From the IMG/VR virus record IMGVR_UViG_3300007617_000006, positions 1 to 35,507 of that record: DNA of 35,507 nt; one strand, 5' to 3'. This DNA is from a virus. The notes beneath the pieces were generated by a model. It did not search any database and was not told the DNA's origin. It saw only the letters and a program-made list of their open reading frames with translations. Positions 1 through 35,507 of this stretch are shown piece after piece; the stretch's first letter is position 1; every line of letters begins with the position of its first letter. Position numbers and translations under genes: made by a program.

Positions 1-203
1 CAAAGGCTTACATCTCAGATGATGAGCATGTAGACAAATGGAATAACCTTGAGAAGGCTTGCTGGGCAGGATATAAGCAGGTTGGTATGAAGGACAAGGG
101 TGGAAAGAGAGTCCCTAATTGTGTCCCAATTAATAAAGCGACGGGACTACCAGAAGAACCAGAAACTTCCTGGAATGGTGTATTTAAACCAAAGGTAGAC
201 TAA
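1..203 (+). CDS. C-terminal fragment of a phage protein, probably structural
   Basis: The reading frame is open from the window edge (first full codon at base 3) and stops with TAA at 201-203, giving about 66 residues. It contains a segment reading CWAGYKQVGMKDKGGKR followed by VPNCVP. From memory, this Gly/Lys-rich tail with Cys and VPNCVP recurs at the C-terminus of phage head or internal virion proteins, so a structural role is plausible but not shown. The 5' end lies outside the window. The following tiny gene starts immediately after the stop codon. Confidence 0.6.
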   Translation, partial: KAYISDDEHVDKWNNLEKACWAGYKQVGMKDKGGKRVPNCVPINKATGLPEEPETSWNGVFKPKVD

Positions 204-299
204 TTGCTACATACACTAATAGACCTACTTATCCTTATTGGCGTATGGGTCAATGCTTATATAAACATACAGCATCATAGATCAAGAAAGAGACGATAA
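204..299 (+). CDS. Tiny single-pass membrane protein (TTG start)
   Basis: Thirty-one residues. A hydrophobic stretch of about 17 residues (LIDLLILIGVWVNAYI) is followed by a basic tail (HHRSRKRR), typical of a membrane peptide with a cytoplasmic positive end. The TTG start directly follows the previous stop and has AAAGG about nine bases upstream. The stop TAA overlaps the next ATG as TAATG, supporting coupled translation. No family recognised. Confidence 0.45.
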   Translation: MLHTLIDLLILIGVWVNAYINIQHHRSRKRR

Positions 300-424
300 T
301 GGGCATACTAGATAACCTTGAAGCATATATAGAGCTAGAAGATAAAGCGATCACAGATTGGTGTGATGATTGCGTTGTCGTAGACAGTAAATGCACTGTA
401 TGTGGATTAACACATAGTTGCTAA
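299..424 (+). CDS. Small zinc-ribbon-like protein
   Basis: Forty-one residues. An acidic N-terminal half is followed by two Cys pairs (CDDC and CTVC) and a terminal Cys, a pattern expected of a minimal zinc ribbon. It overlaps the upstream membrane peptide by one base (TAATG). Function unknown; a role binding protein or nucleic acid is only a guess. Confidence 0.55.
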   Translation: MGILDNLEAYIELEDKAITDWCDDCVVVDSKCTVCGLTHSC

Positions 425-429
425 AGTAG

Positions 430-459
430 TTGACTAGAATTATATCAATATAGTATAAT
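430..459 (+). promoter_or_regulatory. Sigma70-type promoter for a leaderless message
   Basis: TTGACT at 430-435 and a perfect TATAAT at 454-459, separated by 18 bases. Counting the first -10 base as -12 puts +1 at base 466, exactly the A of the next ATG, so the transcript is predicted to be leaderless. The motif AGTTGACTAG recurs before 16243 and 16621. Confidence 0.7.
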
Positions 460-465
460 AACTAT

Positions 466-708
466 ATGAAGAAGAAGAATGAGTTCCCAACCAACCAAGA
501 GTTGGCAAAATGGGAAAGAGAAATGAAGGCGGCAGGCCTATGGCCTGAAAAGATACCTGTATATAATGTGGCTAAACCTAGGATAAAAGCTAGAAAGACT
601 GGGGCTTTGGCAAATACAGCATCTGTCATTCCTGTATCAACAGATCAAAATGAAATAATTAAAGACATAGTAGCAGATACTAGGGTTTATAGACAAAGGT
701 GGATGTAG
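466..708 (+). CDS. Small basic phage protein, unknown function
   Basis: Eighty residues with a Lys-rich N-terminus (MKKKNEFPTNQELAKWEREM) likely to form a charged helix, then a Pro/Lys/Arg segment. No family recognised. The ATG sits at the predicted transcription start and has no Shine-Dalgarno sequence. It ends ATGTAGTG, so its stop overlaps the GTG of the next gene by one base. Confidence 0.6.
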   Translation: MKKKNEFPTNQELAKWEREMKAAGLWPEKIPVYNVAKPRIKARKTGALANTASVIPVSTDQNEIIKDIVADTRVYRQRWM

Positions 709-938
709 TGTATTGGTCATATGTATTAGCAGCAATTGGTGTCACAGGCATATATTTTGTGGGGCGGAAGACAGTATGGGCTTGGCTACTATTACTATTC
801 AATGAGTTCCTATGGATCATATACGCTATTACTACTAAACAATACGGATTCATATTTGCAGCAATAGCCTATGGTGTAGTCTATATTAGATCCTACATAC
901 ATTGGTCCAAAGAGCCAGTAAATAGTATTCATCTATGA
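708..938 (+). CDS. Small integral membrane protein
   Basis: Seventy-six residues from the GTG at 708, chosen over an upstream GTG at 699 because AAAGG at 695-699 is then well spaced. Two or three transmembrane helices are visible: residues about 3-20, 22-40 (AWLLLLFNEFLWIIYAI) and 46-61. The C-terminus is polar. It overlaps the upstream stop as TAGTG. Holin, anchor or superinfection roles are possible but nothing in the sequence decides. Confidence 0.55.
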   Translation: MYWSYVLAAIGVTGIYFVGRKTVWAWLLLLFNEFLWIIYAITTKQYGFIFAAIAYGVVYIRSYIHWSKEPVNSIHL

Positions 939-1012
939 CCAAAGAGCTGTAGAAATTACAGCAGATATGGTCCTAACTCCTATATCCCCCTCCCAATTAT
1001 CTCCTCTCTAAT

Positions 1013-1027
1013 AGCCTTTCTAAGGCT
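1013..1027 (+). terminator. Possible weak terminator hairpin
   Basis: AGCCTT and AAGGCT form a 6-bp stem with a TCT loop, about 75 bases after the last plus-strand gene of this block. It is followed by an AT run rather than a clean T tract. Confidence 0.3.
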
Positions 1028-1289
1028 TATATAGTGGAGTAAAGTGGAGCATTGTGGAGAATTTATACTCTAGATTAGATCCTATATACTATAGTTATAT
1101 ATAGATAGAGATACATATGTAATTGAGCATCCCATATCCTTAACGTAATGTCAATAGGCAATATTGGCAGCATATTGATCCATATTTGTCAATAGATTTT
1201 ATGAGGAATTTTGATCTATTTTGCCATATTCTCTACAGATTTGTCGACATTCATAATGTATAATTATCTATTCAGACATATTCTGTAGC

Positions 1290-1395
1290 AAATTTCAGGG
1301 ATTCTGTCAAGCCTTCGTAAATGTAAAATTTGGCCCACTTCCTAGAAATTTCAGGCGTTTAGATCAGCTTGTCGTAAATGGAAAATTTGGCCCTC
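1290..1395. repeat. Two copies of an intergenic repeat (TTTCAGG ... CGTAAAT ... TTTGGCCC)
   Basis: Copies at 1290-1336 and 1345-1395 share AAATTTCAGG, then about 20 variable bases, then TCGTAAATG, then AAAATTTGGCCC. A third copy is at 2169-2217. Shortened relatives (TTCAGGG, CGTAA, CCC, GGGC) recur in inter-operon gaps near 4680, 6970, 8310, 10222, 11505 and 12711. Confidence 0.6.
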
Positions 1396-1412
1396 ATGCC
1401 CACACATACAAA

Positions 1413-1445
1413 AAATCCACAGGATGTGGATAACCCTGTGGATAA
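1413..1445 (-). promoter_or_regulatory. DnaA-box cluster
   Basis: TGTGGATAA, the complement of the DnaA box TTATCCACA, occurs perfectly at 1425-1433 and 1437-1445. A 7/9 match in the opposite orientation lies at 1413-1421. The flanks are AT-rich. This could recruit or titrate host DnaA. Confidence 0.5.
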
Positions 1446-1502
1446 TTTGGGCTAGATATGTTTATCTATCTAACCAGACATTCATCTTCTCATATATGTC
1501 TA

Positions 1503-1868
1503 TTAGTTACTGAATGGATCTTCTTCTTCTCTCCATCCAAACCCTTGTCTTACTATTGGTTCCTCCCGCTTTTTAATTGTAAAAGAACGGGCAGGAAGTT
1601 TTAGATTATTTAATTGTGTTACTTCTTGGTAAGCCTTGATACATTCATTTAATTCAACTGCTAACATCAGACCTTCTGATGTGAAGCCATGAACTCCATG
1701 TATCTTAGATTGTTCGGATATGATTGAGGCAACCATTTCCATAATTCGGTCAATGGTATACATCGGCTGTTCTGCTAGATATCTCCCGAAGATTGCTGGA
1801 TTAAACCAATGGTCTTCTGTTAGATTAACTATTGCTTGTGCTACTTTGATTTCAGGTGTCTTACCCAT
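1503..1868 (-). CDS. Conserved-looking phage protein, unknown function
   Basis: One hundred twenty-one residues, mostly alpha-helical in appearance, with a charged C-terminus (KKREEPIVRQ ... REEEDPFSN). No domain recognised. It is the last gene of the minus arm. A consensus promoter (TTGACC-N17-TATAAT) ends 27 bases upstream of the ATG, and the leader carries GGCGGAAAAT as a weak ribosome-binding site. Confidence 0.6.
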   Translation of the reverse strand: MGKTPEIKVAQAIVNLTEDHWFNPAIFGRYLAEQPMYTIDRIMEMVASIISEQSKIHGVHGFTSEGLMLAVELNECIKAYQEVTQLNNLKLPARSFTIKKREEPIVRQGFGWREEEDPFSN

Positions 1869-1894
1869 ATTTTCCGCCTTCCGCCTAACTGTCG

Positions 1895-1923
1895 ATTATA
1901 CCAAAAATAAGAGAGGGGGTCAA
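1895..1923 (-). promoter_or_regulatory. Sigma70 promoter for 1503-1868
   Basis: On the minus strand TTGACC (1918-1923), a 17-base spacer and a perfect TATAAT (1895-1900). The predicted start is near 1888. Its -35 box is part of the 3' arm of the upstream gene's terminator hairpin. Confidence 0.75.
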
Positions 1924-1945
1924 GGACCAACGAAGCCCTGACCCC
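1916..1945 (-). terminator. Terminator hairpin overlapping a -35 box
   Basis: Minus-strand GGGGTCA/TGACCCC stem (plus GG/CC with a bulge) downstream of the Lsr2-like gene, followed by CTCTCTTATTTTT. The closing arm contains the -35 hexamer of the next promoter. Confidence 0.5.
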
Positions 1946-1954
1946 GTCCCTGGT

Positions 1955-2104
1955 TTACTTAGCCTTGCCTGCTGGAACTTCTGCAGTAAACTTAATGCCC
2001 TTGGCTTCCGCCTCCGCAAGAGCTACCTTAGCTGCTCCTGAGAAACGTCCACGGACGCCTACTGTAATGCCTTGCTGCTTTAGATATTCACGCTTTGTTG
2101 CCAT
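1955..2104 (-). CDS. Mini Lsr2-like DNA-binding protein
   Basis: Forty-nine residues. Residues 5-25 (REYLKQQGITVGVRGRFSG) match the pattern of the Lsr2 C-terminal domain: R-E-aromatic, a central Gly, then V-x-x-R-G-R followed by a hydrophobic and a small residue. RGR is the AT-hook-like element that Lsr2 inserts into the minor groove of AT-rich DNA. The N-terminal oligomerisation domain of host Lsr2 is absent, so it could bind DNA without bridging, or compete with host Lsr2; that is inference. Start supported by AAAGGGG seven bases upstream and its own promoter. Confidence 0.65.
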   Translation of the reverse strand: MATKREYLKQQGITVGVRGRFSGAAKVALAEAEAKGIKFTAEVPAGKAK

Positions 2105-2136
2105 TTGATTATCCCCTTTCAAGAGATGTTTTATTT

Positions 2137-2165
2137 ATTATATCAACTATTCACGATATTGTAAA
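2137..2165 (-). promoter_or_regulatory. Sigma70 promoter for the Lsr2-like gene
   Basis: Minus strand: TTTACA (2160-2165), 17-base spacer, perfect TATAAT (2137-2142). Predicted start near 2130, giving a 26-base leader with AAAGGGG. Confidence 0.7.
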
Positions 2166-2168
2166 TAG

Positions 2169-2217
2169 GTTTCAGGCTATTTTCTTTTGCAACCGTAAGG
2201 AAAAAATTTGGCCCTCA
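2169..2217. repeat. Third copy of the TTTCAGG/CGTAA/TTTGGCCC repeat
   Basis: Same order of blocks as the copies at 1290-1395. It lies between the 46-residue gene, whose TGA stop is inside the GGCCCTCA end, and the Lsr2-like gene's promoter. Confidence 0.55.
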
Positions 2218-2355
2218 CGTAAGATCTGTTTGTTCAATACGATCTTTAATTAATTTAGCAATGATGTTATGGGCCTCAATATTTTCAGTTTCGGACCCAC
2301 CCCATAACAATTGCTGCGCTTTGTTTAATTGATCATTGATGTATACGTCACTCAT
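2215..2355 (-). CDS. Small phage protein, unknown function
   Basis: Forty-six residues beginning MSDVYINDQLNKAQQLLWGG; probably helical. Its ATG overlaps the stop of the 119-residue gene by eight bases (ATGAGTGA), indicating coupled translation. No family recognised. Confidence 0.5.
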   Translation of the reverse strand: MSDVYINDQLNKAQQLLWGGSETENIEAHNIIAKLIKDRIEQTDLT

Positions 2356-2707
2356 TTTCATCTTCTTCCTCCTCATCATCTTCGGGCACCTCATCGATTA
2401 TCTGTCGGTCTATCATCCAGTCCCGTATGCCCTCGTGTAGGTCTTCTGCGCCATACTCTAGGGACCAGCCATTCTTGTCTGCGTCTTCCCAAAACATCTG
2501 CCACACGTCCTCAATGTCTTCAGTTACACAGTATTCCTCTTCAGCACCCTCTTGAATGCTTGTGTAGAGGTCTCGTGCAACATCCCATGCATACACCCAA
2601 ACAAGGGGCAGGCCAACGGGAAGTTTAGTTATCTTGGCAATGATATCTTCAATCTCATTGTAAGTATCAAGCATGCGAGTTTTTTCCTGTAGGTCCATGT
2701 CAGCCAT
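2348..2707 (-). CDS. Acidic phage protein, unknown function
   Basis: One hundred nineteen residues, strongly acidic, ending in a run of about 14 residues that is almost all Asp/Glu (EVPEDDEEEEDENE). Trp-rich middle (WQMFWEDADKNGWSLEYG). Such tails occur in DNA-mimic or chaperone-like proteins, but there is no specific match. ATG overlaps the previous stop by eight bases and the gene overlaps the next one by eight, so it sits in a coupled operon. Confidence 0.6.
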   Translation of the reverse strand: MADMDLQEKTRMLDTYNEIEDIIAKITKLPVGLPLVWVYAWDVARDLYTSIQEGAEEEYCVTEDIEDVWQMFWEDADKNGWSLEYGAEDLHEGIRDWMIDRQIIDEVPEDDEEEEDENE

Positions 2708-2996
2708 TTACGTGCTCCTTCATATCTCTAATTAGTTTATCGTTCTTAGCAAATGCTATGTCATATGTAAGACCATATAGTTCTCCATATGTTTCAAGGA
2801 CGCCTTCCCAATATTTGCGTTCCATAGAATCCATGGCTTCGCCTGATTCTTCTTCGGCTTCCGTTGCATATTCCAATTGCTTTTCTGCTTCAACCATGAG
2901 CACCTTTAGTTCGCCGTGCAGAATGTCTGCACCGTCCATGTCAAGGTTGACCATGCGTTGAAGGTGGGGCGGGAGGCCAATATCTTCTCTATTCAT
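2700..2996 (-). CDS. Acidic helical phage protein, unknown function
   Basis: Ninety-eight residues from the ATG at 2996 (MNREDIGLPPHLQRM), chosen over an upstream in-frame ATG because GGAG lies seven bases before it and the start overlaps the preceding stop (ATGAATAG). Highly charged helices in the middle. No family recognised. Confidence 0.6.
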   Translation of the reverse strand: MNREDIGLPPHLQRMVNLDMDGADILHGELKVLMVEAEKQLEYATEAEEESGEAMDSMERKYWEGVLETYGELYGLTYDIAFAKNDKLIRDMKEHVNG

Positions 2997-3141
2997 TATT
3001 AACTCCAGCCTTATAGATATGAACAAGACGTTCTACAATTGATTTAAATGCTTCATCTTCATCAGACATAGCGGATTCAAAATATAGAATTTGACTTGCT
3101 TGGTCTTCAAGGTCTTCCATTATCCTTTTAGATAGTTTCAT
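2989..3141 (-). CDS. Small acidic phage protein
   Basis: Fifty residues (MKLSKRIMEDLEDQASQILY ...). ATG overlaps the upstream stop as ATGA and its TAG overlaps the next ATG by eight bases. GAAAGGGAAT precedes the start. A TGTCAG-N10-TATAAT promoter lies inside the upstream gene, 27 bases before the start. Confidence 0.55.
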   Translation of the reverse strand: MKLSKRIMEDLEDQASQILYFESAMSDEDEAFKSIVERLVHIYKAGVNNE

Positions 3142-3332
3142 TCATATTCCCTTTCGTTTGAGTTGTTCATTATATCAGTTGCCACTGACAATATATGCCT
3201 TGTATTTAAAATCTCTGCTTCCTTACATCTGTAGAAATGATGTTCATTTACATAATCAATTTCTTCTAGGTCCTGCATTAAACTAATCTCATGTATCTTT
3301 AGATACTCCATAAAACTTGATGACCTAGTCAA
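3138..3332 (-). CDS. Small phage protein (probable TTG start)
   Basis: Sixty-four residues if started at TTG 3332, which has a strong GGAGGG four to five bases upstream and overlaps the previous stop (TTGACTAG). An ATG at 3311 would give 57 residues but lacks a ribosome-binding site. Contains HHFYRCKEAE; no domain recognised. Its C-terminal codons are also the promoter of the next gene. Confidence 0.5.
   Translation of the reverse strand: MTRSSSFMEYLKIHEISLMQDLEEIDYVNEHHFYRCKEAEILNTRHILSVATDIMNNSNEREYE
3169..3190 (-). promoter_or_regulatory. TGTCAG-N10-TATAAT promoter (within coding sequence)
   Basis: TGTCAG at 3185-3190, 10-base spacer ending TGA, TATAAT at 3169-3174. Drives the 50-residue gene; followed by AACGAAAGGG. 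Confidence 0.65.
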
Positions 3333-3465
3333 AGTATCCCTCCGCCCATAGACCCTGTAAAAAGCTAACCGCATCCTCCAGGTCTTTTCTAAGTTCTGTC
3401 TTATCCATTAAATCGGACGGGGTTCTAAGATAGAATAACTTAGCGTCATGAACAGCATTAATCAT
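3325..3465 (-). CDS. Small phage protein, start uncertain
   Basis: Forty-six residues from ATG 3465 (MINAVHDAKLFYLRTPSDLM ...). That ATG has no ribosome-binding site. The same frame is open upstream to a TAA; an ATT codon at 3498, preceded by GGGGG and overlapping the upstream gene's end, would add LGYTESDLNRM, which looks like a natural N-terminus. Ends by overlapping the next gene. No family recognised. Confidence 0.45.
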   Translation of the reverse strand: MINAVHDAKLFYLRTPSDLMDKTELRKDLEDAVSFLQGLWAEGYFD

Positions 3466-3491
3466 TCTATTTAGATCGGATTCCGTATAAC

Positions 3492-3614
3492 CTAAAATAT
3501 TACTACCCCCGATTTACTAGTTTGTGGTTCTTTGGACATTTCTTGTGCTGCTCCACATTTGCAGGTATATCTATGCCAAAATGGAGTCCATTCCCAATTG
3601 TGTTCGTGTTTCAT
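3492..3614 (-). CDS. Tiny Cys/Trp-rich protein
   Basis: Forty residues. N-terminal half is aromatic and His-rich (HEHNWEWTPFWHRYTCKCG) with a CKC pair that, with His, could hold a metal. Its ATG overlaps the upstream stop. Unknown function. Confidence 0.45.
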   Translation of the reverse strand: MKHEHNWEWTPFWHRYTCKCGAAQEMSKEPQTSKSGVVIF

Positions 3615-3826
3615 AGTAAGAACTCATCTCCCTCAATATATCCATAATACTCATTGTATTGTTGCTTTAGTTCATCTGAAGCAAATGACATAAATTGCCA
3701 TTCAGCATAATCTGAACCTGATTCTAAATTGTTATATGACCATTGGTCAAATAAATGTTCTGCTATTTCCTGCTGAATTGCTCCAGTAATGTGTTCTGCT
3801 ATTGTGTCTATGAACTGTTCGCTCAT
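3611..3826 (-). CDS. Small acidic phage protein
   Basis: Seventy-one residues from ATG 3826 (MSEQFIDTIAEHITGAIQQE), preferred over an upstream frame start because GGCGGAAG precedes it and the ATG overlaps the Api92-like stop (ATGA). Amphipathic N-terminal helix, Trp/Tyr-rich second half. Unknown function. Confidence 0.55.
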   Translation of the reverse strand: MSEQFIDTIAEHITGAIQQEIAEHLFDQWSYNNLESGSDYAEWQFMSFASDELKQQYNEYYGYIEGDEFLL

Positions 3827-4566
3827 TTTACTTCCGCCTTTCGATATTCGGGAACTTTGGTTTCTAAGTATATAGCATGGGTCTGACATTTAGCCACAGC
3901 CTCTAGGTCTGCCTCGCCAAGCCAGTTGCAATTGCCACAAAGTTGCTCTTCGCATTCCTCACAGTATTCCATTTGGTCTATTGCATCACAGTCACGGCAC
4001 ATATTTTCATATTCAGATTGACTAATGATTTCCCCACGAAGGAATTCCATTTCTCCACCCCAGCCAGTCTCTTCCTCATATGATAAAGTAAAGAGTAATG
4101 TTGGGTATTGTGCAGATAGTTTTTCAAGAGCAGGAAGCGGACGAGACCAAGCAGTATTAAAGTTATAATGAACTACATAGTTCTCACCATTCTCTGCTTC
4201 CTCAATAGTAGTTTCAGGATACTTATCATCCTCGGCTACAGCCACATCCCATTTAGTTCCCCATTCACGATTATTAAAGTTATACCAGTCATTGGTCTCA
4301 AACTTCATCCAGTCGGCAAATGAAGAGTCTTCTTTACGAGGCGGTTGTCCCCAATAGGTCTCATTAGATACACCATGGTCTACATATGAATAGATATTAT
4401 GAAAAGCAAAGATAGGATTAACATACTTACGTTGCTTAATCCCAAATGATAAATCACCCAGTGGCTCAATATATTGAACAAATGGCTTATTCATCTGTTT
4501 AATTAAAGATTTAACTTGGTCAGGATTACCCTCAATAGTTAAACCGTTATATACCCAATTTGGCAT
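3823..4566 (-). CDS. Api92-like (DUF1281-type) phage protein
   Basis: Two hundred forty-seven residues from ATG 4566. The start MPNWVYNGLTIEG and the following ferredoxin-like alpha/beta pattern resemble the Api92/DUF1281 phage family, which commonly begins MPNW and whose biochemical role is unknown. A WDVAVAEDD and a GWGGEMEF segment fit that family. Residues about 204-230 add Cys pairs (CRDCDA, CEECEEQLCGNC), a probable zinc ribbon. CGAAAGGATAT before the ATG is the ribosome-binding site. Driven by the promoter at 4594. Confidence 0.6.
   Translation of the reverse strand: MPNWVYNGLTIEGNPDQVKSLIKQMNKPFVQYIEPLGDLSFGIKQRKYVNPIFAFHNIYSYVDHGVSNETYWGQPPRKEDSSFADWMKFETNDWYNFNNREWGTKWDVAVAEDDKYPETTIEEAENGENYVVHYNFNTAWSRPLPALEKLSAQYPTLLFTLSYEEETGWGGEMEFLRGEIISQSEYENMCRDCDAIDQMEYCEECEEQLCGNCNWLGEADLEAVAKCQTHAIYLETKVPEYRKAEVK
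3867..3888 (-). promoter_or_regulatory. TGTCAG-N10-TATACT promoter (within coding sequence)
   Basis: TGTCAG 3883-3888 and TATACT 3867-3872 in the last codons of the Api92-like gene, upstream of the 71-residue gene. Confidence 0.5.
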
Positions 4567-4593
4567 TTTATATCCTTTCGTTGATATGTGATT

Positions 4594-4615
4594 ATTATAC
4601 ATGAGACCACTGACA
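4594..4615 (-). promoter_or_regulatory. TGTCAG-N10-TATAAT promoter
   Basis: TGTCAG 4610-4615, 10-base spacer, TATAAT 4594-4599; AACGAAAGGATAT follows before the Api92-like ATG. Confidence 0.7.
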
Positions 4616-4631
4616 TATGGAATACAATTTA

Positions 4632-4676
4632 GGTGTGAGTCACACCACATTTTGTATGCATGTGGTCAAGATCACA
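4632..4676. promoter_or_regulatory. Pair of CRP/GlxR-like palindromes
   Basis: TGTGA-N6-CCACA at 4634-4649 (overlapping the perfect 7-1-7 palindrome GGTGTGA-G-TCACACC, 4632-4646) lies 42.5 bases from the upstream end of the -10 box. TGTGG-N6-TCACA at 4661-4676 lies 69.5 bases from it. Confidence 0.5.
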
Positions 4677-4741
4677 GAATTTTCAGGGCTTTTGAATTGA
4701 CCTCGTAAACAAATTATGTTACCCTCAGTCTTTTGCGGGCC

Positions 4742-4783
4742 AAAAAAATCCCCCTAGTATCAGAGTTGAAGCTGACTAGGGGG
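4742..4783 (-). terminator. Rho-independent terminator
   Basis: Minus-strand stem CCCCCTAGTCAG / CTGATACTAGGGGG with loop CTTCAACT, followed by ATTTTTTT. Ends the operon whose last gene stops at 4914. Confidence 0.85.
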
Positions 4784-4913
4784 TAATGATAAGGCTGCCT
4801 GGATCTCCAACGAAAGGAATAGATCCGCTTTACTTAGCGACTTGCGGGACACGCTTAACTAGCCGCACCATATCATATTCTTTATTAAAACCAGGACCTA
4901 AGTCCTAGATTAA
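4784..4913. other. Operon tail with two inverted repeats, no supported gene
   Basis: Contains GGATCT ... AGATCC (4801-4826) enclosing CCAACGAAAGG, and GGACCTAAGTCC near 4891. A minus-strand frame ending VKRVPQVAK has only a 13-codon ATG start and no ribosome-binding site, so it is not called. Confidence 0.35.
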
Positions 4914-5288
4914 TTATACCATAGCAGGCTCTTCCAGTTGACTGTATTTATTTACAAATACATCCAAACTAGAACTAAATACTTCCGTGGTTAGGTCTTC
5001 TTCCATGAGTGTAAACGTTGCATTGGCCCAATCAATTACAGGGACCTTGTGCTCGTTATCTGTTAATGCATTTACAGAAATGCCCCAGCCTGTTTCGCTT
5101 TTCCACTCATCATTAATTAAATGGCTGATAGCAATACGTGTTGCATATGATTCATCTGTCCAGCGTGGACGTGCTGCTTCCACTGCATTTGCTAAATTTT
5201 CAAGCATGCGGTGCCCCGCCCAATGTCCATACAGAAACACTGTATCGCCCTTACGGTCCTTAAAACCAAAGTTTGCTCTATCTCCCAT
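4914..5288 (-). CDS. Conserved actinophage protein (MGDRANFGF family)
   Basis: One hundred twenty-four residues. Begins MGDRANFGFKDRKGDTVFLY, then GHWAGHRMLENLANAV and ARPRWTDESYATRIAISHL. I recognise this arrangement as a widespread actinophage hypothetical protein of unknown function, with GHWAGH and YATRIAIS most constant. Compact alpha/beta fold likely. GGCGGAAT lies upstream of ATG, and only two bases separate it from the DUF7455-like gene. Confidence 0.65.
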   Translation of the reverse strand: MGDRANFGFKDRKGDTVFLYGHWAGHRMLENLANAVEAARPRWTDESYATRIAISHLINDEWKSETGWGISVNALTDNEHKVPVIDWANATFTLMEEDLTTEVFSSSLDVFVNKYSQLEEPAMV

Positions 5289-5290
5289 TT

Positions 5291-5467
5291 TTATTCCGCC
5301 ATTTCTTTTTCGTAGTTGAGTAATTGTATCATTTCTTGGGCCCAGTCCACAAGGGTCTCGCCCTGTTTATTTTTGTGATGTCCACAAAAATAGAGAGACA
5401 TATCGTCTTTCTTTGCTTCCCACATAGCTTGGGCCGCACATTGGTCACACTTAAGCCATTCAGCCAT
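5291..5467 (-). CDS. DUF7455-like zinc-ribbon protein
   Basis: Fifty-eight residues. C-D-Q-C-A-A-Q-A at 7-14 and F-C-G-H-H at 27-31 reproduce the DUF7455 pattern (CDRCGAQA ... FCGHH), a one-zinc ribbon with three Cys and a His. Family members are common in actinobacteria and their phages; function unknown. The C-terminus is an extra helical segment. ATG overlaps the upstream TGA by one base (TGATG). Confidence 0.65.
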   Translation of the reverse strand: MAEWLKCDQCAAQAMWEAKKDDMSLYFCGHHKNKQGETLVDWAQEMIQLLNYEKEMAE

Positions 5468-5613
5468 CACAGGTTGCCACCTTCGATCATCTCAGAAAGA
5501 CGGTCAAGAATCCAAGAGTCGATGTCAGCAATGTCAATCTCTGCTAACTTCTCCATAATCTCTTCACGAGCAAACTTATACCCGTCATCAAATCCATCTT
5601 TATAGTCTGACAT
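5467..5613 (-). CDS. Small acidic phage protein
   Basis: Forty-eight residues (MSDYKDGFDDGYKFAREEIM ...). The D-G-F-D-D-G-Y start followed by an amphipathic helix is common among small phage proteins of unknown function. GGAGAT six bases before ATG. The stop overlaps the next start. Confidence 0.55.
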   Translation of the reverse strand: MSDYKDGFDDGYKFAREEIMEKLAEIDIADIDSWILDRLSEMIEGGNL

Positions 5614-5614
5614 T

Positions 5615-5827
5615 TTATCTCCCTGTGTATCCTGTTGGTTCATAGTCTGATGTATAAGTCTCTTTTAGATTATACTTATCACGAATCTTACTTACTTTCT
5701 CAATGCTACCAGTTCCAATGTTGAATGTCAACGGTGCAATTGTTTGTGGGTCTAATCCAATTAACTCAGCATCCCAGATAGCCCTCGCAAAGGCTACCTG
5801 AGATGGAGCGGTGAGTTCAAAATACAT
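5615..5827 (-). CDS. Small phage protein, unknown function
   Basis: Seventy residues (MYFELTAPSQVAFARAIWDA ...), one predicted alpha/beta unit with a GTGSIEKVSKIRDKYNL helix. No family recognised. ATG shares its final base with the upstream stop region and lies inside a coupled operon. Confidence 0.55.
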   Translation of the reverse strand: MYFELTAPSQVAFARAIWDAELIGLDPQTIAPLTFNIGTGSIEKVSKIRDKYNLKETYTSDYEPTGYTGR

Positions 5828-6486
5828 TAGTTCTCACGCACATTCGTTACTTCTTGGTCAATAACTTCAATGTTGCCGTGATTTGTATCAACGCTTAGGT
5901 TGTCGTAGATTTCTTGTTCGACATCTGTATCAGAGTCTTCAAGTAAATCTAATTCCATTGTTCCGCTAACTTCGATTGTTGCAGACCACTCGATTGTTCG
6001 AGTCAATGCAATATCAAGCGCTTCAGCAATTGAACGAAGTGTTTCTTGGTCATCTGAATCGCCATATGCTTCAGTGATAATATCTTTAACTGCATCAATC
6101 TTGTCTTGAAGAACCGCATTGCGCTTCTGTGTCTGACGAGCATTGTGCAAGTCCCATTCAATAGATGCAACCTTATCTGTTGCATACTCAGGGTCTGAGT
6201 AGCCCTTGATTACTTTGTATGTAACCAAAAGGTTAGCGTTGTATGTATCAGGAACTATTACTGCAGGTGTTGTTGTTTCCATTTTTTCCTCTTTCGTTGT
6301 TGTTATAGGTGGAATTGTAGCATGCTCCACTGACAATAAGGTTGTCTTACGGCCACACGGACATGTGAGTTCTGTCACACCTGACGGGAATCCAAATCCG
6401 TCTGATGATGTTAATTCAATTAAAGAATCACATTCATCTGGGTCGCAGACAAATGTATATTTACTTGATACTAGTTCGTTGGTCAT
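5827..6486 (-). CDS. Zinc-ribbon protein fused in frame to a second domain
   Basis: Two hundred nineteen residues from ATG 6486. Residues 1-55 form a zinc-ribbon-like domain with Cys at CDPDECDSL and CPCGRKTTLL. After a TTTKEEK linker comes a 151-residue part (METTTPAVIV ...) with a Lys/Asp helix and an acidic C-terminal beta region. The linker contains a complete promoter and ribosome-binding site, so the second part could also be made alone from ATG 6282 (CGAAAGAGGA before it). The upstream ATG overlaps the previous stop (ATGA) and sits at the predicted +1 of its own promoter. Function unknown. Confidence 0.6.
   Translation of the reverse strand: MTNELVSSKYTFVCDPDECDSLIELTSSDGFGFPSGVTELTCPCGRKTTLLSVEHATIPPITTTKEEKMETTTPAVIVPDTYNANLLVTYKVIKGYSDPEYATDKVASIEWDLHNARQTQKRNAVLQDKIDAVKDIITEAYGDSDDQETLRSIAEALDIALTRTIEWSATIEVSGTMELDLLEDSDTDVEQEIYDNLSVDTNHGNIEVIDQEVTNVREN
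6314..6335 (-). promoter_or_regulatory. TGTCAG-N10-TACAAT promoter inside the zinc-ribbon ORF
   Basis: TGTCAG 6330-6335, spacer ending TGC (extended -10), TACAAT 6314-6319, then AACGAAAGAGGA before ATG 6282. It is translated in frame as part of the longer protein. Confidence 0.65.
6364..6379. promoter_or_regulatory. CRP/GlxR-like site in coding sequence
   Basis: TGTGAGTTCTGTCACA, centre 52.5 bases from the upstream end of the -10 box at 6314-6319. Confidence 0.55.
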
Positions 6487-6905
6487 CCGAGTATTGTAGC
6501 AGGTTCCACTGACATTTTGGATTGCCACAAAGAGCAATTACGATCAAGGCGGTCCCCAAAAGTTCTAATGTAATCTGATATATCTTCCTTGAATAGAGTC
6601 TGACAAGACTTAACCTTGTCTATTGAAATAAAGACACGGCCATTGTATAGGCCCATGGCACCAATGTTTGTAGGTATCTCTAGGCAACCGTATTCATCTT
6701 GTTCCCAGCCGACGCCCTCTGAGCATACAACTGCATACTTGGGGTCCCCAAATACATTCTTCTCTTCTAGTTCAATTAACAATAAATTATCTATTGTTAG
6801 TTCGCTTGGGTTATTGTATTGTGCTTTTACAATTTCAGTTGCAATGATGGCAAGCTTTTTCCCGTCGAGCACATTGCCAACATATCCTTTAGTTCTATCT
6901 CTCAT
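6483..6905 (-). CDS. Phage protein, unknown function
   Basis: One hundred forty residues, beginning MRDRTKGYVGNVLDGKKLAI. Mixed alpha/beta with several Cys (VVCSEGVGW, KSCQTL, RNCSLW). No family recognised. GAAAGGTATAAC precedes ATG. Its promoter is at 6935 and its stop overlaps the next start. Confidence 0.6.
   Translation of the reverse strand: MRDRTKGYVGNVLDGKKLAIIATEIVKAQYNNPSELTIDNLLLIELEEKNVFGDPKYAVVCSEGVGWEQDEYGCLEIPTNIGAMGLYNGRVFISIDKVKSCQTLFKEDISDYIRTFGDRLDRNCSLWQSKMSVEPATILG
6493..6514 (-). promoter_or_regulatory. TGTCAG-N10-TACAAT promoter for a leaderless start
   Basis: TGTCAG 6509-6514, TGC before TACAAT 6493-6498. Predicted +1 is base 6486, exactly the A of the ATG. Confidence 0.65.
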
Positions 6906-6934
6906 GTTATACCTTTCGTTGTTGTATATGGAGT

Positions 6935-6956
6935 ATTGTACACTACCCCACTGACA
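6935..6956 (-). promoter_or_regulatory. TGTCAG-N10-TACAAT promoter
   Basis: TGTCAG 6951-6956, TACAAT 6935-6940; then CAACGAAAGG and ATG at 6905. Confidence 0.7.
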
Positions 6957-6993
6957 TGCACAAGATAATTCCAGGGATTTTTTATCTCCCTCG

Positions 6994-7009
6994 TATGATA
7001 AAAATCACA
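6994..7009. promoter_or_regulatory. CRP/GlxR-like site
   Basis: TATGATAAAAATCACA, one mismatch to TGTGA-N6-TCACA; centre 61.5 bases from the -10 box. Confidence 0.5.
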
Positions 7010-7064
7010 CCCTCACATATGGGGGCCTGCATAAATATACAATGCAATGCATATTTATTCTTTG

Positions 7065-7138
7065 CGATCCCAACGAGACTTGAACTCGCAACCTCTACCG
7101 TGACAGGGTAGCGCTCTAACCAATTGAGCTATGAGATC
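7065..7138 (-). tRNA. tRNA-Asp (anticodon GTC)
   Basis: Minus-strand cloverleaf of 74 nt: acceptor GATCTCA/TGGGATC with one G-U pair, D-arm with GGTTAGAGC, anticodon stem CTACC/GGTAG around loop CTGTCAC, and T-arm GTTCAAG. Anticodon GTC is at 7102-7104. Discriminator base is G, as expected for Asp. CCA is not encoded. It lies directly after the T-tract of the DUF932-like gene's terminator, so it probably depends on readthrough or its own promoter. Confidence 0.92.
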
Positions 7139-7172
7139 AAAAAAAATATTGAGCAGTTTTAAATCTTGCTCA
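7139..7172 (-). terminator. Rho-independent terminator of the DUF932-like gene
   Basis: Minus-strand TGAGCA/TGCTCA stem with an 11-base loop, then ATATTTTTTTT, ending one base before the tRNA-Asp. Confidence 0.75.
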
Positions 7173-7191
7173 GGATTTTTATTTATTTTTT

Positions 7192-8196
7192 TTAGAAAGT
7201 TGCAACCATGCGATACAACTTATTTTTTTCTGCGGTTAGAACTGGGTCAAACCCTGATGCACCCGCCATAAGTGTTTCGCCATTGCCACGACCTGAACGA
7301 TAGTAATCAAGGCGCTCAGTAAGTGCATTAAACGCACCCCACTTTGTTCCCTTGATTGTAGCGTTAGTAGGTGAGTTATGATAAAGGTCATCAAGCAGAA
7401 CAACTTTGTTCTCCCACTTTTTGATTGCACCCTTAGCATCTTTTTCTGGCTTAGGATAGATTGTCTGAATCAACTTAGAGAATTCAGCATCGGTAATTGC
7501 CTGAGAGTAAAGTGCTTTTGCTTGAACTTCGAATTCATCAAAATATCCAAGAGCAAGCCCAAGAGTTTCACGAGCAACTTGAATGCGACCCTCAACAGAT
7601 TGAGTGTGACGAATCTTGAAAGATTGCTTTGCATTACGCATTGCAAGATTCAATGTGTTTTGGCATACAACACGAACAGGTGTAACGGCTGCCTGAACAG
7701 CAACAGAACCATCGTGTGATGTCCATACGATTAGATATAACTTTGTCTCATCATTGGCACCTTGTGGGTCAAGAACCATTGTGCGAGGAATATCAACAGT
7801 GCCGAATACAACTTTGCCCTTTTTAAGAGAACCCGCAGATTCCCAACGGCAATCAGCATTGGCATCGTGAATTGCATCAGCGAATGCAAACAATTCTTCA
7901 TTCTGAACAGGCTTGTAGCGCTTGCCAACAGTAGCAAGAACATCTATTTCCTTGTTGAATGGGTTATCACGAATCACGAGAGATGCATTAGATACATCAT
8001 TCCAAGATTCTGAGATGTGGTCGGTTAGTGGAGACAAGCGAACATTCCAATTCGCTAACTTTGCTTCTTCAAGCATTGTTGCGGTTGTAACTTCCTCATC
8101 TTGTGTGAAGATACGATTGGCAAGATTATGCCAAGCAGGTGCACCACGAAGAGCAAAAGCAACTTCGCCGTTTTCCATTTCTAGATTATGAGCCAT
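7192..8196 (-). CDS. DUF932-like phage/plasmid protein (TIGR03299 type)
   Basis: Three hundred thirty-four residues, near the usual family length. N-terminal GAPAWHNLANRIF, central RYKPVQNEELFAFADAI and later RVVCQNTLNLA followed by RHTQSVEGRIQ match the DUF932 signatures (AWH, Y-x-x-x-N-E-x-x-F, V-C-x-N-T). The family is common on phages and plasmids and its function is unknown; a link to DNA metabolism has been suggested only by context. CGAAAGGAAAT precedes ATG. Own promoter and terminator make it monocistronic. Confidence 0.8.
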   Translation of the reverse strand: MAHNLEMENGEVAFALRGAPAWHNLANRIFTQDEEVTTATMLEEAKLANWNVRLSPLTDHISESWNDVSNASLVIRDNPFNKEIDVLATVGKRYKPVQNEELFAFADAIHDANADCRWESAGSLKKGKVVFGTVDIPRTMVLDPQGANDETKLYLIVWTSHDGSVAVQAAVTPVRVVCQNTLNLAMRNAKQSFKIRHTQSVEGRIQVARETLGLALGYFDEFEVQAKALYSQAITDAEFSKLIQTIYPKPEKDAKGAIKKWENKVVLLDDLYHNSPTNATIKGTKWGAFNALTERLDYYRSGRGNGETLMAGASGFDPVLTAEKNKLYRMVATF

Positions 8197-8229
8197 GGAT
8201 TTATTTCCTTTCGATTGGTTGTTGATGCA

Positions 8230-8251
8230 ATTATAACAGGTGCCACTGACA
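8230..8251 (-). promoter_or_regulatory. TGTCAG-N10-TATAAT promoter
   Basis: TGTCAG 8246-8251, spacer ending TGT (extended -10), TATAAT 8230-8235; drives the DUF932-like gene. Confidence 0.75.
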
Positions 8252-8289
8252 TTTGTCTATCTTGTTAGAGATATGTCCGAATTGATCCG

Positions 8290-8305
8290 TGTGATAAATC
8301 TCACA
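8290..8305. promoter_or_regulatory. CRP/GlxR-like site
   Basis: TGTGATAAATCTCACA, full match to TGTGA-N6-TCACA; centre 62.5 bases from the -10 box. Confidence 0.65.
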
Positions 8306-8313
8306 AAATTCCA

Positions 8314-8351
8314 GGGTTATCCACAAGCCGTCTTAAACCTGTGGATAACCC
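8314..8351. repeat. 12-bp inverted repeat made of two DnaA boxes
   Basis: GGGTTATCCACA (8314-8325) and TGTGGATAACCC (8340-8351) are perfect inverse copies. Each contains a perfect DnaA box (TTATCCACA). The arms could bind DnaA or form a hairpin in RNA. Confidence 0.6.
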
Positions 8352-8371
8352 CCCACATATGCGGGCAGCTT

Positions 8372-8400
8372 TGCAGTTGAGATCGGATTTCCCAACTGCA
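8372..8400 (-). terminator. Possible terminator hairpin after 8411-8638
   Basis: TGCAGTTG and CAACTGCA, 8-bp perfect stem with a 13-base loop, 10 bases downstream of the gene's stop. No T-run follows. Confidence 0.4.
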
Positions 8401-8410
8401 GCGCCGTGTT

Positions 8411-8638
8411 TTAAATTGTGTTGTATTTATTTACTGTGTGCTCATCAAGAAACATTGCTGTTGTTTTCTTTTTCTTTACGTTATCAAAAACATAAGCATT
8501 TACTTTTCCGCTAAACTTTCGTAGATTAGAATAAACTAATTCAGTTAAATATTCTTTGTCTACACCTTGCTCTGAATAAATAGTTACATCATTCATTTTG
8601 TTTGCGTCGTAGATTTCTACTCTGAAACGATTTGCCAT
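8411..8638 (-). CDS. Small phage protein, unknown function
   Basis: Seventy-five residues (MANRFRVEIYDANKMNDVTI ...). Beta-alpha-beta pattern with a basic KVNAYVFDNVKKKK strand-turn and a C-terminal helix. No family recognised. AAAGGTAATAC precedes the ATG. No TGTCAG promoter is seen in the 99-base gap upstream; a CTCCC-TTCG-GGGA hairpin is. Confidence 0.55.
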   Translation of the reverse strand: MANRFRVEIYDANKMNDVTIYSEQGVDKEYLTELVYSNLRKFSGKVNAYVFDNVKKKKTTAMFLDEHTVNKYNTI

Positions 8639-8737
8639 TGTATTACCTTTGTTAGTAGTTGTCCCCGAAGGGAGAGCAGTTTGGCGACTTACTCAGGTCG
8701 TTTGGGTTCAGGACTTTAGTTCTGCCCCCCAAATTAT

Positions 8738-9154
8738 TTAGAGATAACGAGCAATTTGCTTCATTGTAGAAGCATTTACTGTTTCCTCATCTGTCATTTT
8801 GAGAATTGTGAGAGCATTTGTAATGTCCTCTTTCATCTCGTTGTATTGGTGAGTATGGATTACCTCGAAATCCTTTTCAGGTTCAGCAGGAAAATCTCCA
8901 GCCTTACAAGTAATGTCGAAATCAACATTTAGGTTGTTGTTCCAAGAGCGATAGTTTGTGCGTAGGTTTTCAGCCTTTGAGAAGTTAGCAATAGCCCACT
9001 TTCCAATTTCCTTTTTCCACGCTTCATAAGCCTTTGTGTGCTTTGCTTCATTTGCGGTTTGCTCTTTGTATGTCTTTTCGATTGTAGCAAGACGAGTTTC
9101 TAGTGCCTTGATTACCTTTGGTGTTGCCACCTTTACTGTTATTGCTCTTGTCAT
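8738..9154 (-). CDS. Helical phage protein, unknown function
   Basis: One hundred thirty-eight residues from ATG 9154 (MTRAITVKVATPKVIKALET). Residues about 12-60 are strongly helical and charged, possibly coiled-coil; then NYRSWNNNLNVDFDITCKAGDF-like beta segments and a C-terminal helix. CGAAAGGTAACAC is the ribosome-binding site, which decides this start over an upstream frame start lying inside the promoter. No family recognised. Confidence 0.6.
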   Translation of the reverse strand: MTRAITVKVATPKVIKALETRLATIEKTYKEQTANEAKHTKAYEAWKKEIGKWAIANFSKAENLRTNYRSWNNNLNVDFDITCKAGDFPAEPEKDFEVIHTHQYNEMKEDITNALTILKMTDEETVNASTMKQIARYL

Positions 9155-9191
9155 TTGTGTTACCTTTCGTTGGTTGGTTGTTGTTGGTTGT

Positions 9192-9213
9192 AGTATAGCA
9201 GGGGGGTCTGACA
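9192..9213 (-). promoter_or_regulatory. TGTCAG-N10-TATACT promoter
   Basis: TGTCAG 9208-9213, spacer ending TGC, TATACT 9192-9197; then CAACGAAAGG. No CRP-like site seen upstream. Confidence 0.65.
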
Positions 9214-9319
9214 TTTCCCCGAAGGGAGAGAGTTCTTACTTACGACATTGGGCGAGAACACTCTCTTAAACTGCCCCTGTTTCGTGGCTTAGCACCCGCT
9301 TTGGGTGTGTGCCTCCTTC

Positions 9320-9502
9320 TTATGCGCCTGTTAGGGCGGTGTCGCTAACTGTTGTCCAACGAGTTTCCTTTGTTGGCATTTCTAGCAACACACGCACCGA
9401 GCCAGATGCGTTAGGAATAATCTCTTTGATTACTCCTGTCTTTTTTGACTTTAGGGTGGTGAATAAATCACCGACCTTGTAAGTGTATCCATTTACTGTC
9501 AT
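9320..9502 (-). CDS. Small KOW-like beta-barrel protein
   Basis: Sixty residues from ATG 9502. YTYKVGDLFTTLKSKKTGVI and the following V-x-V-L-L-E strands look like a KOW/SH3-like barrel, a fold often found in RNA- or ribosome-binding proteins. Pattern only; no firm match. GAAAGGAAGC precedes the start. Confidence 0.55.
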   Translation of the reverse strand: MTVNGYTYKVGDLFTTLKSKKTGVIKEIIPNASGSVRVLLEMPTKETRWTTVSDTALTGA

Positions 9503-9527
9503 TTTGCTTCCTTTCTTGTAGGTGAGT

Positions 9528-9549
9528 ATTGTAGCATTAGGGTCTGACA
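9528..9549 (-). promoter_or_regulatory. TGTCAG-N10-TACAAT promoter
   Basis: TGTCAG 9544-9549, spacer ending TGC, TACAAT 9528-9533; then AGAAAGGAAGC. Confidence 0.7.
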
Positions 9550-9587
9550 TTTATCAAGCCCAATCTTATTATTTGAGATACCAAGCG

Positions 9588-9603
9588 TGTGAGTAATCTC
9601 ACA
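9588..9603. promoter_or_regulatory. CRP/GlxR-like site in a longer palindrome
   Basis: TGTGAGTAATCTCACA inside GCGTGTGAG-TAAT-CTCACACGC (9 bp perfect arms). Centre 62.5 bases from the -10 box. Confidence 0.65.
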
Positions 9604-9620
9604 CGCCTGGTTTTTGATCC

Positions 9621-9890
9621 CTAGTTCTCGTATTGTGGAAGCCAAGGGTCTAGGTGGTGAGCATCTACAATAGCGTGTGCAGGTGCGCTATCTTGTCCAC
9701 GCCATGAGATACCTTCAGGTAAGTTAATCTCTCGACCATAGTCCTCGTCATAGTATGCGTCAATAGCATCTATGCAAGGTTGCACCATAGCAACTGGAAC
9801 GGGCGGGTAATGATTACCTTGCAAGTGAATTGCTAATCCCGCTTCCAATCCTAATTCTTCTTCAAGTGCTAACGCTGTTGTGTATCCCAT
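9621..9890 (-). CDS. Conserved actinophage protein (MGYTTALALEEELGLEA family)
   Basis: Eighty-nine residues. The start MGYTTALALEEELGLEAGLA, then GNHYPPVPVAMVQPCIDAID and SAPAHAIVDAHHLDPWLP are familiar as a recurrent actinophage hypothetical protein; function unknown. Two bases separate it from the upstream gene, so the two form an operon. Confidence 0.65.
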   Translation of the reverse strand: MGYTTALALEEELGLEAGLAIHLQGNHYPPVPVAMVQPCIDAIDAYYDEDYGREINLPEGISWRGQDSAPAHAIVDAHHLDPWLPQYEN

Positions 9891-9892
9891 TA

Positions 9893-10117
9893 TTAGTTAC
9901 CTTCCTTAATTGTTACTTCAGCCCAAGTGTTATTTTCATTAGCAAGTGGAATTACATTTGACATTCCAAGTGCGTGTAGTGTTGCACCCTTACACATCTT
10001 TTCGATAGAGTAAGAATCCATAGAGACTAGCGCAGGAAGTAAGTGTGCTGGAATCTTATCCAAGTCAATTACTGCCTCGAACTCAACTGTGTGTGGAACT
10101 TTCATTAGATTAGACAT
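9893..10117 (-). CDS. Small phage protein, unknown function
   Basis: Seventy-four residues (MSNLMKVPHTVEFEAVIDLD ...). An EFEAVIDLDKIPAHLLPAL beta-helix start and one Cys (EKMCKGATLH). No family recognised. CAACGAAAGGTAATAA precedes ATG; promoter at 10147. Confidence 0.6.
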   Translation of the reverse strand: MSNLMKVPHTVEFEAVIDLDKIPAHLLPALVSMDSYSIEKMCKGATLHALGMSNVIPLANENNTWAEVTIKEGN

Positions 10118-10146
10118 TTATTACCTTTCGTTGGTTGGATAAGAGT

Positions 10147-10168
10147 ATTTTACACTAGGCCACTGACA
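10147..10168 (-). promoter_or_regulatory. TGTCAG-N10-TAAAAT promoter
   Basis: TGTCAG 10163-10168, TAAAAT 10147-10152; then CAACGAAAGG. Confidence 0.7.
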
Positions 10169-10201
10169 TTACCTAATCCATTCTCGGCGTGTCGCAGCTT
10201 T

Positions 10202-10217
10202 TGTGAGATTAATCACA
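10202..10217. promoter_or_regulatory. CRP/GlxR-like site
   Basis: TGTGAGATTAATCACA; centre 57.5 bases from the -10 box, out of phase with the other sites. Confidence 0.6.
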
Positions 10218-10230
10218 AATTTTCAGGGTC

Positions 10231-10260
10231 TGTGGATAAACCCCGTAAGCCTGTGTATAA
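10231..10260 (-). promoter_or_regulatory. DnaA-box pair
   Basis: Perfect TGTGGATAA at 10231-10239 and an 8/9 match, TGTGTATAA, at 10252-10260. Confidence 0.4.
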
Positions 10261-10261
10261 C

Positions 10262-10303
10262 CCCCCACATATGGGGGCAGCGGTCCCCTTTTGTCAAGGG
10301 GAC
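10262..10303 (-). terminator. Double hairpin after 10322-10474
   Basis: GTCCCCTT/AAGGGGAC (10283-10303, loop TTGTC) and CCCCC-ACATAT-GGGGG. Similar CATATG-centred hairpins lie in other inter-operon gaps. No T-run, so possibly a non-canonical actinobacterial-type terminator. Confidence 0.45.
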
Positions 10304-10321
10304 ACGCCGTAGGTTACCAGC

Positions 10322-10474
10322 CTATTTATTATCCCAACGATACGGCAAATCATCCTGGCCATCTCTATCGATATCTATTTTAGAACTATGCAACATATAC
10401 ACCGTTAATACAATCGGTGAAATTAAAAACATAATTAATATGATTCCGATCAAGGATCCGATTAGGTCCGTCAT
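10322..10474 (-). CDS. Tiny membrane protein
   Basis: Fifty residues. One transmembrane helix at 4-27 (LIGSLIGIILIMFLISPIVL), then a polar acidic tail with DRDGQDDLPYRWD. ATG overlaps the GP88 stop (ATGA). Function unknown. Confidence 0.55.
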   Translation of the reverse strand: MTDLIGSLIGIILIMFLISPIVLTVYMLHSSKIDIDRDGQDDLPYRWDNK

Positions 10475-11190
10475 TTTTTACTCGCAGAAAATCTAATATC
10501 CGCTTTACCATAAACACATAGGCCACATGAAACACATGCGGACCCTGCATTGCTAATAAGTGGAATTGATTTCATATTCTCTGGACACTTAGCGCCAGGC
10601 TTGCCAGTCAATTCTTTCATTGTGTCTTCGGTTGAAGCGAATGTCTTGCCTAGGTAGGCCAGGCGGACTTGAGAATTCTTTTTTAAATCGAATGCTATTT
10701 CTTTATTCTCGTCGTCGGTGGAATAGTAAAGAGATAAGTTAGATACATCCTTAAGAATAAGCGCTGCAGACTTTACACGTGTGTAAACCCAAAATTGAAC
10801 ATCCGCATGCTCATTGATTACATTCTTCCATGCATAAGTATAGAAATCATTGAAGAAATCCCCGTCCCAGTGGATACGGAATAACATAGGGGCGTCTTTC
10901 TTTACACAATCAGCCTTGAAATCAATAATCATTTCATTAAGCAATTGATACATGGTCTCCATGTCTGCATTGCGTAGGAGCTCCCAATTGTGGAGCAGGT
11001 TAACCTTTACGCCCTTGAAGAGCTTTTCAAGCTTGCCTGCATAGCAAACACTTTCGCAGATACTCGTAGCGCCAGGACATGAATAGTCTTTTCCTGCAGG
11101 TAATCCGAACGTGTTAGCAATTGCGGCTTGCTTTCCATTTTTTGTGACAAGGTTAGCCACCTTTCTATCATTAGAACGTTTAAGTTTCAT
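10471..11190 (-). CDS. GP88-family phage protein
   Basis: Two hundred thirty-nine residues from ATG 11190. The order is that of mycobacteriophage gene-product-88 proteins: KQAAIANTFGLPAGKDYSCP, ATSICESVCYAGKLEK, FRIHWDGDFFNDFYTYAW, then C-terminal GAKCPENMKSIPL and GSACVSCGLCVYGKADI. The Cys pairs may hold a metal or iron-sulfur cluster; function unknown. Earlier in-frame starts are rejected because this ATG lies one base from the predicted +1 of its promoter and fits the usual family N-terminus. CCCCC precedes it, so it is probably leaderless. Confidence 0.85.
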   Translation of the reverse strand: MKLKRSNDRKVANLVTKNGKQAAIANTFGLPAGKDYSCPGATSICESVCYAGKLEKLFKGVKVNLLHNWELLRNADMETMYQLLNEMIIDFKADCVKKDAPMLFRIHWDGDFFNDFYTYAWKNVINEHADVQFWVYTRVKSAALILKDVSNLSLYYSTDDENKEIAFDLKKNSQVRLAYLGKTFASTEDTMKELTGKPGAKCPENMKSIPLISNAGSACVSCGLCVYGKADIRFSASKK

Positions 11191-11197
11191 GGGGGTA

Positions 11198-11219
11198 ATT
11201 ATAGCGTTGGCCACTGACA
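11198..11219 (-). promoter_or_regulatory. TGTCAG-N10-TATAAT promoter for near-leaderless GP88
   Basis: TGTCAG 11214-11219, TATAAT 11198-11203; predicted +1 at 11191, one base before the ATG. Confidence 0.7.
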
Positions 11220-11221
11220 TA

Positions 11222-11431
11222 TTAGTAATCCTCATCCATGCCATGGCCAGCAGACGCAAGAGCGTCCGAATCAGCCCAGCCACCAATTTCATAGAATTCC
11301 ATTTCTTCGGAATCATAGCATTCGGCGCAGGTATAGTCATCGCCATAAATTTCATATTCTTCAACAGAATCAAAAGTTGCGGTATCGCCACAAATTTCAT
11401 AGTTCAAGCAAGCGACGGTAAATAATTCCAT
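11222..11431 (-). CDS. Acidic Cys-containing phage protein
   Basis: Sixty-nine residues, very acidic, Tyr-rich (EEYEIYGDDYTCAECYDSEE). CAEC with earlier Cys (ACLNYEICG) could bind zinc. Unknown function. CGAAAGAGG precedes ATG, promoter at 11462. It ends two bases before the GP88 promoter's TGTCAG box. Confidence 0.55.
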   Translation of the reverse strand: MELFTVACLNYEICGDTATFDSVEEYEIYGDDYTCAECYDSEEMEFYEIGGWADSDALASAGHGMDEDY

Positions 11432-11461
11432 GAGGAACCTCTTTCGTTGGTAGTTGAGAGA

Positions 11462-11483
11462 ATTATAGCAGGATAGACTGACA
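11462..11483 (-). promoter_or_regulatory. TGTCAG-N10-TATAAT promoter
   Basis: TGTCAG 11478-11483, spacer ending TGC, TATAAT 11462-11467; then CAACGAAAGAGG. Confidence 0.75.
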
Positions 11484-11510
11484 TTTCCTAATCGACACGC
11501 AAATTTCCAG

Positions 11511-11526
11511 GGTGATTTACATCACA
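11511..11526. promoter_or_regulatory. CRP/GlxR-like site
   Basis: GGTGATTTACATCACA; centre 51.5 bases from the -10 box. Confidence 0.5.
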
Positions 11527-11581
11527 TCATAACGACACGCCCGACCCCGCACATATGGGGGCGCAGCTGCATATTTATGCG

Positions 11582-11716
11582 CTACTCTGAATATTTATTT
11601 TTATGTTTGATCTTGCGTGTGTATTTTTTTTTATTGCGAACAGGTTGCGCCGCATTACTGCGACGCAATTCCTGAATGCGTTTAACTTTATCTCGTAGAG
11701 AGTTTTGGAATGACAT
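11582..11716 (-). CDS. Tiny highly basic protein
   Basis: Forty-four residues with about 16 Lys/Arg (RDKVKRIQELRRSNAAQ, then NKKKYTRKIKHKNK). Likely nucleic-acid binding if expressed. It overlaps the end of the upstream gene by 29 bases in another frame; the ribosome-binding site (GAG) is weak. Confidence 0.4.
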   Translation of the reverse strand: MSFQNSLRDKVKRIQELRRSNAAQPVRNKKKYTRKIKHKNKYSE

Positions 11717-11882
11717 AATTACTCGCTTCATAGAATTTAGTTACATTGAAATTAGGATTTTCGTTTGCACACAATTCCGCAAAATCTAAAACCATTTTAG
11801 AAAATACAGCAGGGTGCGTTTTGTTTGAGTTATAGTTTAGAATTTCAGCGATTGCCTCAAAGTGTTTGCGTGTCATTGTCAT
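11688..11882 (-). CDS. Small actinophage protein (RKHF..IAEIL family)
   Basis: Sixty-four residues (MTMTRKHFEAIAEILNYN ... FAELCANENPNFNVTKFYEA). Its pattern K-H-[FY]-x-x-I-A-E-I-L ... D-F-A-x-x-F/C-A-x-[DE]-N-P is a recurrent small actinophage protein of unknown function. A divergent paralogue is at 12810-12980. ATG overlaps the upstream stop (ATGA). Confidence 0.6.
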   Translation of the reverse strand: MTMTRKHFEAIAEILNYNSNKTHPAVFSKMVLDFAELCANENPNFNVTKFYEASNYVIPKLSTR

Positions 11883-12088
11883 TTTACAGTTACGACCTTT
11901 CTTTCCTCACGATAGAAGTGGCGAGTGAAACATTTCATTTCTGAATTGTAAATATTTACAGTTGAGAATTCGTTAGCAAATCCCCAATCAGTAAATGCAA
12001 AGAAATCTTTCCACGCATCAAATTCGCTTGCGTAGTCTTGTTGCCAGTGTGGTGCATTTCCGTCATAAGATAAAGTTATTTTATACAT
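11879..12088 (-). CDS. Small phage protein, unknown function
   Basis: Sixty-nine residues (MYKITLSYDGNAPHWQQDYA ...), aromatic-rich alpha/beta unit. No family recognised. GGGAG precedes ATG. It overlaps the upstream gene by eight bases and the next start by four. Confidence 0.55.
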   Translation of the reverse strand: MYKITLSYDGNAPHWQQDYASEFDAWKDFFAFTDWGFANEFSTVNIYNSEMKCFTRHFYREERKVVTVK

Positions 12089-12224
12089 TGTCGCTCTCCC
12101 AATCTAGTGTTACGCATTCGCATTTTGTTATTTCGATTGTATTTCCTTTTTGCCATACAGTTGCGAGAGTATCGCAATTATCGCAAAGGAAAATCCCGTC
12201 AAGGCTATCTTTAACCATTCCCAT
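12081..12224 (-). CDS. Small zinc-ribbon-like protein
   Basis: Forty-seven residues. FLCDNCDTLATVWQKGN and then KCECVTLDW give two Cys pairs separated by a beta hairpin, a minimal zinc-ribbon pattern. GGTTGGTGAATAA precedes the ATG, which lies immediately before the stop of the gene upstream. Function unknown. Confidence 0.55.
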   Translation of the reverse strand: MGMVKDSLDGIFLCDNCDTLATVWQKGNTIEITKCECVTLDWESDNV

Positions 12225-12431
12225 TTATTCACCAACCTTTACTGCGATTGTTGCGAATTTATTTCGCAGACCGCCTGTGCGGATTTCGATTAAAAACGCT
12301 TCGGTTTTTTCGCCATACCAAATTGCTGGGCGTGGTTCAGCAGATACGATTTCGCCTGAAAAGTGGCGAGAGTTTGAGCGGTAAGTCTTGCCGATTAGCA
12401 AGTTTTCGATTGTGTATAGTTTAGTTGCCAT
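12225..12431 (-). CDS. Small beta-rich phage protein
   Basis: Sixty-eight residues from ATG 12431 (MATKLYTIENLLIGKTYRSN), preferred to a GTG at 12440 because GAGGG is then eight bases away. VSAEPRPAIWYGEKTEAFLI and KFATIAVKVGE suggest an SH3-like barrel. No family recognised. Promoter at 12467. Confidence 0.6.
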   Translation of the reverse strand: MATKLYTIENLLIGKTYRSNSRHFSGEIVSAEPRPAIWYGEKTEAFLIEIRTGGLRNKFATIAVKVGE

Positions 12432-12552
12432 TAGTGGCACCCTCTTTCGTTGTTGTTGATACGGACATTGTAGCAGATAGCACTGACATGGCTTCCGCTT
12501 TTGAGGCTTGTCGTGTCGCTAACACATGAGCCTTGAATTCATCGAGATTCAT
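12421..12552 (-). CDS. Tiny protein whose C-terminus is the next promoter
   Basis: Forty-three residues. Residues 1-20 (MNLDEFKAHVLATRQASKAE) form a charged helix. The remaining 23 residues are encoded by the promoter, leader and ribosome-binding site of the next gene, and it overlaps that gene's start by 11 bases. CGAAAGGAAGCC precedes ATG. Likely translated; function unknown. Confidence 0.5.
   Translation of the reverse strand: MNLDEFKAHVLATRQASKAEAMSVLSATMSVSTTTKEGATNGN
12467..12488 (-). promoter_or_regulatory. TGTCAG-N10-TACAAT promoter (within coding sequence)
   Basis: TGTCAG 12483-12488, spacer ending TGC, TACAAT 12467-12472; then CAACGAAAGAGGG. Confidence 0.7.
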
Positions 12553-12583
12553 TTGGCTTCCTTTCGTTGAAGTTATAGTAGAC

Positions 12584-12605
12584 ATTATAGCGGATAGGAC
12601 TGACA
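12584..12605 (-). promoter_or_regulatory. TGTCAG-N10-TATAAT promoter
   Basis: TGTCAG 12600-12605, TATAAT 12584-12589; then CAACGAAAGGAAG. Confidence 0.7.
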
Positions 12606-12653
12606 AAGTGTTAATTTTGCAAGGGTTTGTCTCATTATTTGGAGCGTGGGTCT

Positions 12654-12669
12654 TGTGATAAGCGTCACA
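12654..12669. promoter_or_regulatory. CRP/GlxR-like site
   Basis: TGTGATAAGCGTCACA; centre 72.5 bases from the -10 box. Confidence 0.6.
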
Positions 12670-12753
12670 CCTAAATGTCCGATTTGTCTGTCAAATCGAC
12701 ACGCCGTGCAAGTTCAGGGTTTCTGTAACAATGTCGTAACGACACGCCCGACC

Positions 12754-12788
12754 CCGTGCCTTTGCGGGCCAGCTTGATTTTGTCAAGC
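12754..12788 (-). terminator. Hairpins ending the 12810-14027 minus operon
   Basis: GCTTGA/TCAAGC (12772-12788) and a CCCCG..CGGG stem just beside it. The element TTTTGTCAAG-n-GACACGCCGT is shared with the 10283-10311 terminator region. Confidence 0.45.
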
Positions 12789-12809
12789 CGACACGCCGTT
12801 TATTTATTT

Positions 12810-12980
12810 TTATTTATTGCAAGCGTCTACAAATCTCTGTGCATCGAATAAAAGATTATCTTCTGCAAAGTATCCCGCAAAGTCCTCTACTAGATCATGA
12901 TAAGTAAATTCATTACCGATTAAATCTTTATAAGATGAAAGAATTTCGGCGATACCGATATAGTGTTTCTTGCTTAGCAT
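12810..12980 (-). CDS. Small actinophage protein, paralogue of 11688-11882
   Basis: Fifty-six residues (MLSKKHYIGIAEILSSYKDL ... LVEDFAGYFAEDNLLFDAQRF). Shares K-H-aromatic, IAEIL, a D/F-A motif and the N-x-x-F pattern with the 11688 gene, so both belong to the same small actinophage family. TAA of the upstream gene directly abuts its ATG. Function unknown. Confidence 0.6.
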   Translation of the reverse strand: MLSKKHYIGIAEILSSYKDLIGNEFTYHDLVEDFAGYFAEDNLLFDAQRFVDACNK

Positions 12981-13091
12981 TTATTCTAATCCATTCTCTA
13001 GTAGGTCTTTTATTACAAGGCGTAGCATAAGCAGGGCGGGAATACCGATACCTAGTTGCACTAGCGTAGTTAGTATGCGATTAGTAGTCAT
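12981..13091 (-). CDS. Tiny hydrophobic protein
   Basis: Thirty-six residues (MTTNRILTTLVQLGIGIPAL ...) with one possible membrane helix and a DLLENGLE tail. Starts on a TAATG overlap. CTA is the main Leu codon, as in its neighbours. Confidence 0.45.
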   Translation of the reverse strand: MTTNRILTTLVQLGIGIPALLMLRLVIKDLLENGLE

Positions 13092-13243
13092 TACTTATTC
13101 TTCTTTCTCTTATAAATCTTATAAGCGGTTACTAGTAAGGCGGTGATAATGATAGTGTGCCAAGGTAGATAGATAGCACCTAAGAAACTATCAAACTCTA
13201 ATCCGTATTCGTTTAGTGATAACTCTACTCCGTTAATCGTCAT
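13091..13243 (-). CDS. Small single-pass membrane protein
   Basis: Fifty residues. Acidic N-terminus, transmembrane helix about 24-41 (AIYLPWHTIIITALLVTAY), then YKIYKRKKNK, giving a positive-inside C-terminus. TAATG overlap on both sides. Function unknown. Confidence 0.5.
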   Translation of the reverse strand: MTINGVELSLNEYGLEFDSFLGAIYLPWHTIIITALLVTAYKIYKRKKNK

Positions 13244-13395
13244 TACTTTACCTCTACTTCTCTAATGTTATAAGTGAAACCCTTACCGAGTTTATTTAGT
13301 TCAGCGATTACCGCTAAGATTTCTTCGGGCTTACTAGCCTTTTGATTAACGGCTAGTAGTTGGCTACCTTGCCATAGTGTGTAGGTGATAGTCAT
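13243..13395 (-). CDS. Small phage protein, unknown function
   Basis: Fifty residues (MTITYTLWQGSQLLAVNQKA ... YNIREVEVK), beta-alpha-beta pattern. Coupled by TAATG to the next gene. No family recognised. Confidence 0.5.
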   Translation of the reverse strand: MTITYTLWQGSQLLAVNQKASKPEEILAVIAELNKLGKGFTYNIREVEVK

Positions 13396-13518
13396 TTATA
13401 GTGCTCCCTCTTGTAGTAGTCCAATTTCAATAGTTAGTAATTCATCTGGTGTTGCGTTATCTAGTGATACCCACCCTGCACCCTCGTTATCCATACGGAA
13501 TAATTCTATGTAACCCAT
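13396..13518 (-). CDS. Tiny acidic phage protein
   Basis: Forty residues (MGYIELFRMDNEGAGWVSLD ...). TAA is followed immediately by the next ATG; the start overlaps the upstream stop by one base. Function unknown. Confidence 0.5.
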   Translation of the reverse strand: MGYIELFRMDNEGAGWVSLDNATPDELLTIEIGLLQEGAL

Positions 13519-13700
13519 TACGCTACCTCTGCCATTTCTGCTAGTAGTGCGTCTACTTGCTCGTCTGTTAATTCATCTTCTAATTCATCTTCGTCTTGCT
13601 CTACTTCTTCATCTAAGTATGCGTATGCGTCTGCTACATCTTCTTGGATAGTGTCCCACTTAGAGATAGAGTTAGTGCGTGTGTTGTATGCGTATGACAT
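13518..13700 (-). CDS. Small very acidic protein
   Basis: Sixty residues. Residues 24-55 are dominated by Asp/Glu (DEEVEQDEDELEDELTDEQV), forming an acidic helix. Could mimic nucleic acid or bind a basic partner; no evidence for either. First gene of the tiny-gene train; ACGAAAGAAGAAT lies before the ATG. Confidence 0.55.
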   Translation of the reverse strand: MSYAYNTRTNSISKWDTIQEDVADAYAYLDEEVEQDEDELEDELTDEQVDALLAEMAEVA

Positions 13701-13745
13701 TTATTTATTCTTCTTTCGTTAGTAATTTTTGGGGGGGTCTTATTC

Positions 13746-13780
13746 GCTAGGCTCACCTTACGGATTATTTGCTAGGCTCA
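13746..13780 (-). repeat. Tandem 10-bp repeat in the leader
   Basis: GCTAGGCTCA at 13746-13755 and 13771-13780, 25 bases apart, in the predicted 5' leader of the 13700 operon. Confidence 0.5.
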
Positions 13781-13803
13781 TACCCTTATTTAGTTATGGT
13801 GTA

Positions 13804-13825
13804 ACCTTATCATGGGCTACTGACA
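13804..13825 (-). promoter_or_regulatory. Degenerate TGTCAG-N10 promoter
   Basis: TGTCAG 13820-13825 with TAAGGT at 13804-13809 in the -10 position. Weaker than the others; leader about 97 bases. Confidence 0.45.
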
Positions 13826-13853
13826 TTTAGCCCCATTTAGGGCTAGTGTCTAG

Positions 13854-13869
13854 TGTGAGTTACCTCACA
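13854..13869. promoter_or_regulatory. CRP/GlxR-like site overlapping a stop codon
   Basis: TGTGAGTTACCTCACA; centre 52.5 bases from the -10 position. Its middle contains the TAA of the upstream gene. Confidence 0.6.
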
Positions 13870-14027
13870 CCTACTAGGTTATGCTCGGCGTAGTTACCGC
13901 CACACATTACGCATAAGGAGTATGCGGTTACTCTACCGCAACCTGCTGAGCAGGATACATAGCCAAGACGCTTAGCGTCTGACTCTACTAGGTAGTCGTT
14001 ACGACTTTCCCAAATTCTGTTAGTCAT
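13860..14027 (-). CDS. Small zinc-ribbon-like protein
   Basis: Fifty-five residues. SCSAGCGRV and LCVMCGGNYAEH give four main Cys in two pairs, a probable zinc ribbon with a basic N-terminus (MTNRIWESRN). GAAAGGTTAGG precedes the start. First gene of the minus arm next to the divergent control region. Function unknown. Confidence 0.6.
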   Translation of the reverse strand: MTNRIWESRNDYLVESDAKRLGYVSCSAGCGRVTAYSLCVMCGGNYAEHNLVGVR

Positions 14028-14077
14028 TTTAGACCTAACCTTTCTTAGTAAGACTTTCTTACTTTCTTTATACCTTA

Positions 14078-14099
14078 ATCATAGCAAGGGGCACTGACA
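14078..14099 (-). promoter_or_regulatory. TGTCAG-N10-TATGAT promoter
   Basis: TGTCAG 14094-14099, spacer ending TGC, TATGAT 14078-14083; leader ends AGAAAGG. Confidence 0.65.
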
Positions 14100-14147
14100 T
14101 TTATACCCCTATTCTCGGGCGTGTCGAAATAAATCTTTGCAAACCTA

Positions 14148-14163
14148 TGTGATTTGCACCACA
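14148..14163. promoter_or_regulatory. CRP/GlxR-like site
   Basis: TGTGATTTGCACCACA (one mismatch); centre 72.5 bases from the -10 box. Confidence 0.5.
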
Positions 14164-14278
14164 AAGATCCCATGCACACGCTCATTATGGGCGGTCTATC
14201 CTAAATGTCCGTTTCTCTCAAATATGTGTATCGTACAAATTAAAAATATATTAACATTTTCTGAAATTTGAAAAGGGG

Positions 14279-14306
14279 TTGACACCGAAAATACAAATGT
14301 TATACT
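14279..14306 (+). promoter_or_regulatory. Strong plus-strand sigma70 promoter
   Basis: Perfect TTGACA (14279-14284), 16-base spacer, TG-T-TATACT (14301-14306). Predicted start near 14313, giving a leader of about 120 bases rich in GGGGGG and AT runs. Confidence 0.7.
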
Positions 14307-14401
14307 TTTCTAGGGGGGTCGGGGGGTCAGTAAATCAATAAATATTAAATATATTATATATATAGTAAGACCTAAGACCTAAGATCAAGTGATACAACCA
14401 A

Positions 14402-14410
14402 TGCTATAAT
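14402..14410 (+). promoter_or_regulatory. Extended -10 promoter before the oxygenase operon
   Basis: TG-C-TATAAT with no clear -35; start near 14417, leader contains ACAGGAAA. Confidence 0.5.
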
Positions 14411-14433
14411 TATAATCTAGCGACAGGAAAATC

Positions 14434-15333
14434 ATGGAACATAGACTACTCACTAAAGATGTTATCCTTTTTAAAAATACACTAAGGGATCCAGCTGCGA
14501 CCCAGGATTTTATTATACGCTCTAAAACCAATAATGACCAGTGGTTTGGAAACTGGGAAGACTGGCGTCCTTGGGGTCAATATTCAAAGGCCTATCCATA
14601 TCAGGACTCATCATATGAAGTTTGTCAAAATGAAGGCGGAGAATACCTAAGAGAATTTCTAGACATCTTCTGGAACGTAATGAAGATATATAAGGAAAAT
14701 TATTTAAACGAAGACTACTTTAAGCTAATAGACGAAGACCCTAATATTCCAACGACTATGGAAGAAGCTAGAAAGCATCCAACATACTGCACTGCTGATG
14801 TTGTAATTTTAGAATCAGAAAACACAGATACTTCAAAACCACTATCAATGGAATACCATCAGGATAGAAGGCCTTGGTTTGGTGGCACTCCACATATATT
14901 TAATTTTAATATCTATACTAACGATGATTATGAAGGTGGAGATATTTTACTAATCAATACAGAGGATGCAGAGATATCAACCTATATTGATGAAGCTGGG
15001 GTAGAGAGAAAATGCTACATGATTGATCCACCAGTAAGATACAAGATGGAAGCTGGAGACGGACTTCTATTTAGAACAGACGTATTCCATGCGGTATTAC
15101 CAGTTGTAGGAAATAAATTTTATGTTCGTCAATTCTTAACAGCATCATTCAAGAAAGAGTATGAAGACAAAAAGGCAAGTATGTCAGAAGAAGAATTTGA
15201 TGATCTTTTAAAACAAGAAGAAAAAGAAGGATTTGCTAAGTACGGCTGGCAATGCAGAATTTATAATTCAAAAGAAGAAATAGGCAATGGCGGAAATGAC
15301 AATCAAATAGTTTGTGTAGTCAAGAATGTTTGA
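14434..15333 (+). CDS. 2-oxoglutarate/Fe(II)-dependent oxygenase
   Basis: Two hundred ninety-nine residues. The double-stranded beta-helix core shows the iron triad H142-x-D144 (EYHQDRRPWFGG) and H219 (FRTDVFHAVLP), with R232 (FYVRQF) placed to bind 2-oxoglutarate, as in prolyl-4-hydroxylase-like enzymes. The substrate is not evident. N-terminus GNWEDWRPWG is Trp-rich. AGGAAA lies before the ATG. It overlaps a related oxygenase by eight bases (ATGTTTGA) and both share a tandem origin by their common layout. Confidence 0.8.
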   Translation: MEHRLLTKDVILFKNTLRDPAATQDFIIRSKTNNDQWFGNWEDWRPWGQYSKAYPYQDSSYEVCQNEGGEYLREFLDIFWNVMKIYKENYLNEDYFKLIDEDPNIPTTMEEARKHPTYCTADVVILESENTDTSKPLSMEYHQDRRPWFGGTPHIFNFNIYTNDDYEGGDILLINTEDAEISTYIDEAGVERKCYMIDPPVRYKMEAGDGLLFRTDVFHAVLPVVGNKFYVRQFLTASFKKEYEDKKASMSEEEFDDLLKQEEKEGFAKYGWQCRIYNSKEEIGNGGNDNQIVCVVKNV

Positions 15334-16222
15334 TGCTTTTGAATTGACTAATGGAGTTCTTGTATTTAAGAATGTATTAAAAGATCCAAAGAAAACCTAT
15401 GACACTATAAAAAAATCTCAAACTGAAAAACATGAGTTATTTACAGACTGGATGGATTGGGGAATCTCTGGATGTAAGTCGACATTAGATCCGTATGACA
15501 CAAGAGATCTTAATAACGAACCTGGAGAGCTTATCAAAGAGCTTGGTAGTATATATACACAATGTATTAACTACTACAAAGACAACTATCTAAACATGGA
15601 CTACTTAAAGTCCTTAGATATAGAACCAAACTACAATATACCAGCAACATACGAAGAGGCATCTCAAGCTGGTGGATGGGGATCTGCAGATATACTTCTT
15701 GTAGACTATGCAGACAGTTTTGGTGATGATGGATTTATAAACGGATACCACATTGATAGAACTCCATTTTGGGGTTCATCTCCACATGCATTTACATTAA
15801 ACGTATACCCATATGATGATTTTGAAGGTGGCGGATTGGCATTTATAGATATGGAAACGGCAGAACGAAAGATTACAGATAATGGCGTAGAGTACTATGA
15901 GATAGATAAGCCAATAGAATACTTCCCTGAAGCTGGAGATGCTATGTTTTTCTCTTCATTGCATTATCATGGCGTGTATGGAACCAAAAACGGTGAGAAG
16001 GTATTTATTAGAATGTATGTAGAGTCGCCTATGCCTAATGCATATAAGAAGGAAATAGAATTTATGACTCAAGATCAAATTAATGAAAAGCGTGATATAT
16101 CTAGAAAAGAGTGTTTTGCAAGTAACTCTCATCAAGCTAACATTTATAATTCTGTAGAAGAAATATCAAATATACAAAAGTTAAATAAGAAATTCATAAT
16201 TAGGAATAAAGCAGTTGACTAG
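15326..16222 (+). CDS. 2-oxoglutarate/Fe(II)-dependent oxygenase, paralogue
   Basis: Two hundred ninety-eight residues, same length and architecture as the preceding gene. H142-x-D144 (GYHIDRTPFWGS), probable H215 (SSLHYHGVYG) and R229 (VFIRMY). Both carry the same IP-x-T-x-E-E-A segment before the core and a C-terminal IYNS-x-E-E-I block, showing a gene duplication. Substrate unknown. Confidence 0.8.
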   Translation: MFDAFELTNGVLVFKNVLKDPKKTYDTIKKSQTEKHELFTDWMDWGISGCKSTLDPYDTRDLNNEPGELIKELGSIYTQCINYYKDNYLNMDYLKSLDIEPNYNIPATYEEASQAGGWGSADILLVDYADSFGDDGFINGYHIDRTPFWGSSPHAFTLNVYPYDDFEGGGLAFIDMETAERKITDNGVEYYEIDKPIEYFPEAGDAMFFSSLHYHGVYGTKNGEKVFIRMYVESPMPNAYKKEIEFMTQDQINEKRDISRKECFASNSHQANIYNSVEEISNIQKLNKKFIIRNKAVD

Positions 16223-16236
16223 GATTATGGTATACT
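16215..16236 (+). promoter_or_regulatory. TTGACT-N10-TATACT promoter for a leaderless gene
   Basis: TTGACT 16215-16220, 10-base spacer ending TGG (extended -10), TATACT 16231-16236. Predicted +1 is base 16243, the A of the ATG. The N10 geometry mirrors the minus-arm TGTCAG promoters. Confidence 0.65.
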
Positions 16237-16242
16237 AATATT

Positions 16243-16356
16243 ATGAAATGTAATTTTTGCGAAAATCCAAAATACGTAGAGCGTATTAACTCAAAGGGCG
16301 TACTTGAAAATTTTTGCGTATCTTGCATTGAAAAATTAATTAAAGGCGGGAAATGA
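16243..16356 (+). CDS. Tiny zinc-ribbon protein
   Basis: Thirty-seven residues: MKCNFCENPKYVERINSKG, then FCVSCIEKLIKGGK. Two CxxC pairs around a beta hairpin, a textbook zinc-ribbon layout. Predicted leaderless. Its TGA overlaps the next ATG. Confidence 0.6.
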   Translation: MKCNFCENPKYVERINSKGVLENFCVSCIEKLIKGGK

Positions 16357-16433
16357 AGACAATAATCTGGATCGGCATTATAGCTATCCTAGTACATATA
16401 TGCGGAATAATTCTGCAAGTCTATATGAACTAG
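16353..16433 (+). CDS. Tiny membrane peptide
   Basis: Twenty-six residues, almost entirely one transmembrane helix (IIWIGIIAILVHICGIILQV). GGCGGG precedes ATG, which overlaps the upstream stop. The G of its TAG is the first base of the tRNA-Ile. Confidence 0.45.
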   Translation: MKTIIWIGIIAILVHICGIILQVYMN

Positions 16434-16507
16434 GGGATATAGCTTAATCTGGTTAAAGCACTTGTCTTATATACAATAGATTCTGGGTTCAAATCCCAGT
16501 ATCCCTA
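16433..16507 (+). tRNA. tRNA-Ile (anticodon TAT)
   Basis: Seventy-five-nt cloverleaf: acceptor GGGGATA/TATCCCT (first pair G-U), D-stem GCTT/AAGC with GG in the loop, anticodon stem CTTGT/ACAAT (outer C-U mismatch) around CTTATAT, T-stem CTGGG/CCCAG with TTCAAAT. Anticodon TAT at 16468-16470 reads AUA. Discriminator A; CCA not encoded. AUA codons are frequent in the neighbouring AT-rich genes. Confidence 0.85.
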
Positions 16508-16520
16508 CAAGGAGGTCAAT

Positions 16521-16598
16521 ATGAACTGGATACAGGCATCAGTTATATTTGGACCAATAATAATATTGATCATTGCATTTTGGGATGATATAAAATAA
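16521..16598 (+). CDS. Tiny membrane peptide with strong ribosome-binding site
   Basis: Twenty-five residues, one helix (ASVIFGPIIILIIAFW) and a DDIK tail. AAGGAGG five bases before the ATG is the best Shine-Dalgarno in this block and is the main reason for calling it. Confidence 0.5.
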   Translation: MNWIQASVIFGPIIILIIAFWDDIK

Positions 16599-16620
16599 AG
16601 CAGTTGACTAGGATATATAT

Positions 16621-16764
16621 ATGAAGAAATTATATGCATTAGTAAGTACCATTGCGATAGCAATCCTTTCAGGAGTCGCATTGTCTAAATTTTTAAATTG
16701 GGCGGGAAATGTAGAAATCTTTGATTTTGACCTAGACGAAGATATAGACTATGAAGAACTCTAA
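16621..16764 (+). CDS. Small secreted or anchored acidic protein
   Basis: Forty-seven residues. MKKLYALVSTIAIAILSGVA resembles a signal peptide or anchor; the rest is acidic (FDFDLDEDIDYEEL). The AGTTGACTAGGAT motif ends seven bases before the ATG and no ribosome-binding site is present. Confidence 0.5.
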   Translation: MKKLYALVSTIAIAILSGVALSKFLNWAGNVEIFDFDLDEDIDYEEL

Positions 16765-16843
16765 ACTATATAGGTCAATACTCTGGCTATCTTGGATTCT
16801 CATTGGTCTATATACAATAGGGACATTATGGATAATAAGGTAA
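16751..16843 (+). CDS. Tiny membrane peptide in an overlapping frame
   Basis: Thirty residues: MKNSKLYRSILWLSWILIGL, a single helix with basic N-terminus. Overlaps the previous gene by 14 bases and the next by 16. Called by its composition and position; expression is unproven. Confidence 0.4.
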   Translation: MKNSKLYRSILWLSWILIGLYTIGTLWIIR

Positions 16844-17106
16844 ATTCGGACAAAGCAGACCAATTAGCGAAATATTTGCTAGATCGTCGATATGAGGAAT
16901 GCAATTATTATCAAGCTGACAAGTTCATTGCACGGTGTTCGCTAGAGTGGGTCATAAAGGGGCTTAAGAGCCGATTAGAGACATGTTTGAATGCAGAGTC
17001 AGGGGTATGTGACATATGGTACTTAGAATCCCATTCTGACTGTTTATTATTAATGAATCTAATATATGAATATAGTGCTGATCCCCTGTATGATGCTAAA
17101 TTTTAA
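16828..17106 (+). CDS. Phage protein, unknown function
   Basis: Ninety-two residues from ATG 16828 (MDNKVNSDKADQLAKYLLDR). Helical with five Cys (RYEECNYY, IARCSLEWV, ETCLNAESGVCDIWY, SDCLLL). GGGA precedes ATG. Last plus-strand gene before the convergent oxygenase genes. No family recognised. Confidence 0.5.
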   Translation: MDNKVNSDKADQLAKYLLDRRYEECNYYQADKFIARCSLEWVIKGLKSRLETCLNAESGVCDIWYLESHSDCLLLMNLIYEYSADPLYDAKF

Positions 17107-17153
17107 AAAGGGTTCTTCTACCGCCGCCGCACTTCAATTTTTTCACTTTTGCA

Positions 17154-17636
17154 CTATATAGGTCTTTTGTCTCTTTTGTATGCATTAGAAATTGTTTTAG
17201 ATAGATATTTGTATTTTGATCTTGTTTCATCATAACTAAAAAACATTGATATAGATAATCTATCAGCGCCCAAAACTTCTGTTACCTCATGCGGGGTGTT
17301 CTTATTACTATTAAAAAAAAGTAGTTGACCAGAATTTGGCTTAACTTTTATGTTTTGAAAAATAAATTCTCCACCATTGTAATCACTATTTAAATAAAGT
17401 ATTGCAGATATTAGATTTTCTTCATTATTATCTATGTCTGTATGTAGAGAATTAAATGATCCAGACTTCATAGTTAGAAATTCAACCCATTGTGTGTAAA
17501 CTTTAGCATTATTATATTTAGATATTATGCTAGAAGTTTTATCTACTATTAAATCAATAGAGGTTTGTTTATTTAAAAAAGATTCAATTTCTTCTTTAGA
17601 TAAAAAATTATTTATTGATACCAGCATTTTTTGCAT
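17154..17636 (-). CDS. 2-oxoglutarate/Fe(II)-dependent oxygenase (P4H-like, short)
   Basis: One hundred sixty residues, little more than the catalytic core. H65-x-D67 (SLHTDIDNN), the typical YLN-x-x-Y-x-G-G-E-F strand, H116 (NTPHEVTEV) and R126 (ADRLSISMFF) complete the iron and 2-oxoglutarate sites of prolyl-4-hydroxylase-type enzymes. It overlaps the upstream oxygenase by 29 bases. ATG 17627 (MLVSINNFLS) is an alternative start that fits family N-termini. Confidence 0.8.
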   Translation of the reverse strand: MQKMLVSINNFLSKEEIESFLNKQTSIDLIVDKTSSIISKYNNAKVYTQWVEFLTMKSGSFNSLHTDIDNNEENLISAILYLNSDYNGGEFIFQNIKVKPNSGQLLFFNSNKNTPHEVTEVLGADRLSISMFFSYDETRSKYKYLSKTISNAYKRDKRPI

Positions 17637-18438
17637 TAATTATTTTGTGAGTGTTATCGCAATATGGAAAATCTGCTGATTGTCCACAAATGCACTTCTT
17701 TTTGCAGAATGTTGTTTCAGGGTATACTGTTTGTACCCAACTAATTATCTCTTTTTCATCCGTCATGTGCGGATGCTTGTCTGGATTAAATAGCTCATAT
17801 GTTCCAGGAGCATGCTCTAGTTCCATGCAGAAGTTTGAATAAGCATACCTTGTACCAGATGTAATTTTTCTTACACCATGCTCCCAAGGGTGTGTTGCTC
17901 CATGTATTGCCATATCTCCTGGTCGCACATCTACCTCTAAGCAATCAAATGGGTCCCCAGGTCTATTTTTTACAGATCCGTCTTTTTCAAGATTTGGGTA
18001 AAATATTTGTCCGTCAGCGTAGTCTCCAAAATATGTAACTATTCCATGACTTAGTCTACAGCAAGTTGACCATCTATCTAATTGTGTTAGATTATGCTCC
18101 ATATTCATTCCTGGGCTATCTGCGTGTACAAACATGCCCTCATCACCTGGACGCATAACATTAACAAAAAGCTGTGGATGGATGTAGTGCTCTGGGTATA
18201 GGGCTAAAGAAATTCTATCCCATATAGGCTTTAATTCAAGCATCAAGGGTCCTGTTTTATTTTTGTACCAATCAATTGCCTGGTCTTCAAATTTAAATGC
18301 ATCCTGGTTATTAGCAAATTTAGATTCATACTCTTTCATGATTGACATTATTTGGTTATTTTCTTCTTCTGTTACAAAGTTACGCCAAATCCAAACTTGA
18401 TCCGCCACTTGCTCAAAATTCTTGTTGTCAGTAAACAT
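17608..18438 (-). CDS. 2OG/Fe(II) oxygenase with C-terminal CDGSH-like iron-sulfur motif
   Basis: Two hundred seventy-six residues. Core: H105-x-D107 (FVHADSPG), H187 (PWEHGVRKI) and R197 (GTRYAYSNF). Residues 249-264 read C-I-C-G-Q-S-A-D-F-P-Y-C-D-N-T-H, which keeps the CDGSH spacing exactly: C-x-C, nine residues to the third Cys, four to His, plus the conserved Ser and Pro. CDGSH domains carry a 2Fe-2S cluster. The fusion could supply electrons or sense redox state for the oxygenase; that is inference. Starts directly at the end of the upstream small gene. Confidence 0.8.
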   Translation of the reverse strand: MFTDNKNFEQVADQVWIWRNFVTEEENNQIMSIMKEYESKFANNQDAFKFEDQAIDWYKNKTGPLMLELKPIWDRISLALYPEHYIHPQLFVNVMRPGDEGMFVHADSPGMNMEHNLTQLDRWSTCCRLSHGIVTYFGDYADGQIFYPNLEKDGSVKNRPGDPFDCLEVDVRPGDMAIHGATHPWEHGVRKITSGTRYAYSNFCMELEHAPGTYELFNPDKHPHMTDEKEIISWVQTVYPETTFCKKKCICGQSADFPYCDNTHKIINAKNAGINK

Positions 18439-18593
18439 TATTTTTTCCTAACTATACGTTTAAAAAATCCTTTTATTTTATTAAGATTTTTTTGAAGGTC
18501 TTTTTCAGCTTTTCCACTAGGTGTATCACCATAGCCAGGTGAAGAAAAGTAAGGGCTATGCATTGCTTTTGAAAAGTGATCTCTAGGGGACAT
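18438..18593 (-). CDS. Small basic phage protein
   Basis: Fifty-one residues from ATG 18593 (MSPRDHFSKAMHSPYFSSPG), with a basic C-terminus (KIKGFFKRIVRKK). No ribosome-binding site; ATG lies about three bases from the predicted +1 of the promoter at 18603. Function unknown. Confidence 0.5.
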   Translation of the reverse strand: MSPRDHFSKAMHSPYFSSPGYGDTPSGKAEKDLQKNLNKIKGFFKRIVRKK

Positions 18594-18602
18594 AATAATA
18601 TA

Positions 18603-18611
18603 ATTATACCA
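18603..18611 (-). promoter_or_regulatory. Extended -10 promoter (near-leaderless)
   Basis: Minus strand TG-G-TATAAT; predicted +1 near 18596, ATG at 18593. Confidence 0.55.
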
Positions 18612-18621
18612 CTTAAATAAT

Positions 18622-18657
18622 AAAGCCCCATTCAGAGGCGGATCCGAATGAGGCTTT
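18622..18657 (-). terminator. Terminator of a short transcript
   Basis: Minus-strand RNA stem AAAGCCTCATTC/GAATGGGGCTTT, 12 bp with one U-G pair (the plus strand would have a C-A mismatch), followed by ATTATTT. Confidence 0.7.
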
Positions 18658-18686
18658 ATATACTGGGAGCAAAACTCAACCAATAC
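18622..18686 (-). ncRNA. Candidate small RNA or attenuated leader
   Basis: A near-consensus promoter (18693-18721) would start RNA near 18686, and a strong terminator ends it about 65 bases later, with no open frame between. Confidence 0.4.
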
Positions 18687-18692
18687 TTTAAA

Positions 18693-18721
18693 AGTATAAA
18701 GTATTATCCAAATAATGTCAA
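18693..18721 (-). promoter_or_regulatory. Near-consensus sigma70 promoter
   Basis: Minus strand TTGACA (18716-18721), 17-base spacer, TATACT (18693-18698). The -35 overlaps the stop of the upstream gene. Confidence 0.75.
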
Positions 18722-18906
18722 GGAACTAATACGCCTTTTTCTACAAGAAGGTCATACATGTTTCCCATTTGCCACTGCAAGAATGGCTGGTTCTTAATAA
18801 TTTGCTGCTCAACATCTGCAATATCTGCCCCTGAAGAAACTCCAGCAAATCTTGTATCATTATTTAGTTTTTCAAGCATTAGTAGTACTACTTTTTCTTT
18901 TTCCAT
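18718..18906 (-). CDS. Small phage protein, unknown function
   Basis: Sixty-two residues from ATG 18906 (MEKEKVVLLMLEKLNNDTRF). GNMYDLLVEKGVLVP resembles the MYDLLTLI segment of its upstream neighbour, so the pair may be related. GGAAGAAT precedes the start. No family recognised. Confidence 0.55.
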   Translation of the reverse strand: MEKEKVVLLMLEKLNNDTRFAGVSSGADIADVEQQIIKNQPFLQWQMGNMYDLLVEKGVLVP

Positions 18907-18907
18907 T

Positions 18908-19120
18908 TTATTCTTCCTCACCTGGTGTAAATGAAGGCGCTGGTCCCAAAAGGTAACCCGCCTCATGATATTCTATCATTTTTTGAGTATCTTCACTACC
19001 TACAATTTTATTTGAAATTAAGGTAAGAAGGTCGTACATTCTATGAAGCATAATATAATTAACCATAGGTAAATTATCTTCAAGATTATTTGAAACTTCT
19101 TTATTCAGGTCTTCCTGCAT
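18908..19120 (-). CDS. Small helical acidic phage protein
   Basis: Seventy residues (MQEDLNKEVSNNLEDNLPMV ... HRMYDLLTLISNKIVG). Overlaps the upstream gene by 20 bases with only a weak ribosome-binding site; a downstream ATG (MVNYIMLHRM) is possible. Function unknown. Confidence 0.5.
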   Translation of the reverse strand: MQEDLNKEVSNNLEDNLPMVNYIMLHRMYDLLTLISNKIVGSEDTQKMIEYHEAGYLLGPAPSFTPGEEE

Positions 19121-19208
19121 CTAACCAAAAAGCCTCTCTGCCCATAGAGTCGGTAATTGGGATATTGATCGACTCTCTATTACACTCACAGTATTCTTTA
19201 TTACACAC
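19101..19208 (-). CDS. Tiny Cys-containing protein (GTG start)
   Basis: Thirty-five residues: MCNKEYCECNRESINIPITD, then SMGREAFWLDAGRPE. Three Cys near the N-terminus. GTG overlaps the upstream stop and has GAGGA eight bases before it. Function unknown. Confidence 0.45.
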   Translation of the reverse strand: MCNKEYCECNRESINIPITDSMGREAFWLDAGRPE

Positions 19209-19416
19209 TTCTATTTTCCTCAACCAGCTTTACTATTTTTTGATATGTTGCAGACCCCATATCCTTTCTGTATTCACACTCTAGGCAATATAGAGATATG
19301 TTATCTGCTAAATCTTGATTACAAAAAAGAATGGATTGGTCTACTGGGCATAAAAGCTTTTCAACCAATCCTTCTTCTGACATGGAGATGTAAGTTGATA
19401 CATATTGTATCCTCAT
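19201..19416 (-). CDS. Small zinc-ribbon protein
   Basis: Seventy-one residues. LLCPVDQSILFCNQDL and LYCLECEYRKDMG place Cys pairs around a NISLYC strand, as in phage zinc-ribbon proteins that carry a CP-x-D/x-C...NISLYC-x-x-C pattern. AAAGGAG five bases before ATG. Function unknown. Confidence 0.6.
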   Translation of the reverse strand: MRIQYVSTYISMSEEGLVEKLLCPVDQSILFCNQDLADNISLYCLECEYRKDMGSATYQKIVKLVEENRSV

Positions 19417-19426
19417 CCCATCTCCT

Positions 19427-19969
19427 TTACTTTGTCGGAAATTTTAAGAAAAATTCCTTAGCTCTTGGGGTCATGCCCTTCCAAGCTGACCAATCACTGC
19501 CGCCATCGGTCATATAGTACGTTATCTCTGCGTTTGTTACTGGGTCGAATAACTCTTTGTTACTCTGTAGATCAAATTTCTCAAGTCTGTCAGGACCAAG
19601 ATTTCCAATCATATTTATCTGAAATAATCCGTAAGAATTATCTCCTGTTTTTCTGTCCCCGTTATATGCAAGCGGTCTTCCATTAGATTCACGCTTTGCT
19701 ATGGACCAAGCTTTTTTAAGACCTAGTCCTTCGAATCCTACAGTCTCCAGAAGTGTTAACAACTCTTGATCTGTAAGCATCTCAGATGGTTTGTAAATTT
19801 CTTTACTAAAGCTATCTAAGACTTCTTGCTTTAATTGGGCTTCAGTTTTCACTAAAGGTTCTACTACAGTTACAGCGTTTGCTGTGTTTCCAAACAAAAA
19901 TAACATTGTTACTGCTATTATCGTCCAGTCACGAACTAAATCGCTAAACTGTTGCTTTATATTCTCCAT
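19427..19969 (-). CDS. Secreted lysozyme/transglycosylase-like endolysin
   Basis: One hundred eighty residues from ATG 19969, chosen because AGGAGG is eight bases away; an ATG two codons earlier is too close. Residues 16-32 are hydrophobic and end TANA-V, a likely signal peptide. The SLT-type domain has E94 (AKRESNGRP) as probable catalytic Glu, then DNSYGLFQINMIGNLG and a FDPVTNAEITYYM segment followed by DWSAW, as in lytic transglycosylases. It would cut peptidoglycan, for lysis or at infection. Confidence 0.75.
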   Translation of the reverse strand: MENIKQQFSDLVRDWTIIAVTMLFLFGNTANAVTVVEPLVKTEAQLKQEVLDSFSKEIYKPSEMLTDQELLTLLETVGFEGLGLKKAWSIAKRESNGRPLAYNGDRKTGDNSYGLFQINMIGNLGPDRLEKFDLQSNKELFDPVTNAEITYYMTDGGSDWSAWKGMTPRAKEFFLKFPTK

Positions 19970-20002
19970 TGGCATTTCCTCCTATAGAGATAACGAGATA
20001 CA

Positions 20003-20032
20003 ATCATAACATTAATAGATAAACCATGTCAA
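20003..20032 (-). promoter_or_regulatory. Sigma70 promoter for the lysin operon
   Basis: Minus strand TTGACA (20027-20032), 18-base spacer, TG-T-TATGAT (20003-20008); start near 19996. Confidence 0.65.
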
Positions 20033-20090
20033 CTTAGTTAACTGAAACAATATCTCATATATTGATATTTCTAAAAATATTTTTCACCCC

Positions 20091-20119
20091 TAGACCGCTA
20101 AATAAAAGTTTGATACACT
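20091..20119 (+). promoter_or_regulatory. Promoter for the ribonucleotide reductase gene
   Basis: TAGACC (20091-20096), 17-base spacer, TG-A-TACACT (20114-20119); start near 20126. The leader has a CCGC/GCGG stem. Confidence 0.55.
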
Positions 20120-20171
20120 AGGACTTCATCTAAAAATTACACCGCAAGGCGGAGAAAAGGTCGTATGATAA

Positions 20172-22106
20172 ATGTCACAAAATATTGAAAATCCTTATGA
20201 GAACTTTATTGCTTTATCCAGATATGCAAAATGGGTAGAGGCAGAAGGTCGCAGAGAAACATGGGGAGAAACAGTAGATAGATACTTTAACTTCATGACT
20301 AATCATCTTAAGGTAAATCATAATTATATTCCAAATGAAAAGCTAGTTGCGGAATTAAAAGAGTTTGTGTTTGAACGAAACGTTATGCCGTCTATGAGAT
20401 CAGTAATGACATCAGGAGCTGCTCTGGAAAGAGATAATGTTGCTGGATATAACTGCGCTTTCTTACCAGTTGACTCCCCTCGATCATTTGATGAGACAAT
20501 GTATGTTCTTATGTGCGGAACTGGAGTTGGATTCTCTGTTGAATACAAGTATATAAATAAGCTTCCTCCAGTCCCAGAAAAACTTGAAAAGTCAGATACT
20601 GTTATTGTTGTTGAAGATTCAAAACAAGGATGGGCAAAAGCTTATCGTGAACTACTTGCTTTACTTTGGACAGGACACATTCCAGCAATTGATGTCTCAA
20701 AAGTTAGACCTTCAGGAGCACGTTTAAAGACAATGGGAGGAAGATCCTCTGGTCCGCAACCACTAGTAAATCTTTTTGATTTTACAATTGCTAAATTTAA
20801 AAATGCTACAGGAAGAAATCTTAAGCCAATTGAATGCCATGACATTATGTGCAAGATTGGCGAAGTTGTAGTTGTCGGCGGAGTACGTAGATCAGCAATG
20901 ATTTCTCTTTCTAATATTAATGACATTGAAATGGCACAAGCTAAATCAGGAAATTGGTGGGAGCAAAGCCCACAACGTGCACTATCAAATAACTCTGTTG
21001 CTTATTCACGCAAACCAGAGATGGAGCAGTTTATTGCAGAATGGAAATCTTTGTATGACTCAAAATCTGGAGAACGAGGTATATACAATGTGGCCGCAGC
21101 TCAAGCCCAAGCAGCCAAGTTTGGAAGAAGAGATCCAGATATACACTACGGAACTAACCCATGCTCAGAAATTATTCTACGTCCTTATCAGTTTTGTAAC
21201 CTTTCAGAAGTCGTATTACGTGAAAATGATACAAAGAAAGATATTCAGCGCAAAGTTGAACTTGCTACAATTCTTGGAACGTGGCAATCAACTTTAACTG
21301 ATTTTAAATACCTACGTAAAATTTGGAAAGATAACACAGAGGAAGAACGCCTCCTTGGAGTTTCTTTAACTGGTCAGTTTGGTCATAAATTTATGTCGGG
21401 TAAAGAAGACCTAATTTCGCTTGAAGCATTTCTTATGACTCTGCGTGAAAAAGCAAGAGAAGTGAACAGAGAAGAATCTGGAAAAATTGGTATTCCAGAA
21501 TCTGCAGCAATTACTTGTGTTAAGCCTTCTGGAACTGTTTCTCAACTTGTTGGGGTATCTTCAGGTATGCATCCGTGGCATTCTCCATATTATATTCGTA
21601 CAGTACGTGGATCAAAGGGAGATCCAATCTCTACATTTTTAAAAGAAGTTGGAATCCCAGTAGAAGATGATGTGATGAAGCCAAACGACACATATGTATT
21701 TTCATTTCCAGTCAAAGCGCCAGAAGCTGCAATTGTTAGAAATGATTTAACTGCAATTGATCATTTAAATATTTGGCTAGTATATCAACGTGCATGGTGT
21801 GAGCATAAGCCATCAATCACTGTTTCTGTAAAAGAAGATGAATGGATGGAAGTGGGCGCTTGGGTATATAAGAATTTTGATGAGGTGTCTGGAATATCTT
21901 TCTTGCCACACTCAGAACATTCTTATAAGCAGGCTCCATACCAAGAGGTTTCTAAAGAAGAATACGAAAGGCTTGTTTCAAAAATGCCTAAAAATATTCG
22001 TTGGGAAGATTTATCTTTTTATGAGACAGAAGATGGAACATCACCCTCTGCCACCCTTGCCTGCAGTTCTGACGGTAATTGCGAACTTGTAGATATTTCA
22101 GCATAG
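20172..22106 (+). CDS. nrdJ: Adenosylcobalamin-dependent ribonucleotide reductase (class II)
   Basis: Six hundred forty-four residues, shorter than the 739-residue Lactobacillus leichmannii enzyme but of the same monomeric type. NPCSEI places the thiyl-radical Cys at C331; C342 lies 11 residues later, as C419 follows C408 in L. leichmannii, and C95 (GYNCAFL) completes the redox pair. C-terminal C631/C637 are the reductant-shuttling cysteines. It converts ribonucleotides to deoxyribonucleotides for phage replication, using host-derived coenzyme B12. No intein. The start is the first in-frame ATG; AAAAGG lies 12 bases away. Confidence 0.93.
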   Translation: MSQNIENPYENFIALSRYAKWVEAEGRRETWGETVDRYFNFMTNHLKVNHNYIPNEKLVAELKEFVFERNVMPSMRSVMTSGAALERDNVAGYNCAFLPVDSPRSFDETMYVLMCGTGVGFSVEYKYINKLPPVPEKLEKSDTVIVVEDSKQGWAKAYRELLALLWTGHIPAIDVSKVRPSGARLKTMGGRSSGPQPLVNLFDFTIAKFKNATGRNLKPIECHDIMCKIGEVVVVGGVRRSAMISLSNINDIEMAQAKSGNWWEQSPQRALSNNSVAYSRKPEMEQFIAEWKSLYDSKSGERGIYNVAAAQAQAAKFGRRDPDIHYGTNPCSEIILRPYQFCNLSEVVLRENDTKKDIQRKVELATILGTWQSTLTDFKYLRKIWKDNTEEERLLGVSLTGQFGHKFMSGKEDLISLEAFLMTLREKAREVNREESGKIGIPESAAITCVKPSGTVSQLVGVSSGMHPWHSPYYIRTVRGSKGDPISTFLKEVGIPVEDDVMKPNDTYVFSFPVKAPEAAIVRNDLTAIDHLNIWLVYQRAWCEHKPSITVSVKEDEWMEVGAWVYKNFDEVSGISFLPHSEHSYKQAPYQEVSKEEYERLVSKMPKNIRWEDLSFYETEDGTSPSATLACSSDGNCELVDISA

Positions 22107-22175
22107 TGGTAGAATTATAGTATTCGGCCACAGCCGAAAATTCCAAGGGCAAATTGCCCACAAGGAGATAACAAA
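22107..22175 (+). other. Intergenic hairpins before the holin-like gene
   Basis: TTCGGC-CACA-GCCGAA and GGGCAAATTGCCC follow the reductase gene; no T-run. AAGGAGAT then leads the next gene. Confidence 0.4.
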
Positions 22176-22415
22176 ATGGCTAAATTTGCAAAAGCAGATT
22201 TAAATAAAGATGGGAAAGTAACTATGCAAGAACAGATCCTAGCAGCATTGGCAAGCTACGGAAGAGCATTTCTTTCAGCAGCACTAGCCTTATACATGAC
22301 AGGTAATACAAATCCTAAAGATTTACTACTTGGCGGAATTGCAGCGATAGCGCCCGTAATCCTAAAGGCATTAAATCCAAATGACAAGAATTTTGGATTT
22401 ACCAACAAGGCCTAA
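22176..22415 (+). CDS. Holin-like membrane protein with an EF-hand loop
   Basis: Seventy-nine residues. Residues 8-19 (DLNKDGKVTMQE) are a canonical 12-residue EF-hand calcium loop (D8, N10, D12, E19). Then come two hydrophobic segments, about 31-42 (AFLSAALALYM) and 50-65 (LLLGGIAAIAPVILKAL). The C-terminal part resembles r1t-type phage holins, which form pores for lysin release. The soluble EF-hand is unusual. Strong AAGGAGAT before ATG. Confidence 0.55.
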   Translation: MAKFAKADLNKDGKVTMQEQILAALASYGRAFLSAALALYMTGNTNPKDLLLGGIAAIAPVILKALNPNDKNFGFTNKA

Positions 22416-22422
22416 ATTATAG

Positions 22423-22450
22423 TTGATTAGGAACGTCCTTATGCTAAAAT
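22423..22450 (+). promoter_or_regulatory. Promoter embedded in a terminator
   Basis: TTGATT (22423-22428), 16-base spacer, TG-C-TAAAAT (22445-22450). The -10 box forms the hairpin loop of the overlapping terminator. Confidence 0.6.
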
Positions 22451-22466
22451 TGGCATAAGGGCTTTT
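22437..22466 (+). terminator. Rho-independent terminator after the holin-like gene
   Basis: CCTTATGC/GCATAAGG stem, 8-base loop TAAAATTG, then GCTTTT. Confidence 0.7.
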
Positions 22467-22483
22467 CTAATTTAGGGGTAAAT

Positions 22484-22828
22484 GTGGCAGCGCAAAAAAA
22501 CTTTGAAGTTGATCAAAATACTACTTTCACATTTGAAGTACAGTATTTGGATGAAGACCAGACTCCAATTCAGTTAAATCACCACACAGCTAAACTACAA
22601 GTTAGAGACACCCAGGGCGGGAAAAAGCTTGCATTTACTTTAACAGAAGTTGATGGCATTGTAATAAGCCCAACAGAAGGAAAGTTAAAGATTTCTATTT
22701 CAGCAGATAGAACAAATAAAATGTTTTATCCAAAATCTGCATATGATCTTGTTTTAATTGACCCAAGCGTTAACAAAACAAGACTGCTAGAAGGGTATAT
22801 GACCTTAAGTAGGTCAGTGACAGTATAA
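22484..22828 (+). CDS. Phage tail/baseplate beta-sandwich protein
   Basis: One hundred fourteen residues from GTG 22484 with AGGGG seven bases upstream. Pattern F-E-V-x-Y-L-D-E-D-Q-T-P-I-x-L ... A-K-L-Q-V-R-D ... YDLVLIDPS ... LLEGYMTLSRSVTV is that of a small phage structural beta-sandwich (LtfC/BppU-N-like). First gene of the fibre operon; stop overlaps the next ATG (TAATG). Confidence 0.55.
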   Translation: MAAQKNFEVDQNTTFTFEVQYLDEDQTPIQLNHHTAKLQVRDTQGGKKLAFTLTEVDGIVISPTEGKLKISISADRTNKMFYPKSAYDLVLIDPSVNKTRLLEGYMTLSRSVTV

Positions 22829-23265
22829 TGGCAACACGTTTAATAGTAACCGAAAATAAGCCCCTTGTTGTAGTTAGAGCAAGCGGAGCCCCAGGCAGAA
22901 CAATCATAAGCGGAGAGGGAAATCCAGCAAATACGCTAGGAGTTCCTGGAGATTTTTATTTTGACACAGACACAACAAGATTCTGGGGTCCAAAGAATGA
23001 CCAAACAAATAGCTGGGATATAAATAGTAGTTTTATCCTAGACAAGCAAATTTCTTTAACTTATAGCTGGGAAATGGCACAAATCACTGGACCAGTTCAG
23101 GGAATATACTCCGTATTAATTAACCACAACCTTGGGTTCCACCCCAATGTTACAGTTAAGTCAAGCGCTGGGGATATCCTAGAAACAGGAATAGACTATA
23201 ATAGTATTAATCAAATAACACTGACTATGGCGCAACCGTTTTCAGGGACAGCACATCTGTCATAA
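22828..23265 (+). CDS. Phage tail fibre-associated protein
   Basis: One hundred forty-five residues. PGDFYFDTDTTRFWGPKNDQ is the short GD-x-Y-F-x-x-x-x-x-x-F/Y motif shared by the neighbouring fibre genes; INHNLGFHPNVTVKSSAGD resembles a tail tip-type beta domain (the NHNLG/HNLGT motif recurs in the next protein). Probable virion structural protein. Confidence 0.55.
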   Translation: MATRLIVTENKPLVVVRASGAPGRTIISGEGNPANTLGVPGDFYFDTDTTRFWGPKNDQTNSWDINSSFILDKQISLTYSWEMAQITGPVQGIYSVLINHNLGFHPNVTVKSSAGDILETGIDYNSINQITLTMAQPFSGTAHLS

Positions 23266-23277
23266 GGGAGAAAGAAA

Positions 23278-24249
23278 ATGGCAAAAAAGTTTTTAGTTAG
23301 TATTGACCTCAACAAGAATGAGTTGCTCAATGCTAGAATTCAAAATTTAGGGTATGCCCCTTCATCACCAGTCGCTGGTCAAATATACTTTGATACTGGC
23401 ACACATGTATTGTACTTCTACAATGGAACAGAGTGGACACCTACCTCTGGATCACAAGAGGTAATTCAAGATTTAATTGGCTCTACAGTTGTTGGCGGAA
23501 CAGGATTAACTGCAACATATAGCGATGTAGCAGGAACACACACAATAAAATTAAATGATACCGCAGTAACAGCTGGAACATACGGTTCAATTACAAAGGT
23601 ACCAACATTTACTGTTGATCAGCAAGGTCGTTTAACTGGAGCAAGTGAAGCTAATCTAGTTATCCCTCTAGATTCACAAACAACAGGCGACTATGTAGCA
23701 ACTATTGTTGGAACAGCAAATGAAGTTACAGTTTCACCAAATAGCGGACACAATGCTGCTGTAACTATTGGTCTACCAGATAACGTAGAAATTACTGGCA
23801 ACTTGCAAGTTGGCGGAAACTTAAATGTTATTGGAACTGTTAACTCTGTTAATACAACACAGATTAACATTGAAGATAATAAGGTAAAACTTAATAGTGG
23901 ATTTACTGGGGCACCTACAACTGACGCAGGAATTGTTGTAGAGCGTGGAACATCTCCAGATGCAGAAATTTTATGGAATGAAACATCAGATAAGTGGACG
24001 CTTACAAATGATGGAACAAACTATCACTCAATTGCAAGAAAGTACGCAGAAACTTTAGGCGCATCAGCAACATCTTATGCAATTACTCACAATCTTGGGA
24101 CTACAGATGTTACTGTTCAAATTTTTGAAGCAGCTTCGCCATTTAGCCAAGTCGAGGCAGACGTAAAAAGAACTAGCTCAAATGTTGTTACAGTAGATTT
24201 TGCAATTGCGCCAGCAGCTGGAGAATACAAAGTAGTAATTGTAGGATAA
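23278..24249 (+). CDS. Phage tail fibre protein
   Basis: Three hundred twenty-three residues. N-terminal SPVAGQIYFDTGTHVLYFYN with GTEWTP is a common fibre head motif; the middle is Thr/Gly-rich beta structure (GGTGLTATYSDVAGTHTIKL, NLQVGGNLNVIGTV); the C-terminal part has AITHNLGTTDVTVQIFEAAS, as in fibre tip domains. GGGAGAAAGAAA precedes ATG. Confidence 0.7.
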   Translation: MAKKFLVSIDLNKNELLNARIQNLGYAPSSPVAGQIYFDTGTHVLYFYNGTEWTPTSGSQEVIQDLIGSTVVGGTGLTATYSDVAGTHTIKLNDTAVTAGTYGSITKVPTFTVDQQGRLTGASEANLVIPLDSQTTGDYVATIVGTANEVTVSPNSGHNAAVTIGLPDNVEITGNLQVGGNLNVIGTVNSVNTTQINIEDNKVKLNSGFTGAPTTDAGIVVERGTSPDAEILWNETSDKWTLTNDGTNYHSIARKYAETLGASATSYAITHNLGTTDVTVQIFEAASPFSQVEADVKRTSSNVVTVDFAIAPAAGEYKVVIVG

Positions 24250-24252
24250 GAC

Positions 24253-24714
24253 ATGTCTCGCCAAATGAAGGTTGCTCTCAACTTACTTACAGTGGCATCA
24301 GACCCATCTAATGCTACGGCAGGTGATGTTTACTTTAACATATTAAGTAAAAATTTAAGAATATATAATGGTGAGGAATGGATTGAGCTAACACCACCGA
24401 GTACAGATCCAACACCATTTTATAGACATACTCACACATACGATGGTGATGTCCATAGCATTGATATACAAAATCCAATTACATTTGTTGATTATAATGA
24501 AATTGCATCTCCCGCAATCACATTACCTCAAGTAATTGGAGTAGATGGCGGCTCACCAGAATCTGTTACACAAGACCCTACTTGGGAAGCACTGACTTTG
24601 TTTGATGCTGGACAGCCAGACTCTTTGTATTGGCCAGATAATAATGATACAATAAATAATAGTGGAAATGCAGATACTACTTTTAGCAATACAGTAGATG
24701 CAGGAGGAGCATAA
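24253..24714 (+). CDS. Small tail fibre/accessory protein
   Basis: One hundred fifty-three residues. ATAGDVYFNILSKNLRIYNG plus EEWIEL is the same N-terminal module as the 23278 protein; the rest is an Asp/Asn-rich beta region ending in a Gly tail. Four bases separate it from the preceding gene. Probable structural role. Confidence 0.6.
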   Translation: MSRQMKVALNLLTVASDPSNATAGDVYFNILSKNLRIYNGEEWIELTPPSTDPTPFYRHTHTYDGDVHSIDIQNPITFVDYNEIASPAITLPQVIGVDGGSPESVTQDPTWEALTLFDAGQPDSLYWPDNNDTINNSGNADTTFSNTVDAGGA

Positions 24715-24715
24715 A

Positions 24716-26398
24716 ATGGCAGTAAGAATTCAACTAAGAAGAGACACAGCAGCAAACTGGGCCTCAGTAAACCCAACTCTTTTAGGCGGAGAAATTGGAA
24801 TAGAAACAGATACCCTAAAATTTAAAATTGGAAGCGGACTAAGATGGAACCAAACAACATCATATGCTTTTAAGACAGGAGAAGCAAATGGAATTGCTAC
24901 TCTAAACTCAGAAGGCAAGATTCCAACCTCACAGCTCCCTACAGCATTATCTATTACAGCAGATATTAATTCTGCATTTGCCGCTATGACCACTTCGGGT
25001 ATTCCAGAAGGAACAAATCTTTATTTTACAGATGCTAGAGCAGTTTCAGCAGTTGCATCACAAATTGCAGCAGAAGTTTCTGCTAGAAATATAGCAATTG
25101 AAACAGCAAAAAGCCAAGCAGTTACAATTTCAACAACAGATGCAACAAACAAGGCAGCTGCAGCACAACAAAATGCTATTGCCGCTGCAGAAACAAAAGA
25201 CTTAACAGCAATTGCTTCAGCAACTCAAGCTGCTAATACGTACACTGATTCAAAAGTTGCAACTGAATCTACAGCCAGAAATGCAGCGATTACATCTGCA
25301 GTTGCAGCAGAAACTACAAATAGAGGAATTGCAATAAATGCAGCAATTGCTACAGAAGTTACAGCTCGTAACGCAGCAATTTCAGCAGTAAGCGGATCAG
25401 CTAATTTATCATCAAAAACAACAAACGATTTAGCAGAAGGGTCTTCTAACTTTTACTTTACAGATGCAAGAGCAATTGCAGCAGTAAATCCAAGTATTAC
25501 AAATGTTTTAATTGCAGTAAATGGAAACATTGATGATTTATCTGCATCAATTAGCTCTACATATATTACATCTGCAGCAGCAGATAATAAGTATGTTGCA
25601 CAAAGTGGTTTACAAAACTCTCTTGACAACTATGTTTTGGAAAGCGGAAGAGATGCAGCATTTGGCTATGCAGGAATAGATGCTTCTGGTAAGATAATAT
25701 CTTCTGTTATTCCTACATCTATTGCACGGGTCTCAGATGTAACATCAGAGATATCAACTGCAATAACTGGAGAGGTTACTTCTAGAAATTCTGCAATAAC
25801 AACTGCAATAGATTCATTAATTAACTCTGCTCCAGGAACTTTGAATACACTTGGAGAAATTGCAGCTGCCCTACAAACAGATCAATCTGGACTCACAGCT
25901 TTAACATCTGCAGTTAACCTTAAGGCACCAATTGCTTCCCCAACATTCACTGGAACAGTTTCTGGTATTACAAAATCTATGGTTGGACTTGCAAATGTAG
26001 ATAACACTACAGATGCAAGCAAACCAATATCTACACTAACACAGTTAGCTCTTGACTTAAAAGCCCCACTAGAATCACCAGCATTTACTGGGACAATAGA
26101 TTTTTCTACAGCTACAGTAACTGGTTTAGATACAATTCTTCCAAGCCAGATGGGTTACACTGGCAAATATTTAAAAACAGATGGAACAAATGCTTCATGG
26201 GAAGACCTAGATCTTACATTGTATTTGACATCAGCAATTGCAGCAACCACATATGCAACTTTAGATAATGCAAAAACTTATGGATATCACAATGCAGGGT
26301 CAAATACAGCAGCAAATCAAATAGCATATGGATCTTCAGCTACAGGATATTCAGTTATATCCTCTCCAGCTGCGGGAGATATCTACATTCAATACTAA
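24716..26398 (+). CDS. Tail fibre protein with Mtd_N-like N-terminus and fibre repeats
   Basis: Five hundred sixty residues from ATG 24716 (GGAGGAG upstream). Residues 1-50 (VRIQLRRDTAANWASVNPTL, GGEIGIETDTLKFKIG) resemble the N-terminal domain of the major tropism determinant. The middle is Ala/Thr coiled-coil-like (TARNAAITSAVAAETTNRGI) and about residue 375 onward has fibre repeats (NSAPGTLNTLGEIAAALQTD; APIASPTFTGTVSG; APLESPAFTGTID). Likely trimeric receptor-binding fibre. Confidence 0.75.
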   Translation: MAVRIQLRRDTAANWASVNPTLLGGEIGIETDTLKFKIGSGLRWNQTTSYAFKTGEANGIATLNSEGKIPTSQLPTALSITADINSAFAAMTTSGIPEGTNLYFTDARAVSAVASQIAAEVSARNIAIETAKSQAVTISTTDATNKAAAAQQNAIAAAETKDLTAIASATQAANTYTDSKVATESTARNAAITSAVAAETTNRGIAINAAIATEVTARNAAISAVSGSANLSSKTTNDLAEGSSNFYFTDARAIAAVNPSITNVLIAVNGNIDDLSASISSTYITSAAADNKYVAQSGLQNSLDNYVLESGRDAAFGYAGIDASGKIISSVIPTSIARVSDVTSEISTAITGEVTSRNSAITTAIDSLINSAPGTLNTLGEIAAALQTDQSGLTALTSAVNLKAPIASPTFTGTVSGITKSMVGLANVDNTTDASKPISTLTQLALDLKAPLESPAFTGTIDFSTATVTGLDTILPSQMGYTGKYLKTDGTNASWEDLDLTLYLTSAIAATTYATLDNAKTYGYHNAGSNTAANQIAYGSSATGYSVISSPAAGDIYIQY

Positions 26399-26410
26399 AG
26401 GGGACACAGG

Positions 26411-29083
26411 ATGCCACTAAACATTTTTGATGGTTCTGCATGGAAACCCTTCAAAAAAATATCAATCTACGATGGCTCTGCCTGGAAAGATTCAAAAGCA
26501 TCTTATGTTTATGACGGCTCACAATGGAAAAAATTTGGAGCGGCAGTACCGAAAAATACAATAGCTCCAATATTCACATGGCAAAATAATAATAGACAAG
26601 CAGGCCAATATATATCTATAGGAGTTGGTACATGGGAAAACTCCCCAACTTCATTTACATATACATGGCAAAAAGCACCATTTGCACTTAGCGGAGCACA
26701 TGCAGAATCTTCCTGGGTAACTTTTGGAGATAATCAAAACTCTTCTTATATTGATAAGCAAATGATTGGCTATGTTTTAAGATGCAAGGTAGTTGCCATA
26801 AATGAATTTGGAGAATCAGATCCAGTATATGTTAATGGAAATAATTTAATTTCTGTGTATACAAATGGAATAGATTCAATTTCAACTGATGATCAAAATC
26901 AAGTTGTAAGGCCACAAAATGTATTTTATGTAGACCATACTCTTACGCAGAATGGTAGAATTAATTTAAGATGGGTAAAGCCAATAGGAGCTGATCAATA
27001 TAGAGTATATTGGGTGGGACCAGGGGTACAAAACCAAAAAGATGTTACTACTGTAATTGATGGAACTGCATACGATACAACATCAATAGACACTGGCTCA
27101 GCAGATGGACAATTAACTGTTTATATTACATCACAAAATGTAAATAATCCATACACACAATCTTTATATAATACTCCTTTAGAAAGCCCAACATTTAAAG
27201 AGTATGTTATTCCAGATATGAAGCCATTTAAGCCTTCCGTCACCATCGGAGTTTCTGATGTACTTCAAACCACCGCCACCCTATCTTGGAGCAATTCTAA
27301 TTTAACTCAAACAGCATGGGAAATTTATTGGGTTAATCCAGACGGATCTTCAATGCCAGCAGGATCTGGATCAGGTTCAACATCAACAATTCCTCTTACA
27401 TTCTTAACAGCGGGAGAAACATATAGATATAAGGTTGTAGTTACAGGAACGGCAGATAGATTTAGCGAAACCTCTTGGACATCTAATACCGTACAATTTA
27501 CAACAAATGCAGGAGTTTCTTACTATACTGGAATTTCTAGATGTAACCCATTTAGTGGAGTATACGCATCAAATCCATCAGTAACTGGACCAACTGTTTC
27601 TCCAAACAATACAATACCAACAGATACATATGTTATTGATGGAACATTAAGCACACAAACAGTTTATAGAACAACTTATTCAGAAGCTCTTGTTGCTGCA
27701 GCAAATGCTGCTTGTGATCCAACAATTACTCCGACTCCAACCACAGCTCCCCCAACACAGTATGTGTATTACACAGGTACATCTTTATGTAATCCATTTA
27801 GCGGAGTATACGGAGCGTCTCCAACAGCATCTGGGCCGTTAACAAATACCACAGGAATACCATCAGACACATACGACACCACTGGAACTTATAGAAGAAA
27901 ATATGTTTATAGAACAACATACGCTGCGGCTCTTGCAGATGCTGGAAATGCTGCTTGTGATCCAACAATTACTCCGACTCCGACTCCAACAGCGACACCA
28001 ACACCAACTACTACTCCAACACCGTCTCCGACCCCTACACCAACTCCAACACCAACTCCTTTACCATCTTGTCCAGGAACTTATACAAATCCAGTTTCTT
28101 ATACATGTGCTGAACTTGGATATGTAAGGCTTGGCGGATCAACAGAATATAGTGTGCCTAGCGGATGGTCTTGTTGCGGAGGAGCCCTTCCAACTCCGAC
28201 ACCTACAGCGACACCAACACCAACTGCAACACCTACACCAGGACCTACAGCTACACCAACACCAACTGCAACACCTACACCAACTCCAACACCTACCCCT
28301 ACACCAGCTGCAAAATTAACATGTCCAGGAACTTATACTAATCCAACATCTTACACATGCTCTGAATTAGGTTATGAGTATTTGGGTGGTTCTTCAACTT
28401 ACAGCGTACCAACTGGGTGGCAATGTTGTGGTGGAGCTTTAGCATTTGCACCTCCAGGATTCTTTGCACCACCAGGATTCTTTTCACCACCAGGATTCTT
28501 CTCTCCTCCAGGATTCTTCTCTCCTCCAGGATTCTTTGCCCCACCAGGATTCTTTGCCCCACCAAGCTTTATTTACATCCCTTGGTTTGGACCTCCTTGC
28601 GTAGAAGAGAATACACTTGTAGACACAATGGATGGTCAAGTACCAGCTAAGTTCCTACAGGTTGGAGATAAAATAAAATCTATTGCAATTGATCAAATTG
28701 ATCCGTTAACACCTGACTCATATCAGTTCTCTACCTGGTCATCTGCTGATTTTTCAGTAGGTCAATTTGTAGAAACTACAATTACAGATATAATTGAAAC
28801 TCAAGAATCAGACATTTTATATTTTAATGAAAATGTAGATACAAGAATGACATACACACAGCCAGTTTTTGTTAAAACTTTATCAGGAGATTATAAGATT
28901 AAAGAAGCGTACTATGTTGAAGTTGGTGAATACATAATTAATATTAATTCACAAGCACAAATGGAAGAAACTTTAGTCGACAAAATAGAATTCTTAGTTG
29001 ACCAAACTGTTAATGTTTATCAACTTTCCTGTGAGCCAAATGACTGGTTCTTTGTAAATGGCACGCTTGTGCACAACAAGTAG
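26411..29083 (+). CDS. Modular tail protein with FN3, Pro-rich linkers and C-terminal Hint domain
   Basis: Eight hundred ninety residues. Order: three DGSAWK-type repeats (5-41); Ig/FN3-like domains to about 370; two copies of a CNPFSGVY domain; Thr-Pro linkers (PTPTPTPTPLP); two copies of a CPGTYTNP...GWSCCGG domain; seven PPGFF-type repeats (680-721); then a Hint domain from C730. The Hint keeps C730-V-E-E-N-T at block A and ends FFVNGTLVHNK (H888, N889), but block B has Q817 (TYTQP) where inteins have His. With only Lys after Asn there is no C-extein, so splicing is not expected. Probable secreted-face fibre or adhesin. Confidence 0.75.
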   Translation: MPLNIFDGSAWKPFKKISIYDGSAWKDSKASYVYDGSQWKKFGAAVPKNTIAPIFTWQNNNRQAGQYISIGVGTWENSPTSFTYTWQKAPFALSGAHAESSWVTFGDNQNSSYIDKQMIGYVLRCKVVAINEFGESDPVYVNGNNLISVYTNGIDSISTDDQNQVVRPQNVFYVDHTLTQNGRINLRWVKPIGADQYRVYWVGPGVQNQKDVTTVIDGTAYDTTSIDTGSADGQLTVYITSQNVNNPYTQSLYNTPLESPTFKEYVIPDMKPFKPSVTIGVSDVLQTTATLSWSNSNLTQTAWEIYWVNPDGSSMPAGSGSGSTSTIPLTFLTAGETYRYKVVVTGTADRFSETSWTSNTVQFTTNAGVSYYTGISRCNPFSGVYASNPSVTGPTVSPNNTIPTDTYVIDGTLSTQTVYRTTYSEALVAAANAACDPTITPTPTTAPPTQYVYYTGTSLCNPFSGVYGASPTASGPLTNTTGIPSDTYDTTGTYRRKYVYRTTYAAALADAGNAACDPTITPTPTPTATPTPTTTPTPSPTPTPTPTPTPLPSCPGTYTNPVSYTCAELGYVRLGGSTEYSVPSGWSCCGGALPTPTPTATPTPTATPTPGPTATPTPTATPTPTPTPTPTPAAKLTCPGTYTNPTSYTCSELGYEYLGGSSTYSVPTGWQCCGGALAFAPPGFFAPPGFFSPPGFFSPPGFFSPPGFFAPPGFFAPPSFIYIPWFGPPCVEENTLVDTMDGQVPAKFLQVGDKIKSIAIDQIDPLTPDSYQFSTWSSADFSVGQFVETTITDIIETQESDILYFNENVDTRMTYTQPVFVKTLSGDYKIKEAYYVEVGEYIININSQAQMEETLVDKIEFLVDQTVNVYQLSCEPNDWFFVNGTLVHNK
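28448..28573 (+). repeat. 18-bp minisatellite encoding PPGFF repeats
   Basis: Seven in-frame units of 18 bases encode [AS]PPGFF (the last is APPSFI). A five-unit version is in the 34451 gene. Confidence 0.85.
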
Positions 29084-29086
29084 AAA

Positions 29087-29095
29087 TGGTATTAT
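29087..29095 (+). promoter_or_regulatory. Extended -10 promoter for a leaderless gene
   Basis: TG-G-TATTAT; predicted +1 at 29102, the A of the ATG. Confidence 0.5.
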
Positions 29096-29101
29096 TTATA
29101 T

Positions 29102-30286
29102 ATGTCAGTAAAGCCCTGGGATTTACTAAATCCTAATAGCCAATACGCAACCCCACAAGAAGCTGCAAATAGATATTCTATTTGTAAGTCTTGTCCAGAG
29201 TTTTTGGGTCTAACAAAACAATGTAAAAAATGTGGTTGTTTTATGAAGTTTAAAACAAAGCTTCAGGCAGCAGAATGCCCTATTCATAAATGGGGTGCGG
29301 CAGAGCTAGTTCCATTAGAAAAAATGGAGGAACTAATGATAGACAACGATGCAAGGATATTTATTAACATACCTTCATATAAAGATCCAGAGATATGGAA
29401 AACAGTTGATCACTTTATAGCAAATGCGGAATTTCCAGAAAGAGTTTTCTTTGGAATAACCCTTCAAGATGATAATGTTGAATATAATAAAACAGAGACT
29501 CTAAAGAGAAATAATGTTAATGCAGATTGTCTTATTCCAGGATCTATTATTGGATGCCAGCCTGCCAGAAAGAATTCAAATAAATTCTATGCTGGCCAAG
29601 AGTATTATTTAAATATGGACTCCCACATGAGAGCAATACCTAACTGGGATTCAGAAATAATTAAAGAATACAACTATGCAAAGAATGATTTTTCTGAACT
29701 AGTATTTACAGCATATGTCCCACCATATGATGTTGATGAAAATGGCAATGATCAAATTCCAGAAATTTTACAGAACCCTACATTTTACATGACTGAAAGT
29801 AACGTAGCTCATTTTAAGGCTACCCTTGTTCCACAATTTAGTCCACAATATTCTAACCCAGATTCTAATGTGCTGAGCCCGTATGTGTCTGGACATTTCT
29901 TTTTTACAGAAAAATCCGTCATAGAAAAAGTTCCTTTTGTAGATAAAATTGCATTTACAGAAGAAGAGCCAATGATGGCCTTAAGATTCTTTACTGCAGG
30001 ATATAATCTTGTTACACCAAAGAAAGCATTTGTGTATCACAGGTATGGAAGGCCAGACAGAAAACTTATATGGGACGATAGCCCTGAAACATTTTATCCA
30101 AAGCATAACGAGTCCAAGTCTTACTTCCAGCAGATAATTGTTGGACAAAAAATAGATGATACAAGTGGACTATTTACCGAAAGAACACTAGAAGACTTTG
30201 AGAATTATTCAGGAATTCATTTTTCTACTGGTATAATAGATGATAGGGTAATCAAAGGCCTTCCTTCTGGATATTACCCGTCTTAA
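29102..30286 (+). CDS. GlcNAc-transferase-like glycosyltransferase with N-terminal zinc ribbon
   Basis: Three hundred ninety-four residues. C28, C31, C41, C44, C46, C59 and H62 form a zinc-ribbon-like region (ICKSCPE, CKKCGCFMKF, AECPIHKWG). From about residue 84 the GT-A pattern of the Pfam GlcNAc family (Skp1 GnT type, GT60) is visible: RIFINIPSYKDPEIW, PERVFFGITLQ, AGQEYYLNMDSHMRAI (D173-S-H as the metal-binding DxH) and a C-terminal YHRYGRP. These enzymes transfer GlcNAc from UDP-GlcNAc. Position among fibre genes suggests a fibre target; that is inference. No ribosome-binding site; predicted leaderless. Confidence 0.75.
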   Translation: MSVKPWDLLNPNSQYATPQEAANRYSICKSCPEFLGLTKQCKKCGCFMKFKTKLQAAECPIHKWGAAELVPLEKMEELMIDNDARIFINIPSYKDPEIWKTVDHFIANAEFPERVFFGITLQDDNVEYNKTETLKRNNVNADCLIPGSIIGCQPARKNSNKFYAGQEYYLNMDSHMRAIPNWDSEIIKEYNYAKNDFSELVFTAYVPPYDVDENGNDQIPEILQNPTFYMTESNVAHFKATLVPQFSPQYSNPDSNVLSPYVSGHFFFTEKSVIEKVPFVDKIAFTEEEPMMALRFFTAGYNLVTPKKAFVYHRYGRPDRKLIWDDSPETFYPKHNESKSYFQQIIVGQKIDDTSGLFTERTLEDFENYSGIHFSTGIIDDRVIKGLPSGYYPS

Positions 30287-30300
30287 AAAAATATATAGGA

Positions 30301-30306
30301 TATAAT
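30301..30306 (+). promoter_or_regulatory. Possible -10 box before the small fibre gene
   Basis: TATAAT without a recognisable -35, 37 bases before ATG 30343. CAGGAGG is the ribosome-binding site. Confidence 0.3.
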
Positions 30307-30342
30307 TAGATAACATGCAATACCGCCAGGAGGCTTTAATAA

Positions 30343-30894
30343 ATGGCAACAACTTTTCCAACAAGTAAGGACAATCTTACAAATCCAGCGGCAAATGATG
30401 AGCTAGTAGGACACGCAGCACAACACGCTAATGCTAATGATGCAATCGAAGCATTAGAGAATGTCGTTGGCGTAACAGGTTCAACAGATGCAAATTCTTT
30501 AACATATAAGCTAAACACACTTCAAACAACAGTATCTGGAATTTCAAATTCTTCAGATGCTATTTCAACCCAGCTTGGTCTAGAAGGAAATAATGATCTT
30601 GCAGTGTATGGGATTGAAAATCCAACAAACATCGATTCTTTTGCGAAGGCAGACTGGAAAACAGTTAACTATCGTATTCAAGTTACAAAAGGTGCAGACG
30701 TATACACATCAGAAATAGCAGCAACCTATGCAGGTTCAGATATCCTTGTAAGTGAATCAAACATCGTTTCAAGCACTAACACAAATATATTTACTTATAC
30801 CTTTGAAGAAAATTCAGGTATAATTAGTTTAAGAGTCACCCCTGTGAGCGGTTCTATATCAGTAAGATATTACAGAACTTCAATCAAGGCGTAA
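30343..30894 (+). CDS. Tail fibre protein, unknown domain
   Basis: One hundred eighty-three residues. Begins MATTFPTSKDNLTNPAANDE, a start common in phage fibre proteins (…AAQHANANDAIEALE), followed by a coiled-coil stretch and a C-terminal beta domain (YTFEENSGIISLRVTPVSGS) that is similar to the end of the 30925 protein. CAGGAGG before ATG. Confidence 0.65.
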   Translation: MATTFPTSKDNLTNPAANDELVGHAAQHANANDAIEALENVVGVTGSTDANSLTYKLNTLQTTVSGISNSSDAISTQLGLEGNNDLAVYGIENPTNIDSFAKADWKTVNYRIQVTKGADVYTSEIAATYAGSDILVSESNIVSSTNTNIFTYTFEENSGIISLRVTPVSGSISVRYYRTSIKA

Positions 30895-30924
30895 TAAAAA
30901 AAAGCATCAAGAGGAGTCATATAA

Positions 30925-32127
30925 ATGGCAACAGTAGTAAAAAACTTTAGAATTAAATCTGGCCTCATTGTTGAAGGTACAACAGGTACAATCAATGGCC
31001 AAAATATCCTTAGAGAAACAGGATCAGACAGTTACATCCTCAACCTTGTAGGTGGAGCGACTCTAGTAAAGTCTGTAGAAGCAACACAGCTTGAAGTTAA
31101 CGGTGCTGGAAAGCTATCCGTAAAGTCTGGCGTATTTGAAGCAGCAGGCGCAGCAGCAGCTGCAAAGACTGCAGCAGAAGCCACAGCTTCAGCAGATGCA
31201 ACATCAAAGGCTAATGCCGCAGCATCATCTGCAATTTCAGCAGCCGCAACAGATGCAACATCAAAGGCTAATGCCGCTCAAGCAGCAGCAATTTCTGCAG
31301 CAGCAACAGACGCTACAACTAAGGCAAATGCCGCTCAAGCAGCAGCAGCAACAGACGCTACAACTAAGGCAAATGCAGCAAAGTCAGCAGCAGAAGCAAC
31401 AGCAGCAGCAGCACTTTCAGCTGCAATTTCAACAGAGGTTACAAACCGTAATACAGCAATTTCAACTGCAGTAGATTCATTAGTAGACGGTGCACCAGCA
31501 CTTCTTAATACATTAAATGAATTGGCAGCAGCAATTAATGATGATGCTAATTACACAACAACTCTTACATCAGCACTAGCAACAAAAGCTAACTCATCTG
31601 ATGTTACAACAGCAATTGCAACTGCAAAGTCAGAAGCAACTGCAGCAGCATCTGCTGACGCAACATCAAAGGCTAATGCGGCACAATCAGCAGCATCTGC
31701 TGACGCAACATCAAAGGCTAATGCGGCACAATCAGCAGCAGAAGCAACAGCAGCAGCTGCTAATGCAGCTCAGCAAGCAGGAACAACAGCATTTACAGCG
31801 TTAAACGTAAATGATCAAGCAAAGCAAATTGCAGCTTCATCATCTGGAACAGCATCAGTTGCTGGAACAGCTTACCAGTGGGCAAAGGCTGACTACCGTT
31901 CAGCTAAGCTACTAGTTAAGATTGATAACGCATCACACAATGAAATATCTGAAATTCTATTAACACTAGATGCATCAGATAACGTAGCAATTACAGAATA
32001 TGCAATTGTTGGAACTAATGGATCAAGAGGAACAATTACAGCAGAAGTATCTGGCTCAAATGTTCTTGTAAAGGTCACACCAACAGATAACTCAACAATC
32101 AAAGTATCTGGAACACTACTTAAATAA
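30925..32127 (+). CDS. Ala-rich coiled-coil tail fibre protein
   Basis: Four hundred residues. N-terminus MATVVKNFRIKSGLIVEGT is shared with the 32199 protein. Residues about 70-170 and 225-285 are repeats of ATDATSKANAAQAA type, expected to form a trimeric coiled coil. A fibre repeat (DGAPALLNTLNELAAAINDD) lies between them. C-terminal about 90 residues form a beta tip domain. AGAGGAG before ATG. Confidence 0.75.
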   Translation: MATVVKNFRIKSGLIVEGTTGTINGQNILRETGSDSYILNLVGGATLVKSVEATQLEVNGAGKLSVKSGVFEAAGAAAAAKTAAEATASADATSKANAAASSAISAAATDATSKANAAQAAAISAAATDATTKANAAQAAAATDATTKANAAKSAAEATAAAALSAAISTEVTNRNTAISTAVDSLVDGAPALLNTLNELAAAINDDANYTTTLTSALATKANSSDVTTAIATAKSEATAAASADATSKANAAQSAASADATSKANAAQSAAEATAAAANAAQQAGTTAFTALNVNDQAKQIAASSSGTASVAGTAYQWAKADYRSAKLLVKIDNASHNEISEILLTLDASDNVAITEYAIVGTNGSRGTITAEVSGSNVLVKVTPTDNSTIKVSGTLLK

Positions 32128-32141
32128 TTAAATAAAGGTTT

Positions 32142-32166
32142 TGGGGGATTCCTTAAAAATCCCCCA
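32142..32166 (+). terminator. Strong hairpin after the coiled-coil fibre gene
   Basis: TGGGGGATT/AATCCCCCA with a 7-base loop; no T-run after it. Confidence 0.6.
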
Positions 32167-32198
32167 CCAAATAACAATTAGGGGATAAGTGAACTTAA

Positions 32199-32555
32199 AT
32201 GGCAACAGTAAATAAAAATTTTAGAGTAAAGAATGGATTAAATGTAGCTGGTACAGCAACGTTTGATTCTAACATTGTATTAGGCACCGCCCCAATAGCA
32301 TTCGATGAAACATCAGGGAGACTACAGGTTCAAATTAATGGAACTTGGGTCTCTTTGGCACATACAACAGATGTAGTCGATACATCTGGAGCAATAAGCT
32401 TTATGGATATTGGATTGGCCGTAGATTATGACGGTAATCCAGTTTATACAGTTCAGGCAAACGGGGTTGTAACAACAGCGACTAAATTCGCTGACGGTGG
32501 AACCCCTTCAACAACTTCATACGATCTAGCATTTGACTCTAGTACAATTCAGTAA
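32199..32555 (+). CDS. Small tail fibre-associated protein
   Basis: One hundred eighteen residues. MATVNKNFRVKNGLNVAGTA matches the N-terminus of the 30925 protein, then LQVQINGTWVSLAHTTD and an extended beta C-terminus. Probably a fibre subunit sharing the same attachment module. Confidence 0.6.
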   Translation: MATVNKNFRVKNGLNVAGTATFDSNIVLGTAPIAFDETSGRLQVQINGTWVSLAHTTDVVDTSGAISFMDIGLAVDYDGNPVYTVQANGVVTTATKFADGGTPSTTSYDLAFDSSTIQ

Positions 32556-32570
32556 TTGTAATATTGCAAA

Positions 32571-32579
32571 TGGTATAAT
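32571..32579 (+). promoter_or_regulatory. Extended -10 promoter
   Basis: TG-G-TATAAT; start near 32586, 28-base leader with AGGGG. Confidence 0.55.
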
Positions 32580-32613
32580 TTAGTAATAATATAAAATATA
32601 AGGGGTGGCAAAT

Positions 32614-34425
32614 ATGTCAACAGTAAGAATTCAAGTACGAAGAGGTCTGGCAGCAGACTGGACTTCAGTAAACCCAGTTTTGGCCGCAGGCGAAATGGGT
32701 GTAGAAACAGACACAAATAAATTTAAGTTTGGTAATGGAACTGGCGCATGGAGCACACTCTCATATGCAGCATCAGATTCAGCAGCAATCGGAGAAATTT
32801 CTCAGGATGCAATTAACACAGCTCTTACAATGGGCTCAGGACTTACAAAGACATACAACGACGGCGCTAACACAATTACAATTAGCGTTGATTCAGCAGT
32901 TGTTGCAACCAGATCATATGTTGATGCTGCAGTTGCAGGATTGTCAAGCTCAGTAGATGGAACATATATCCCAGAATCAGACAAGGGAGTAGCATTTGGT
33001 GTCGCAGGCCTAGATGCAAATGCAGTAGTACCAACTAATCAGATTTCAAATGCTTCAGTTAGAGAGAAGATCTCTGGCGGAACAGGAATCAATTATGATT
33101 CTGCTACAGGACAAATTGCAGTAGGAACATCAATTGCAACTCGTACATATGTTGATGCATCTCTTCAAACTCTTGTAAATGGAGCTCCAGCAGCACTTGA
33201 TACAATCAATGAGCTTGCAGCAGCAATTGGTAATGATGCAAATTATACAACAACAATTACAACAGCACTTGGTACAAAAGCGCCACTTGCATCCCCAACA
33301 TTTACTGGAACAGTAACAATTCCAGCAGGTGCAGGAATTGACGGATACGTAAAGACAACAGATCTTTCAGTATACTCAACAACAGCCTTAAACAATGCAG
33401 CATACCTTGCAAAGACAGATGCAGCAAGCACATACTTAACACAGGCTAACGCAACTAGCACATACCTTTCTATTGCAAATGCAGATGAAAGAATTCAAGA
33501 CACAGCAGCAGGAATGCTACAAGTTACAGCAGGTAATGGACTTGGAAGAGTTTATGACGATGCAGCTAACTCATTAACATTAAACATCGATCAGACTGTA
33601 ATTTCTACAGTTGCAGCTCGTGATGCAGCAATTGTAACCGCCCTTGGAACTGCAGCAGCAGATGCTACAACTAAAGCAAATGGTGCAGTATCAACTGCAG
33701 CAGCAGATGCTACAACTAAGGCTAATAACGCTAAGTCAGAAGCTATTACAGCAGCAGCAACAGCAGCAGATACTAAAGTATCAACACACAATTCAGCTAC
33801 AACAAACGTACACGGAATTTCAGATACATCACTTCTAGCACTTAAGTCAGAAGTTGCAGCAGTAACAGCAACTAGCCTAGGTCTTGGAAATGTAACTAAT
33901 ACATCAGATGCAAATAAGCCAGTATCTACAGCACAGGCTTCAGCAATCGCAACTGCTAAATCAGAAGCTATTGCAGATGCAACAGCACAGGTAAATGCAG
34001 TTATCGCAGCAGCGCCAGCAGCATTGAATACGCTTGACGAATTAGCTGCAGCCCTTGGAGACGATGCAAACTATGCAACTACTGTAACAACAGCACTTGC
34101 AGGTAAAGTCCCATCTGCTACACCAATTTCACAGAAGACAGCAAGCTACACACTTTCATCAGTCAATGAAAAAGACTCAATGATTGAAATGAACGCAGCA
34201 GGAGCAACGACAGTCACAATCCCAACAGATGCGGCAGTTGCATTCCCAATCGGTACATCACTAGATGTTCTCAGAGTGGGAGCAGGCGCAGTAGATGTTG
34301 CAGCAGCAAGTGGAGTTACAGTAAATGCAACTCCAGGACTAAAGCTTCGCTCACAGTGGTCATCAGCAACATTAATCAAGAGAGCAGCAAATACTTGGGT
34401 ACTTGTTGGCGACTTGTCAGCTTAA
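32614..34425 (+). CDS. Tail fibre protein with Mtd_N-like N-terminus and fibre repeats
   Basis: Six hundred three residues from ATG 32614 (AGGGG eight bases upstream; a GTG at 32605 would leave no space). N-terminus TVRIQVRRGLAADWTSVNPV plus GEMGVETDTNKFKFG parallels the 24716 protein. Fibre repeats NGAPAALDTINELAAAIGND and AAPAALNTLDELAAALGDD flank an Ala/Thr coiled-coil. The C-terminal VTIPTDAAVAFPIGTSLDVL segment resembles a fibre tip. Likely receptor-binding fibre. Confidence 0.75.
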   Translation: MSTVRIQVRRGLAADWTSVNPVLAAGEMGVETDTNKFKFGNGTGAWSTLSYAASDSAAIGEISQDAINTALTMGSGLTKTYNDGANTITISVDSAVVATRSYVDAAVAGLSSSVDGTYIPESDKGVAFGVAGLDANAVVPTNQISNASVREKISGGTGINYDSATGQIAVGTSIATRTYVDASLQTLVNGAPAALDTINELAAAIGNDANYTTTITTALGTKAPLASPTFTGTVTIPAGAGIDGYVKTTDLSVYSTTALNNAAYLAKTDAASTYLTQANATSTYLSIANADERIQDTAAGMLQVTAGNGLGRVYDDAANSLTLNIDQTVISTVAARDAAIVTALGTAAADATTKANGAVSTAAADATTKANNAKSEAITAAATAADTKVSTHNSATTNVHGISDTSLLALKSEVAAVTATSLGLGNVTNTSDANKPVSTAQASAIATAKSEAIADATAQVNAVIAAAPAALNTLDELAAALGDDANYATTVTTALAGKVPSATPISQKTASYTLSSVNEKDSMIEMNAAGATTVTIPTDAAVAFPIGTSLDVLRVGAGAVDVAAASGVTVNATPGLKLRSQWSSATLIKRAANTWVLVGDLSA

Positions 34426-34450
34426 TGAAATTGAAAAATAGGAGATAAAA

Positions 34451-35507
34451 ATGGCAAATAAAAAATACGGAATTAAGTCATCGGCTCAAGATAATTTTCT
34501 TGAGCCGATGGCCCCAATAAATGTAACTGCAACATCACCAGGCGCAGGTCGGCCTTTTGATAATGCAATAATTGTAGTATCATTTGAACTACCAGCAAAC
34601 TCACCAGCAGCTACATCTTATACAGCTACAGCATACTGCAGCGTTCATGGTACAACACACACAGCTACTGGATCATCATCACCATTAACCATTTCTGGTA
34701 ATGGAAGCAACATGACAACTGTTGCTTATGTAACAGCATCAAATGCTGTTGGAACATCACCACAATCTGCAGCTTCTAACTCAGTTACTACTCAGTCAAA
34801 GCCAGCAACACCTGGAGCTCCATCAGCTTCATCTTCTTCCGCAGGAACAGATGTTGTTTCATGGACTGCACCAGCAAACGGTGGATCTGCAATAACCAAC
34901 TATCACTGGATATCAAGCGATGGAAAAGCAGGAGATACAGCCTCAACATCAATTTCGGTAGCACAAGAACAAGGAACAGCACAGACATATCAAGTATATG
35001 CAACTAACGTGCACGGAGACGGTAGCTATTCACCAGCTTCAAATAGCGTTACAACTTTCTTCTCGCCACCTTCGTTCTTCTCACCTCCAGGGTTCTTCAG
35101 CCCTCCAGGGTTCTTTGCACCCCCAGGGTTCTTCTCACCACCAAGCTTTTACTTCATCCCTTGGTTTGGACCTCCTTGCGTAGAAGAGAACACACTTGTA
35201 GACACTATGGATGGTCAAGTGCCAGCCAAGTTCCTACAGGTTGGAGATAAGATCAAGTCAACAATTATTAATCAAATTGATGCTACGACTCCAGATGCTT
35301 ATCAGTTCTCAACATGGAGTTCAGATTCATTATCAGTAGGAGAATTTGTAGAAACTACAATTACAGATATAATTGAAACTCAAGAATCAGATATCATGTA
35401 CTTTAATGGAAATACTGATGTAAGAATGACATTTACTCAGCCAATTTTCGTAAAAACAGCAGACGGTACATATAAGATCAAAGAGTCTTACTATGCTGAA
35501 GTTGGAG
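34451..35507 (+). CDS. Tail protein with FN3 domains, PPGFF repeats and Hint domain (3' partial)
   Basis: Open from ATG 34451 (TAGGAGAT upstream) to the window end, 352 codons. Two FN3-like domains (about 22-115 and 118-203), five PPGFF-type units (205-234), then YFIPWFGPP and a Hint domain from C243 nearly identical to that of the 26411 protein. Block B again has Gln (TFTQP) in place of His. The C-terminal VHN motif lies beyond the window. A paralogue made by recent duplication of the repeat-plus-Hint cassette. Confidence 0.75.
   Translation, partial: MANKKYGIKSSAQDNFLEPMAPINVTATSPGAGRPFDNAIIVVSFELPANSPAATSYTATAYCSVHGTTHTATGSSSPLTISGNGSNMTTVAYVTASNAVGTSPQSAASNSVTTQSKPATPGAPSASSSSAGTDVVSWTAPANGGSAITNYHWISSDGKAGDTASTSISVAQEQGTAQTYQVYATNVHGDGSYSPASNSVTTFFSPPSFFSPPGFFSPPGFFAPPGFFSPPSFYFIPWFGPPCVEENTLVDTMDGQVPAKFLQVGDKIKSTIINQIDATTPDAYQFSTWSSDSLSVGEFVETTITDIIETQESDIMYFNGNTDVRMTFTQPIFVKTADGTYKIKESYYAEVG
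34479..34510 (+). repeat. 12-bp perfect inverted repeat in the start of a coding region
   Basis: CATCGGCTCAAG and CTTGAGCCGATG with an 8-base AT-rich loop, 28 bases after the ATG of the 34451 gene. Confidence 0.7.

Follow-up and report, generated by a model that had tools for sequence, protein, structure and literature searches.

The locus and its neighborhood

The window, i.e. the whole stretch of DNA analyzed, is 35,507 nucleotides long and derives from a freshwater phage. Its ribonucleotide reductase is 65% identical to the enzymes of Streptomyces phages, and for that reason the host is probably an actinobacterium. The features discussed here are the following.

14434..15333, (+) strand: oxygenase-like gene with no Pfam match; iterated profile searches converge on the same 2OG superfamily set
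15326..16222, (+) strand: oxygenase-like gene with no Pfam match; iterated profile searches converge on the same 2OG superfamily set
17154..17636, (−) strand: second 2OG oxygenase (PF13640, E = 9e-14), the next gene, overlapping the first by 29 bases
17608..18438, (−) strand: oxygenase with C-terminal CDGSH-type module, whole ORF of 276 aa, with 36 viral relatives
17800..18438, (−) strand: oxygenase part, residues 1-213, with a predicted prolyl-4-hydroxylase-like fold (invariant residues in 37 sequences; Z = 12.7 to algal P4H 2jig)
17641..17706, (−) strand: CDGSH-type module, residues 245-266, the motif proper at 17647-17694 (Pfam PF09360, E = 8e-6; pN/pS = 0.073; pattern found once in the window)
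26411-29083, (+) strand: 890-aa Pro-rich protein with TP and PPGFF repeats, among tail-type genes
29102-30286, (+) strand: PF11397 (GlcNAc) glycosyltransferase, directly after the 890-aa gene (E = 3e-41)

The genes at 17154..17636 and 17608..18438 are probably co-translated. The two oxygenase-like genes at 14434-15333 and 15326-16222 (+) form an adjacent pair, detectable by iterated profiles only.

An oxygenase with a predicted prolyl 4-hydroxylase fold

The first 240 residues of the 276-aa protein match no 2OG family in Pfam, PHROGs or NCBIfam. Since the curated families give no match, its identity as an oxygenase rests on an invariant HxD...H...R set and on its fold. Close relatives were found at 36 loci in viral contigs, and conserved patterns added others at 31-48% identity. 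H105, D107, H187 and R197 are invariant across 37 sequences, and have the usual HxD...H...R spacing. By homology H105, D107 and H187 are the iron ligands, and R197 binds 2OG.

The AlphaFold model used was calculated from the 37-sequence alignment (pLDDT = 79.7, pTM = 0.80); a model from 17 sequences, with pLDDT = 63.6, was set aside. The predicted model has a double-stranded beta-helix fold, with Z up to 12.7 to prolyl 4-hydroxylases. That value is for the algal enzyme 2jig (rmsd 3.7 over 178 residues), and the model also matches the Bacillus anthracis prolyl hydroxylase and PHD2. The top match in the viral structure library was A0A6J7XKI0, a 258-aa Fe2OG dioxygenase of an uncultured Caudovirales phage (E = 4e-26, TM = 0.82 normalized by target, 35% identity). 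By its residues and its predicted fold the window protein belongs to the 2OG/Fe(II) superfamily, and 2OG-dependent oxidation is predicted. The predicted P4H-like fold does not reveal the substrate.

The C-terminal CDGSH-type motif

The protein ends in ...TTFCKKKCICGQSADFPYCDNTHKIINAKNAGINK, and residues 249-264 have the form C-x-C-x2-S-x3-P-Y-C-D-N-T-H. CISD proteins follow the consensus (hydrophobic)CxCxx(S/T)xxxP(hydrophobic)CDG(S/T/A)H (Lin et al. 2011, PMC3174974). The motif residues, within CICGQSADFPYCDNTH, are C249, C251, S254, P258, C260, D261, N262, T263 and H264. C249, C251, C260 and H264 occupy the cluster-ligand positions Cys2, Cys4, Cys13 and His17 of a CISD and are invariant in the relatives, while the core positions (S/T)7, P11, hydrophobic 12, D14 and (S/T/A)16 are present as S254, P258, Y259, D261 and T263. 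We infer that the three Cys and one His would bind a [2Fe-2S] cluster.

A preliminary description of this DNA had proposed the mitoNEET ligand spacing with its Ser and Pro, and was right in this and in the ORF, its coordinates and the residue numbering. Pfam zf-CDGSH (PF09360) matches residues 249-265 with E = 8e-6 and a score of 26.4 bits, below the gathering cut-off of 29.5 bits. The same description held that the usual Gly-Ser of CDGSH was replaced by Asn-Thr. The change from Gly stands, as Gly15 is replaced by Asn262 throughout the family of the window protein, but Thr in place of Ser is no departure, lying within the consensus CDG(S/T/A)H (PMC3174974). A second departure was missed: position 1, normally hydrophobic, is Lys248.

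The Pfam and profile matches to the module span 17-23 core residues only, and no beta-cap is evident. In the AlphaFold model the module tail has a pLDDT of around 50 or less and no confident fold. The DNA pattern of the motif occurs once in the window, on the minus strand, and was found in 0/100 shuffles with two mismatches allowed.

The module is conserved in relatives of the window protein

Using probes taken from the oxygenase part only, the module was found to be kept in 39/39 close relatives. Over the distinct sequences pN/pS shows the strongest constraint in the module, with 0.073 compared with 0.185 for the oxygenase, 0.257 for the linker and 0.363 for the last residues. The description of the protein as a 2OG/Fe(II) oxygenase fused to a CDGSH-type module is thus borne out by the invariant HxD...H...R residues, the P4H-like predicted fold and the retention of the module in all 39 relatives. 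The idea that the fusion is unique to the window phage was rejected, as relatives and other oxygenase types carry it.

The module is absent further out. Relatives of the oxygenase at 31-43% identity have no module, and end in a tail of another kind without the motif. No CDGSH motif was found in flanks of up to 6 kb around 41 more distant relatives. Seven long contigs have distant relatives only; four of these contain one CDGSH motif and three contain none. The lack of a module near distant relatives indicates that this type of enzyme can do without it. The window-type fusion is present on nine long contigs, of which five have a second, separate CDGSH gene ~20-25 kb away. A separate CDGSH ORF of 43-51 aa with a Pro-rich tail (CQCGRSxSYPVCDGSHGRP...) is frequent in phages with this fusion (L169, L175, L170, L136), ~20-25 kb from it.

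The tail could in principle be a chance or decaying motif without function, given its short length, a Pfam score slightly under the gathering cut-off and its absence in distant relatives. Yet it is under strong purifying selection with 39/39 retention, and the module is recurrently fused to oxygenases or associated with their operons and has a profile that matches solved CISDs (see below). We consider this explanation very improbable. A chance motif was specifically rejected by the shuffles (0/100) and by pN/pS of 0.073 against 0.185.

The module in other viral contigs

We scanned viral contigs with the pattern CxCx6PxCD[G/N] followed by a Ser/Thr-type codon and His. This gave numerous small proteins plus fusions, and all the module-bearing viral ORFs of at least 230 aa are 2OG-type oxygenases by profile. 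At least seven other oxygenase types carry the ~20-residue module as an N-terminal fusion; among representatives of seven such types, Pfam places six in PF13640 above the cut-off and one in JmjC_2. The search for the same architecture suggested in the preliminary description finds the module recurring with many oxygenases, fused or as an adjoining gene.

The phage core keeps all the cluster ligands together with S/T7, P11, an aromatic residue at 12, D14 and S/T16. Position 7 is Ser or Thr in 121/121 distinct phage cores. Given that position 7 was left free in the scan patterns behind this set, the cores are not chance CxC...C...H strings. Position 15 is Gly in 86 of the cores and Asn in 35, and position 1 is Gln or Lys in 55/121. 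Gly and Asn interchange between close relatives (CDGTH in L229, CDNTH in L243), which indicates that Asn at position 15 is tolerated. A profile of 13 phage modules retrieved solved CISDs from the PDB, with E from 2e-10 upward and over 17-23 core residues only; no zinc-finger match rose above noise. Against PF09360 one of the separate phage modules reaches 31.7 bits. To judge from these alignments, the conservation of the phage core exceeds the needs of a plain zinc site.

This bears on the possibility that the module is a finger, containing zinc or a structural cluster, that recruits a substrate or partner common to the oxygenases. The prolyl hydroxylase PHD2 has a MYND zinc finger with this kind of recruiting function at its N-terminus; the window protein has a CDGSH tail instead. 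A small Cys/His module that occurs at the N- or the C-terminus of various enzymes, with basic residues flanking the motif (KKKC...HK), would suit such a role, which would also account for a fusion to a WYL_2 protein (see below). However, it leaves S/T7, D14 and S/T16 unexplained; these serve cluster binding in CISDs and are kept here, S/T7 in every core, and the module profile matches CISDs rather than zinc fingers. We regard recruitment as an unlikely role.

The module also occurs apart from oxygenases. It lies at the C-terminus of small proteins of 108-112 aa (L273, L247, L264, L242, L303) and 123 aa (L121, L135, L154); in L273 the partner is WYL_2 (SH3-like) by Pfam. The WYL_2 fusions, and separate modules far from oxygenases, indicate that the module has other uses as well and that the pairing is not exclusive. 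In L234, a 141-aa ORF with its 5' end cut, a CDGSH motif lies near the C-terminus of a protein that by eye resembles a protein-L-isoaspartate methyltransferase.

Among 50,697 records of isolated phages neither the window protein nor the L243 type had a match, the L132 type gave partial oxygenase matches only, and the separate module gave nothing convincing. A scan of bacterial and archaeal genomes with the phage-type spelling of the pattern found only CISD-like proteins without an oxygenase, and a scan for homologues found no oxygenase-module fusion; the exact patterns limit the reach of both scans.

One module per oxygenase cluster, fused or separate

Operon maps show oxygenase genes in rows with the module in mid-row. 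The separate CDGSH genes beside oxygenase genes encode 34-78 aa. Separate phage-type modules adjoin a same-strand 2OG gene in 19/28 cases, compared with 50/238 for other genes at the same loci (Fisher p = 9e-7, which is optimistic since the loci are related). Fused and separate forms occur with related enzymes. L117 has a 39-aa CDGSH gene ahead of an oxygenase that shares 89% identity with the fused L132/L360 type. In seven loci (L140, L146, L155, L160, L200, L217 and L344) a distance of 17-75 bases separates a CDGSH gene from an unfused relative of the window oxygenase at about 38-40% identity; overall, relatives with a separate module next to them span 37-44%. With probes from a single oxygenase type (L132), a module was found within ~2 kb, fused or separate, in 62/80 loci; where two related oxygenases adjoin, the assignment of module to gene is unsure, hence the numbers are pooled. 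Separate CDGSH ORFs of just 24-29 codons, e.g. MKKCTCGESQTKPTCDGSHKNKGK, are seen in L129, L186 and L151. If expressed, their products would be much smaller than every CISD with a known structure.

Fifty distinct clusters have at least four oxygenases. Exactly one module is present in 49 of them (26 fused, 23 separate) and none in the remaining one. As the clusters were fetched by the module pattern the presence of at least one is by construction; the findings are that no cluster has two, and that fused and separate forms are about equally frequent. To place the fused state on a quick tree of 140 oxygenase representatives takes seven changes, all forced by well-supported branches, so the module has probably undergone about seven events of fusion or loss. 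Insofar as sequence comparison can establish it, the fusion, its conservation and the recurrent link of the module to phage oxygenases are secure.

One module for each cluster of 4-9 iron enzymes is what might be expected if it supplied iron or clusters, a labile cluster or iron carrier (re)loading Fe(II) into the oxygenases during the phage burst. NEET proteins have labile, transferable clusters, and hand on both clusters and iron. Such a supply fits the one-per-cluster pattern equally well. The repeated fusion is less easily explained, as attachment to one enzyme brings a carrier little gain, and yet the tree calls for about seven events of fusion or loss. We find this role doubtful.

The arrangement bears also on a gate, whereby the cluster would sense redox state, oxygen or nitric oxide in the cell, and switch the attached oxygenase on or off. 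The direct tether in the window protein would suit this, and mitoNEET has a redox-active cluster that in its reduced state binds NO reversibly (PMC9490426). But about half of the oxygenase clusters encode the module separately, and its partner changes, which would be odd for a built-in allosteric gate; moreover no module lies near the more distant relatives of the window oxygenase. A gate seems quite improbable.

A possible role in keeping the oxygenase iron ferrous

A ferrous active-site iron is a need common to all these oxygenases. The module is common to a row of oxygenases, fused at either end and sometimes absent, which points to a general helper. Because one module is common to several oxygenases, and is lacking near some relatives, we favor a generic helper over a gate on a single enzyme. 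The association suggests a phage-specific helper for iron oxygenases, either fused to them or encoded beside them. Our preferred reading, which we hold at slightly less than an even chance, is that the window protein combines a P4H-fold phage oxygenase with a minimal CDGSH-type module acting as a [2Fe-2S] helper that keeps the oxygenase iron ferrous.

Uncoupled turnover would leave the oxygenase iron stranded as Fe(III). In what we infer to be the likeliest mechanism, electrons, for example from a host flavin, would then pass via the [2Fe-2S] cluster to the Fe(III) oxygenase; this is the least certain part of the scheme. The module would stand in for the ascorbate of eukaryotic prolyl hydroxylases. 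A single module may act in trans on several oxygenases of its cluster, and the tether to a single oxygenase would be a variation on the two-gene arrangement. MitoNEET can move electrons from FMNH2 through its cluster (PMC9490426). We count that transfer from a reduced flavin as support for the mechanism, and by analogy predict re-reduction by the phage module. Of the roles put forward in the preliminary description, both reduction of the ferric enzyme and redox gating are compatible with the evidence.

Some points argue against the helper mechanism. The CISDs with solved structures need a paired beta-sandwich (PMC3174974), and none is evident in the module. There is no module near the distant relatives, and none on three of the seven long contigs that carry them. 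Lastly, the WYL_2 fusions and the modules far from oxygenases reveal other uses.

More broadly, it is possible, and we propose it tentatively, that the oxygenase operons of aquatic phages have a dedicated and exchangeable 2Fe-2S partner, in trans or fused, in a hitherto unrecognized minimal CDGSH microprotein or domain (~20-40 residues, with no beta-cap). If so, this would be the smallest type of CDGSH protein and the first known CDGSH-driven oxygenase system, and would constitute an Fe-S unit of unusually small size, portable and joined to oxygenases several times in nature. A conserved, once-per-cluster accessory, fused to different members, gives a direct handle on how the oxygenases stay active.

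Possible substrates

Gene neighborhood leads us to guess that the substrate is a virion protein, a Pro-rich or collagen-like tail fiber. In the window the 890-aa Pro-rich protein is followed by the PF11397 glycosyltransferase, a family that we take to include Dictyostelium Gnt1, acting on hydroxylated Skp1. In the Skp1 pathway a glycan is built on a hydroxyproline (PMC3515798). The L123 oxygenase cluster adjoins tail-fiber genes, one with a weak collagen match. That tail proteins are hydroxylated, and perhaps then glycosylated, is a reasonable guess and no more. PF11397 was rejected as a regular partner, being found in 7/25 records only. Inside the L123 cluster (2243-3668) are two tandem genes of ~240 aa that match DUF6065 and phrog_7084, families without assigned function; other clusters, too, have genes of similar size in this position.

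Relation to known systems

We found no description of the pairing of an oxygenase with a CDGSH module in the open-licence literature, in agreement with the preliminary description, which knew of none characterized; notice elsewhere is possible. A 2018 survey of the CDGSH domain mentions neither viruses nor fusions. The cyanophage S-SCSM1, with 24 2OG-Fe(II) oxygenase genes, is an example of a phage with many PF13640-type enzymes, their substrate unassigned (PMC9602691). The passages of that report considered here do not mention a CDGSH module, whereas the clusters found here carry one.

The prolyl 4-hydroxylases (Chlamydomonas P4H-1, Bacillus anthracis P4H, PBCV-1 vCPH and PHD2) share with the window protein the double-stranded beta-helix fold, the HxD...H ligands, and an Arg ten residues past the second His. 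They differ in sequence, with 9-19% identity, and the CDGSH tail is found only in the window protein.

Seven types of CISD have been described, with fusions to glutamate synthase (type 5) and DUF1271 (type 7), and none to an oxygenase (PMC3174974). Those of known structure need the paired beta-sandwich (PMC3174974). The phage module shares with types 1-7 (mitoNEET/CISD1, Miner2, MmCISD, RsCISD, PcCISD) the C-x-C-x8-C-x3-H spacing, S/T7, P11, the hydrophobic residue 12, D14 and S/T16. The window module differs in having Asn15 and Lys1, in comprising only ~20 residues without a recognizable beta-sandwich, N-strand or paired module, and in being fused to an oxygenase rather than to glutamate synthase or DUF1271. 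We set it apart from types 1-7 because Gly15, the residue at position 1 and the Pfam score all depart from the family and no beta-cap is evident. The window module is, by its sequence, CDGSH-like but outside CISD types 1-7, and is predicted to bind a cluster. If it does so without a beta-cap, then a CDGSH module would be able to dispense with the paired beta-sandwich hitherto thought obligatory (PMC3174974).
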